64,000 bases of DNA from Methanosarcina barkeri 3 (GTDB lineage Archaea > Halobacteriota > Methanosarcinia > Methanosarcinales > Methanosarcinaceae), in the NCBI RefSeq assembly GCF_000970305.1, contig NZ_CP009517.1, forward strand, positions 2,418,001 through 2,482,000, given 5' to 3'. The notes under the pieces were generated by a model that was not told the DNA's origin, searched no databases, and was given only the letters and a program-made list of their open reading frames with translations. Both the position numbers and the translations under genes were made by a program. Of this stretch, positions 1 through 64,000 are shown one piece after another (positions within the stretch are counted from its first letter, which is position 1; every line of letters starts with the position of its first letter).

Positions 1-245
1 TAGTTGACTCATTTTATAGGATATGAATAGTTATAAAATTAAATAAAATTTAAAAAATAAATAAAATTTGCAAAGACTACAGGATAAAGCAGAAAAATTT
101 TTTATAATATTGACTTTTCTCCTTTGATTATCTCGGTGGTATATAAGGAATTTGTCCCCAACATATAAAAATATTTATGTTTTAAAGGCAAATTTGGTAA
201 CTCACAAGCTCATTAAATTCATAAAAAAGATTTACACATAAAGAT

Positions 246-450
246 GCAGTGTCTCGAATTTATTTTGAATTCAAGTCAATTTTTTGAACACTGTATGTAA
301 ACAGACTTACTATATGAATTATTGAATCAAAACATATTAAAATTTGAAATTTTAGTAAGTTTATGGCTTGAGAATCCAGTATTAAAAGAACCGAATTATG
401 CTCAGTATAGGTAAATTTGACTTTGAATTTACAGAAATTCAGGACACTGC
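246..450. mobile_element. MITE-like element, copy 1
   Basis: The ends are imperfect terminal inverted repeats of about 37 bases. The left end starts GCAGTGTCTCGAATTT and the reverse complement of the right end starts GCAGTGTCCTGAATTTC; both continue into a TCAA(A)GTCAA block. No credible protein is encoded between them. Related ends occur at 20.37, 37.39 and 51.69 kb, so this is read as a non-autonomous transposon derivative. No parental transposase was recognised in the window. Confidence 0.6.
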
Positions 451-491
451 CATAATGAAAATTACTAAACGTCAAAATTAAATTAATCTAA

Positions 492-536
492 GGGAAAAAA
501 CCCGATGAAGAACCTGCTTTTAAAAAGAGCAAGTTT
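492..536 (-). terminator. Possible terminator downstream of lysS
   Basis: Read on the minus strand beyond the lysS stop, an imperfect hairpin (arms AACTTGCTCTTTT and AAAAGCAGGTT) is followed closely by a T6 run. The position fits 3'-end formation for lysS. Archaeal termination usually depends on T-runs rather than hairpins, so the T-tract is the stronger part of the evidence. Confidence 0.4.
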
Positions 537-661
537 TTTCCTTTAATTTTTCAGTTTTACGTCCTTGTTTTGGGTTTTTTTCCTTAAACTTCTATCCTTG
601 GCTTTTTCTCTTAATTTAGTTGTTTAATTTTAGATTAAAACACATATTTTCAAGCCTGAAC

Positions 662-2209
662 TCAGTCTTCTCTTTTCATCTGCGGGAAAAGAATTACTTC
701 CTTGATGGATTCCAGACCCGAAAAGATCATGGTAAGCCTGTCGATTCCAAGCCCCATGCCTCCTGTTGGGGGCATTCCGTATCCTAGGGCATTTACGAAG
801 TCATAATCAATGGTTTGGGCTTCAAGATCTCCTAACTTTCTTTTCTTATCCTGTTCTTCGAACCTCTTTTCCTGCTCAAGCGGATCGTTCAGTTCGGAGT
901 AGCCGTTTGCCAGTTCCCAGCCGTTTAAGAAGAGTTCGAATCTCTCGACAAAACCTTCTTTGGACCTGTGGTTTTTCGCAAGTGGGGAGTTTTCCACAGG
1001 GAAATCGTAAATAAAAGTCGGGTTTATCAGTTTGTCCTCTACCAGGCCCTCGAAGAGCAGGGCAAGGAACTCTCCGTAAGTATTTGTCTTTTCGTAGTCC
1101 TCGATCCTGTTTTCAATTGCGATTTGCTTCAATTCTTCAAGTGAGTGTGCAAAAACATCAAGCCCGGCATACTCTTTTAAGGCATCTTCCATGGAAATTC
1201 TTTTCCAGGGAGTACGGAGACTGAGTGTGTTTTCACCCATTTTTACTTCGTAGCTGCCAGTAAGCTTGAACACAAGTTCCGAGATGAGGCCTTCGGTTAA
1301 GTCCATCATGTCATTGTAATCCCTGTAAGCCTCATAGACCTCGATCATGGTGAATTCAGGGTTGTGGGTTGTGTCAATATCTTCATTCCTGAAATTCTTG
1401 GAGATCTCAAAGACTTTCTCGTAACCTCCTACAACAAGCCTCTTAAGGTAGAGTTCGGGAGCAATTCTAAGGAAGAGTTTCTGCCCGAGACAGTTATGGA
1501 AAGTTGTGAAAGGCCTTGCATTTGCGCCTCCGTACACATTCTGAAGTATTGGTGTTTCAAATTCCAGAAATTCCCTATCAGAAAGGTATCGCCTGATCTC
1601 GGAGATTAGTTTGCTCCTCATGACGAAAATCTCTCGCTTATCAGCATTGACTATAAGGTCAAGATATCTTTTCCTGTACCTGGTTTCAATGTCTTTTAAG
1701 CCGTGGAATTTTTCCGGAAGGGCGCAGAGGGATTTTGAGAGCAGGAAGAATTCGGACACGCTGATGGAGTTTTCACCCCTTTTTGTCCTGAAAAGTTCAC
1801 CCTGAACACCTACGATATCTCCCGAATCGACCAGGGTTTTAAAAGTCTCAAAATTTTCATCAGGAAGATTTCCTTTTCTTAAAGTAACCTGAATTCTGCC
1901 ACCCTGGTCTCCAAGATCGGCAAATATCATTTTCCCAAGCCTGCGAATGTTGTAGAGCCTTCCTGCGGTTCTGACCGTTAGACCTTCATTCTTTTCAAAG
2001 TCATCAAACATTTTCTGGATATCACAGATATCCCCATTCTTTTCAAACTTATAGGGGTATGGATTAAGTCCCTGGTTTCTGATGCCGTTTAGTTTTGCAA
2101 TTTTAGAGTCATCAAAGACTCTACTATCTGAAATATTGTTATTGTCAGATTCATTGTCAGACAATACAAGATCATCTGACATTTTTTCATTGTTGATTTC
2201 CATGCTCAT
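662..2209 (-). CDS. lysS: Lysyl-tRNA synthetase, class II
   Basis: This enzyme attaches lysine to tRNA-Lys using ATP. The 515 residues follow the class II plan: a short charged N-terminal extension (about 1-55), an OB-fold anticodon-binding domain (about 75-180, with TVRTAGRLYNIRRLGKMIF) and a class II catalytic core. Motif 2 is seen as FRNEDIDTTHNPEFTMIE and motif 3 as GMGLGIDRLTMIF near the C-terminus. The length is normal for bacterial-type LysRS, slightly long at the N-terminus. Most archaea use class I LysRS; Methanosarcina is known to carry both classes. The gene stands alone, with 600 bases of repeat-rich DNA upstream. The product is confident; its division of labour with a class I enzyme cannot be judged from this window. 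Confidence 0.95.
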   Translation of the reverse strand: MSMEINNEKMSDDLVLSDNESDNNNISDSRVFDDSKIAKLNGIRNQGLNPYPYKFEKNGDICDIQKMFDDFEKNEGLTVRTAGRLYNIRRLGKMIFADLGDQGGRIQVTLRKGNLPDENFETFKTLVDSGDIVGVQGELFRTKRGENSISVSEFFLLSKSLCALPEKFHGLKDIETRYRKRYLDLIVNADKREIFVMRSKLISEIRRYLSDREFLEFETPILQNVYGGANARPFTTFHNCLGQKLFLRIAPELYLKRLVVGGYEKVFEISKNFRNEDIDTTHNPEFTMIEVYEAYRDYNDMMDLTEGLISELVFKLTGSYEVKMGENTLSLRTPWKRISMEDALKEYAGLDVFAHSLEELKQIAIENRIEDYEKTNTYGEFLALLFEGLVEDKLINPTFIYDFPVENSPLAKNHRSKEGFVERFELFLNGWELANGYSELNDPLEQEKRFEEQDKKRKLGDLEAQTIDYDFVNALGYGMPPTGGMGLGIDRLTMIFSGLESIKEVILFPQMKRED

Positions 2210-2414
2210 TGAATCAGTACATCCTCTTCAGGTGAATACAAATAATTTGATTGTTAAATCGATTAGCAGTTACTTAAGTAAATCGATAAGTAATCACGTA
2301 AGTTAGTCAGTAAGTTAACCATAATCAATAATCAGTGAATCAGTCATCAATGAATCAACCCGTGCGCCCACAGCAGAGAAGAATCTTGAGGGTTTCACGG
2401 ATAGGTGTTAACTC

Positions 2415-2546
2415 TTGGATATGTGAATTCTTAGATATGTGAATTCTTAGATATGTGAATTCTTAGATATGTGAACCCTTGGATATGTGAATTCTTGGAT
2501 ATGTGAATTTTTAGATATGTGAATTCTTAGATATGTGAATTCTTAT
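2415..2546. repeat. 16-bp tandem repeat, about 8 copies
   Basis: Eight near-identical units of GATATGTGAATTCTTA lie head to tail. They occupy the 600-base gap between the lysS start and the 3' end of the kinase gene. The flanks at 2220-2350 also hold degenerate AATCGATAAGTAA and AATCAGTGAATC echoes. No gene is seen in 2210-2815. Confidence 0.85.
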
Positions 2547-2815
2547 TAACTTCTATAACTGAAAGCTGCAAGTTCGAGTATCAGGAGTAATGACTGTCTA
2601 TTAGCCTGAGTCCTGACATTTAATTTTTCCATACATCCATGCATATTATATAAACATTGAGAAAACAAACCTATGGACTAATGAAATTGTTAGTAAAGTT
2701 GGCACTACTTCCTGAAGAAAAGTTGCGTTCACAGTACTGGTAGCAAGATTTACATAATGTATTAAGAAAGTATCCTGTATATTGGAAAGCATCCAATGTC
2801 TATTAATTTATGGAC

Positions 2816-5800
2816 TTATTGTCCTTCCGCTACGTAAAAAAGAATATTAAACTCGGCCCCTTGATTTCGTTTAAGCTCAATTTTCCCGTCCAGCTGATCA
2901 ACAAGAATACTTACTAACTGCAGTCCCAGTGATTCAAGACTTTCTAATTTTAAATTTTCAGGAATTCCTTTTCCATTATCTGAAATTATCAGGCTGAAAA
3001 GAGATTTATTTGTTTCTTCATTAATTTCTTTCCTGCAAAGTTTAATTCGGATCTCCCCTTCTCGGTCTTCAGTAAATGCATGTTTGAGGGAATTGGAGAC
3101 CAGTTCATTAACAATTATTCCCAACGGGACTGCAGTGTCCATATTAAAGAACGCATTTTCTTCCAGATCCGTGAAAAGGTTGAGATTTTTACTGCTAAGA
3201 CTGTAAGTCTGGAAAAGATTTCCAGTTAATTTTTTAAGGTATTCAGAAAAATTCAGAGTATCGGTTCCATCTCCTTTATATAATTCTTCATGGATGAAAG
3301 CCATCGAAACCACTCGATTCTGGCTTTCCCTGAAAGCTTCAACAATTTTCGTATCATTAAACTTATCAGCCTGAAGATCCAGGAGAGAAGAGATCACCTG
3401 CAGGTTATTTTTGATTCTGTGATGGATTTCTTTCTTACGGGCAATTTCGAGATTTGCCAGAGCTTCTTCTGCCTTCCTCCTCTCGGTAATGTCAAGAATA
3501 AAGGCTATGCCTTCATAACTCACCTTATCGAAGGTAGCTATTCCAACAGTGACAGGTACGCGCGAGCCATCTTTGCGAATGTACTCCTTCTCGTAAGGCT
3601 TATTTACGCCTGTTGATTTGAGTTCCACCATAGCATGCTCATCCAGTTGCCTATATTCCGTCGGAGTGATCATATTCCATTTAACCCATCCAGCCTGCAG
3701 GTACGCGCGAGTGTAACCGATAATGCTCAGGAACTTATCGTTAGCGTCTGTTATCGAGCCGTCCAGATTGTAGAAACACACACCGATCATATCTGATTCG
3801 TAAAAACGGCGTAAACGCGCCTCACTCTCACGTAGAGCTTCTTCCCCTTTGATACGCTCAGTTACATCTCTTGCAATAGCTGAAAGGGCCACTAGTTTTC
3901 CAGTGACATCAAACACCGGAGAGAGGGCGGCTGAAATGTTTAAAAGAGTACCGTCCTTTCTTAAACGTAAAGTTTCGTAGTGCTGGATCGTTTTTCCCTG
4001 TTTAATCCTTTCAGAAAATTGATTGATTTCTCCTTTAGTATTTTCTGGTTCGAGTACTGATACGTCTCTTCCCAGAATTTCTTCGGCGGAATAACCATAA
4101 ACCTGTTCTGCCGCCTTATTCCAGCTGGTAATGATACCGTCAAGAGATAGAGTTACAATAGCATCATTCGATGATTCGATAGCATTCGCCAGTATCTGAA
4201 GTTTCTCTTCTACTTTTTTACGCTCAGTAATATCCTGAACTACTCCCTTTATTCGAATAGGATTATTCTTCTCATTAAAAATAACTTCGGGTTGTGAATG
4301 AACTGTACGTTCTTCTCCGTTAGCCAGGGTAATCCTATAATCAATGCCAAAAGGCATTTTTTCTTTTAAATATCTTCTGATTGCGTTACCGACATAATCT
4401 CGATCTTCGGGATGTATATAATTTAAAATTTCATCATAAGTTACGCCTGATTCATGAGGATTATGTCCGAAAATCTGATACATTTCGTCAGACCAGTATG
4501 TTTCACCACTTATAATATCCCAGTCCCAGCTTCCAATATGAGCCATCTTTTGAGCTTCAGCAAGACGCTTTTCACTTTCTTTTAAAGAATTGTAAGCTTC
4601 TTCAAGCTCAGAAGTACGCGCTTTAACTTTTTCTTCCAGACTCTCGTGTGCTTTTTCCAGAGCTTTTTCTACGTTTTTACGCTCTGTGATGTCGCGGACA
4701 ATACCTCCGCTGAAGAGGGGCTTTCCTTTCCAATCTTTATTCACTGTGAACCTATCAGCTAACCAGCGATATTTGCCATCCTTGTGTTTGAACCGATACT
4801 CCAGAGTTCCGGAACCAGTATCGCATGCATGGGCCAGTCCCGAAGTAACTGTGAGGCGGTCGTCGGGATGAATACGACCAAGAGTCTCACTGGCATTCAT
4901 AGAACTCATTTCCTGGGCAGAGAAGCCAGTAATCTTCTCTACCACCGGACTCATGTAATCATATCTGTCGGTCTGAAGGTTTCGCCTGTAAGCCACGTCA
5001 AGTGAATTCTCAAGAACCGACCGGAATCGCTCCTCGCTCTCCCGCAATGCGTTCAGAAGGGCTTCACGTTCATTCAGCGAATGAGCCAGTTTAAAATTGC
5101 TGTAGCCTAACTGAGAGAGAATATTGGCAAAAGTTACAAAGAAAGCCATACCCGTATGCACAGTTTCCCTGCTTAACCGCGGAACTTTTTCAAGTGCAGC
5201 TATATATTCCTCCTCATTAAAGCCATATTTTCTGGCCTGAGATTGGAAAAGTTCATAGTCCAGGGATTCGTCTTCAAAAAAGAACTGACCTGAGAAGATA
5301 TTAGCAACGTGCTGACTGCCAACTACGATGGGAGTTGCTATGTCCCACATATTGTTTTTGCATTTATAGAGCTTGAACTCTCCTGGAGAAATACCTGCAG
5401 ATAGCTCTATGTCACTCTCTATGCAGTGCTTACAGGCTTCAGGGTGAACTCTGTGGAATTGTGTGCAAATATCCTGCCATCCTATGCCCACCAGAACATT
5501 GCCTTTCAGATCATCCAGGCTCATAGGAATGTGTGCAATTTTGTAGAAGTTATCCATCATAGACTGGATCGCCTGGGAGTCAACGATATCAGTGATTTCT
5601 AGTTTACCCGCCCCACAAGCAGGTGAAATAATGTCTTCCAACTTCTGCCTGACGTGTAGCTCACTCTGGCGCAACGCTTCTTTAACTCGTTTACGTTTAT
5701 TGAAATTTTTATGTATGGAGTTTTCGATCCTTTCCCATTTTCCTTCCCTTTTGACTAAAGAAAAATTATGGTTAAACGTTAAGTCAATAATATCTGCTGC

Positions 5801-6319
5801 GCTGCACATACTAAGAAAATATGAACACAGAGAGATTATCTGTCGCTCGCCGATATTAATATCCATCTTTTTTTTATAACCACTAAAATCAACCCAATAC
5901 CCTTCTTTCAACCAGAAAATGTTTCCTGCCATTCTGAGCCCTTCATAGCCACTTGCTAGAGCCTCATCTAATTTTTCAACCCATCCATTTAAAACTCTCT
6001 CGGAATCGAAACCCTCTTCCCCCACATACCAGGAAGTGTAAGGGATAATTTCGATTTGCTTTTTCTCCAGATAGACATCAATATCAGAAACGGCCCTTCT
6101 CAAGGCTTCTTTTGCCTCTTTTACTTCCAGAGGTTGTGATATAACCCAGAAACAAAATTCATTATTTTCCAGCCCTGCTTTAAAATAAGGGACAATTATA
6201 TCCATTAAATCTTCTTTTGTCTGGTAGAACTGGCAGAAGTGCGTTCCCCAAGGCACATCTCCAACGATATTGATACCAGAATTTCTCATTATTTCTTTCA
6301 TTCCACACTTCCTGGCCAC
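2816..6319 (-). CDS. MEDS-PocR-PAS multi-domain sensor histidine kinase
   Basis: This is a soluble sensory kinase of 1167 residues. An N-terminal MEDS domain (about 12-180, with GDVPWGTHFCQFYQTKEDL) is followed by a PocR ligand-binding domain (about 228-415, containing CKHCIESD). Four PAS/PAC modules follow (about 425-960), each ending in an IxxDITER-like motif, with a coiled linker after the first. A HisKA_2 phospho-acceptor (EIHHRIKNNLQVISS, about 975) and an HATPase domain with N box (NELVSNSLKHAF) and G box (DNGKGIPE) close the protein. No membrane segments are seen. MEDS and PocR are associated with sensing C1 or hydrocarbon derivatives in methanogens and methylotrophs; the ligand here is unknown. 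No response regulator is adjacent, so the output partner is off the window. Confidence 0.9.
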   Translation of the reverse strand: MARKCGMKEIMRNSGINIVGDVPWGTHFCQFYQTKEDLMDIIVPYFKAGLENNEFCFWVISQPLEVKEAKEALRRAVSDIDVYLEKKQIEIIPYTSWYVGEEGFDSERVLNGWVEKLDEALASGYEGLRMAGNIFWLKEGYWVDFSGYKKKMDINIGERQIISLCSYFLSMCSAADIIDLTFNHNFSLVKREGKWERIENSIHKNFNKRKRVKEALRQSELHVRQKLEDIISPACGAGKLEITDIVDSQAIQSMMDNFYKIAHIPMSLDDLKGNVLVGIGWQDICTQFHRVHPEACKHCIESDIELSAGISPGEFKLYKCKNNMWDIATPIVVGSQHVANIFSGQFFFEDESLDYELFQSQARKYGFNEEEYIAALEKVPRLSRETVHTGMAFFVTFANILSQLGYSNFKLAHSLNEREALLNALRESEERFRSVLENSLDVAYRRNLQTDRYDYMSPVVEKITGFSAQEMSSMNASETLGRIHPDDRLTVTSGLAHACDTGSGTLEYRFKHKDGKYRWLADRFTVNKDWKGKPLFSGGIVRDITERKNVEKALEKAHESLEEKVKARTSELEEAYNSLKESEKRLAEAQKMAHIGSWDWDIISGETYWSDEMYQIFGHNPHESGVTYDEILNYIHPEDRDYVGNAIRRYLKEKMPFGIDYRITLANGEERTVHSQPEVIFNEKNNPIRIKGVVQDITERKKVEEKLQILANAIESSNDAIVTLSLDGIITSWNKAAEQVYGYSAEEILGRDVSVLEPENTKGEINQFSERIKQGKTIQHYETLRLRKDGTLLNISAALSPVFDVTGKLVALSAIARDVTERIKGEEALRESEARLRRFYESDMIGVCFYNLDGSITDANDKFLSIIGYTRAYLQAGWVKWNMITPTEYRQLDEHAMVELKSTGVNKPYEKEYIRKDGSRVPVTVGIATFDKVSYEGIAFILDITERRKAEEALANLEIARKKEIHHRIKNNLQVISSLLDLQADKFNDTKIVEAFRESQNRVVSMAFIHEELYKGDGTDTLNFSEYLKKLTGNLFQTYSLSSKNLNLFTDLEENAFFNMDTAVPLGIIVNELVSNSLKHAFTEDREGEIRIKLCRKEINEETNKSLFSLIISDNGKGIPENLKLESLESLGLQLVSILVDQLDGKIELKRNQGAEFNILFYVAEGQ

Positions 6320-6826
6320 AAAAGATCATTTTAAATCCTGTAGTAATCGTCTATGAGTAATTATCATAGAGAATTGGGGATTTTCTAAATTATCATTATA
6401 TTGAAACAGAGTAGATTAATTATTTTTGGAAAAAATAGAAGAACAATCCTGAACAATTTTAGTGATATCAATAGAAATTTAATATTATATTTCTGAAACT
6501 CTTTGATTCTACAAGTTTTCATTTGTTATTGAAATCATTCTAATATTTAGATTAGTTATATGCACTAAATTTTAAAAAGATTTGGATACTAACGGAATGA
6601 TAATGCGGAATGGACTCCAAAAGAAAAACAGGCTAAAAATTGGAAAGCATTTCACTGGTGATTGGAAACTTAAAGTCAGAGTTAGACACGGCTATATTTA
6701 TACAAGAATATGGTTAGTTATAAAATTCAAGCTAAAAATTATATTTAATAACAAGACCCCATTCTAGAACTGGAGCCTGATTCTCTGTTTAATTAAAGCT
6801 AAATCCCTGTCCACGTGTCAGTCATC
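6320..6826. other. AT-rich gene-free stretch with a possible coding remnant
   Basis: This is the upstream region of the sensor kinase. It contains no supported gene. At 6596-6661 on the plus strand a short open frame reads NDNAEWTPKEKQAKNWKAFHW and then a stop. That has the look of a protein C-terminus, but nothing in frame precedes it, so it may be a remnant. The family was not recognised. Confidence 0.3.
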
Positions 6827-7732
6827 TTATGTAGAGCCTTTTGAACTCTTGCGTCTTCTATCCATATTCTTGTTTCTAACCCTTGTATACTGCAGCTTTC
6901 GAATATTCCTGAGCAGTCCGAGCCTTGTTCCGTCAAGCAAATACACTTCGGAAGCCTCAAGTTTAATTCCACCTGAGGAAAAAGCCGGGCCCAGCAATTC
7001 TTCCTGAGTGGATTCGTTAAAAGGTATTCCTCCACATAGCTCATTAAAAGCCGGCATTACGAAGAGTTCAGGATCTGCCCACTGTGCAGGATTATCAAAA
7101 TTAAGGTTTCCGAAATGACCTTTCAGGACCTCCAGATTGAATTTTGTCCTGATCCAGGCAGGCTCAACTATGGAGTACCCGAAAGCATCTGTAAAACGAA
7201 CAGTGGGATGATTGTGGGCGGTGACTACATAAGATGCAGCCAGTATTTCAGGTGCAGGCCAGGTATGCCCGTGAAAATATCCTACCCCGTCAATAAGTGC
7301 ACCACGTGAGGAATGAACCGTGATGTCCTTTTGCCTGTTAAAAAGAAGTTCGAGTCCTCCATCATGGTTTCCGGGGATAATATCAACATGTGTATGTTCT
7401 GCAAGTGTTTCGAGGAAGCAAGGAATTTCATCCTTCTCCTGCCAGGAGACCTGAGGAACATTATGCTTTACATCTCCAAGAAGTATTACCCTATCAGGGG
7501 AATTTTCCTGGATATAGCCCAGAAGCCTGTCCAGACGCCTTTTCGTCTGGCTAGGCAAGTTGATCCCGCTTCTGTACAGATCCCACTCTATTCCGAGATG
7601 GATATCGGCAACTACCAGTGAGGTTTCGGAATTGGTCACAATAAGAGCAGGTTCTTCAATAATAGGTGTGATTTCGGGTGGCATAGTTGATAAAAGGTTG
7701 TTTTTCAGGATTTGAAAGTATATATCAGACAA
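6827..7732 (-). CDS. Metallophosphoesterase (calcineurin-like)
   Basis: The 301-residue protein shows the full set of dimetal phosphoesterase motifs in order: D-x-H in VVADIHLGIEW, GD in ILLGDVKHN, GNHD in IIPGNHDGGL, a later H in YFHGHTW and H-x-H-like VTAHNHPT. These coordinate two metals and hydrolyse phosphoester bonds. The arrangement resembles the archaeal COG1407 group of ICC-like phosphoesterases. The C-terminal 40 residues are basic (NKNMDRRRKSSKGS) and could contact nucleic acid. It is monocistronic; the substrate is not evident. The ATG at 7732 is used, though a later start near the MPPEITPI segment is possible. Confidence 0.85.
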   Translation of the reverse strand: MSDIYFQILKNNLLSTMPPEITPIIEEPALIVTNSETSLVVADIHLGIEWDLYRSGINLPSQTKRRLDRLLGYIQENSPDRVILLGDVKHNVPQVSWQEKDEIPCFLETLAEHTHVDIIPGNHDGGLELLFNRQKDITVHSSRGALIDGVGYFHGHTWPAPEILAASYVVTAHNHPTVRFTDAFGYSIVEPAWIRTKFNLEVLKGHFGNLNFDNPAQWADPELFVMPAFNELCGGIPFNESTQEELLGPAFSSGGIKLEASEVYLLDGTRLGLLRNIRKLQYTRVRNKNMDRRRKSSKGST

Positions 7733-8027
7733 CAGCCTGAAATGGACTTAATTTTAACGCTTATAGATATATACTTTATGATATTTAAATAAAATTGAAA
7801 GTATAAAAACAAAATCATGGAATAAGCTGACCTGGTTGAGTGAACTTAAGCATAAAAGCACCTTGAAGATTCCAAATTTTCGTACTAGAAAATTCCAGAT
7901 TATAAAAATAGTCTAAGAACCACTCAATAGTCAGTCAGCTTAAAAGACAGGAATGTTATAAAAAAGTTAAAGTATACTAAACTTAATCAACATGTATTTT
8001 TTAAATCAAGAGGACGGATGAGATAAA

Positions 8028-8507
8028 TTGACCGAAGAAATAATAATGAAAATAGCTGAACCTCAAGATGCTGATTCGTTGAGAGAATTAATAAACGAGA
8101 CCATTGACACCTGTTATTCCCATGTTTACCCTCAGGAAGCAATTGATTACTTTAAAGATTATCACAATCGACTGAACATCGTAAAAGATATACTGGAAGG
8201 GTATTGCCTTATCCTGACCTCAGGAGAGGAATTCATAGGGACGGGCACTCTTCTTGGTTCAAACGCCAGAAGAGTCTTCGTAAAACCGAAATATCAGAAA
8301 ATTGGACTGGGAAAGAGAATCATGCACAGACTTGAAGAAAAGGCCATGGAAAAAGGAGTAAGGATAATGGACCTGGACGCCTCACTTGTAGCATATTCTT
8401 TTTACAGGGCTCTTGGCTATGAAACCCAGACAGAAGAAGTAACTCCCGTGAAAAACGGGCAAAATTTAAGATACTATAAAATGGTCAAAAAGCTTGGTGA
8501 TAAGTAA
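8028..8507 (+). CDS. GNAT-family N-acetyltransferase
   Basis: The protein of about 159 residues transfers an acetyl group from acetyl-CoA to an amine. The GNAT core is visible: strand beta-4 with GTGTLLGSNARRVFVKPKYQ, the acetyl-CoA pyrophosphate loop QKIGLGKRIMHRLEE (R/Q-x2-G-x-G/A type), and the C-terminal YRALGYET segment. The listed start is TTG at 8028, with AAGAGG 14 bases upstream. The ATG at 8046 (MKIAEPQ) is an equally good start and matches the usual GNAT N-terminus. The substrate is unknown. The gene is single, between two minus-strand genes. Confidence 0.85.
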   Translation: MTEEIIMKIAEPQDADSLRELINETIDTCYSHVYPQEAIDYFKDYHNRLNIVKDILEGYCLILTSGEEFIGTGTLLGSNARRVFVKPKYQKIGLGKRIMHRLEEKAMEKGVRIMDLDASLVAYSFYRALGYETQTEEVTPVKNGQNLRYYKMVKKLGDK

Positions 8508-8671
8508 AAACTGAAAGTTGAAAGCTCTTTAGCAATCAGGTCAATTTTTCAAAACTTTGAAAAACGGCTTACAGAAGCAAGAGTAAGCTCCGGGAAGAAA
8601 AAAACCCGGAAAAAGAATCCTCAGTCAAAATTGCAGTAAAAATTTACATCCAGGTTTTACATTTTATACTA

Positions 8672-8768
8672 TTTATATTCATACTGATTTATATTCATAC
8701 TGATTTACATTCATACTGATTTACATTTCATACTGATTTATATTTCATACCGATTTACTTTTCATACC
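8672..8768. repeat. 17-bp tandem repeat overlapping a stop codon
   Basis: About six units of TTTATATTCATACTGA, with slight length variation, run up to and across the stop codon of the Lon-like protease gene. The last unit encodes the final Tyr-Glu-Lys-stop on the minus strand. Confidence 0.75.
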
Positions 8769-9678
8769 TAAGTACATCGTCAATCGTATCCACGTACTCG
8801 ATTTTGATTCCTACCTCTTTTTCTATATATTCTTTAGCATCTACGATTTCCGGCTCCTGTTCAACAATAGTAAAACCACCAAGATTTCGTTCTATATATC
8901 TATATTTAATAAGCTGGCTGTTTTCCCTCGGAATGAGGAAAAGAGTTTTGCCTCCGGCTTTTGCTGCCTGTGCTTTTTCCAGAACTCCACCTATCTGACC
9001 GATATTGCCTTTATCGTCAATTGTGCCTGTAAGGGTTATACTCTTGTTCAGTTTAGTATTGTTGTCAATAGCTGAAATTGTAAGTAGGGTCATGAGAGCC
9101 CCTGCGCTAGGACCATCGACCTCTGGAATTTCACCCGGAGCAGTAATGCTGAAGATAATATCACTGCCTGACATTTGTCTTCCGGTTTTGTTTTCAGCGA
9201 TGAAAACTGCAGTGTTTGCAGCATCCTGGAAAACCGTACCCATTAGAGGGGTTGTCTGGACAAGTACACGGCCTTTTCCGGGTTGGATCTCAACTGAAAT
9301 ATTAAGCAGAGCTCCTTCCTCAGAAACATTTTGTCGTATAAAGGGACCTGACCTCTCCAGTTCAACTTTCTGGAAAACTGCAGGTCCCTGAAGGGTAGCA
9401 AAGCCTTCAACTCCTGCAGGACACATTTGAGAGCCGTTTTCAAGCTCAAAGACTCTTGCCCGATAGGACTCCAACTGAGAAGCATAAGACTGAAGCGACT
9501 CATTATTCTGATTTATCTGTGTCTTAAGGTTTTCATTTTCCGTTTCAAGGGAGTTTATGCGAGTCTGCATTTCCTGTACCTGTCCTTCCTCAAAAGAAGG
9601 CTGTTCGCCAAACAAAACAAAGTAAGCGTTTCCGACAAGTGAAATAGCCAGTAAAAAAACAAGAAATTTGGATCTCAT
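8755..9678 (-). CDS. Membrane-anchored Lon-type (S16) serine protease without ATPase
   Basis: An N-terminal membrane segment (FLVFLLAISLVGNAYFVLF) is followed by a coiled coil (about 35-80, ETENENLKTQINQ) and then a C-terminal S16 protease domain. The catalytic Ser lies in EVDGPSAGALM and the dyad Lys in GGVLEKAQAAKAGGK. There is no AAA+ domain, unlike LonA and LonB, so this is a stand-alone protease domain held on the outer face of the membrane. Such Lon-like proteins occur across Euryarchaeota. The ATG at 9678 puts MRSKF directly before the hydrophobic segment; an in-frame GTG at 9690 is the alternative. The gene is monocistronic. Confidence 0.85.
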   Translation of the reverse strand: MRSKFLVFLLAISLVGNAYFVLFGEQPSFEEGQVQEMQTRINSLETENENLKTQINQNNESLQSYASQLESYRARVFELENGSQMCPAGVEGFATLQGPAVFQKVELERSGPFIRQNVSEEGALLNISVEIQPGKGRVLVQTTPLMGTVFQDAANTAVFIAENKTGRQMSGSDIIFSITAPGEIPEVDGPSAGALMTLLTISAIDNNTKLNKSITLTGTIDDKGNIGQIGGVLEKAQAAKAGGKTLFLIPRENSQLIKYRYIERNLGGFTIVEQEPEIVDAKEYIEKEVGIKIEYVDTIDDVLRYEK

Positions 9679-9825
9679 ATCACTTACCACTTTTAGTTTG
9701 TTTTAGATCATACTTATTTCTTCCTTCTGGAAACCATGTAGGAGAACTGCAAGAGTAATTTATAGATAGAATCACAGAACTTTAACTGAAAGACCCAATA
9801 GATGAATATATTATTTACAATAAAT

Positions 9826-10044
9826 GAATATGTTGATTACAGAGAAATCTAATCCTACTAAAATAAAGGAATATGTTGATTACAGAGAAATCTAATCCTA
9901 CTAAAATAAAGGAATATGTTGATTACAGAGAAATCTAATCCTATTAACAATAAATGAATATGTTGATTACAGAGAAATCTAATCCTATTAACAATAAATG
10001 AATATGTTGATTACAGAGAAATCTAATCCTATTAACAATAAATG
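9826..10044. repeat. 43-44 bp tandem repeat, 5 copies
   Basis: Five contiguous units begin GAATATGTTGATTACAGAG and continue AAATCTAATCCTA. The last ten bases come in two forms, CTAAAATAAAG (copies 1-2) and TTAACAATAAAT (copies 3-5). There are no unique spacers, so this is not a CRISPR array. It fills the 480-base gap upstream of the protease gene, which holds no other feature. Confidence 0.9.
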
Positions 10045-10170
10045 AAATCCTGATACTAATAAATAAATATCCTCGTTACCAAGAATAAGTACATGAGTTC
10101 AGGAAGCCCTTTCTCCGAATCCATACGCTTAGATTAAAATTTATATAATTTTATAGGCTGAGCTTAAATC

Positions 10171-20365: not shown

Positions 20366-20609
20366 AATGCACCGATTTTTCTGTAAAATCACAAATCTCA
20401 AAAAAGTACTGGATCAAAAGTTCCATATCGGAAGATCCACTTTTTCACGTTCCACAAAAAAGGTCCACTTTTTCACGTTCCACAAAAAAGGTCCACTTTT
20501 TCACGTTCCACAAAAAGATACGCTTTTTCCATATTACATACTAAAGGTCCATTTTTCCATATTACATATAAAAGTGACTTCAAATTTACAGCAAATTCGA
20601 GACACAACC
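20366..20609. mobile_element. MITE-like element, copy 2
   Basis: The left end (TGCACCGATTTTTCTGTAAAA) and the reverse complement of the right end (TGTGTCTCGAATTTGCTGTA) form imperfect inverted repeats. They are related to the elements at 0.25, 37.39 and 51.69 kb. The interior is taken up by a 28-base tandem array (20436-20570, five units of GGTCCACTTTTTCACGTTCC plus ACAAAAAA, the last two diverged). No protein is encoded. Confidence 0.5.
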
Positions 20610-20743
20610 TATCTTTAAAAAGGAAGCAAGAACTGTAAACTGCAGAACTACAAGCTTACAGCCTTACTTTAATCCGAAATCTCTAAATCGATAATTGTTT
20701 GTTTCTTTACTTATGCCTCATTACACGAACATTTTGCAATCAA

Positions 20744-21943
20744 TTACCTCGATCTACCCATTCTGGCCATTTTTATACGTGGAATTGTAGTCGTGTTTTC
20801 AGTAATGTTGCATGTAATGGTTTTAGTTGTTATTTGAGTCTCATCATCCATGTTTTTGATTATAACCATTTTTCCAGTTATGTTATTCATATCTTCGGGC
20901 GTTTTACTTACATTACCCATTTTTCCATCCATTTTATCCATTTCCATATCTTCGATTATAACCATACTTCCGTCCATTAAACTCAGAGAGTTCATTTCTT
21001 TGTCCATTCCGGTCATATTATCAATGTTTTCGGACGTGTCGGTCATATTATCCATATCTTTGAATATAATCATGGTTCCGGTCATATTAACCATCGAACC
21101 AGTCATGTTCTCTAATCTTCCAGACAGATTCTCCATTCTTCCGGACATATTTTCCGTTCTTCCAGATATGTTACATATTTTCTCGGTGACTTTATCCATA
21201 TCGCCTATGTTTCTGATTATAATCATTTTTCTAGTCAGATCACATGTAATAGTTCCAGTCACATTTCCAGCCGTGAGTACAGTCATATTTTCCAGTTTAC
21301 CGATCATGTTTCCTGACATTCCGGTCATATTTTCAGTATCATTGGTCATGTTGCATGTCATGGTTCCAGTCATGTTTCCAACCATGACTATAGTCATATT
21401 CTGCATGTATCCGGCAATTCCAGACGTGTTATTCATTTTTTCAGCCATTCCGCCCATTTTACTCACGTTTCCAAACATAACCACTTTTCCGGGCATTTTA
21501 TCCATTTTACCGATCATAAGCGCTTTTTCTGTCATATTGCCCATGTCTTTGACTATGACTACCTTTCCAACCACATTACATGTAACAGGTCTTCCGGTCA
21601 TGGCTTCAGTTTGGTTTGCTGCCATGCTCTGATTCTGACTTCCAGTCATATTCTGAGCTTGAGTTTGAGACATGCTCTGATTCTGGCTTCCAGTCATATT
21701 CTGAGCTTGGGTTTGGGACATGATCTGATTCTGGTTCATGTTCTCCATTTTACCGCTTACATTGTCCATGCCAACAACAACTGCGTTTCCGGTCATGTTG
21801 AAGGTAACTGTTTCACTTGTATTTCCAACCAGGATTATACTCGTGTCTTCCATATTTCCGACCATGTTAGTCTGCGCTTGCACAGATCCAATAGATAACG
21901 CTAGGCATAACGCTAACAGAGAAACTGTTAATTTTAGATTCAC
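20744..21943 (-). CDS. Exported methionine- and N-sequon-rich repeat protein
   Basis: This is a 399-residue protein. A signal peptide (LTVSLLALCLALSIGSVQAQ) leads into a low-complexity mature part built from irregular repeats of the type GNMTGTxTCNMT, KMVIIKNMDN and SGRMENMSGR. N-M-T occurs thirteen times, and N-x-S/T sequons number over thirty, so heavy N-glycosylation is possible. Methionine is exceptionally frequent and there are few aromatic residues. Two copies of a 16-residue QNMTGSQNQSMSQTQA-type block lie near residues 75-108. GGGGGG just upstream of the GTG start supports the N-terminus. It is likely a cell-surface or extracellular protein; no family was recognised. Confidence 0.75.
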   Translation of the reverse strand: MNLKLTVSLLALCLALSIGSVQAQTNMVGNMEDTSIILVGNTSETVTFNMTGNAVVVGMDNVSGKMENMNQNQIMSQTQAQNMTGSQNQSMSQTQAQNMTGSQNQSMAANQTEAMTGRPVTCNVVGKVVIVKDMGNMTEKALMIGKMDKMPGKVVMFGNVSKMGGMAEKMNNTSGIAGYMQNMTIVMVGNMTGTMTCNMTNDTENMTGMSGNMIGKLENMTVLTAGNVTGTITCDLTRKMIIIRNIGDMDKVTEKICNISGRTENMSGRMENLSGRLENMTGSMVNMTGTMIIFKDMDNMTDTSENIDNMTGMDKEMNSLSLMDGSMVIIEDMEMDKMDGKMGNVSKTPEDMNNITGKMVIIKNMDDETQITTKTITCNITENTTTIPRIKMARMGRSR

Positions 21944-22219
21944 TCTTTACCCCCCATATGTGAGTCCGACCATTGAGTCGATCATGTATTTTAGTAATTA
22001 AATAAAAATTATTTTAATATAAATCAATTAAATAATAAATGGTAGGGTTATAAATAACTAATCTCTATGAACTATAGAGATTAGTCCGGTTTTAAGTGTT
22101 ACTCGACGTTTTAAAAAATAATAATCCACCACATACTTATCATATTTAATAAGCAGATGTTAAAAAGTGTAACTTCAAAAACTGCAATGAAAATTTATAT
22201 TTAGTACGATATTTAGTAC

Positions 22220-22900
22220 TCATTTTAAATTTTCTATAATCCAGTCCCTTACTTCGCCGTAAACTTTGTTGGATATTTCTTTTAAACCATGTCCCGCATT
22301 TTCGTATATCTTGATTTTTTTAGGTTCATGTGCCAGATTATACGCGTATACTGAACTGCTCGGAGGTAAGGTTTCATCTGCCTCACCATGAATTAAAAGT
22401 ACAGACGTGCTTTCAGGAAGGAGAGAAATAGGACCAATTCCATAACTCTGGGTAGCAAGCGTAACTACGGTTTTTACGCTCTCTTCATTAAAGGCCGCCT
22501 GAACAACAACCGCACCTCCAAAAGAGTGCCCTATAAGGCCAAAAACTCTGATATCTTCGGTTTTTAAAAATTCAAGTCCTATAAGGACATCTACTACAGC
22601 TTCCGTCAGGTCCGTAGGATACCTGAAGCTTACCCTTAGCGAACTTATCCCGTTTTTCTTTAAGTCAGCACATAAGCGAGGATATAAACCCTCAGCAGGA
22701 GTGTCAAAGTCCCCTCCAATCCCCCCAACCATAATTACTCCTTTATCTGCCTTTTCTACCCTATAGTAATGACAGTTAACCCTGCCACGACTGGTATCTA
22801 TTCTTATCAGTTCAAATGAGTCTCTAGGCTCTGTATTTATATCGAGAATAGCAACTTCCAGCGGTTCTTCCTCTACTTTATCCTTCTTTATGACCTTCAT
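22220..22900 (-). CDS. Alpha/beta hydrolase, dienelactone-hydrolase-like
   Basis: This is a 226-residue soluble hydrolase. The catalytic triad can be read: nucleophile Ser in GLIGHSFGGAV, Asp in LLIHGEADETLPP and His in ENAGHGLKE. The oxyanion region is VGGIGGDFDTP. The fold and length suit small esterase or lipase-like enzymes. The substrate is unknown. The gene is convergent with the exported repeat protein side and divergent from the thioesterase gene. Confidence 0.85.
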   Translation of the reverse strand: MKVIKKDKVEEEPLEVAILDINTEPRDSFELIRIDTSRGRVNCHYYRVEKADKGVIMVGGIGGDFDTPAEGLYPRLCADLKKNGISSLRVSFRYPTDLTEAVVDVLIGLEFLKTEDIRVFGLIGHSFGGAVVVQAAFNEESVKTVVTLATQSYGIGPISLLPESTSVLLIHGEADETLPPSSSVYAYNLAHEPKKIKIYENAGHGLKEISNKVYGEVRDWIIENLK

Positions 22901-23037
22901 AAGTATAATCTAAAACTCCTGTTTATTAGGCATTTATGGGTATACTGAATTATTTTGGAAACAAGCCAAAAACCATAACTTTAATTAAAATATGAAGAAT
23001 AGAACACGAACTTACTGACAATAACTGGAGTTATTAT

Positions 23038-23448
23038 ATGAAAAATATTAAAGAATTTCTTAAGAATGATAATTTTGCTGCAATTTCAGGAATTGAACTT
23101 TTAGAAGTCTCTCAGGGTTATGCAAAAGCCATCATGAACATAGAAGAAAAACACCTTAATGCCCTGAAAACCGTTCAGGGAGGTGCAATATTTACCCTTG
23201 CAGATCTTACTTTTGCTGCAGCGTCAAACGTGTACGGCACTGTTACCGTTGCTATAAATGCAAATATTTCTTTTGTAAAGGCTGCGACAGGCAAAAGTCT
23301 CACAGCAGAGGCAAAAGAAACCTCAATAAATCCCAAAATTTCAACATATACTGTAAATGTAACTGATGATAAAGGAGATCTTGTAGCAATATTCCAGGGC
23401 ATGGGCTACAGGAAAAAGATTTCACTTGATGAGCTTTCCTGCGTTTGA
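23038..23448 (+). CDS. PaaI-type hotdog thioesterase
   Basis: This 136-residue protein has the hotdog fold of acyl-CoA thioesterases of the PaaI/YdiI group. The active-site helix is seen in NALKTVQGGAIFTLADLTFAAASN, where a conserved glycine-rich turn precedes an acidic residue. The GATGKSLTAEAKETS strand pair follows. GGAGTT lies six bases upstream of the ATG. It hydrolyses acyl-CoA thioesters; the acyl group is not predictable. It is transcribed alone. Confidence 0.88.
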   Translation: MKNIKEFLKNDNFAAISGIELLEVSQGYAKAIMNIEEKHLNALKTVQGGAIFTLADLTFAAASNVYGTVTVAINANISFVKAATGKSLTAEAKETSINPKISTYTVNVTDDKGDLVAIFQGMGYRKKISLDELSCV

Positions 23449-23641
23449 GTCCAGCAGGATGTATTTCAACAAATCAGCGGTATTAGTAGTACGATTCCGA
23501 AGGAGATGTATACAAAAAAGAATTGTGGTTTTAAAACTCAAACACACATAAGGATGACAATAATAACCTGAAAAAGTTAGGAAATTCTAGTCTCATATCT
23601 GGGCACGTAGCCCATAACTCTATTTTTTATTATGCTTTTCC

Positions 23642-24489
23642 GGTGAAGTCACAGTATTTTAAAAATTGGCCTACGGCTATCATTAGAATGTAAGTTTATC
23701 TCTCCACTTTAGGATATAAAAAGAGATGTGGTATTGTTGACTAATTATAGCTATCTCTTTATTTCTGTGTTTCATCAATAGAATAACAAAGTACTTTAGC
23801 ATTTCAAGACTCTTCGTATAACATTTTGTCTTTCTTCTTAACCTTGCCAGAAAATGTCTCAATATTCCGTTATATCCTTCAACTGTATACGTTTCTGCTT
23901 TGGATTGAATATGAATGTTTTCTGGAAGAAACTCTGCATATGCCCTCCAGTGATCTGTCGTCACTTCCCCAATTTCTTTCCTCTTTAATTTTTCCCATAT
24001 TAATTGTCCAGTTTCCGTTCCTCTGCTGCCAAAAGAGCAGTTAATAAACTTTTTCCCAGCTCTATCAACAGCAATCCAGATCCAGCAATATTTTTTTTGT
24101 TGCCTATGTAAGTGTGCATCTCATCCATTTCAACAATAGATATCTCATTTTCGCTTTTTAGGTCCTCCAACTCCGGACCAAGTTTCTTTATCCAGTTTTG
24201 GACAGAAACATGACTTACTCCTAAAAATCGTCCTATTGAGCGAAATCCTAAGCCTTCAAGATAAAGTTGCAAAGCCTGTCTCTTAACAGAAGGGGAGTTA
24301 GCAGTTGATTTTAACTCTACTGTATAGTTATATCCACAATCAGAGCATTTGTAGCGTTGACGTCCAAAAACTATACCATTTTTTGTGAGTGGAACTATTA
24401 CACCTTGGGCAGTTCATACAGAAATAGAGGGTCTAATGATATATCTATAGTTATTTACCAAAGCCATATTTTTAGCTTAAACCTCTCAC
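23642..24489 (-). mobile_element. IS1-family insertion sequence, degenerate
   Basis: The element carries a disrupted IS1-type transposase. Its outer ends are approximate: GGTGAAGTCACAG at the low end, and a weakly matching GCCATATTTTTAGC...CTCAC at the high end. It lies nine bases beyond the stop codon of the pyrophosphatase gene. A target duplication was not established. Confidence 0.7.
23683..24417 (-). pseudogene. IS1-family transposase, frameshifted twice
   Basis: Three reading frames must be joined. The N-terminus (MNCPRCNSSTH, zinc finger) shifts at an A6 run (about 24385) into KNGIVFGRQRYKCSDCGYNY. The helix-turn-helix and first catalytic part follow (EMDEMHTYIGNKK). A second shift at an A8 run (about 24095) continues as KYCWIWIAVDRAGKKFINC. 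The last part contains VTTDHWRAYAEFLP and ETYTVEGYNGILRHFLARL, typical of IS1 DDE enzymes. Either these are inactivating slips in homopolymers, or one is a programmed frameshift; the first position does not match the usual IS1 site. Confidence 0.8.
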
Positions 24490-24497
24490 TGATAATC

Positions 24498-25061
24498 TTA
24501 TTTCTTTTGCTCAATATATCGATCTTTTGCTTCCTGAAGTACAGTGATTGCTGTTTCCAGGTCTTTCCAACCGATAACTTTCACGCGTTTTTCCTCTAAA
24601 TTCTTGTAGGTTTGGAAGAAGTGAGTAATTTCCTTAAATAGATGAGGTGGAACCTGATCCACTGCTTCAATATAATTCCACATTGGATCATTCTTTGGAA
24701 CACACAGGATCTTCTGATCTCTTCCTTTATCGTCTTCCATATCAAATAGTGCCACAATATGTACATCGATTACGCAGCCTGGAAAAGTAGGTTCCCATGT
24801 TAAAACCATGGCATCTAAAGGATCGCCATCAAGTGCCAGGGTATCAGGGAAAAAACCATAATCTGAGGGATATACCATTGAAGAAAAAAGCATTCTGTCG
24901 TATTTGATTACTTTCTTCTCTTTATCATATTCGTATTTATTCCGGCTTCCTTTAGGAATCTCGATAAGCACACTTTCAACCTGTCTTTCCGTCATACCAT
25001 CAATCACTACCTTTTTACTCCTATCGTTGTTTTTTATAATGCAAGTTATTTGTGAGTTCAT
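24498..25061 (-). CDS. ppa: Inorganic pyrophosphatase, family I
   Basis: It hydrolyses pyrophosphate to phosphate and drives biosynthetic reactions. The 187-residue protein has the family I metal-binding signature DGDPLDAMV. Upstream are EIPKGSRNKYEYDKE and the MVYPSDYGFFPDT segment. The C-terminal LEEKRVKVIGWKD follows the family. AGGGGA lies upstream of ATG 25061. Methanosarcina species usually also carry membrane or manganese pyrophosphatases. The IS1 element inserted directly downstream may have altered the original 3' end. Confidence 0.94.
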   Translation of the reverse strand: MNSQITCIIKNNDRSKKVVIDGMTERQVESVLIEIPKGSRNKYEYDKEKKVIKYDRMLFSSMVYPSDYGFFPDTLALDGDPLDAMVLTWEPTFPGCVIDVHIVALFDMEDDKGRDQKILCVPKNDPMWNYIEAVDQVPPHLFKEITHFFQTYKNLEEKRVKVIGWKDLETAITVLQEAKDRYIEQKK

Positions 25062-25762
25062 AGACTATGTCCCCTGATAGGGTCATACTATTAAAACATG
25101 ACCTCATGAGTTTAATTTTCTTAATATGAAAGAGGAGACCGAAAAATAGACTTGGATTGTTCTTTTATCCTTTTATTAGATCTGGAAGAGTCTGACAGGG
25201 TAATATGGAAAACTCTATGTCTACAAGAAGTTGCTTTCACCTGATTTTTGGCATTGCATAAATGTAGCAAAGCAGTCACTAAAATCATGCTGCATGCTTT
25301 TTCCGTAAAATGAGGAAGAAAGTCATCATGGGAGTTTAGTAATATTGATGAATTAAAAGGCATTCAATAAAAAGATTCTCAATAAAAAGATTCTCAATAA
25401 AAAGATTCTCAATAAAAATAAATACTCTATGTTAGAAAAGTGTTTTCTGTTTTTCAGGTTTTCGTTCTTAAAATTTTATTGTTTCCTATCTTAATCTGCC
25501 ATACCTGAAATGACATCAGTTTTAATTGGTAAAAACACGATTATTCAAAAAATAAAGCAAGATATAATCACAAATCTTGCTTTTATTCTTGCTTTTATCA
25601 CAAGTATCGTTAAGTAAAGTCCTTAATGATAAGAAAGATCTTCCATATCTGTTTTTAATACTTGATCCTCTAATCTTACTTACCATCCTAATTTGCATTC
25701 AATTTGGCATTTTCATTCTTAACATTTTTTCACTTTTTTATCAGTAACCTGTATTTTCAAAG
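25062..25762. other. 700-base gene-free stretch with a short repeat
   Basis: A tandem 15-base repeat (TCAATAAAAAGATTC, about four copies) occupies 25364-25418. A minus-strand open frame at 25121-25363 has no recognisable motif or ribosome-binding site. A TTGCTTTTATTC/TTGCTTTTATCA duplication lies near 25580. No gene is supported. Confidence 0.45.
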
Positions 25763-26656
25763 TTACTCTTCCTGGGCAGAAAGGTTAGAAAAATTGAGAA
25801 TTGAGACTTTCGACGGTATAAGTGGTAGATAATCAACATAACCAGAACCTTCCAATTTATAAGGTTCGTCTGCAAAACCATCTTTGTTTTTATCGGAATG
25901 GGTCTGTGAAAAGCCGTTACCTGAAGGAGTTGCCCAGCAGTTACCACCAATATAAGGGCCGCCTACTATATTTCCTCCAGTTGTTTTTGTAGTATTGAGG
26001 ATATTTACGGCTCCAGTATCAAAATTCACATTCACTGTATTGTTAAACATATTATTAGTAATGGTAGATGGAGCATCAACAAGATATAGTCCATTATCGC
26101 AGTTTGTAATTTTATTTCCACTAACTGTTATGGTTTGAAACATAAGGTCAAAGGCATATACTCCTGTTTCGCAGTTGTAAATCTCATTATTAAGAATAGA
26201 CTCACTTCCGCTGTTCATATAAAAACCAATATCTGCAGCCATACTAAAATTAGATATTTTATTATTTTGAACTGTACAGTAAAAAGCGCCATTCGTACCT
26301 TCAATACGGTCAAACGAGAAACAAATACCTGAAGATTTCCCAGGACCTCTTATGTCAAAGTCTTTTACTACAACGTTACTTTCATAAATATTAAATGCGT
26401 TATTTTTAGCTTTAATTATTGCTTTATATGGACTGCTTGACTCTATAGTTATATTTGCAGTTGAGATCTTAATATCTCCACTATATGTTCCAGGTTTTAC
26501 AATTATTGTATCTCCAGAATGAGAATTATCTACTGCTTTTTGAATCGAGTTTCCAGGCTCTACATAAATAGTTTTAGCAGAAGCGCTGCAAGTGATAGCT
26601 TGAAGTGAAAGCAATACTGCTAATACAATCAATAAAATTTTTTTTGTTTCCCGCAA
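25763..26656 (-). CDS. Exported right-handed beta-helix protein (NosD-like)
   Basis: This is a 297-residue protein. A signal peptide (ILLIVLAVLLSLQAITCSASA) is followed by TIYVEPGNSIQKAVDNSHSG, the entry motif of parallel beta-helix proteins. Repeated rungs follow, rich in NxIxN patterns (SGSESILNNEIYNCETGVY, KITNCDNGLY). The C-terminal GGNCWATP and DKNKDGFADEPY segment is typical of NosD/PbH1 surface proteins of Methanosarcina. The start is TTG at 26656, with GGGG just upstream. It is likely a carbohydrate-binding or structural surface protein; catalytic residues are not evident. Confidence 0.83.
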   Translation of the reverse strand: MRETKKILLIVLAVLLSLQAITCSASAKTIYVEPGNSIQKAVDNSHSGDTIIVKPGTYSGDIKISTANITIESSSPYKAIIKAKNNAFNIYESNVVVKDFDIRGPGKSSGICFSFDRIEGTNGAFYCTVQNNKISNFSMAADIGFYMNSGSESILNNEIYNCETGVYAFDLMFQTITVSGNKITNCDNGLYLVDAPSTITNNMFNNTVNVNFDTGAVNILNTTKTTGGNIVGGPYIGGNCWATPSGNGFSQTHSDKNKDGFADEPYKLEGSGYVDYLPLIPSKVSILNFSNLSAQEE

Positions 26657-27270
26657 GACAAAACCCCGATAAAGTTCTTTGGTATTGATAAAGTTTCTCA
26701 GTTTACTCGCTTTGATTTAATTTCAAAGACTTGGTTATTATCAGAATTTAGTTGATTATCAAATAACTACTTATCCAGAATTTAGTTAATTTTCAAGTAT
26801 ATAATAATCGAATACTAGTATTTTTAAATGTATTTGACTATTATCTGAGCTACAGTACTTTATTAACAAAGATAAACACTTTGAGCTGTTCACCATACAT
26901 GCCAACTTAACAGTTCACCATATATAACGACTTTAGTCTGTAAGATATAAAATAATATATAATTTTTCCTATCTACCCTGCATATATACTAATATTTTTT
27001 TTAAATAATCTTAGCTACTTATTATTTACTATATTTTTGTTAAGTAGCTTCAGTTTTACTCTAACGATCATCTCAGCTGGCTAAATCCAGCCTTTAATAT
27101 TATCAATTCTTTCAGCTGGCTTATTCATTAGTTTAATTGTAGGAAATTACGGAAGCAAGAGAACCCGATGACTTTATAAAAAATAACTGAACTGTAAGAT
27201 AAATATTTATAGTCAGTGAAAGTAGCTTCTATCAATAAAAAACATAAAAATTTCACAGTGGGGGAAAAAC
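26657..27270. other. Intergenic region with promoter for the DUF1699 gene
   Basis: This AT-rich 610-base spacer lies between divergent genes. ATAAATATTTATAG at 27200-27213 is a good archaeal TATA candidate for the DUF1699 gene, with a leader of about 35-45 bases. A near repeat of AGTTCACCATA occurs at 26888 and 26920. No gene is seen. Confidence 0.4.
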
Positions 27271-27678
27271 ATGAAAATCAGAGTCGTTAGCTCAAGAGAA
27301 GAAATCTTTACATTGAATCCTAATGAACGCATTGTTCACCTGGCCTTCAGACCTTCGAACAAGGATGTATTTGGACTGGTTGAAACCTGCCCTAAGATTG
27401 ACGTGATCCAGTTACCTAAATCCTATATGGGCACAATCTCAAAGTCCATAGAGATGTTCCTTGAGATGCAAAAAATCCAGCTTATCGAAGGTGATGTGTG
27501 GGGCCACAGGAAAGATATTAACGAATACTACACAGTTCCGTCCTCGGTTATTGAAAGAATAAAAGAAATGAGAGTTGAAGGTAAATCAAACGAAGATATT
27601 GAAGCAAAAGTTTCAAGGGAAAGCAAAATTAACCCTGAAATGGTTGCTTATATCATTAACAAGGAAGCTCCTGCCTGA
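27271..27678 (+). CDS. DUF1699 family protein
   Basis: The 135-residue protein matches the Methanosarcinales-restricted DUF1699 family as recalled: it opens MKIRVVSSREEIFTLNPNER and continues IVHLAFRPSNKDVFGLVETC. The central QLPKSYMGTISKSIEMFLEM and the C-terminal helical SVIERIKEMRVEGKSNEDIE suggest a small alpha/beta protein with a helix-rich tail. GTGGGGGAAAAAC precedes the ATG. The function of the family is unknown. It stands as a single gene. Confidence 0.85.
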   Translation: MKIRVVSSREEIFTLNPNERIVHLAFRPSNKDVFGLVETCPKIDVIQLPKSYMGTISKSIEMFLEMQKIQLIEGDVWGHRKDINEYYTVPSSVIERIKEMRVEGKSNEDIEAKVSRESKINPEMVAYIINKEAPA

Positions 27679-27740
27679 GTTGATACATATCGGATATCTT
27701 GAAACTTTTCACTGGGGATTTGACCGCACTCAAAAATAGT

Positions 27741-27754
27741 CCGAAAATTTTCGG
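27741..27754. repeat. Perfect 14-base palindrome
   Basis: CCGAAAATTTTCGG lies 63 bases after the DUF1699 stop and before a TCTTTC stretch. It could be part of 3'-end formation or a protein site. The rest of 27755-27992 shows no gene. Confidence 0.35.
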
Positions 27755-27992
27755 TCTTTCAAGGACTCACATTTATTCCTTGGTCTCCAGCTTAAGTTTT
27801 CCTCTCACAGAAGCTCTATAAAAAGTCCCAGGAACTAAAATTTAGCCTGTAATTCCTACTTCAAGGAACTCAACAGGAACATTTTCCTTTTTATCACTGT
27901 AGCGTTTCACCTTTATTTTTGAAAGCTTTTAACTGAGTTTTTTAACTGAGTTTTTAAATCTTTGAGTCTTCTATCTGTTCAAAAGTAAGCTT

Positions 27993-29177
27993 TTAGATTT
28001 TGATCTTCTGGCTGTGAAATCTATCTCTTTCGAGTGTAACAATTCTCAGGAAACCTTCTTTCCCAGGGCACAGGTTGAAAGTTCTTCCATTTTCGATTGG
28101 AATATTTTCCGGATTTCTGTGGCCGTGCACCTGGTAAGTATTCTCATTCGTATTTTTATTAAAACTTTCAGCGACCAGATATGCGTCACTGGCCTCTCCT
28201 ACGCCGTCAATCATCTGATTGGCTCCAACAAAAACCAGATTTTCAGGAAGGCTGCTAAGCCCTCCGTGAGTTACAAGCACGTGTTTATTATAAAATTTAT
28301 AATAAACGCATGGTTTTAGTTTCCTATGTAAATTAAGGACATTATTTTTTGTAACGCCTGGCTGCTCCATTTCTGTCAGATCGTACCAGGTATTTGCAAA
28401 CTCGGATACCTTGTTTTGTTCTCCGCCTTCTGCCAGCCTGCAAAAACTTTTTTCGTGATCTCCTTCAAGCAGAATTACATTATTCCTGCACATAATAGAG
28501 ATCAGGAACTTAATAATTTCAGTATTCTCAGTATTTTCAGTTCCACTGCCTATGTAATCTCCAAGAAAGATATACAGGTCACTGTCATTTAACCCGCACG
28601 CAAGATATTGCATAAGAGCCATGTAATTTCCCGCTATATCCCCAATATGGTGGACCTTTCTGTAGTTAGAAAAATCAGTAGGTTTGTATTGAATTTTTTC
28701 ATGAAATTCCTGCGGCTTTATTACCGTGACAAATGACGGCACCTTTTGCCTGTTTATTATGGAGTACAGTTCGTCAATTACGGTTTCAGGTACAACTTCA
28801 TACTCAGGCCTTTTACCGTTTCTCTCCTTTGCAATTTCAAGGGGAACCTCGGAAAAATCAACACAAATAGCTGAGTATCTGTAAGTTCTGACAAGCTTCC
28901 TGTATTTCGCAATATCTGCATTTCCTGCATTTGTCGCATCGAGAACTATAAAATCACCGTCTTCCATACGGCATTTAATGAGAGAGTAAATAAGTCCCCA
29001 TACTCGACGATTGATTTTCTGAGAGATTACAGTTTTTCCAGTAATAGAAAGTACAGGCGGCTTAATAAGCAGTCTGACACTGTCTGAAGAGATGGTATAA
29101 GGCTCAAGTTTGTTTTCTCTGACAAAAGTTGATTTACCGGAGCCAGGTATTCCTCTCAAAAATACCAGATACCTCAT
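27993..29177 (-). CDS. Polynucleotide kinase-phosphatase-like fusion protein
   Basis: Two domains are joined. Residues about 1-150 form a P-loop kinase (LRGIPGSGKSTFVREN, Walker B-like FIVLDATNAG, lid RNGKRPEYEV). Residues about 165-390 form a calcineurin-type phosphatase (GDIAGNYMALMQYL, FLGDYIGSG, LLEGDHEKSF, VTHGGLSSLP, VHGHRN). This matches the kinase and phosphatase halves of bacterial RNA-repair Pnkp, but the ligase third is absent and no Hen1 gene adjoins. ATG 29177 is chosen because GAGGT lies eight bases upstream; the TTG at 29189 overlaps the repeat array. A role in RNA end-healing is inferred. Confidence 0.82.
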   Translation of the reverse strand: MRYLVFLRGIPGSGKSTFVRENKLEPYTISSDSVRLLIKPPVLSITGKTVISQKINRRVWGLIYSLIKCRMEDGDFIVLDATNAGNADIAKYRKLVRTYRYSAICVDFSEVPLEIAKERNGKRPEYEVVPETVIDELYSIINRQKVPSFVTVIKPQEFHEKIQYKPTDFSNYRKVHHIGDIAGNYMALMQYLACGLNDSDLYIFLGDYIGSGTENTENTEIIKFLISIMCRNNVILLEGDHEKSFCRLAEGGEQNKVSEFANTWYDLTEMEQPGVTKNNVLNLHRKLKPCVYYKFYNKHVLVTHGGLSSLPENLVFVGANQMIDGVGEASDAYLVAESFNKNTNENTYQVHGHRNPENIPIENGRTFNLCPGKEGFLRIVTLERDRFHSQKIKI

Positions 29178-29368
29178 ATCATACCTCAACAGTCTATCTC
29201 ATACTTCAACAGTCTATCTCATAGTTCAACAGTTTATCTCATATTTAAACAGTTTATATTATATTTCAACAGTTTATCTCATATTTCAACAGTTTATCTC
29301 ATACTTCAACAGTTTATCTCATGCTTCAACAGTCTATCTCATGCTTCAACAGTCTATCTCATACTTAA
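29172..29368. repeat. 20-bp tandem repeat, about 9 copies
   Basis: Units of AGTTTATCTCATACTTCAAC, with C/T variants, lie immediately upstream of the kinase-phosphatase gene. The last unit merges into its ribosome-binding site. 29369-29644 holds no other gene; an open frame at 29412-29594 is unsupported. Confidence 0.87.
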
Positions 29369-29644
29369 CTATTAATCCCGTCCCCTGACTTTGATTTCAG
29401 ATCTTCTGGTTTTATGTTTTAGTTTTTACCTGCGAAATGATACCTGAGTTAATATTACTATTGATTTTTATAATATTTATTTGGATAATTTTATGGTACC
29501 TTTTCTCAAGCGGGTACAGGGGAAAATCGTGGATGGGGAGTTTACGAGATACAAGATAATTCCTGGAGTTTTGACGCTTAACTGGCATTACCATAAGAAA
29601 GACTCAGGTACGCAGGGCTCCTTCAGATTTCAATGGTGAATGAT

Positions 29645-31186
29645 ATGACAAACCACAATGAAACCGATTATGTCCTGCCTGGAAAGGCAGAATCTTACTG
29701 GATAGCAACCACGCCTGAGTCCAATTATCCTCCTATTTCTGGAGATACTCACGTGGATGTGGCAATTTTAGGGGGAGGAATAGTGGGCATTACAACTGCC
29801 TATCTTTTAAAGGAAGCAGGAGTGCCGTCTGTGGCAGTGATCGAAGCAGATCGTATTATTACAGGAGTAACAGGTCACACAACTGCAAAAGTTACCTCTC
29901 AGCACGGACTGATCTATGATCGCTTGATTTCAAAGTTTGGAAAACAACAGGCACAGCAGTACGCAGAATCCAATCAGGCAGCCATAGAAAAAATAGCTTC
30001 TATCGTAAGTTCAAAAGGCATAGCCTGTGATTTTGTCCGTAAGCCGGCTTATGTTTATGCGAGCTCTGAAGAATCAGTTGGAGATATTCGGAATGAGGTT
30101 GATGCCGCTCAAAACCTTGGGATTTCGGCTTCATTTAAAGCTGACTTGCCTTTACCTTTTAAAACGTACGGTGCAGTTTGCTTCAGTAATCAGGCGCAGT
30201 TCCATCCCAGAAAATATCTACGTGCCCTTGCAAGAGAGACTGAGGGAGATGGCTGCCATATTTTTGAAAAGACAAGGGCATTAAAGATTGAAGGAGATGG
30301 CCCTGTAACTATAACGACAGATAAGGGAACCATTAAAGCACACAAGGTTATTCAGGCAACACATTTCCCAATCCACGATAAACCAGGAATGTTATTCCAG
30401 CGTCTTTATCAATCCCGTTCATACGTGTTAGGGGTTCGTATTGAAGAACATTTTCCGCAGGGAATGTTTATTAGTGCCGAAGAACCTGTCAGATCTCTAC
30501 GTTCCCAATCTGCCGGGGAAGGTGAGTTAATACTTGTATCAGGGGAAGGACACAGGACTGGAGAAGGGAATGAAATTGACCACTATAGAAACCTCGAGAA
30601 ATGGATTAGATCAGTTTACTCTGTCAATTCTATCAATTATCACTGGTCGACTCAGGATGTCATAACTGTTGACCACGTTCCTTACATTGGCCGGCTAACA
30701 TCAGACAACGAAAACCTGTTTATTGCAACAGGGTTCAGGAAATGGGGCATGACCACAGGTACGGTTGCAGCCATGATTCTTACAGACATGATCCTTGGAC
30801 GGTCTAATTCCTGGGAAGAGGTCTATAACCCTTCGCGATTCAAACCTCTTGAATCGGCTAAAACCTTCTTTTCGCAGGTTGCTGAAGCGACTAAAGGCCT
30901 TATTGGAGACAGGATAGTTCCTGTTCATGAAAAAGCTTCGCAAATTTTGCCAGGGGAAGGTGCAATTGTCAACATCGAGGGTGAAAAGGTTGCTGCATAC
31001 AGGAATGACGCAGGAGTGCTCCATAAGCTTGATCCTTCCTGCAGGCACATGGGATGTATTGTTTCATGGAACAATGCAGAAAATACATGGGACTGTCCGT
31101 GTCATGGCTCCCGCTATAACGCAACAGGAGAAGTAATTAAAAGTCCTGCAGTATATGGACTTCATAAGAAGAACGTGAATGAGTAA
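29645..31186 (+). CDS. FAD-dependent oxidoreductase with C-terminal Rieske domain (copy 1)
   Basis: This is a 513-residue fusion. The N-terminal DadA-like FAD domain (about 25-385) opens with the dinucleotide fold VDVAILGGGIVGITTAYLLK and ends near GFRKWGMTTGTVAAMI. The C-terminal Rieske domain (about 430-510) binds a [2Fe-2S] cluster through CRHMGC and CPCHGSRY. Such proteins resemble bacterial YhfW; the substrate is unknown. ATG 29645 (MTNHNET) is chosen because it aligns with the start of the neighbouring paralogue and has GGTGA just upstream. It is the first of a tandem pair, 190 bases apart. Confidence 0.9.
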   Translation: MTNHNETDYVLPGKAESYWIATTPESNYPPISGDTHVDVAILGGGIVGITTAYLLKEAGVPSVAVIEADRIITGVTGHTTAKVTSQHGLIYDRLISKFGKQQAQQYAESNQAAIEKIASIVSSKGIACDFVRKPAYVYASSEESVGDIRNEVDAAQNLGISASFKADLPLPFKTYGAVCFSNQAQFHPRKYLRALARETEGDGCHIFEKTRALKIEGDGPVTITTDKGTIKAHKVIQATHFPIHDKPGMLFQRLYQSRSYVLGVRIEEHFPQGMFISAEEPVRSLRSQSAGEGELILVSGEGHRTGEGNEIDHYRNLEKWIRSVYSVNSINYHWSTQDVITVDHVPYIGRLTSDNENLFIATGFRKWGMTTGTVAAMILTDMILGRSNSWEEVYNPSRFKPLESAKTFFSQVAEATKGLIGDRIVPVHEKASQILPGEGAIVNIEGEKVAAYRNDAGVLHKLDPSCRHMGCIVSWNNAENTWDCPCHGSRYNATGEVIKSPAVYGLHKKNVNE

Positions 31187-31374
31187 GATTCCAGTACCTG
31201 TACAGAGACGCACAGTTATATTGGGTGAAACACTGGGTGAAACTGGACGAAACATTGGGCAGAGCATTAGGTGAAACAGTACTCTATTAATCATTCACCT
31301 ATATCAATAAGAGAGGGCAATCAGGGGGTTCTTGAACTCTTAGAATAAGTGAGAGTAAAGATAAGGGGATCTAT

Positions 31375-32910
31375 ATGACAGACAGAAAGAACACTGGCTA
31401 TAATCTGCCTGGCAGGGCAGAATCATACTGGCTGGCAACCACTCCTGACTCAAACTATCCTGTTCTTCCAGGGGATGTTCGCGTTGATGTGGCAATAATT
31501 GGGGGAGGAATTGTCGGAATTACCTCCGCTTTTCTTTTAAAGCAAGCAGGAGTGTCAGTCGCCTTGATTGAAGCAGATAGGATAATAAAAGGGGTTACTG
31601 GCTATACGACTGCAAAAATAACATCTCAGCATGGCTTGATATATAATAGACTTATCTCCGAGTTAGGAAGAGACCAGGCGAAACAATATGCTGACTCTAA
31701 CCAGGCAGCAATCGAGAAAATTGAGTATATAGTTCGTTCGTGGGATATATCCTGTGATTTTGCCCACAAGCCAGCATATGTCTATGCCGGGTCTGAAGAT
31801 TCTGCGCAGAATATTTTGGATGAGGTTCAGGCAGCCAGAAGTCTGGGACTCCCAGCCTCTTTTGAAGATAGTGTGCCGTTGCCTATTGAAACATATGGCT
31901 CAGTCCGCTTCAATCACCAGGCCCAATTTCATCCTCGAAAGTACCTGTGTGCACTCGCCAGAGAGATTGAGGGAAACGGTTGCTATATCTTTGAAAAAAC
32001 ACGGGCACTTGGAATAGAAGGAGGAGAGCCCGTAATACTGAAAACTGATAGGGGAACCGTAAGAGCTGACAATATCATTCAGGCAACTCATTTTCCTATT
32101 GTTGATAATCCTGGAGGATTATCCGATAAGTTATCTCAATCAATGTCATATGCGCTTGGAGTACGTATTGAAGAGAAGTTTCCGGACGGGATGTTTATTA
32201 ACGCTGAAAAACCGGCCAGGTCCTTGCGCTCCCAGCCTGCAGAAGAAGGTGAATTGGTACTTGTAGTTGGTGACGGGCATCCTACAGGTCATGGAAATCC
32301 AACCCATGAGCATTATAGACATCTTGAGGCATGGGCCAGGTCGATCTATAGTGTACGGTCTATTGACTATTATTGGTTGACAGAGGACGTTATGCCTGAT
32401 GACGGCATACCGCTGATTGGCAGACTCACTCCTGACAGTGGAAACTCTTACCTGGCAACCGGATTCCGAAAATGGGGTATGACAACAGGCACTGCTGCAG
32501 CAATGATCCTTACGGATATGATTCTTGGAAGGGATAATCCCTGGACTGAGGTATATGATCCTTCAAGATCTAAACAGGTCTCAATTGTTCAGGAGGATAT
32601 CTCCAGAGTCGAACCAAATCAGGGAGTCCTTATTGAAAAAGGGAAGGATAAGGTAGCAGTATATAGGGATTCACAGGGTGTGTTTTATACTCTCAATCCT
32701 GCTTGCAGACATATGGGATGTTCTGTCTCCTGGAATGATGCTGATAAAACCTGGGACTGTCACTGTCACGGTTCTCGTTATAACGCTAGAGGAGAAGTGA
32801 TTTTAAGTCCTGCTGTTTATGGACTTCTGGAGAAGAAAGTAATGGAGCAAAAAAATACCTATAGTGAAACTGCCGATATAACGAGACAGGAGCAAGGAGA
32901 AAATGAGTAA
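31375..32910 (+). CDS. FAD-dependent oxidoreductase with C-terminal Rieske domain (copy 2)
   Basis: This paralogue of the upstream gene (511 residues) is alike along its length. The FAD fold is VDVAIIGGGIVGITSAFLLK and the Rieske ligands are CRHMGC and CHCHGSRY. The first Rieske His-Cys box is identical; the second differs by one residue. The segment between the domains is about 20 residues shorter, and the protein has a longer, polar tail (KNTYSETADITRQEQGE). GGGG precedes the ATG. The two genes probably arose by tandem duplication and have since diverged. Confidence 0.9.
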   Translation: MTDRKNTGYNLPGRAESYWLATTPDSNYPVLPGDVRVDVAIIGGGIVGITSAFLLKQAGVSVALIEADRIIKGVTGYTTAKITSQHGLIYNRLISELGRDQAKQYADSNQAAIEKIEYIVRSWDISCDFAHKPAYVYAGSEDSAQNILDEVQAARSLGLPASFEDSVPLPIETYGSVRFNHQAQFHPRKYLCALAREIEGNGCYIFEKTRALGIEGGEPVILKTDRGTVRADNIIQATHFPIVDNPGGLSDKLSQSMSYALGVRIEEKFPDGMFINAEKPARSLRSQPAEEGELVLVVGDGHPTGHGNPTHEHYRHLEAWARSIYSVRSIDYYWLTEDVMPDDGIPLIGRLTPDSGNSYLATGFRKWGMTTGTAAAMILTDMILGRDNPWTEVYDPSRSKQVSIVQEDISRVEPNQGVLIEKGKDKVAVYRDSQGVFYTLNPACRHMGCSVSWNDADKTWDCHCHGSRYNARGEVILSPAVYGLLEKKVMEQKNTYSETADITRQEQGENE

Positions 32911-33008
32911 GAGAGAGCAAATTATCTAAAAGTTTGAAATCAGATCAAATAGGTGGGGAAATAAGAATATATCAGTATCTCTTAACTTATTTTTAAGGAA
33001 ATAGATTT

Positions 33009-33090
33009 AAAATCTCTATTCAAAATCTCTATTCAAAATCTCTATTCAAAATCTCTATTCAAAATCTCTATTCAAAATCTCTATTCAAAC
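33009..33090. repeat. 13-bp tandem repeat, 6 copies
   Basis: Units of AAAATCTCTATTC lie in the gap between the second oxidoreductase and the first MASE3 kinase. The minus-strand open frame at 33095-33322 has no supporting signal, so the 480-base gap has no gene. Confidence 0.85.
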
Positions 33091-33393
33091 TTATCTACTT
33101 TTGAACGCACTGTTTTTTATGAAATAATGGCTTCATATAACTTCTATATTTTTTTAATTTACTAACAATTTTTAAAACAATGTTTAGAAGAGCAAACAGT
33201 AAAGAATTAAAAGTTCGTAAACAGGAAATAGTTGGACAACATGTGTCAATGAAAGATATTTTAAATACTAATTCTTTTTTTATGAAATCATCTTCTTTTT
33301 TATAGTTTTTTAGAATCTTCATATTAGAAACATATAATACTAAATATACTATATTTATATGCTGAAAATATAATTACTATAAAATGGATAAGT

Positions 33394-35454
33394 TTGTTTG
33401 GGTACACAATAAGCTGTAAAAAGGGGTTATTATATATTTCAAATCTTTGGGATAAAGTAATACTTCTTGAGTATAAAAATATAATATTTTGGGCAGTTAT
33501 AATAGGTCTGCTTCACATACTTAGCCTTAGTAACAACCTTCTTTTTCACACTCTTGTAGAAATGTTTAGTATTATCGTTGCCTATATTATTTTTCTTCTT
33601 GCCTGGGAATCAAAGACTTTTCTAGAAAACAGGTACATTTTATTTATAGGAATATCCTATTTTTTCGTTGGAACCCTTGATCTTTTACACACATTATCAT
33701 ATGAAAGTATGGGAATTTTTCCCGGATTTGGTACAAACCTCCCTACCCAGCTCTGGATAGCTGCAAGGTATATGCAAGGTATCTCATTTCTGGTAGCGTC
33801 GTTACTTCTGATAAAATATGGAATAAATGGTGTAAGAGATTACGTAAGACCCGTAGAAAAGTCTATATTTGCCTGGAGGGTCTTTTTTATATATGCAGTA
33901 ACTACTCTCTTATGCATACTCTCAATTTTTGTTTTCAGAAACTTTCCTGATAGTTATATCGAAGGTTCCGGACTCACTCTTTTTAAAATTCTAAGTGAGT
34001 ATGTAATATCTTTAATGCTTTTTTGCTCCCTAGTTCTTTTGTATTTCAAGAGGAATTGTTTTGAAAATAAGATCTTTAAGCTACTTGCAGCTTCTATAAT
34101 ACTGACAATTTTTTCAGAATTAACATTTACTATATTCACTAATGTTTATGACTTCCAATTTGCTCTCGGACATTACCTCAAACTTCTGTCTTTTTACCTG
34201 ATTTACAAGGCTATTGTAGAAATGGGATTTGGAGAGCCCTATAGCTTTTTGTTCAGGGAATTAAAATATAATGAAGAGGACTTAAGGCAGAAAGCAGCTC
34301 TCCTCTCGGAAGAATACAATCGTATGTGTGGGATGATTGGAATAAATAAGTATCTGGCAGAGGATGTAGGGAAATGGGATAAGAATGAAAAAAATTACTA
34401 CTCGTTCATTCAAGATCTCCATGGAATCTGGTTCCAACTTGATAAGGACTTCAGACTACTATTTTTACACGGTCCTGTTGAGGAAATGATAGGTTATACA
34501 AAACAGGATTTCCTATCTGCAAAAATTAATTGGGAAGAAATAGTTCTACCTGAAGACCGTCATGTGATTTTTGAAAACAGAGAAAAGTTGAAATCAAACT
34601 TGGATTTCGTCATTGAAAGTGAATACAGGATACGTGCCAAAAATGGAGAAATAAAATGGGTCAGGGAGTTTTTGCAGAAAATATCGGATGAGTCCAGAAC
34701 GTCTGCGAAATTTCAGGGTTCGGTTCACGATATTACTCAGTATAAAATTGCAGCAGAAGCTCTGAAAAAAATAGAAGGCACTCGTATAAAAGAGATTCAT
34801 CACCGTATAAAAAACAACCTTCAGGTAATATCATCCCTGCTCAGCCTTCAGGCAGAAAAATTCGAAGATGAAAAGGTACTCGAAGCCTTCAGGGAAAGCC
34901 AGAACCGCGTTGCATCCATAGCAATAATTCATGAGGAACTTCATGAAGGTAACAGCATCGACACTCTCGATTTTGCAGATTATCTGCAGAAACTGACCGC
35001 AGATCTTTTCAGTTCATATCATGTGGGCAAGAGTCGTGTAAACCTGAAGCTTGAACTTAAACATGTTTATCTTGGCATGGATACTGCAATTCCTCTTGGC
35101 ATTATCGTAAACGAACTAATCTCAAACTCTTTGAAGCATGCTTTTCCTGACGTAAATAACGGTGAAATCAGTATTCAACTGCAAGAAGCAGACAAGTACG
35201 TCTCAAAACCAGAAAAGCCAGAAACGGGCATAAGCTGTCAGGGTGAACCAAATGTTGATTATATCTTGACCGTAGCTGATAATGGCAGAGGAATTCCCGA
35301 AGAAATTGACTTCAGAAATACTGATTCCCTGGGGCTCCAGCTAATAAATATTCTTATAGAACAGATTGACGGTTGTATTGAGCTCAGAAGGAACAGGGGA
35401 ACAGAGTTCGTTATCTGGTTTAGCAGCTCCGAAAACTCTGGAAAATTAAAATAA
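33394..35454 (+). CDS. MASE3-PAS histidine kinase (copy 1)
   Basis: This is a 686-residue membrane sensor kinase. The N-terminal MASE3 domain has about eight helices (about 25-285; HTLVEMFSIIVAYIIFLLAWES and YFFVGTLDLLHTLSY are typical). A coiled linker and one PAS/PAC module follow (about 340-455, WFQLDKDFRLLF to GSVHDITQ). HisKA_2 comes next (EIHHRIKNNLQVISSLLSLQ, about 465), then HATPase with NELISNSLKHAF and DNGRGIPEE. The start is uncertain: TTG 33394 has no ribosome-binding site. The ligand is unknown. No receiver gene is adjacent. A close paralogue lies 2.6 kb downstream. Confidence 0.9.
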   Translation: MFGYTISCKKGLLYISNLWDKVILLEYKNIIFWAVIIGLLHILSLSNNLLFHTLVEMFSIIVAYIIFLLAWESKTFLENRYILFIGISYFFVGTLDLLHTLSYESMGIFPGFGTNLPTQLWIAARYMQGISFLVASLLLIKYGINGVRDYVRPVEKSIFAWRVFFIYAVTTLLCILSIFVFRNFPDSYIEGSGLTLFKILSEYVISLMLFCSLVLLYFKRNCFENKIFKLLAASIILTIFSELTFTIFTNVYDFQFALGHYLKLLSFYLIYKAIVEMGFGEPYSFLFRELKYNEEDLRQKAALLSEEYNRMCGMIGINKYLAEDVGKWDKNEKNYYSFIQDLHGIWFQLDKDFRLLFLHGPVEEMIGYTKQDFLSAKINWEEIVLPEDRHVIFENREKLKSNLDFVIESEYRIRAKNGEIKWVREFLQKISDESRTSAKFQGSVHDITQYKIAAEALKKIEGTRIKEIHHRIKNNLQVISSLLSLQAEKFEDEKVLEAFRESQNRVASIAIIHEELHEGNSIDTLDFADYLQKLTADLFSSYHVGKSRVNLKLELKHVYLGMDTAIPLGIIVNELISNSLKHAFPDVNNGEISIQLQEADKYVSKPEKPETGISCQGEPNVDYILTVADNGRGIPEEIDFRNTDSLGLQLINILIEQIDGCIELRRNRGTEFVIWFSSSENSGKLK

Positions 35455-35564
35455 AACTGTTTTTGAGAACCATTTTTGTCATATAATTCGGATATTTAAT
35501 CAAAATTAAAACTTAAAATAAAAACTATATTTAAATAAAACTAATACTTAGACAAGACTAACGT

Positions 35565-35625
35565 TTAAAAAAACTAACATTTAAAAATTAACATTTAAAA
35601 ACTAACATTTAAAAAACTAACGTTT
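35565..35625. repeat. AACTAACATTTAAAA tandem repeat
   Basis: Four to five degenerate units of about 15 bases, with related ATAAAACTAA words just upstream, separate the kinase from the convergent hydrolase gene. Confidence 0.65.
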
Positions 35626-35670
35626 AAAACAAAGATATATTCAGCCTTTTTCCTAACTTATTTTAACTTT

Positions 35671-36351
35671 TTATTCTTTTTCCAAAAGGTATTTTTTAAA
35701 CCATTCTCCAGCCAGATTTGCTACCTGTTCTAACGTTCCCGGCTCTTCAAAGAGATGGGTTGCTCCGGGAACGATCTTAAGTTCTTTTTGTTCCGCTTTC
35801 AAGCGGTCTAACGCCCATTCGTTCATTTCTATTACTTGATAATCATCCCCACCTACAATAAGTAGTGTTGGCGCCTTTACATTCGGTAGGGCTTTTTCAG
35901 CCAGATCGGGCCTTCCACCTCTGGAAACTACGGCCTTTATAACGTTCGCATGTTCTTTTGCAGCTATGAGTGCTGCTGCAGCTCCCGTACTGGCACCAAA
36001 GTAACCTATGTTGAGATTTTTAGTCTCAGGATTGCTGAAAAGCCAGTTTGTTACGCTAACAAGCCGGTTTGCAAGCAGGTCAATATCAAACCTTAGGTGA
36101 GCAGTTATCATGTCAATTCTCTCTTCCTCAGCTGTCAACAGATCAAACAACAGTGTTCCAAGGCCTTCTTTCTGAAGTTCCTGAGCAACATACCGATTCC
36201 GAGAACTGAAACGACTGCTCCCGCTCCCATGTGCAAAAACGACAATTCCTTTTGCTCCTTCAGGAATTGTGAGGTTTCCTTCAAGTGTAACAGAATTAAT
36301 CGGGATCTTGACTTCGTTACTGCTTTTACCTTTATTTGATAGTTCTCTCAT
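35671..36351 (-). CDS. Dienelactone-hydrolase-family alpha/beta hydrolase
   Basis: This is a 226-residue hydrolase. The opening VTLEGNLTIPEGAKGIVVFA and HGSGSSRFSSRN belong to the group of hydrolases often found beside, or fused to, phosphoribosyltransferases. The nucleophile is Ser in GYFGASTGAAAALI, the acid is Asp in LLIVGGDDYQVI and the His is in PGATHLFEEPG. ATG 36351 is chosen because GGGGGG lies six bases upstream; an ATG at 36369 is less likely. The phosphoribosyltransferase gene follows upstream on the same strand, with about 200 bases between. Confidence 0.85.
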   Translation of the reverse strand: MRELSNKGKSSNEVKIPINSVTLEGNLTIPEGAKGIVVFAHGSGSSRFSSRNRYVAQELQKEGLGTLLFDLLTAEEERIDMITAHLRFDIDLLANRLVSVTNWLFSNPETKNLNIGYFGASTGAAAALIAAKEHANVIKAVVSRGGRPDLAEKALPNVKAPTLLIVGGDDYQVIEMNEWALDRLKAEQKELKIVPGATHLFEEPGTLEQVANLAGEWFKKYLLEKE

Positions 36352-36409
36352 TATAACCCCCCAAAACATTTCACTATTAATTATAGGTCCGAATCTGAAA
36401 AATAATAAA

Positions 36410-36553
36410 TTGCGTTACTAAATATTAAACACTACTATTATCTTTAAACTGCATTGCTAAATATCAAATATTGTCATCTTTAAATTGCATTACTAAATAT
36501 CAAACATTACTATCTTTAAATTTTATTACCAAATACCAAACATTACTATTATC
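36410..36553. repeat. 36-38 bp tandem repeat, about 4 copies
   Basis: Units resemble ATTGCATTACTAAATATCAA followed by ACATTACTATCTTTAA. They fill the space between the hydrolase start and the phosphoribosyltransferase stop codon, which falls within the last unit. Confidence 0.75.
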
Positions 36554-37202
36554 TTGCTGGGAGAGCTCTTGCTTTATCCAGAAGTTCGCAGACCTCTTCA
36601 TCGGTGGTCTGACTGAAATTCCCGTACCAGGCTCCTACCCCATAGAAAGGTTCAGGAGTAGCTACGCATATTACTTCGTCTACCTCCCTTCCGAAAAGCT
36701 CACACGTATCACGTGCTCCTGTGGGCACTGCAACCACTATTTTAGCCGGGTTTTTAGTTTTAATTGCAGCTGCAGCTGCACGCATTGTCGCACCTGTAGC
36801 AAGCCCGTCATCTATTAAAATCACAGTCGAACCACTAATCTCAGGCTTGGGTCTATCTCCACGATAAGCGCGTTCCCTACGTTCAAGTTCCTTGAGCTCA
36901 TTCTCAGATACCATATTAATTACCCTTTCAGGTATCTGAAAAGACCTGACAACGTCTTCATTCAACACACGGATATTGTCTGAAGAGATCGCTCCCATTG
37001 CCAGTTCTTCATTTCCGGGCACTCCCAGTTTTCGTACTATGAACACATCCATCCTTACATTAAGTTCCTTTGCAACTTCAAATGCAACAGGAACCCCACC
37101 ACGCGGGAGTGCAAGTATCAACACATCTGAACGGTTTGCGTATTTTGAAAGTTCTTTTGCAAGCTTTTTCCCGGCATCTATCCGGTCTTTAAAAAGTGCC
37201 AT
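36549..37202 (-). CDS. Phosphoribosyltransferase-domain protein
   Basis: This is a 217-residue type I PRTase-fold protein. The PRPP-binding loop VILIDDGLATGATM and the upstream ILALPRGGVPVAFEVAKEL are clear. The C-terminal ATPEPFYGVGAWYGNFSQTT is characteristic of the COG1926 group. GAGGGACAA precedes the ATG. In other prokaryotes this domain is commonly fused to a hydrolase like the one next door, so the two may act together, possibly in an unknown nucleotide or phosphate salvage reaction. Confidence 0.88.
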   Translation of the reverse strand: MALFKDRIDAGKKLAKELSKYANRSDVLILALPRGGVPVAFEVAKELNVRMDVFIVRKLGVPGNEELAMGAISSDNIRVLNEDVVRSFQIPERVINMVSENELKELERRERAYRGDRPKPEISGSTVILIDDGLATGATMRAAAAAIKTKNPAKIVVAVPTGARDTCELFGREVDEVICVATPEPFYGVGAWYGNFSQTTDEEVCELLDKARALPAR

Positions 37203-37389
37203 TTGTCCCTCAACCCCTGTCGAACTTGATTAATTGAAAAGATAATCTAAGATAAATCATATTGATTTATAGTATCTATGTTCAAACCCTTAAACGTATA
37301 GAGTATAAAATTTAAGCTTAAAATTTATATAATTACTTCTTTTTGAAATGATGGGACTAGGGAAAGAGTAAAAATTTCAAATATTACCT

Positions 37390-37522
37390 GACAATGTTCT
37401 GAAAATTCTATAAAACAACAAACTCTAAAAAATTATCAAATTGAAAACTCAACAATTGTAGACCAGTTTCAAATACAGCATATAAAACATGACTCAGGAT
37501 TTACAGTAGATTCGGTACACTC
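37390..37522. mobile_element. MITE-like element, copy 4 (decayed)
   Basis: The left end (ACAATGTTCTGAAAATTCTA then TAAAACAACAAA) and the right end (GGATTTACAGTAGATTCGGT then ACACT) match the inverted-repeat ends of the elements at 0.25, 20.37 and 51.69 kb, with several mismatches. About 133 bases long and non-coding. Confidence 0.4.
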
Positions 37523-37673
37523 TAATTAATTGCTTATAATAAGAAGTATTATCAAGCCGTTCAAACTTTTTACACCAAATTATTTTTTGCTCGTAGACAA
37601 TTTTTTGAATAATTAACTTAAAATAATTTATGCTCTTATGTATATTATAAATTTGGAAAGTGGGTTGTTGTAT

Positions 37674-37875
37674 ATGAATAAATAATGGATTGCTTGATCA
37701 TTGATGATTCTTCTTGGAACTGATATACTTGGGGGAGCATATTGTCTGCGCTGCTTTACTGAGAATACAGTTAATAAGGTATGGTGCCTCCTGGCTTTCT
37801 CTTATTCTCTTTTCTGCAATGCTTTTTACTCTTCCGATTCTATTATTTGCAGGTTATTCAGGTCTAAAATTATAA
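37674..37875 (+). pseudogene. Possible decayed small membrane-protein gene
   Basis: An ATG with a good TATA region upstream (TTATGTATATTATAAAT) opens MNK and then stops. After further stops the frame reads MILLGTDILGGAY. One frame over, a hydrophobic SWLSLILFSAMLFTLPILLF segment ends at a TAA. The pieces together look like a broken small membrane protein of about 60 residues. No family was recognised. The rest of 37203-38049 holds the MITE-like copy 4 and a TTAATGTTAAAA repeat at about 37905-37980. Confidence 0.25.
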
Positions 37876-38049
37876 ACTCAGTATAATTCAGTGTTAAGAT
37901 CAACTTAATGTTAAAAACCATTTGCTTGATATTAAAACCGTTTACTCAATATTAAAATCAACTTAATGTTAAAATCTACTTTATAAGTCTAAATATTCAG
38001 TCTTATCTAAAGCTCATGAACTTTTGAGACGCCAAGTGCAGGGAGGTGA

Positions 38050-40155
38050 TTGAACATATCAAATGTCAGAAAAAATATACTAAAAGTAGACGTCTACGAA
38101 TTGATGGTCTGGATAACCATAATTATTTTGCTTTATCTAATTAGCCTTAACAATTACCTCCTCTTCCATATAGTAGTAGAACTGTTTAGCGTCTACTTTG
38201 CATACGTGATATTCCTGATCGTGTGGAAGTCAAGAAGCCGTTTGGAAAACCGATACCTTCTGATATTGGGGGTCGGTTACTTTTTCGTAGGAAGTTTCGA
38301 CTTTCTAAGTGCGCTTGCGTTCCACCACATGAGGGTATTTCCCGGATTTGATACAGACCTGACCGCTAAGTTCTGGATCGTCGCAAGATTCCTGGAAAGC
38401 ACTTCTTTTCTGGTAGCTCCGCTGTTTTTGATACACGCTGGAGAGAGACAGGAGAGAAACGTCAAAACCCTTGAAAGCTCAATTTTTGCCTGGAGGGCAT
38501 TTCTTGTATATGCAGTAATTAGTGTTACCTGCCTAATTTCAATTTTTTTTTCCGAAAACTCCCAGGATTCTTATTTCCAGAGTTTGGGGTTTACTCAGTT
38601 CAAAGTAGCTAGTGGATACTTAATTTCTTTTATATCTTTTTGTTCATTTTTTCTCCTGTACATTGTCAGAGATAGGTTCGAAGAAAAAGTTTTCAATTTA
38701 CTCTCAATCTCCCTGGTGCTTACAGGCTTTGTTTCACTGTTATTTATATTCGACAGTCAAACAGGTGAGGCTCCAAGCATTATAGGTCTCTTCTTTAAAT
38801 TATTGTCTTTTTATCTGGTCTATAAAGCAATCGTAGATATCGGATTCGAAGAACCTTGCAGTCTTCTATTCAGAGAACTTAAACACCGAGAAGAAAATTT
38901 CAGGCAGAAAGCTGTTTTCTTTGAGGATGAATACGGTCATATTTGCAGAATAATAGGTAAAAGATACTTGACTGCGTATCGAAGCGCTAAGAAAGAAGAC
39001 AATCCGGAACACGAGTCAGATAGTTACAGTTCCTATATGCAAAACCTTCAGGGAATCGGGTTCCAATTTAATGAAAAGTTTAAACTGATATTTCTACATG
39101 GTTCGGTTGAGGAAATAACCGGCTATTCGAAGCAGGATTTCCTTTCTGGAAGAGTTGACTGGCAAGAAATAATCATACCTGAAGACCGTCCTGTTATTTC
39201 TAAAAAAAAAGACAAACTAAAATCAAACATTAATTCTATCGTTGAAAGTGAATATCGTATACGGAAAAAAGATGGGGAAATAAAATGGGTCCGTGAGATC
39301 TTCCAGAGAATCCTGGATGAATCAGAAAGTTCAGAAAAGTTCCAGGGGTTGGTTTATGATATCACCGAACGCAAAATGGCTGAGGAAGCTCTGGAAAAAA
39401 TAGACAAAATCAGATTAAAAGAGGTCCATCACCGCATAAAGAATAACCTTCAGGTAATTTCGTCTCTCCTCAGCCTTCAGGCAGAAAAATTCGAAGATAA
39501 AGAGGTGATCGAAGCCTTTAGAGAGAGCCAGAACCGTGTCGAATCCATCGCAATGATCCATGAGAGACTCCATGAGAGTGAAAGTACGGATGCTTTCGAC
39601 TTCTCGGACTACCTGAGAAAGCTAACCACAGATCTTTTTAGTTCCTACAATGTAGGAAACAGGAATATAAGTCTCAAATTGAACCTTGAGCAGGTTTATC
39701 TGGGAATGAATACTGCAGTTCCTCTTGGAATTATTATAAACGAAATCGTTTCAAATTCCCTGAAGCATGCTTTTCCCTCGGGAAAAGAAGGCGAAATCAA
39801 CATAAATTTCTACAGAACTGAAACTCTTGCTACAGAGTACGGCATCTCAGGTCAGGATAAAAACCGTCTACTGAAGGAAGACTGTAAGGATAGTGTAAAC
39901 GACTGTAAGGATAGTGTAAACGACTGTAAGGATTGTATAAACGACTGTAAGGATTCTATAAACAATAATTTCCGTTACATGCTTATAGTAGCCGATAACG
40001 GGATAGGAATTCCCAACGAAATTGACTTTCAAAATACTGAATCCCTGGGGCTCCAGCTAATAAACATTCTTGTTGAACAAATAGGCGGTGTTATAGAGCT
40101 TAAAAGAATCCAGGGGACAAAATATGTCATATATTTTAGTAAAGAAGGGAAATAA
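38050..40155 (+). CDS. MASE3-PAS histidine kinase (copy 2)
   Basis: This 701-residue paralogue of the kinase at 33.4 kb has the same order: MASE3 membrane domain (about 15-285), coiled linker, one PAS/PAC module (about 335-450), HisKA_2 (EVHHRIKNNLQVISSLLSLQ) and HATPase (NEIVSNSLKHAF, DNGIGIPNE). It carries an in-frame 21-base repeat inside the HATPase region, giving four DCKDSVN-type heptads. TTG 38050 sits immediately after GGGAGGTGA, so the spacing is short but the signal is strong. It is transcribed alone. Signal and partner are unknown. Confidence 0.9.
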   Translation: MNISNVRKNILKVDVYELMVWITIIILLYLISLNNYLLFHIVVELFSVYFAYVIFLIVWKSRSRLENRYLLILGVGYFFVGSFDFLSALAFHHMRVFPGFDTDLTAKFWIVARFLESTSFLVAPLFLIHAGERQERNVKTLESSIFAWRAFLVYAVISVTCLISIFFSENSQDSYFQSLGFTQFKVASGYLISFISFCSFFLLYIVRDRFEEKVFNLLSISLVLTGFVSLLFIFDSQTGEAPSIIGLFFKLLSFYLVYKAIVDIGFEEPCSLLFRELKHREENFRQKAVFFEDEYGHICRIIGKRYLTAYRSAKKEDNPEHESDSYSSYMQNLQGIGFQFNEKFKLIFLHGSVEEITGYSKQDFLSGRVDWQEIIIPEDRPVISKKKDKLKSNINSIVESEYRIRKKDGEIKWVREIFQRILDESESSEKFQGLVYDITERKMAEEALEKIDKIRLKEVHHRIKNNLQVISSLLSLQAEKFEDKEVIEAFRESQNRVESIAMIHERLHESESTDAFDFSDYLRKLTTDLFSSYNVGNRNISLKLNLEQVYLGMNTAVPLGIIINEIVSNSLKHAFPSGKEGEININFYRTETLATEYGISGQDKNRLLKEDCKDSVNDCKDSVNDCKDCINDCKDSINNNFRYMLIVADNGIGIPNEIDFQNTESLGLQLINILVEQIGGVIELKRIQGTKYVIYFSKEGK
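39880..39963 (+). repeat. In-frame 21-bp tandem repeat inside the kinase gene
   Basis: Four units of GACTGTAAGGATAGTGTAAA plus C encode D-C-K-D-S/C-V/I-N heptads. They lie between the N box and the G1 box of the HATPase domain, where the paralogue has an unrelated spacer of similar size. Confidence 0.9.
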
Positions 40156-40273
40156 AGCCTCATAATTTCAAAATATTATGACCATACCAAATTTTCCCAT
40201 TTTTGGAAGACTTTTTCTTTCATTCAGTTAAGTAAAAGAATCTATTTTACTTTAGTTCTCTTGAGGTGACTCT

Positions 40274-40873
40274 ATGAAACGCAACACAAAGGAATGGAAA
40301 GAAAAAAGGGCTGAATTTCTCAAAGGTAAAACCTGCGCGTGGTGTGGAACTTCCGACTCCCTATGTATTCACACTCCCAGAGCTTTTTCTCCGACGCAGG
40401 TTAGCTCCGAGATTTACAGTGTTGCGTATACCAGGTTCAAGGAAATTTACAGGCAAAATTATCAGAAATTCGATTCTGCTCCTTCCGGCAAACACCGTCA
40501 TAAAAGTCATCCTGCCTGGCATAAAGCTTCAACTGTGCATAAAACCGAACCTGACCATACTAACCTTGAGGAGCAGTTCATTGAAGTTCTCCTTGAAGAT
40601 TCAGAAGAAGGCAATTTCAAAAAGCTTTATCATGAATGGCTAGAAGAAACCGGGATTAAAGAGTTAATTGAAGAAGAAACTAAAAAAGCAGTGGAAGAAC
40701 GTGAGTCCTTGAAAAACGCAATTGTGCTTTGCAAACGATGCCATTTTGCAAGCCTCAGGGGTATGGATATCTGCCCTAAGTGCAGGAACAGATATAAGTC
40801 CGTAAACTATGAAACCTGTTTTGACTGTCTGCCTGATGAAAGAAAAGCAGAGTTTCGGAAAAGGCAAAATTGA
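40274..40873 (+). CDS. Zinc-finger protein with split HNH-like cysteine pairs
   Basis: This is a 199-residue soluble protein of unrecognised family. The N-terminal KTCAWCGTSDSLCIHTPRA and the late LCKRCHFASLRGMDICPKCR resemble the two halves of an HNH/zinc fold, separated by a long, charged helical insert (about 45-145, His/Lys-rich then Glu-rich). A last CFDC pair lies near residue 185. The active His-Asn-His of true HNH nucleases is not clearly present. GAGGTGA precedes the ATG. A nucleic-acid-binding role is a guess. Confidence 0.65.
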   Translation: MKRNTKEWKEKRAEFLKGKTCAWCGTSDSLCIHTPRAFSPTQVSSEIYSVAYTRFKEIYRQNYQKFDSAPSGKHRHKSHPAWHKASTVHKTEPDHTNLEEQFIEVLLEDSEEGNFKKLYHEWLEETGIKELIEEETKKAVEERESLKNAIVLCKRCHFASLRGMDICPKCRNRYKSVNYETCFDCLPDERKAEFRKRQN

Positions 40874-40898
40874 TAGTCTTCCCGAAATTCCGAGATTT

Positions 40899-41078
40899 CC
40901 TTTAAGTCGCTCTTTTCACCTTTAAGTCATTCATTTCACCTTTAAGTCGCTCTTTTCACCTTTAAGTCACTATTTTCACCTTTAAGTCACTATTTTCACC
41001 TTTAAGTCACTATTTTCACCTTTAAGTCACTATTTTCACCTTTAAGTCACTATTTTCACCTTTAAGTCGCTCCTTTCA
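40899..41078. repeat. 20-bp tandem repeat, 9 copies
   Basis: Nine units of TTTAAGTCACTATTTTCACC lie in the 230-base gap between two convergent genes. The central five are identical; the outer ones read GCTCTT or ATTCAT in place of ACTATT. Confidence 0.92.
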
Positions 41079-41102
41079 TTTACTTGATCCATAAAATTAT
41101 TT

Positions 41103-41390
41103 TCAAAGAAGAGCCCAGCCGCTTCCTCCGCATACCCTGCAAGTTCCACTCTCAAAAATCCCGGAACCGTTACATAAAGGACATACTATCGCAGGCTGAG
41201 CAACGAGTACAGCACCCTGTCCCCCACAAGCTTCACAAATTTTGCCATTAACATGTCCTGCTCCGTTGCAATGAAAGCATTTTTCTGGAGCATATTCGGT
41301 GTCTATATAGGTCTGGGGTATCTTATCACCTTCGAAGGTAAGATTACAGAAATATTGTCTGAAAATTCTGATATCTATTTTCGGCTTTAT
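41103..41390 (-). CDS. Small DnaJ-type zinc-finger protein without canonical start
   Basis: On the minus strand an open frame of about 95 codons ends at the TGA at 41103-41105. It encodes four CxxCxGxG motifs in series: CFHCNGAG, CEACGGQG, CPLCNGSG and CRVCGGSG. That is the zinc-binding arrangement of the DnaJ central domain, with no J domain. The upstream part reads KPKIDIRIFRQYFCNLTFEG. A TAA lies just before it, and no ATG, GTG or TTG is in frame. An ATA at 41388-41390 is the natural first codon. Either a rare start is used, the start was mutated, or the gene is dying. Zinc binding and a chaperone-like or RNA-linked role are inferred. Confidence 0.7.
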   Translation of the reverse strand: MKPKIDIRIFRQYFCNLTFEGDKIPQTYIDTEYAPEKCFHCNGAGHVNGKICEACGGQGAVLVAQPAIVCPLCNGSGIFESGTCRVCGGSGWALL

Positions 41391-41883
41391 GAGTTAAAAG
41401 AGCTTTCAAAAAGATAAAAAGGAAAAGATTATAACTTAATTACCGGCTTTTCATTTCTTTTAAGATCCATAGACCTTCTAGTTATCATTGTCAAAGTGTT
41501 CATAAATGCTTTAAATTGCTATAAAAATTTGATTCTTAATCTTAATTGAAAATTTTCCCTATAAATTTCGCTTTTTTACTTGCCAGTTCAAGCAATAACT
41601 TTCTTCAAAGAAAGAGATATTATCCGATATTTCAACTGATATGCTAGCACAATACCCTTCAATATAAAAGAATAATTTTCCAAAAAAATCTTCCCGTTTC
41701 TGTCCCTTCTTTATAATATTTATCAATATATCTCCACTTAATAACATAAAATATTACTTTTAGTGATTCCGGTAGTTTTAAGTAACATCAAAAAAATAAT
41801 ATTAATTAGGGAGGGGTTTTAGAGCTGTGTCTAGGGGCGCAAGCTTTGGGACGGTTGTCTCCTTAAATTTAGGGAGTTGAAAT

Positions 41884-42687
41884 ATGGCAAATAGGGATAA
41901 TCTGGATTTTTTGTCAGCAAGCACAATAAAAGGAGATAAGGTCGTCAATAGGGAAGGAGAAGATCTTGGGAAAATTGAAGAATTAATGATCGATCTCCAT
42001 GATGGAAGAATAGGATACGTCGTTCTTTCTTTTGGTGGATTTCTTGGTCTGGGTGATAAGCTGTTCGCCATTCCCTGGCAGGCTTTTAAACTGAGAACAC
42101 ACGAACATGCCTTTTTACTTGATATTCCTAAAGAGACTCTTAAAAAGGCAGAAGGGTTTGATAAAGACAACTGGCCTGTAACTTCACATGAGTGGCTTTC
42201 CACTGTATATGGCTATTATGGGTATCAACCTTACTGGCAGACAGGAGTGTCTGAAGAAGCTGAATCACAAAGGATGGCCAGGACAAGAGGCACATCTTCA
42301 GAGAGAGAAAATCCAGATTTCTTGTCTGCAGGCACGCTAAAAGGGGATAAGGTCGTCAATGCAGACGGAGAGGATATCGGAAAGATTGAAGAATTCATGA
42401 TTGATCTTACAGATGGAAGAATAGCGTATGTCGTCTTGTCTTTTGGCGGATTCCTGGGCCTGGGTGATAAACTATTTGGTATACCCTGGCAGGCTTTTAC
42501 ACTAATGCCACACGAACACGCTTTCTTACTTGATGTTCCCAAGGACGTCCTGGAAAAAGCAGAAGGCTTTGATAAAAATAACTGGCCTGTAACTAATCGT
42601 GAGTGGCTTGCTACTGTGTACAGTTACTACGGATATCAGCCTTACTGGCAGACACAAAGAATAGAGAGCCGTCCGGGCAATATCTGA
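41884..42687 (+). CDS. Double PRC-barrel protein (gene 1 of 3)
   Basis: This is a 267-residue soluble protein made of two PRC-barrel modules (about 7-115 and 140-250). Each follows the pattern NxDFLSAxTxKGDKVVNxxG, then GKIEELMIDLxDG, FGGFLGLGDKLFAIPWQAF, HEHAFLLDIPK and KAEGFDKDNWP with a YYGYQPYWQ end. PRC barrels occur in photosynthetic reaction centre H subunits and ribosome maturation factor RimM; those of methanogens have no known role. GGGAG lies upstream of the ATG. It begins a three-gene tandem cluster. Confidence 0.9.
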   Translation: MANRDNLDFLSASTIKGDKVVNREGEDLGKIEELMIDLHDGRIGYVVLSFGGFLGLGDKLFAIPWQAFKLRTHEHAFLLDIPKETLKKAEGFDKDNWPVTSHEWLSTVYGYYGYQPYWQTGVSEEAESQRMARTRGTSSERENPDFLSAGTLKGDKVVNADGEDIGKIEEFMIDLTDGRIAYVVLSFGGFLGLGDKLFGIPWQAFTLMPHEHAFLLDVPKDVLEKAEGFDKNNWPVTNREWLATVYSYYGYQPYWQTQRIESRPGNI

Positions 42688-42825
42688 ACCTTAATAATCA
42701 TAGATACAGGTATAAGTACTGGCAAATAGGGGGTTGGAACTAACTTAATCAGGAGAGAAATTTGTAATAGTTCTTGGAGTCCAGGCTTTAAAAATACTTA
42801 TCTCTTTAGTTTGGGGAGCTAGAAT

Positions 42826-43620
42826 ATGGTAGATAGAGATGATCCGGATTTTTTGTCAGAAGGTGAGCTAAAAGGTAATAAGGTAGTCAATAAAACTAGA
42901 GAAGATATTGGAAGGATTGAAAAATTAATGATTGATCTTGCAGACGGAAGAATAGCATATGCCGTATTGTCTTTTGGTGAAATCCTGGATAAGGGAAATA
43001 AACTGTTTGCTATTCCCTGGGAGGCTCTTACACCAAAAATACATGAGCATGCTTTCATTCTCGATATCTCTGGTGAGGTTCTGGAAAAAGCCGAAGATTT
43101 CGATAAGAATAGATTGCCTTTAACCCGAGATGAACTATCCGGAGTCTACACTTATTATGGACATCTGCCTTACTGGCAAACTGTAGTGGCAAAACAAGCC
43201 GGATTGCCTGGTGAGACCGAATCGGAAAGAATTGCTAGAATGAGAAGAACATCGGTTAGAAAATATCCAGATTTTTTACCGGCAGACACAATAAAAGGAG
43301 AAAAAGTTGTCAGTATCGCTGGAGAGAATCTTGGAAAGATTGAAGAGTTAATAATTGACCTCCAGGCTGGAAGAGTGGCATATTCCATCCTTTCCTTCGG
43401 TGAGTTTTCGGATATGGGCGGTAAGTTTTTTGCTATCCCCTGGCAGGCTCTTCAAGCAAAATTTCAAGAACACGCCTTCTTACTTAATATTCCTAAGTAT
43501 ACTCTTGAAAAAGCAGAAGGCTTTGATAAAGATAACTGGCCCGTAACCACCCGTGAGTGGCTTTCCACTGTGTATAGCTACTATGAGTACGAGCCTTACT
43601 GGCAGATGCCGAAATTATAA
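42826..43620 (+). CDS. Double PRC-barrel protein (gene 2 of 3)
   Basis: This 264-residue protein has two PRC-barrel modules of the same plan as its neighbours, but more diverged. FGEILDKGNKLFAIPWEAL and FGEFSDMGGKFFAIPWQAL replace the GGFLGLGDK core. The linker carries SERIARMRRTSVRKYPD, matching the SQRMARTRGTSSERENPD linkers in the other two genes. GGGGAG lies upstream of the ATG. It is 138 bases after gene 1, which suggests separate duplication units rather than a tightly packed operon. Confidence 0.9.
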   Translation: MVDRDDPDFLSEGELKGNKVVNKTREDIGRIEKLMIDLADGRIAYAVLSFGEILDKGNKLFAIPWEALTPKIHEHAFILDISGEVLEKAEDFDKNRLPLTRDELSGVYTYYGHLPYWQTVVAKQAGLPGETESERIARMRRTSVRKYPDFLPADTIKGEKVVSIAGENLGKIEELIIDLQAGRVAYSILSFGEFSDMGGKFFAIPWQALQAKFQEHAFLLNIPKYTLEKAEGFDKDNWPVTTREWLSTVYSYYEYEPYWQMPKL

Positions 43621-43788
43621 AGCCGGTCTCAGTTAATGTGTCTTAATCTTGATCTGGCAGGCAGACATATGTATAAATCCTGCTAGAAGAAGGGATGCTT
43701 AAATAAATTTATGGGGAAGAAGTTTGAAGTTATGCATGGAGTGAAGGTATTTAAAATGTAAATTTTCTAAAAACTGGGGGTTGGAAAT

Positions 43789-45732
43789 ATGGCAGATCGA
43801 AATAATCCAGATTTTTTGTCAGCAAGCACAATAAAAGGAGATAAGATTGTCAATGAAGCTGGGGATGACCTTGGAAAGATTGAAGAATTAATGATTGATC
43901 TTCGCGACGGAAGGCTAGCGTATGTTGTAATGTCTTTTGGAGGATTCCTGGGTCTGGGCGATAAATTGTTTGCTATTCCCTGGCAAGCATTTAGATTAAA
44001 ACTTCACGATCACGCCTTCATTCTTGATGTTCCCAAGGATGTTCTGGAAAAGGCAGAAGGCTTTGACAAAGACAACTGGCCTATCACCTCCCGTGAATGG
44101 CTTTCCACCGTATACAGCTATTATGGATACCAGCCTTACTGGCAGCCAAGAGTACCTGAAGAAATCGAATCACAAAGGATGGCCAGGACAAGAGGCACAT
44201 CTTCAGAGAGAGAAAATCCAGATTTCTTGTCCGCAGACACGCTAAAAGGGGACAAAGTTATCGATAAATCTGGAAAGGATACCGGGAAGATTGAAGAGTT
44301 TATGATTGATCTCCAGGATGGAAAAGTAGGGTACGTTGTAGTCTCACATGGTGGATTTCTGGGTATAGGCAATAAATTATTTGCTCTTCCCTGGGAGGCT
44401 CTTTCACTTAGACTGCATGAGCATGCTTTCGCTCTCAATGTGTCTAATGAGACTTTCGACAAAGCAGAGGGCTTTGACAAGGACAACTGGCCTTTGACTC
44501 GTGAGGAGCTCTCCAGAACCTACAGCTACTATGGGTATCAACCTTACTGGCAGACAGGAATGGCAACACAGGCAGCAGGAGTCTCGGCAGCAATGCCAGC
44601 TGAGAGCGAACCTGAACGGATGGCCAGAATGGAAAGAGAAGGACAGGCGCTACCGGTAGGAGCGGAAGAAGAGAGAAAGACGCAGCAAGAAAGAGAAAGG
44701 CTTGAAGAGTTAAGGAGAACACAGGAAGAAAAAATTTCCCAGCTAGAAAAACAGCAGACAAAAGCCCAGAAACAGGCAGATACCGAAAGGGAAAGGCTAG
44801 CACGTCTGGAAAGAGAGCGGATTGAGGCTGAGAGGCAGGCACAGGCTGAAAAACAAAGGTTAGTACAGCTGGAAAAAGAGTTACAGGAGGCAAGAAGACA
44901 GGAAAAAATGGAAGCTGTATCCCGTCTTGAAGAAGAGTTGAAATCAGTACAGATACAGGAGGGAACCCGCCGAGATAGACTGGCTCAACTGGAAAGAGAG
45001 TGTACGGAGGCTCAGAGACAGGCCGAAACCGAGAGGCAGAAACTGGCACAACTGGAAAAAGAACGTACTGAAGTAGAAAGTCAGGCCAAGAAAGAGAGAG
45101 AAAGGCTGGCACAAATGGAGAGAGAGCGGGTAGAAGCTGAGACTCTAGCCCAGACGAGAGTTATGGCAGGTAGAGAAATGCCTGACTTTTTATCAGCAAG
45201 TACGATAAAAACAGATAGAGTTGTCAATTCGGCTGGAGAGGATATTGGAAGGATCGAAGAACTAATGGTTGACCTCGAAAACGGTAAAATAGCATATGCT
45301 GTGCTTTCCTTTGGCGGATTTCTGGGCATGGCCGACAAGTTCTTTGCAATTCCCTGGCAGGCTTTTACATCGAGGCCGCATGAGCATGCCTTCTTACTTG
45401 ATATTCCCAGGGATGTTCTGGAAAAGGCAGAAGGCTTTGACAAGGACAACTGGCCATTAACTCGTGAGGAGCTCTCCAGAACCTACACCTATTATGGATA
45501 CCAGCCTTACTGGCAGACAGGCGTAGCTACAGGAATGTCTAGAGAAACCCAGCCACAGAGGACAACTAGCACTCAAAGTGAAAGACCCCTGGAGACAGCA
45601 GAGGAACTAATAGCACGGCAGGAAAAAGAACGGATAGAAAAACTGGAAAAGACCGAAACCAATGAAGAGAGACTTGAGCGGTTGGAAAGAGAAAAAGAGG
45701 TGGCAGAAAGGCGGGAACGCAAATATCATTGA
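43789..45732 (+). CDS. Triple PRC-barrel protein with long coiled coil (gene 3 of 3)
   Basis: This is a 647-residue protein. Two PRC-barrel modules (about 5-115 and 145-255) are followed by a highly charged coiled coil (about 285-460, repeats of the type ERxRLAQLERERxEAE). A third PRC barrel (about 463-575) follows, then a second short coiled coil (about 605-647, rich in E, R and K). No membrane segment is seen. The coiled coil implies an elongated oligomer displaying barrels at both ends. GGGGGTTGG precedes the ATG. A scaffold role is inferred from layout only. Confidence 0.9.
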   Translation: MADRNNPDFLSASTIKGDKIVNEAGDDLGKIEELMIDLRDGRLAYVVMSFGGFLGLGDKLFAIPWQAFRLKLHDHAFILDVPKDVLEKAEGFDKDNWPITSREWLSTVYSYYGYQPYWQPRVPEEIESQRMARTRGTSSERENPDFLSADTLKGDKVIDKSGKDTGKIEEFMIDLQDGKVGYVVVSHGGFLGIGNKLFALPWEALSLRLHEHAFALNVSNETFDKAEGFDKDNWPLTREELSRTYSYYGYQPYWQTGMATQAAGVSAAMPAESEPERMARMEREGQALPVGAEEERKTQQERERLEELRRTQEEKISQLEKQQTKAQKQADTERERLARLERERIEAERQAQAEKQRLVQLEKELQEARRQEKMEAVSRLEEELKSVQIQEGTRRDRLAQLERECTEAQRQAETERQKLAQLEKERTEVESQAKKERERLAQMERERVEAETLAQTRVMAGREMPDFLSASTIKTDRVVNSAGEDIGRIEELMVDLENGKIAYAVLSFGGFLGMADKFFAIPWQAFTSRPHEHAFLLDIPRDVLEKAEGFDKDNWPLTREELSRTYTYYGYQPYWQTGVATGMSRETQPQRTTSTQSERPLETAEELIARQEKERIEKLEKTETNEERLERLEREKEVAERRERKYH

Positions 45733-45942
45733 AAGAGAAGAGTGATATAGAGACGGGAATTAGAGACGGGAACAAAAATAATAAATATATGAGGGAGGCA
45801 ATGTTAGCATGTCTCCCTAAACCAAATTATATTAAGGTTAGAAACGCTAGTTATATGCTAGCTATTTTATATTCGGTTTATTCTAAAAGTCTAAATCTGT
45901 CTTTAAATTAACTGTAAAATCGATTAAAAGGATCCGTTTCTT

Positions 45943-46056
45943 ATTAACTTCTTATTTCTTATTAACTTTTTATTAATTTTTTATTAATTTTTTATTAACT
46001 TTTTATTAACTTCTTGTTAATTTCCTGTTAATTTCCTGTTAATTTCCTGTTAATTC
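45943..46056. repeat. 13-14 bp TTATTAACTTTT tandem repeat
   Basis: About eight units grade from TTATTAACTTTT to TGTTAATTTCC. They lie between the PRC-barrel cluster and the convergent DUF362 gene. The T-rich plus strand could also act as a terminator for the PRC-barrel gene. Confidence 0.75.
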
Positions 46057-46095
46057 TTCTACTTACGATTTTGATATGTTGTCACTTTTACATAT

Positions 46096-47244
46096 TCATG
46101 TTGTCTTTTCTGCCAAAAGCTTTGCAAGCAACGACTTTTTAATTTCCACTGCGTTATTGGGGCATAGTTCGCGGCAGCAATAACACAGGATACACCTTTC
46201 TTCATTGATTTTAAAACTCCCGTCTTCAAGCCGTTCAACAGCATGAGGAGAGCAGTTTAAATAACAGGCTCCGCAGTGAGTGCATTTTCTCCTGTTAATC
46301 CTGGGATAAATCTTATAGTATTTGCCTAGATTGCGGGTAAGAAAGGAAGGAGCTGTACTGACTCCTCCACTGGATGGTTTGAATTTCCTTTTGACTTCTT
46401 CCAATGGGGTTCCGACCACAACAGGACACTGATTTCCAAATCCTTTTTTCATGGCTCCTTGTGTCGTAGGAATTTTGAGAGGATCAAAACCTATCATTTC
46501 AGCAGCAACAATATCCAGGGAAATGCAATCCCGGCTTGCCAAAATTACTCTGGAATTTACGGGTTTCCCATGAGAAGGCCCATTTTCTTCCATGCCTATA
46601 ACCCCATCCATGACTGCGAAGGCAGGCCTGACAACCGAGTATACATCGGCAACGGCTTCGCCAAAAAGGTCTCTTTTTCCAAGAAGATGCGCTTCCTTCC
46701 GGCATCTTAAGGGGAGAGTTCCGAAAAAGTTCTTAACCGCACCTGTGTAGTAGGTAAGTTCATGAGTTTTTAGTTTTGGGAGAGATATAATTACATCAGC
46801 TTCAAGGACAGGATTTGCAATGTACAACTTGCGGAACTGAAGAGGATCCGGGACATCTACCTGGGTAAAGCCTGCGGTTTCGAAATTTACTACTTTTGCT
46901 CCGGCTTTTCGGGCAGCTTCTTCTATACCTGAAACTTTCAGGGCTTTTGAGGTGGCTCCTGGCCTTGAGATTCCGGCTCCGTCCCCTACTATAGGTTTTC
47001 CTCCGACCTTAAGTACGAATTTGCACATTGACGCTACAACTGAAGGATGAGTGGTTACTGCACTTTCAGGAGAGGCAGCTGCAAGGATATTTGGTTTCAG
47101 GAGTACGCTGTCACCAGGATGAATTATATTCTCAAGGCCCCCTAGAAGTTCCAGAGCCTCAGCTATTGCTTTTTCCGTATAAGAATAATCAGGGCAGCGC
47201 GTTATGGATACTTTATTCACGGTTGTGGAAATAAGTGAGTTCAT
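46096..47244 (-). CDS. DUF362 protein with two [4Fe-4S] ferredoxin motifs
   Basis: This is a 382-residue protein. The DUF362 domain (about 12-300) contains GDSVLLKPNILAAASPESAV, GDGAGISRPGAT and LPKLKTHELTYYTGAVKNFFG. Two cluster-binding motifs follow at the C-terminus: CTHCGACYLNCSP and CILCYCCRELCP. The family is widespread in anaerobes and its reaction is unknown; an electron-transfer or redox-sensing job is likely. The gene is preceded by an ArsR-like regulator on the same strand, with a 185-base repeat-filled gap. Confidence 0.9.
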   Translation of the reverse strand: MNSLISTTVNKVSITRCPDYSYTEKAIAEALELLGGLENIIHPGDSVLLKPNILAAASPESAVTTHPSVVASMCKFVLKVGGKPIVGDGAGISRPGATSKALKVSGIEEAARKAGAKVVNFETAGFTQVDVPDPLQFRKLYIANPVLEADVIISLPKLKTHELTYYTGAVKNFFGTLPLRCRKEAHLLGKRDLFGEAVADVYSVVRPAFAVMDGVIGMEENGPSHGKPVNSRVILASRDCISLDIVAAEMIGFDPLKIPTTQGAMKKGFGNQCPVVVGTPLEEVKRKFKPSSGGVSTAPSFLTRNLGKYYKIYPRINRRKCTHCGACYLNCSPHAVERLEDGSFKINEERCILCYCCRELCPNNAVEIKKSLLAKLLAEKTT

Positions 47245-47249
47245 TATTG

Positions 47250-47385
47250 AATTTCTTTCCGGTTTAAAGTTTTTATTATTCAGTTTCTTTCCGGTTCAAA
47301 GTTTTACTATTGAGTTTTTTTCCGGTCCAAATTTTTATTATTGAGTTTCGTTCCTGCTTAATATTTTTATTATTGAACTATTTCC
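47250..47385. repeat. About 31-bp tandem repeat, 4 copies
   Basis: Units resemble TATTGAGTTTCTTTCCGGTT followed by CAAAGTTTTTAT, becoming diverged away from the DUF362 start. They occupy the upstream region of that gene. Confidence 0.75.
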
Positions 47386-47429
47386 TTCTCAGTTAATGTC
47401 GAATTCTTCTCTGTCTCTGTCTTAATTTC

Positions 47430-47840
47430 TTATCTATTTTTGATACCTGCCCTGAGATCTATTTCTTCAGCTATGCTTTCAAGCTCGTCAAAGATTCTTT
47501 CCGAGTCCTTTCGCATTTCTTTTACTGCAGCTTTCAGACTTCCTCCACGAAGGTATATCAGACGTTTTTTTCTGTAAAGGAGACCTGAGTCATTAAGATT
47601 CCTCAGATGATGGTTTACTCGGGATATTTTCATCTGAAGGTCTTCAGCAAGGGCTTCTGAGGAAGTTATTTCATCATTTGATAGTCTATCAAGCAAACTA
47701 AAAACTATCCTGGTGGCAGTATTTTCCGTGTCTCTACCCGAAGAAAAGCCAAAACTATCGCATAACCATAGAAGATCGTCTTCCATACTTTTTACATGCG
47801 GTTTTTCAAGATATCTGAGGATTATCTGTTGGACCATCAT
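47430..47840 (-). CDS. ArsR-like winged-helix transcriptional regulator
   Basis: This is a 136-residue DNA-binding protein. The central helix-turn-helix and wing are seen in ITSSEALAEDLQMKISRVNH, then HLRNLNDSGLLYRKKRLIYL. An alpha-helical C-terminus (EMRKDSERIFDELESIAEEI) would serve dimerisation. No cysteine metal site is seen, so a metal sensor is unlikely. It lies upstream of, and on the same strand as, the DUF362 gene, and is divergent from groES; it could act on either. Confidence 0.82.
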   Translation of the reverse strand: MMVQQIILRYLEKPHVKSMEDDLLWLCDSFGFSSGRDTENTATRIVFSLLDRLSNDEITSSEALAEDLQMKISRVNHHLRNLNDSGLLYRKKRLIYLRGGSLKAAVKEMRKDSERIFDELESIAEEIDLRAGIKNR

Positions 47841-47932
47841 TGTATATTTTACAATATCTTGTATATATAGCTTTTTTGCATTTTATTGAAATCATTTCGA
47901 TTTTTTGAGAATCTTATTTATTTTTCCAGTAA

Positions 47933-47944
47933 CTTTTAAATATG
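47933..47944 (+). promoter_or_regulatory. TATA box for groES-groEL
   Basis: CTTTTAAATATG is a good archaeal TATA match, about 130 bases before the groES start. It is followed at 47972-47985 by GCGCACGAGCGCTC, which holds a short inverted GAGCGCTC-like palindrome. The region is shared with the divergent regulator gene. It would give a long 5' leader. Confidence 0.45.
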
Positions 47945-48074
47945 AGACTCACATTATATGCAGATAGTTAAGCGCACGAGCGCTCAATATATTGACTAAT
48001 CCCATACTGATTCATAGCTACCAGTTAATGTTCAGCTAAAATGGGGTCACTTACACATAAGGAGGAACAATAAA

Positions 48075-48353
48075 GTGATTATCAAACCTATTGGCGAACG
48101 AGTCTTGCTTAAGCACCAGAAGAAACAAGAAGTGACAAAAGGCGGGATATATATCCCTGAGTCTGCACGGCAGGAGAAAAAGGAAGGTGTTGTTATTGCG
48201 GTAGGGACTTTTGAAGATGGAAAGGAGCTTCCCCTGAAGAAAGGTGACCATGTAATCTACGGGGGATATCAATCTGATGAAATTGAAATTGACGATGAAA
48301 AGTTCCTTTTTGTCGACTTCAAGGATATTCTGGCAACAGTCGCTGAAGAATAA
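48075..48353 (+). CDS. groES: Co-chaperonin GroES
   Basis: This 92-residue protein is the lid of the group I chaperonin. Conserved segments include IKPIGERVLLKHQKKQE, the mobile loop region (VTKGGIYIPESARQE) and KKGDHVIYGGYQSDEIEIDD. AAGGAGG lies nine bases upstream of the GTG start. It is 140 bases ahead of groEL, so it is probably co-transcribed. Group I chaperonins in archaea are known from Methanosarcina, where they coexist with the thermosome, and are thought to be acquired from bacteria. Confidence 0.95.
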   Translation: MIIKPIGERVLLKHQKKQEVTKGGIYIPESARQEKKEGVVIAVGTFEDGKELPLKKGDHVIYGGYQSDEIEIDDEKFLFVDFKDILATVAEE

Positions 48354-48491
48354 TTTTGAACGAGGCCGATTTTGAAGAACATAGGAAGAATGTGTTCAGA
48401 TTTGATTCAGAATTTAAGAATATATCCGAACTTCATTCTCTAAATTTAACTTGAGAAAAGGTTTGATTCTATTTGACTTTAATTCAGGTGA

Positions 48492-50108
<1,617 letters not shown>

Positions 50109-50164
50109 TTTTGATTTTCTTCCTTTCTTTTTATTTGGCATGAAAGTACGTGATTATTTGTTTT

Positions 50165-51409
50165 TCACGTACTCTCTTGTTCCTTTTTTCCCATAATTGC
50201 GATAATACCACTAATTATTGTTATCCTTTCATCAACCGAGAATATCTCGGTTTCCACAATCTTCCTCTTTTGAACTTCTCCTTTTTCATACCCTGTTTCA
50301 TCTTGGTACATCTCATCCTTTGTGATAAGATGCCATATTATTGTTGCAATTTTCCTTGCCAGGGCAATAATTGCCTTTGCATATCCAATTGACTTCTTTT
50401 TCCTGTTAAAAAATTCTTTTAACCTGCTATTCTTCTTTCTTGCTGCTGCTTGAGCAATCTGAGTTAGAATCCACCTTGCTACTTTTGATCCTCTCTTAGT
50501 GATTCTTCCGTTATGATATTTATCTGCAGATTGATACACATTAGGAACTATTCCAAGCCACGAAGCAAGCTTATCTCCCGTTGGAAAATCACTAAAACTT
50601 CCTATTTCAGCAATTAGAGTCGCTGCACCAAGTTCTCCAATACCTGGAACTGACATTAAAATCTCCATTTCCCTTTTATGCTTTTGATAAGCATAATTGA
50701 AAATTTCCCTTTCTAGAGTCTCAATCTCATCATCTAAATGTTTTATAAGGTTAAGGCATATCTGAAGCCTGATTGCAGCACTCTGGGATATTTCTCTGTC
50801 AAGAATATCTCTTATCTGAACAGCTTTTTTCCGAACATTTGGAGAAAGAGATTCTATAATCTGGTCAACGTTTTTACCTGAAGATATTCCTGCTAGAATT
50901 GCTCTACCATTTTTTCCAAAAATGTCAGTAAGCACATCACCCAGATGTAACATTTCGGAAGAAAGAATAGCATGAGATTCATTTTTAATATCTGTTCTTT
51001 TTCTTACCAGAGTTAACCTGAGCCTAACATATGACCTGAATTCTCTATGCCTTTTTGGAAAAACTCTCGATGGTTGAATCATTTTATTCAATGCAAGTTG
51101 TGCAATTACTTCTGAGTCTATTTTATCAGTTTTTTTATGTGTAAATGCCTTCATATCTCGAGCATTTCCAACTATAACAGGCAAATGATCTGTCAATGCC
51201 CCATAAATCGGAACCCAAAAATCACTTGTTGATTCACAGGCTACAACGTCACATTTTTCTGATGTTACCCAATTTTTAAGGTTTAAAATCCCATCATCAT
51301 CTCTGGCAAAACGTTGTTGCTGTTTTTCACCGGATCTACTCAGAATTGTAGCAATAAAAAAATGTTTGTGAATATCTAAACCACAAGATTTGTTTATTTC
51401 CCCTTCCAA
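50165..51409 (-). CDS. IS110-family transposase (DEDD recombinase)
   Basis: This is a 414-residue transposase. The RuvC-like N-terminal domain carries CGLDIHKHFFIATI, VVACESTSDFW and KTDKIDSEVIAQLA, which hold the DEDD acidic residues. The C-terminal domain has SVPGIGELGAATLIAEIGSF, then SWLGIVPNVYQSADKYHNGR and GSKVARWILTQIAQAA, including the conserved Ser. The start is TTG 51409, with GGAAGGGG close by. The frame is intact, so the enzyme may be active. IS110 enzymes are known to use an element-encoded bridge RNA. Confidence 0.92.
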   Translation of the reverse strand: MEGEINKSCGLDIHKHFFIATILSRSGEKQQQRFARDDDGILNLKNWVTSEKCDVVACESTSDFWVPIYGALTDHLPVIVGNARDMKAFTHKKTDKIDSEVIAQLALNKMIQPSRVFPKRHREFRSYVRLRLTLVRKRTDIKNESHAILSSEMLHLGDVLTDIFGKNGRAILAGISSGKNVDQIIESLSPNVRKKAVQIRDILDREISQSAAIRLQICLNLIKHLDDEIETLEREIFNYAYQKHKREMEILMSVPGIGELGAATLIAEIGSFSDFPTGDKLASWLGIVPNVYQSADKYHNGRITKRGSKVARWILTQIAQAAARKKNSRLKEFFNRKKKSIGYAKAIIALARKIATIIWHLITKDEMYQDETGYEKGEVQKRKIVETEIFSVDERITIISGIIAIMGKKEQEST

Positions 51410-51600
51410 TTTAGATTACTCCATCATTTCAAGGACAGTAGAATTGCCTCAAAGGCAATTTGGCATTCGTGATCAAAGTCACATCTGGGCCTTCGATGGC
51501 AATTCAAGGGTTAGTTTTTTGACGGTTTCGGAGAACCAAAGTAAAAACAACCTTCCTGTCCAAGGTAATGATGGAGTTAAATTCTAAAAAAGGTAAGGAA
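51410..51600 (-). ncRNA. Candidate IS110 bridge RNA region
   Basis: The non-coding stretch just upstream of the transposase start is where IS110 elements encode their bridge RNA. It contains a stem-loop AATTGCCTTTGAGGCAATT (51441-51459 on the plus strand) and a related GAATTGCCATCG nearby. RNA ends and the guide loops cannot be fixed by eye. Confidence 0.4.
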
Positions 51601-51687
51601 ATAAGACTTTCATTCTCTGGGCATGTTATTCGAAGAATATCATGTGTGTTTTTTATTTCTTTTGCCTTTTACTCCCTTTTGTTATCC

Positions 51688-51823
51688 GGCAGTGCGCCAC
51701 TTTTTCTGTAAAATTATAAATCTTATAAAGTTTGTGGTTTGAAAATCCCCTAGCAAGAGAACTGAATTTTGTTCAGTATCCAAAAATTCGACTTTGAATT
51801 TACAGAACTTTCGGCACACTGCC
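51688..51823. mobile_element. MITE-like element, copy 3 (best preserved ends)
   Basis: This element is 136 bases long. The left end GGCAGTGCGCCACTTTTTCT matches the reverse complement of the right end, GGCAGTGTGCCGAAAGTTCT, and both continue GTAAA. The flanks TGTTATCC and TTTTATCC differ at one base, so an 8-base target duplication is possible. Non-coding. The rest of 51824-52070 shows T-rich DNA only. Confidence 0.6.
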
Positions 51824-52070
51824 TTTTATCCTTCTTTGCTTTTTTACTCCTTTCCTAGCTTTTTTTAGTTTCTTTTTTCTTCTTTTCTTTTAGTTTCTCT
51901 TCTCTTTCCTTATTTTTTATTCTACTTATAAGTTATATATTTCTAATATCATACTTTATCAATAGCTATAGCTATTAATTTGTTATTTTGTAGTCCAGCT
52001 TGCAGGATTACTGTTTATACGTTTACTCTACATTTTAGTCCATTTTGCAATAGAATCTTCTACTGAACAG

Positions 52071-52910
52071 GTGAAATTAAGCATGTTTGAGATTTACTGT
52101 GATTCTTCCTTTAATGAAGGTGAGGACTCTTATATTGGTTGTACTGTACTTAGGAATGGCAAACAGATCCATCAGTCTACAACAAAGGTTCCCGGTTCCC
52201 CTAAAAGTAACCTTGACTGTGAACTTGAGGCCCTTTCTTTAGCTGTAACCTTTACAAACATTTTTGCAAAAGATGCCAGGGATATTACTATTTATAATGA
52301 TTCTACTGAAGCCGTAAAAGTTTTCCAGAAGGAAAGGCCCGAAATCGAAAAGAAGTTTTCTGGGCTCAGTATTAACTTTGAATACATTCCACGCGAAAAG
52401 ATAAATCAGGCAACAGCAGACAGTTTATCTAAAAAATTTCCAGTCTTTTTCCTGAATGTTCCAACCTGTGAGGTGGAGTCTTTTTCACGGAGAGATGATA
52501 TTCTTTCCGATATCGCTCGAAACGGGCGTAATATCCTTTATCTGGAAAAAGTTGAAGAAAAATCCACGAATAAAAAGACCTGCTACAGGTTGATTATCCG
52601 TACAATGGATAAAATCCTCTCGAATGACCGGTTTTATCTAATAAAAAAAGGAGGTCCGGGCACACAGGTAAAAGTCGCAGAAGAAATAAGGAAAGATCTA
52701 TCCGACCCACATGTGCTGTCATCGCTGAAAGCAAAAGGCGTCAGACTTGAAAATTCCTACTTCCTGCTGACGGACGAAACCTGGGGGCTTCGGGGTACAG
52801 ACAATCAGACCTGTTCCATTCTCCCGAGCTCAATTTCCCACAGGATCATCTGTGACGAAGTAGATCGCTCCCCTGAAAACCTCTTTAGAAGAGCCGAACG
52901 CTTCAAGTAA
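52071..52910 (+). CDS. RNase H-like protein with an unknown C-terminal domain
   Basis: This is a 279-residue protein. The first 130 residues resemble ribonuclease HI. The four acidic positions can be proposed as Asp in EIYCDSSFNEGE, Glu in LDCELEALSLA, Asp in ITIYNDSTEAVKVF and Asp in NQATADSLSKK. The C-terminal 150 residues (about 135-279) were not recognised; they carry a YRLIIRTMDKILSNDRFYLI strand pair and a SISHRIICDEVDRSPENLF tail. The start is GTG 52071 or ATG 52083. RNA-DNA hybrid cleavage is likely only if the domain is active. Confidence 0.75.
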   Translation: MKLSMFEIYCDSSFNEGEDSYIGCTVLRNGKQIHQSTTKVPGSPKSNLDCELEALSLAVTFTNIFAKDARDITIYNDSTEAVKVFQKERPEIEKKFSGLSINFEYIPREKINQATADSLSKKFPVFFLNVPTCEVESFSRRDDILSDIARNGRNILYLEKVEEKSTNKKTCYRLIIRTMDKILSNDRFYLIKKGGPGTQVKVAEEIRKDLSDPHVLSSLKAKGVRLENSYFLLTDETWGLRGTDNQTCSILPSSISHRIICDEVDRSPENLFRRAERFK

Positions 52911-52944
52911 CCTTTTCAACCGATGCAATAGTTGACCATGCCAG

Positions 52945-53065
52945 CAAGGCTTGGGATAAAGTTCTCAAATCCAAATACTTTTTGGGTTTTCGCTCAAGCC
53001 TTTTTTGAAAAGGCTTGCGGTCAAGCAGTTTTTTAAAGGGCTTGTGAAAAGGCTTGCAGTACCTA
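52945..53065. repeat. Dispersed hairpin repeat, inverted copy
   Basis: The reverse complement matches the element at 12.3-12.55 kb. It reads CACAAGCCCTTTAAAAAACT, then GCAAGCCTTTTCAAAAAAGG with CTTGAGCGAAAACC and a GGATTTGAGAACTTTATCCC block. It lies between two plus-strand genes. Confidence 0.65.
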
Positions 53066-53100
53066 ATATTTATGAGTATTCCACTATTATACTATATGGG

Positions 53101-53742
53101 GTGCGAGTTACGGTAGAATATCCTGAAAATAAGATATGGAAGACTGTTCCCGATGTCCAACGGGAAACAGGAAAAGAATCTGAAGGAAATGCCGAAGAAC
53201 CGAAAAAACTCGGTCAAGAAGAGGTTAAGTATGCTGGAGTTTCGGCCGGTGAAAACTGTATATCCTGTCTTGAAATACCTGAGGAACAACGTAAAAACTT
53301 CATCCTGGATATACAGCAGGTTGCAGAAAAGATACTCAAGGCTCATGGGGTTATCAATGAAGTTGCTGATCTTTTAAAGGGGGAATGGCTTCTTAAGCTT
53401 CAGAAATCCGAGTTTGAGAATCAACTGATTCTTGCAAAATATGGAGAAGAAATTTCTATAGGGTTTTTTACTTACTCGGATGATATGCCTGTTCCCGATC
53501 CTAACCTTGTTTTGCTCTCACAGGATGGGTTCTGGTATCCCCAGAGAATAGAGGAAAAATTTGAGGAAACGGTTTCTTCTTTCTTTGCGGGGGCATACGG
53601 AGACTATGATTTCCTTAATATTATTCCTGAAAATCTTGAAAAGTTCCAGGTTTTCCAGAGAGATTTTGCGAAAACACTTGAAAGCCAGGATTGGAGCGAT
53701 CCGGGTGTAAAAGTTCTCGAAAAAGTCATGCCAAGAAATTAA
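53101..53742 (+). CDS. Conserved hypothetical protein
   Basis: This soluble protein of about 213 residues has no recognised family. An N-terminal charged stretch (KESEGNAEEPKKLGQEEVKY) is followed by an alpha/beta part with ILDIQQVAEKILKAHGVINE and GEWLLKLQKSEFENQLILA. A short acidic FAGAYGDYDFLNIIPENLEK segment and a helical tail complete it. The open frame extends back to a TTG at 53005, but that lies in the dispersed hairpin repeat, so GTG 53101 is preferred. The start remains uncertain, and no function is proposed. Confidence 0.6.
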   Translation: MRVTVEYPENKIWKTVPDVQRETGKESEGNAEEPKKLGQEEVKYAGVSAGENCISCLEIPEEQRKNFILDIQQVAEKILKAHGVINEVADLLKGEWLLKLQKSEFENQLILAKYGEEISIGFFTYSDDMPVPDPNLVLLSQDGFWYPQRIEEKFEETVSSFFAGAYGDYDFLNIIPENLEKFQVFQRDFAKTLESQDWSDPGVKVLEKVMPRN

Positions 53743-54018
53743 GCTATTTTGTAGAGCATTTTATAAAGCTGGTTTCTGTCTTATAAACCGGGTTTATGCC
53801 AGGATTTGACTTTTTCTATATTGCTCAGGAAGGTGCCTTTTTCCTTTCGGTTTCTCAGGGTTCAGCTTTTTTCTTTATGTTTTCTCAGTTCTGATCCTGT
53901 TTTTTCCCACAGAATATTTAAATCTTGAAAGCATACGCAGTTTCAGATATAACATCAATGTTGTTACTTGCTTTTACTTCAGCTCCTTTCACAATAATTG
54001 ATTTTCAGAAGGTCTTCT

Positions 54019-55215
54019 ATGTTTTCAATAAATTCCGAATGCATCTTATCAAAGAAATCTGAAGATATCCCTCCTTTCTATGTGATGGAAGTGCTGGAAA
54101 GTGCCCAGGCTCTGGAAGCTGAGGGAAGACATATAATCCACCTCGAGGTAGGAGAGCCTGATTTTCCTACGGCTCCGCACATATGTGAAGCTGCCTGTGC
54201 TGCTATCGGCCGGGGGTCTACAAAATATACTCACAGCCAGGGACTTCTTTCGCTCAGAGAGGCAATAGTCGAATCTTACCAGCAGAAGTTCGGAGTCGAA
54301 CTGAGTCCGGACCAGGTTATTGTAACATCTGGCACAAGTCCGGCCCTTTTGATTGTTTTTATGGCTCTACTTGAGAAAATGGATGAAGTTGTGATGTCGA
54401 ACCCTCATTATGCCTGCTATCCTAATTTCGTGAAATACCTGGGCGGAACTCCTGTCTTTGTTTACACGAGTGAGACAAACGGATTTGCCCTGGAACCGGA
54501 AACGGTAAGGCAGTGCCTGAGCCCGAACACTAAAGCTATCCTGATCAATAGTCCCTCAAATCCTGGAGGGCATATCATGCCTCCGGAAAGTTTACAGGGC
54601 CTTGCCGAGATCGCGGATGAAAAAGGAATTCCGATTATTTCGGACGAGATCTACCAGGGTTTGATCTATAGTGGGAAAGATCATACTATACTGGAATACA
54701 CTAAGAATGCTTTTGTCCTTAATGGCTTTTCCAAATTATATGCTATGACTGGCTGGAGGCTTGGCTATATTATCTGTCCTCCTGAATGTATCCGTGCGAT
54801 TCAGAAAATCCATCAGAACTTTTTCATCTGTGCCAATTCTTTTGTCCAGGAGGCAGGAATTGCAGCCCTGAAAGGTCCACAGGACCATGTTGCCGAGATG
54901 GTCCAGACTTACAACATACGCCGCCAGTACATGTTGAAAAGGCTTATTGGGATGGGTCTTGAAGTCCGCAAAGAGCCGACGGGAGCCTTTTATGTTCTTG
55001 CTGATGCTCGCAGGTACGGCAGTGACTCCCTGGAACTTAGCCGCCGCATTCTCAACGAGGCTGGTGTTGCGGTCACACCAGGAATCGATTTCGGAAATGG
55101 AGCCGAAGGTTATCTTCGTTTCTCCTATGCCAATAGCATCGAAAATATAAAAGAAGGTATGGACAGGCTGGAAGCCTTTTTGGAAAAAGAGCTTGAAGGA
55201 TCAGAAGTTCTATAA
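54019..55215 (+). CDS. Pyridoxal-phosphate aminotransferase, class I/II
   Basis: This is a 398-residue fold-type I aminotransferase. The Schiff-base lysine lies in LNGFSKLYAMTGWRLGY. Other conserved parts are EVGEPDFPTAPHI, VTSGTSPALLIV, INSPSNPGGHIMP and SDEIYQGLIYSG, with the substrate-binding Arg in YLRFSYANS. It moves an amino group between an amino acid and a 2-oxo acid; the sequence is aspartate-aminotransferase-like, but specificity is not certain. ATG 54019 is chosen because GAAGGT lies upstream; a TTG at 53998 is less likely. It is monocistronic. Confidence 0.9.
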   Translation: MFSINSECILSKKSEDIPPFYVMEVLESAQALEAEGRHIIHLEVGEPDFPTAPHICEAACAAIGRGSTKYTHSQGLLSLREAIVESYQQKFGVELSPDQVIVTSGTSPALLIVFMALLEKMDEVVMSNPHYACYPNFVKYLGGTPVFVYTSETNGFALEPETVRQCLSPNTKAILINSPSNPGGHIMPPESLQGLAEIADEKGIPIISDEIYQGLIYSGKDHTILEYTKNAFVLNGFSKLYAMTGWRLGYIICPPECIRAIQKIHQNFFICANSFVQEAGIAALKGPQDHVAEMVQTYNIRRQYMLKRLIGMGLEVRKEPTGAFYVLADARRYGSDSLELSRRILNEAGVAVTPGIDFGNGAEGYLRFSYANSIENIKEGMDRLEAFLEKELEGSEVL

Positions 55216-55217
55216 TT

Positions 55218-55375
55218 AAATTAACTGTTTAATTAACCTAATTATTTAATTGACCTAATTATTCACTTAGGTTGATTATTTAATCAAGTTAACTCTTTAA
55301 TCAAGTCAACTCTTTACTCAAGTTGACTCTTTAATTAAGTTAACTCTTTACTCAAGTTAATAGTCAATTTAATTT
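55218..55375. repeat. 17-bp AAGTTAACTCTTTAATC tandem repeat
   Basis: About eight imperfect units lie between the convergent aminotransferase and unknown-protein genes. Each holds a GTTAAC or GTTGAC word. Confidence 0.75.
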
Positions 55376-55459
55376 ATAATTTAATTTAGATCAATCTTTC
55401 CTTCAATTTTTCTAACTCTCTAATTAGTTTTTTATACTATTTCTTTTTTCATGCTATTT

Positions 55460-56224
55460 TTAAAATCCGGAAAGGCTTTTCTGAATTTTGCCATCTTTTT
55501 CTGGGCAGAAAAGACCCGTTATCATCCAGGTTCCATACATGAAATGCGTACCCATGATAAAATAAAGTTCCTTTTCTTTCATTAAGTTCGAGAAATATTC
55601 TTCTATCTTCCTTTTTACAGCTGCCGGTTCCTGTTCATCTCTTATGATATTCCTTACGGTTTCATTGAACTCCCAATCGAGCAGGATTATTTTATGCCTT
55701 CTGCAGGCCTCTTCTCCTTCACACCTGAAGAAAAACCTTATCTCTACAGGCATTTGGGCGGTTTTTTCCCCTTTTTCCAGAAAATCTCCTATGAGGTTAA
55801 AGTACTGCTGCCTGTCATAAGGTTCAGTGCTGTTCACCTTTATCTCAAGATCAAGGATTTCCGGCTTTACCACTCCAAGACTTGCTCCTTCGAGATTCAG
55901 CTTTTCTATAGACGTTACGAGAGGCAGGACAAGCTCTTTTATTTCTCTTTCTTTAATGGGATTTTCCAGGTTCACGTGACTTAAGACTTTCCTGCTCTCC
56001 CACCTGACATCGTGCTCAGGTTTAGTAACCGTGACCTCGAGCAGGTCATTCTTCCTGAAATCAATCATCCCTTCCCCATACCTGAACCCCAGAGGATAGA
56101 GCCTCAGCAGTTCTCCATGTTTATTAATACCTATTACCCCTACAGCATGCCCATCCCCATCCTTTTTGCTTTTTTCAGGGGTAGCTCTGACAAGGACTGC
56201 TATTTCTTCTTTTTCGCGTCTCAA
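55460..56224 (-). CDS. Conserved protein of unknown function with a C-C-H motif
   Basis: This is a 254-residue soluble protein. The N-terminal EEIAVLVRATPEKSKKDGDG and RLYPLGFRYGEGMIDFRKND form a beta-rich part. A mid-protein RFFFRCEGEEACRRHKIILL segment contains C-x5-C-x2-H, a possible metal site, followed by DWEFNETVRNIIRD. The end reads ELYFIMGTHFMYGTWMITGL. Similar proteins are recalled in bacteria and archaea, but no function was recognised. The start is TTG 56224, with GAGAGG upstream. Confidence 0.65.
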   Translation of the reverse strand: MRREKEEIAVLVRATPEKSKKDGDGHAVGVIGINKHGELLRLYPLGFRYGEGMIDFRKNDLLEVTVTKPEHDVRWESRKVLSHVNLENPIKEREIKELVLPLVTSIEKLNLEGASLGVVKPEILDLEIKVNSTEPYDRQQYFNLIGDFLEKGEKTAQMPVEIRFFFRCEGEEACRRHKIILLDWEFNETVRNIIRDEQEPAAVKRKIEEYFSNLMKEKELYFIMGTHFMYGTWMITGLFCPEKDGKIQKSLSGF

Positions 56225-56440
56225 GATAAAAACCTCTCTTGCTGTTGGTCAGGTTTGAGCAGGTTTAAGCAGCTAGAAGAAGATTGAACTTGCAGGTTAT
56301 TAACCGTTGGGGGAGCTACGTGAAAGTATTACTTCTTAAACTCTCCTCATCTCCAGTAAAAAGTAACGCTAAAAAACATGTATGAAAAAGAATCTTAAAA
56401 GGACATGTACAAAGAAAAACAAAATTAAAGAAAAAAACAT

Positions 56441-56560
56441 TGAGCTGGTGAGATTCGAAATCACGATCGACGGATATCTATTAACAACTGGTTTTGTAAT
56501 CTGAATTCTGGTTAGCTTCTGTCGGTGCTCCAAAGTTTTCTCATTGTCTTATCCATCGAT
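56441..56560 (-). pseudogene. Decayed tRNA-Trp 3' half plus intron part
   Basis: The plus-strand text aligns with the tRNA-Trp gene at 58286-58405, in the same orientation, with many substitutions. CTGGTGAGATTCGAA-TCACG and ATCGACGG-TATCT are nearly unchanged. The T-stem now has a mismatch, the acceptor end is altered, the box D word CTGA reads CCGA, and the 5' exon is absent. It may be the displaced original 3' end after an element integrated at the tRNA gene. Confidence 0.75.
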
Positions 56561-56836
56561 AATTTCTGAATTATTCCTTTTCTAAATTTGAAGATTTAAC
56601 ACACTCATAAATATTTTATACAATGTGTATATTCTAACTATTACTTCCTAACTTTTAAACCTAAGTGTTTCTGCAACCCCCTCACAATATTATTTTATAG
56701 TCGTATGTCTTATGCTGTTGATTTTTCAGTGTAGAGATGTGTTCCTCTGTGATTCGGCAATCATGCAGATTTCTGAAAATCTTTCATGGGTTAGTTAGGA
56801 AGTTATGTTCTTAATAAAAAGAATGGAGCATGAAAC

Positions 56837-58150
56837 ATGGACAAAACTAATAGTCTCAAGGTAATGCCTCGATTGTTAGGAATGCTGCTTTGCCTGGCAT
56901 TAATACAGGCCGCATGTGCTCAAACTGGGCAGTTTGACGGAAACTTAGTTTTCGGGAATGTTACTTACGAAAATGGAACTTATGAAAATGATACCTTTGA
57001 TACGGGATTCATCGATGGAAATGTAACTGATGGAAATGTCACAGTACACACTATAAATCCGACGTCTTTTTCTATGTATATGGTAGCAGGAAATAGTGAA
57101 AAATTTACTGTTAGTTTCAAGAACGAAGGTAATGAAACGCTCGTTGTAACCCCTAAAGTAGTTTCTACGTCTAACAGTGGGAACGACACAATTAGAAGCT
57201 GGACCACTATATCTCCAATGAACGTGACCGTAGAGCCAGGAGCACTACAGGACTTTACAGTTAATGTAAATGTGCCCAGAGATGCAGAAAGCGCGAACTA
57301 TCAAGCAGCTATAGCCTTCACAGATGATCTTTTCCCATACTCTACGGAATATGTAAACTCTATGAAGCTTGATCTTTTCGTCCAGGCTAGTCCGAAAATC
57401 GAGCTTCAGGCAAGTTCTATCTCTGATACCGTTAAGGCTGGACAAGAATATGAGTACAGGATGAAAATCAAAAATGTAGCAGACAAAGATATTACTATTG
57501 ATCCTAAGGTAAACAGATACGCGTATGCTAATTCACTTGATACGTTTGCTCTTAGCGATGATGCAATAGTGATTTCTGCACCTTCGGTTATAAAGGCAGG
57601 CGATATAGCTAACATAATCATTAAGTTACCTGTCCCGGAAAATGCAACAGGCTCATATAACGGGTATATTGACATGAACGTTGATAAGAAAGCTAATGAC
57701 GGATCTAACCCCCAAATAGGTCTGTACTTCAATGCTATGCAGCAGCCTACAGTTCCTTACGTGAAAATCTTCAACACTACAACTACTGCCCCGATAGCAA
57801 TTGATATCTCGACCGATACTTACGACCCTGCTATGGGACTACGTATCTCTCCTAAAAATGAAGAACCGTCTTTTGAAGTAAAACTAAAGTATAATTCCCA
57901 ATTTGTTTCCATATACCCTACAAAAATAACTCAAACAAGCAATGTAAATACTGGGGAATACTATTTCCCGGCATGGGCACTGGATGACAGCACGATTTAT
58001 CAGAATACAAACAATCATTATGTGGAAACATACGCGGTTTCTGGGGCAATTGGAACGTGGGAACTCCAGATTATGCCGAAAAACACTGCAAGTTTTGGAT
58101 ATTCGATAACGTCGGAAAATCAAGATAAAAACCAGCACATATCAAAGTAA
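56837..58150 (+). CDS. Exported protein with NEW3/IgG-like beta domains
   Basis: This is a 437-residue protein. A signal peptide (LLGMLLCLALIQAACAQ) leads into an N-sequon-rich stretch (about 36-65, FGNVTYENGTYENDTFD). A beta-sandwich follows, with FSMYMVAGNSEKFTVSFKNE and LQDFTVNVNVPRDAESANYQ. That is the pattern of alpha-galactosidase NEW3-like or COG1470 surface domains, and it is repeated at about 195-290 (VKAGQEYEYRMKIKNVADKD). The C-terminal 130 residues contain a further beta domain. No membrane anchor is evident at the C-terminus. GGAGC precedes the ATG. It lies between tRNA-Trp and its decayed copy. Confidence 0.75.
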   Translation: MDKTNSLKVMPRLLGMLLCLALIQAACAQTGQFDGNLVFGNVTYENGTYENDTFDTGFIDGNVTDGNVTVHTINPTSFSMYMVAGNSEKFTVSFKNEGNETLVVTPKVVSTSNSGNDTIRSWTTISPMNVTVEPGALQDFTVNVNVPRDAESANYQAAIAFTDDLFPYSTEYVNSMKLDLFVQASPKIELQASSISDTVKAGQEYEYRMKIKNVADKDITIDPKVNRYAYANSLDTFALSDDAIVISAPSVIKAGDIANIIIKLPVPENATGSYNGYIDMNVDKKANDGSNPQIGLYFNAMQQPTVPYVKIFNTTTTAPIAIDISTDTYDPAMGLRISPKNEEPSFEVKLKYNSQFVSIYPTKITQTSNVNTGEYYFPAWALDDSTIYQNTNNHYVETYAVSGAIGTWELQIMPKNTASFGYSITSENQDKNQHISK

Positions 58151-58285
58151 GGGTTTAGAGTAGGTTAGCAGGGTTTAGCTTTATATGCTCTGGATCCTGC
58201 TGCCTATATATTAATAGAGATTCTATCTCGGCTACACTCAAGAAGACTAATTCATGATTAATCTCAAAACTATAAATTAAAAACG

Positions 58286-58477
58286 TGGGGCTGGTGAGAT
58301 TCGAACTCACGATCGACGGGTATCTCCGAACAACTGCTTATACAGTCTTCTGGTGAGCATCTATCAGTGCTCCAACGGTTCCTCATTATCCTACCCCGTC
58401 GGGTTAGACTCGGTAGACCCGTTGTTCATCATTTATCCGCTGGAGCCCATCGCCATGCCGGGCTAGGCCACAGCCCC
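58286..58477 (-). tRNA. tRNA-Trp (CCA) with 118-base intron
   Basis: The 5' exon is 58440-58477 (38 bases) and the 3' exon is 58286-58321 (36 bases), giving a 74-base mature tRNA. The acceptor arms GGGGCTG and CAGCCCC pair fully, with A73. The anticodon stem is AUGGG/CCCGU and the anticodon loop reads C-U-C-C-A-G-A. The T-arm is GTGAG-TTCGAAT-CTCAC. The intron (58322-58439) splits positions 37 and 38 and would be removed at a bulge-helix-bulge. CCA is not encoded. Confidence 0.95.
58322..58439 (-). ncRNA. Box C/D guide RNA in the tRNA-Trp intron
   Basis: Boxes read on the minus strand: C (ATGATGA, 58426-58432), D' (CCGA, 58410-58413), C' (ATAATGA, 58383-58389) and D (CTGA, 58364-58367). The D guide GGAGC lies upstream of box D, and its fifth base pairs with C34. 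The D' guide ACGGGTCT pairs with A36-U43, and its fifth base pairs with C39. Known tRNA-Trp introns of Euryarchaeota direct 2'-O-methylation at positions 34 and 39, so the same is expected here. Confidence 0.85.
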
Positions 58478-58506
58478 TTTACAAGGATACCCAGATATCC
58501 TTCTTC

Positions 58507-58516
58507 TTTTAAATAC
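58507..58516 (-). promoter_or_regulatory. TATA box for tRNA-Trp
   Basis: On the minus strand GTATTTAAAA lies about 30 bases before the tRNA 5' end, the expected distance for an archaeal TATA element. The stretch from 58518 to 58987 holds no supported gene. Confidence 0.55.
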
Positions 58517-58987
58517 TTATCGGCAGGAAATGATGTTTTTGTGAAAAAAGTATGCTTTTTGAAAAAGTGTGAGGGCAAATCTTTTATCATAGCTTATATT
58601 TTATATTTTTATAGTTTATGTTTTATATTTTATATTTAGTCGTAAATTATATGGTCTCGTTATTATGCCCGTTCATATTTTGCCAGGCATGTTTACTCTA
58701 TATGCAACTTCTGAGTTTCGACAAAACAATTTGTTTCCTTGCTTTAAGTATTCGATATATGTTAATTTGAACATAACGGAGAATGGCACTTACCTTTTGA
58801 GAGAGGTGAGTATTTGGATGCGAGATAACTTACAGTTTATTCTTTTGAATACTGATAAATTTCAATTTTATTGAGTTCTTACGGCTATTGATCTTGTTTT
58901 AAAGTTATAGTACCTTTGTTTCTAATTTGGATCTGCCAAAATTTAGGGTTCTTGTTCTACTATTCTCCATTTCCTTTGTTAGAAAAG

Positions 58988-59027
58988 TTATATATAGTAT
59001 TAAATAGGAAATAGGTTACTGTATTCC
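58988..59027 (+). promoter_or_regulatory. Candidate promoter and operator of anfH
   Basis: A strong TATA (TTATATATAGT, 58988-58998) is followed by an inverted repeat GGAAATA-N8-TATTCC (59007-59027), positioned to overlap the start of transcription. The layout would suit a repressor site for nitrogen or metal control. It does not match the GGAA-N6-TTCC form recalled for methanococcal NrpR sites. The leader would be about 190 bases. Confidence 0.4.
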
Positions 59028-59203
59028 GTTAATATAAACTATGTTATGGTTACTGAAACATATCATACTTGAAGCAAATATAGGAGGTATGGAACTGAAG
59101 TAAGCTATACAGAAGAATTTCGCTGCCTGTTAGAAACTCAATAGTTGCTTAAAATCGAACGCTGAAAGAAGTGAATTTTGGTACGGTTGTAATAAATCTT
59201 TGA

Positions 59204-60040
<837 letters not shown>

Positions 60041-60327
60041 TTCAAGGCATTCAAAATAAAAAAATGTACTTAAAATACCTTCGAAAAAAAATAATCACAA
60101 ACTTCATAAGCTGGGTATTACCCCTTCAAAATGATTCTGGTAGAAAAAAGATAAGGGGTACCTGGCAGATACCAGTTACTTTAAATTAAGAATAGTTTGG
60201 TAAGAAAAAATGAATATCTGAATTTAAGTTTCTAGATATCTGAATTTAAGTTTCAGGGTGTATGGTTCTTATGTGTAATATTAAGATGAATATTTCTGCA
60301 TGAACCTGCAACTTTCCGCTGGAACGA

Positions 60328-60353
60328 AATCCTGTACTAATCAGTGCAGGATT
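60328..60353. terminator. Hairpin between anfH and the next gene
   Basis: AATCCTGTACT-AATC-AGTGCAGGATT forms an 11-base stem with one G-T pair, followed by CTTCAATTATACTTTGTTTTTAT. It could end the anfH transcript or lie in the leader of the next gene. No gene is seen in 60041-60495. Confidence 0.4.
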
Positions 60354-60495
60354 CTTCAATTATACTTTGTTTTTATACTTAATTCCAAAAATACGGTCTC
60401 ATCCTTTACAACAACCGAATAGAGCGAGAAATCAATGATTATTCAACCAATATAGTTTTTACACAACAAAAAAACATAAAGATGGGTGTTTTCTG

Positions 60496-61029
60496 ATGGA
60501 TCAAGTTCGTTATACGCAAAGAAACTGTACAGACAAAGAGAAAATAGAAAATTTTCTTTTGCATGAAAGAACAGGTGTGCTGGGAATGGTAAGTGATAGT
60601 TTTCCTTATGCTATTCCAATGAATTATGTGTGGCACAAAGGTTCAGTTTACTTTCATGGCATGGGTTCTGGCAAAAAGGAAGATATTCTTTCCCAAAGTC
60701 CGCATGTTTGTTTTACAATATATAAGGAGCATGGTACCGTAATTGATCCTATGCCCTGCCATGCTGATACGGCATATATGAGCGTAATGCTTTTTGGAAA
60801 GGCAGAAAAAGTAACCGACTTCGAAGAAGCTGCTGAAGCTCTTCAGAGACTGGTCGATAAATATATGCCAGAGTATTACAGTAACTCTCTAACCAGCAAT
60901 TTTATTGAAAAATATCGCTCTTCGCTTGACGAAAATCCGGTTTCGGTGTATAGAATAACGCTGGAAGGGATAACAGCTAAAGAAAACTCCGTAGAGTCTG
61001 AACAACTGTTCAGCTCGGAAATATCTTAA
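60496..61029 (+). CDS. Pyridoxamine-5'-phosphate-oxidase-like FMN-binding protein
   Basis: This is a 177-residue split-barrel protein. The N-terminal HERTGVLGMVSDSFPYAIPM, then NYVWHKGSVYFHGMGSGKKE and VCFTIYKE are typical of the PNPOx-like group that includes NimA-like flavoproteins. The middle AYMSVMLFGKAEKVTDFEEA and the C-terminal VSVYRITLEGITAKE continue the pattern. It likely binds FMN (or F420) and acts in electron transfer or detoxification. It follows anfH by 455 bases on the same strand; co-regulation is possible but not shown. Confidence 0.85.
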   Translation: MDQVRYTQRNCTDKEKIENFLLHERTGVLGMVSDSFPYAIPMNYVWHKGSVYFHGMGSGKKEDILSQSPHVCFTIYKEHGTVIDPMPCHADTAYMSVMLFGKAEKVTDFEEAAEALQRLVDKYMPEYYSNSLTSNFIEKYRSSLDENPVSVYRITLEGITAKENSVESEQLFSSEIS

Positions 61030-61071
61030 TTATATGGAAATATCTTAATTATATAGTATTTATATGAAACG

Positions 61072-61108
61072 AGGCCTTTTGGGAGAAAGTCCCAAAAACG
61101 CCTTTTTA
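61072..61108 (+). terminator. Hairpin with T-tract after the FMN-binding gene
   Basis: AGGCCTTTTGGGA-GAAAG-TCCCAAAAACGCCT forms a stem of about 12 pairs with a small bulge, followed at once by TTTTTATA. This is the best terminator-like structure in the window. It is 43 bases after the stop codon. Confidence 0.65.
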
Positions 61109-61109
61109 T

Positions 61110-61691
61110 AGTACTTTTCATTACGATCCTTATTAAGAGAAGTGAAATCTGATATTGATATGCTGGCATTCACAAGGTTGATATATTTACTATTCTGAAA
61201 GTCGTTTTGTTTGGCAACTTATTTACAACTTTATATTTAAACCCTAAAACCTCTTATTCTATGTTAAAACACTTTGGAACAGGACTGAAAAAAACGTTCA
61301 AATTGTTAAATATTCCCTTTTTAAAATGTGGAATTAAAACTTTCTTTGAACTCAAATCAGGATTTTTAAGAGGACTTTTTCAAGGTTAAGGAAAAAATCA
61401 CCTTTATTCACACCGGGTTTTGCTAAAATTTTTAGTGAAGCGAATGACATAAAAAAATAGCTAATAAAAACGTAGAGATGCACCCCTGCATATCTCTGTT
61501 TCGCCAAAGATGAGAGAGCGAAATATTCATTGTTTGCAATAGGATGCACACAGTTGTGGCTTAATATTTTTATATATTTTTAATTGATTTTACCAGAACT
61601 AATTAACACTGTTAACTGAAAGAGCATAATAAAAGCTCAATTGAATCTTACATTATTAGACTGTTCAATGTTTTTCGTCTTTAAATTCCCC
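61110..61691. other. Gene-free region between convergent units
   Basis: Open frames at 61207-61389 (plus) and 61352-61549 (minus) have no recognisable motif or ribosome-binding site. The stretch near 61570-61660 is AT-rich and includes GTTAACAGTGTTAATTA, a loose inverted repeat just past the anfK end. Nothing else is seen. Confidence 0.4.
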
Positions 61692-63080
61692 TTACCATAC
61701 ATTCAGTAGCCATTCCCTATCCTTTTTGTACTCCATATCGGCGAAAAACGTATTTGCCATCTGTTCAGCAAGCCACATAGCACCTTCATATCCAACAACT
61801 GGATGGCGGTACATTCCTGCACGATCAAAAGTGGGGAAACCCACACGAACCATAGGAATATTGTTGTCGATAGCAGTCCAGCGACCTTTGGAATGTCCCA
61901 TAATCAAATCAAGCTCAACTTCTTTATCCTTGATCCTCCGTTCAAGTTCCCATAGATCTGCGTTCATAATAATTTCCATATCGAACTCGACTTTTTCCTG
62001 TAATTCCTTGATGCGTGGATCATCCTTATATGTAGTATTGTCATCACCAAGAAGCAAAACCACAGGTTTCATTTCCATATCGAGGCAGAATTCAGCAAGA
62101 CCGATGACAAGGTCTGGATTTCCGTAAATAGCAACCTTCTTGTCTGCGAAAAACATATGAGTAAGGTCAGTAATTGCATCGATTGCAATTCCTCTTTCGC
62201 GAACAAGTGATTCTGGAATTGGTTTTCCTGTCATTTTCTTCAAATTTTGCAGGAAAGTGTCCGTGTTACGAATTCCGATAGGAGTTGGTCCTATTATTGC
62301 AGGAACATTGAACTCGCTTTCAAGATATCGGGCAGCTTTCGCACCTTCATATCGGTTCAGTGCAATTGTTCCCATTGCATCCGCAGTTCCGGTCAGATCT
62401 TCTATCGTTGTACTGCCATGGGCAAACCCACTTTTATCCGGCATCAAAGGAGAATCAAAGCTTTCGATTTCAAAAAGGACTGTTGCATCTATGTCCATTG
62501 CTGACAGAAGGTGCTTAAGTGCTATAACATCTCCGGGATTGACCCATCCGGTGATTAGATTGATTTTTCCATTAGGTTTCTCTTTTTTTGCAAACGCCTT
62601 TACTATATCATGGACCGCCACATCATATCCGGTTACCATACTTCCTTTAAAACTTGGAGTATGGATTGGAATAAGGTGTACTTCCCGGTCTGCATATTTT
62701 TCTTTCAAAAGTTTTTTATTCAGCTTCCTGATAAGACCATCAATATCATCGCCAATAACTTCCGTCGAGCACGTCGTGATGATCGGTACGACTTTCACAT
62801 GTGGATACCTCATCAAAAGAACATCTACAGCTTCCTCGACTCTATTAAGAGCCCCAAACACCGCACCGTCCTCGTGAAGAGACGAAGATGCAAGCTCGAA
62901 GCTATCCTTGAAATGCTGTGCCAATAGCATACGAACAAACATTACGCATCCCTGTCCCCCATGAACAATAGCGATACAGTCCTTTATTCCTATACTTGCA
63001 TACTGTGCTCCGCAAGGCTGGCATGTGAATATAGGGTTGATAATTCCTGGACGCTCTCGTTGTTTTAGTTCACAAGACAT
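61692..63080 (-). CDS. anfK: Iron-only nitrogenase beta subunit
   Basis: This 462-residue FeFe dinitrogenase beta subunit is the same length as Azotobacter AnfK as recalled. P-cluster cysteines lie in [16 protein letters not shown] and [11 protein letters not shown]. The [29 protein letters not shown] and [20 protein letters not shown] segments match the AnfK group rather than NifK or VnfK. AGAGGAAAT precedes ATG 63080. It is the last gene of anfD-anfG-anfK, 15 bases after anfG. Confidence 0.95.
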
Positions 63081-63095
63081 AATATTTCCTCTTAC

Positions 63096-63446
63096 TTAAT
63101 AAATCGGGTTAGTGAGTTCTTGGTTAAGTGACCCATTGATAGTTAAGTAATCTATACGCTCCTTGAGCCCCTGCATAAGCAGCTTGATGTCTTTTTTATC
63201 CATTGTGCCTAACCACGGGCACGTTTTTTTGAACCCATTTGCTAAATACACAGCATCTACCCAATAGCACCTATCTGAAGGTGTGCTGAGATTAACAGGT
63301 TCGTCGCACAATAACTGCATGGTTTTTGTAAGGATCTCTTCGTTTTGTCTCTCTCTGTCCCAGGCACGTGAATGAAACTGCCACAGGCACCATTTCATAA
63401 TAAAATCTACAAGCTGCTCTATCCTATCTTTCATAACGTCGTCCAT
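63096..63446 (-). CDS. anfG: Iron-only nitrogenase delta subunit
   Basis: This small third subunit, 116 residues from ATG 63446, is present only in vanadium and iron-only nitrogenases. [39 protein letters not shown] and [20 protein letters not shown] follow the AnfG pattern; VnfG differs strongly at these positions. GGAGGTGA lies nine bases upstream of the ATG. An in-frame GTG at 63458 is inside that site. Azotobacter AnfG is longer at the N-terminus. Confidence 0.93.
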
Positions 63447-63467
63447 TAATGACCTCACCTCCCTCTA

Positions 63468-64000
<533 letters not shown>

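Follow-up and report, generated by a model that had tools for sequence, protein, structure and literature searches.

The window analysed here is a stretch of 64,000 nucleotides from a 4.56-Mb Methanosarcina genome, and the locus in question is a reading frame on its minus strand at 41390–41103. The translation of this frame (IKPKIDIRIF...SGWALL*) contains four CxxCxGxG motifs and no internal stop, and direct reading from the TAA upstream of it to its closing TGA finds no in-frame ATG, GTG or TTG. The earlier note on this DNA had described exactly such an open frame, devoid of every usual start codon, and had read it as the gene for a DnaJ-type zinc protein with four motifs; translation and frame reading bear out the former, and the latter holds as well. 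Protein searches returned matches in 28 of 31 Methanosarcina genomes, including that of the window, with E values down to 1e-62 in sister species and weaker matches in further genera of the order. Judged from these sequences, the four-motif frame is not a chance ORF.

The gene itself is shorter than the frame. Alignment of the 28 orthologues, which come from Methanosarcina and close kin and cover all 72 columns, places the conserved ORF at 41321–41103 (–), 72 codons from ATA to TGA, whose predicted product includes the stretch PQTYIDTEYAPEK. The extent of 41103–41390 proposed before therefore holds as an open frame but not as a gene, since comparison with orthologues shows its first 23 codons to be 5′ leader (41322–41390, –) rather than protein, with in-frame stops in relatives. 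All of the orthologues start at the codon equivalent to 41321–41319 (–), 23 codons further in, where they begin with MLxTYIDTEYAPEKC directly after a conserved Shine-Dalgarno sequence, and none begins with the MKPKIDIRIF named in the note. This start codon is ATG in 24 genomes, GTG in one (G002) and ATA in three, namely the window genome (G000), M. spelaei MC-15 (G016) and the metagenome-assembled genome UBA11020 (G020), all of which belong to one lineage. In G003 the ATG stands at the equivalent place and is followed by a gap of two codons, and in G011 and G209, the latter from another genus, ATG comes directly after AGGTGAT or AGGTGGT.

The idea that translation begins at an ATA is thus retained as likely, but the site moves from 41388 to 41321–41319. 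We rejected the ATA at 41388 as a start: codons 1–23 of the long frame are unconserved as protein and are cut by stops in relatives, and in M. spelaei, itself an ATA carrier, the frame is broken by a TGA eight codons ahead of the start, between the equivalent of 41388 and the real site. An upstream frameshift or indel that would restore a normal start was also looked for, and no such upstream reading exists in any orthologue. Downstream of the ATA at 41321 there is no usual start codon in frame, so that orthology allows no in-frame ATG, GTG or TTG at all; with the upstream extension excluded as well, the start must lie at the ATA or in its immediate vicinity. A sequencing error at this codon is very unlikely, because the ATA occurs in three independently assembled genomes in which the Shine-Dalgarno sequence is kept. 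The ATA carriers also have in common a change of codon 2 from CTC to CCC, which creates a CCCC run directly after the ATA (41316–41319, –).

The Shine-Dalgarno sequence AGGTGAT occupies 41325–41331 (–), within the stretch GAAGGTGATAAG just before the start, and is complementary to the ATCACCT contained in GGATCACCTCCT, which each of the three 16S rRNA copies carries at its 3′ end. It is separated from the ATA by a gap of 3 nt (7 nt from the second G), a strong element at the correct spacing, and is unchanged among the three ATA carriers. Further upstream, TTATAA at 41429–41434 (–) sits in a strongly conserved block of the alignment, TTATAAYCTTTTCC...TATCTTTTTG, and is kept in the ATA carriers; it is the probable archaeal TATA box of the gene. 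This leader and promoter block (41400–41440, –) is conserved across the genus beyond what is ordinary for noncoding DNA. A sigma-70 promoter scan, not relevant to an archaeon, stayed at chance level.

The surroundings of the gene indicate no pathway. Its neighbours encode PRC-barrel proteins and a DUF362 4Fe-4S protein, and one more ORF matches TackOD1 weakly. The PRC-barrel ORFs, which have repeated domains and of which Pfam confirmed one, form a run between the zinc gene and the DUF362 Fe-S gene (41884–45732, +); G027, G030 and G003 instead have, immediately upstream of the zinc gene, sequence that resembles the end of the DUF362 gene. Just downstream of the zinc gene, at 40899–41068, there is a tandem array of 8.5 copies of the 20-bp unit CCTTTAAGTCACTATTTTCA. 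M. spelaei, UBA11020 and G013 lack 140–161 bases of this interval and have a shorter array or none.

The encoded protein is built of two pairs of CxxCxGxG motifs, pair 1 at 41226–41277 (–) and pair 2 at 41118–41181 (–), the last motif reading CxxCGGSG, around an invariant VLVAQP stretch. Mean column identity over the 28 sequences is 85%, and all 16 motif cysteine and glycine columns are invariant. Pfam and PDB profiles of the DnaJ central domain and of anti-TRAP are matched, in every case below the family cut-off. The DnaJ central zinc domain (PF00684, 1exk) has the same series of four CxxCxGxG-type motifs and its profile is matched over the whole domain (positions 1–65 of 65, E 7e-6), at 26.6 bits, below the cut-off of 32.7. 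Unlike a complete DnaJ (Hsp40), the protein has neither client-binding domains nor a J domain with its HPD motif, for which 72 residues leave no room and for which Pfam gives no match; relatives such as G027 have a full-length DnaJ-sized match separate from the zinc gene. Anti-TRAP (RtpA; PF15777, 2bx9, 3lcz) is likewise a short zinc protein in which cysteine pairs are followed by VILTAQ where ours has VLVAQ, but it has two motifs rather than four and aligns with the first half only, at 27.5 bits against a cut-off of 32 in Pfam and 40.6 against 65 in NCBIfam, so that no whole-protein match reaches the curated cut-off. Stand-alone zinc-finger chaperones of the BSD2 / ZnJ2 type (PMC5818400) likewise have their DnaJ-like zinc finger in a protein of its own; they are plastid proteins and the likeness is one of layout alone. 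An AlphaFold2 model from the 28-row alignment had a mean pLDDT of 53. By analogy with the DnaJ zinc domain the protein probably binds two zinc ions, and our guess at its role is a small protein-binding or redox zinc factor.

Further AUH starts (ATA, ATC or ATT) were sought in the window genome by a screen of DNA patterns and short stretches based on the Shine-Dalgarno sequence. All 52 sites of the form AGGTGAT-N2-5-ATA were inspected for ORFs, and two were convincing: the zinc gene and an ORF at G000:C1:4423428, outside the window. The 38 inspected sites of AGGTGAT-N3-4-ATC/ATT gave no further convincing case, nor did the first 30 of the 81 sites of GGAGGT-N4-6-ATA, a pattern that is not enriched (97 sites for the control pattern). 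The second ORF encodes a hexulose-6-phosphate synthase fusion protein (Hps/RraA-type) of 426 residues, the first 191 of which match the NCBIfam model of bifunctional hexulose-6-phosphate synthase / ribonuclease regulator from model position 3. It is coding, as variation concentrates at third codon positions (136 against 41 and 17 at the other two). In 29 Methanosarcina genomes the first codon after AGGTGAT is ATA in 15 and ATC in 12, which makes 27 of 29, and ATG in one (G027), and in G008 a missing codon leaves ATT. Genomes that are M. mazei-like have ATC or ATG here. In M. barkeri-like genomes a TGA closes the upstream frame only four codons before the start; the first conserved usual start is an ATG at codon 44, and a TTG at codon 14 is found in only 12 of the 29. 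Outside the genus, the codon that follows AGGTGAT or AGGTGGT is ATA in G209, G033 and G227, ATC in G031, G034 and G035, and ATT in G036, and some other genomes have an upstream ATG instead. Because the starts of this gene are ATA, ATC or ATT across so many genomes, this family appears to make natural use of AUH starts behind AGGTGAT.

We hold it to be highly probable that the locus is a functional gene for a stand-alone 72-residue zinc protein of DnaJ type, in which AUA replaced the AUG start in an ancestor shared by the window species, M. spelaei and UBA11020, and whose translation most likely still begins at that codon, given that the Shine-Dalgarno and the protein sequence remain intact despite the ATA. 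Translation would probably be weak and would depend on the strong Shine-Dalgarno. The 30S subunit would be anchored by a Shine-Dalgarno helix of seven base pairs, which would place the initiator Met-tRNA over the AUA, where A and U can pair and only the third base is mismatched; the product would then be a protein with Met as first residue, made at reduced yield. A reduced yield is to be expected because aIF1 destabilises non-AUG complexes in archaea and counter-selects such starts (PMC6237735), a fact that itself counts against AUA initiation. So does an E. coli reporter in which AUA gave at most about 1% of AUG, as cited in PMC12864459.

Bacterial precedents are on the other side. In Staphylococcus aureus, infC, ccpN and citZ have AUA starts with an extended Shine-Dalgarno that reach about 10–30% of AUG in reporters (PMC13009471), and in those genes a long SD–anti-SD helix directs the start, as we propose for the zinc gene. 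Those cases are IF3-based and were shown by ribosome mapping and reporters, whereas the present gene belongs to the archaeal aIF1/aIF2 system and its start is deduced from comparison. A natural change of ATG to ATA in E. coli rpoS still allowed the protein to be made, up to 5-fold less (PMC12864459), as we suppose for the zinc gene; the rpoS change was found in a laboratory isolate, while the ATA of the zinc gene is fixed across species.

The most serious alternative is a recent pseudogene, already raised in the earlier note, in which the start disappeared in the three species' ancestor and the rest has yet to decay. Loss of the start codon is a classic inactivating change, and the branch that acquired the ATA also acquired three substitutions, L2P, D37A and N58S, before the three-way split. 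At D37 the other sequences have Asp or Asn with a single exception, and the three changes are compatible with mild relaxation. What has happened since the split speaks against decay. The ATA carriers differ from each other, by pair, at 3, 3 and 4 of the 219 nt of the CDS (1.4–1.8%), compared with 5.5–11.0% in the upstream noncoding DNA (41779–41450) and 5.8–13.0% in a 3′ noncoding stretch. By pair, one-sided Fisher tests give p = 9e-5, 3e-6 and 0.02 against the upstream DNA and 0.02, 2e-4 and 0.10 against the downstream DNA. The CDS is thus 3 to 9 times less diverged than its flanks and no more so than an intact neighbouring ORF, and none of the three genomes has a stop, an indel or a lost cysteine in it, which argues against a pseudogene, as do the unchanged Shine-Dalgarno and the other AUA and AUC starts retained in the same genomes. 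Between the window and M. spelaei the three codon changes are all synonymous and leave the protein identical; in the UBA11020 protein two residues differ, neither of them a cysteine or glycine of the motifs. Since few changes separate the carriers, a test at the codon level is weak by itself (P about 0.03–0.14). Taken together the comparisons favour a gene under continued constraint, and we regard the pseudogene as improbable.

Initiation elsewhere is a much poorer candidate. Translation might begin at the GTG that overlaps the Shine-Dalgarno in frame +1 and slip by –1 on the CCCC of codon 2, a run that adjoins the ATA precisely in the carriers, or it might begin at a near-cognate codon close to the ATA. 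We consider this very unlikely: the GTG falls within the Shine-Dalgarno and lacks one of its own, a canonical heptameric slip site is absent, and the ATA stands exactly where relatives have ATG. That the sequence is kept for some non-translational role, for instance as a regulatory RNA, has a partly conserved 5′ leader in its favour and is the least credible of all, as the region has no Rfam match, the folding of leader and start region is no better than that of shuffled sequences (z 0.08) and the changes between the window and M. spelaei are synonymous.

In the open-access literature searched we found no archaeal AUA start, and few bacterial genes with one are known. A survey covering bacteria and archaea, with 61,358 ancestral AUG starts, reported switches to GUG, UUG, CUG (two) and AUU (one) (PMC5622118). 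If initiation at the AUA of the zinc gene is real, an AUG-to-AUA switch would have become fixed in a conserved gene of an archaeon, beside a genus-wide AUA/AUC start in the gene of a core enzyme. Archaeal initiation would then tolerate a mismatch at the third base in natural genes when the Shine-Dalgarno is strong, and gene finders restricted to ATG, GTG and TTG would miss or truncate such genes; for the zinc gene, absence from automated gene lists is to be expected, as the earlier note had said. Methanosarcina is well suited to testing AUA starts, since both genetics and ribosome profiling exist for it, the latter including Ribo-seq data from M. mazei (PMC11456600). More speculatively, and as a proposal that we advance with considerable doubt, the Methanosarcinaceae may keep AUA, AUC and AUU behind AGGTGAT as deliberate weak starts of a few genes, the Hps/RraA fusion throughout the family and the zinc protein in one lineage, whose expression would be tuned or gated by the stringency of aIF1, an archaeal counterpart of the infC-type AUU/AUA control of bacteria.
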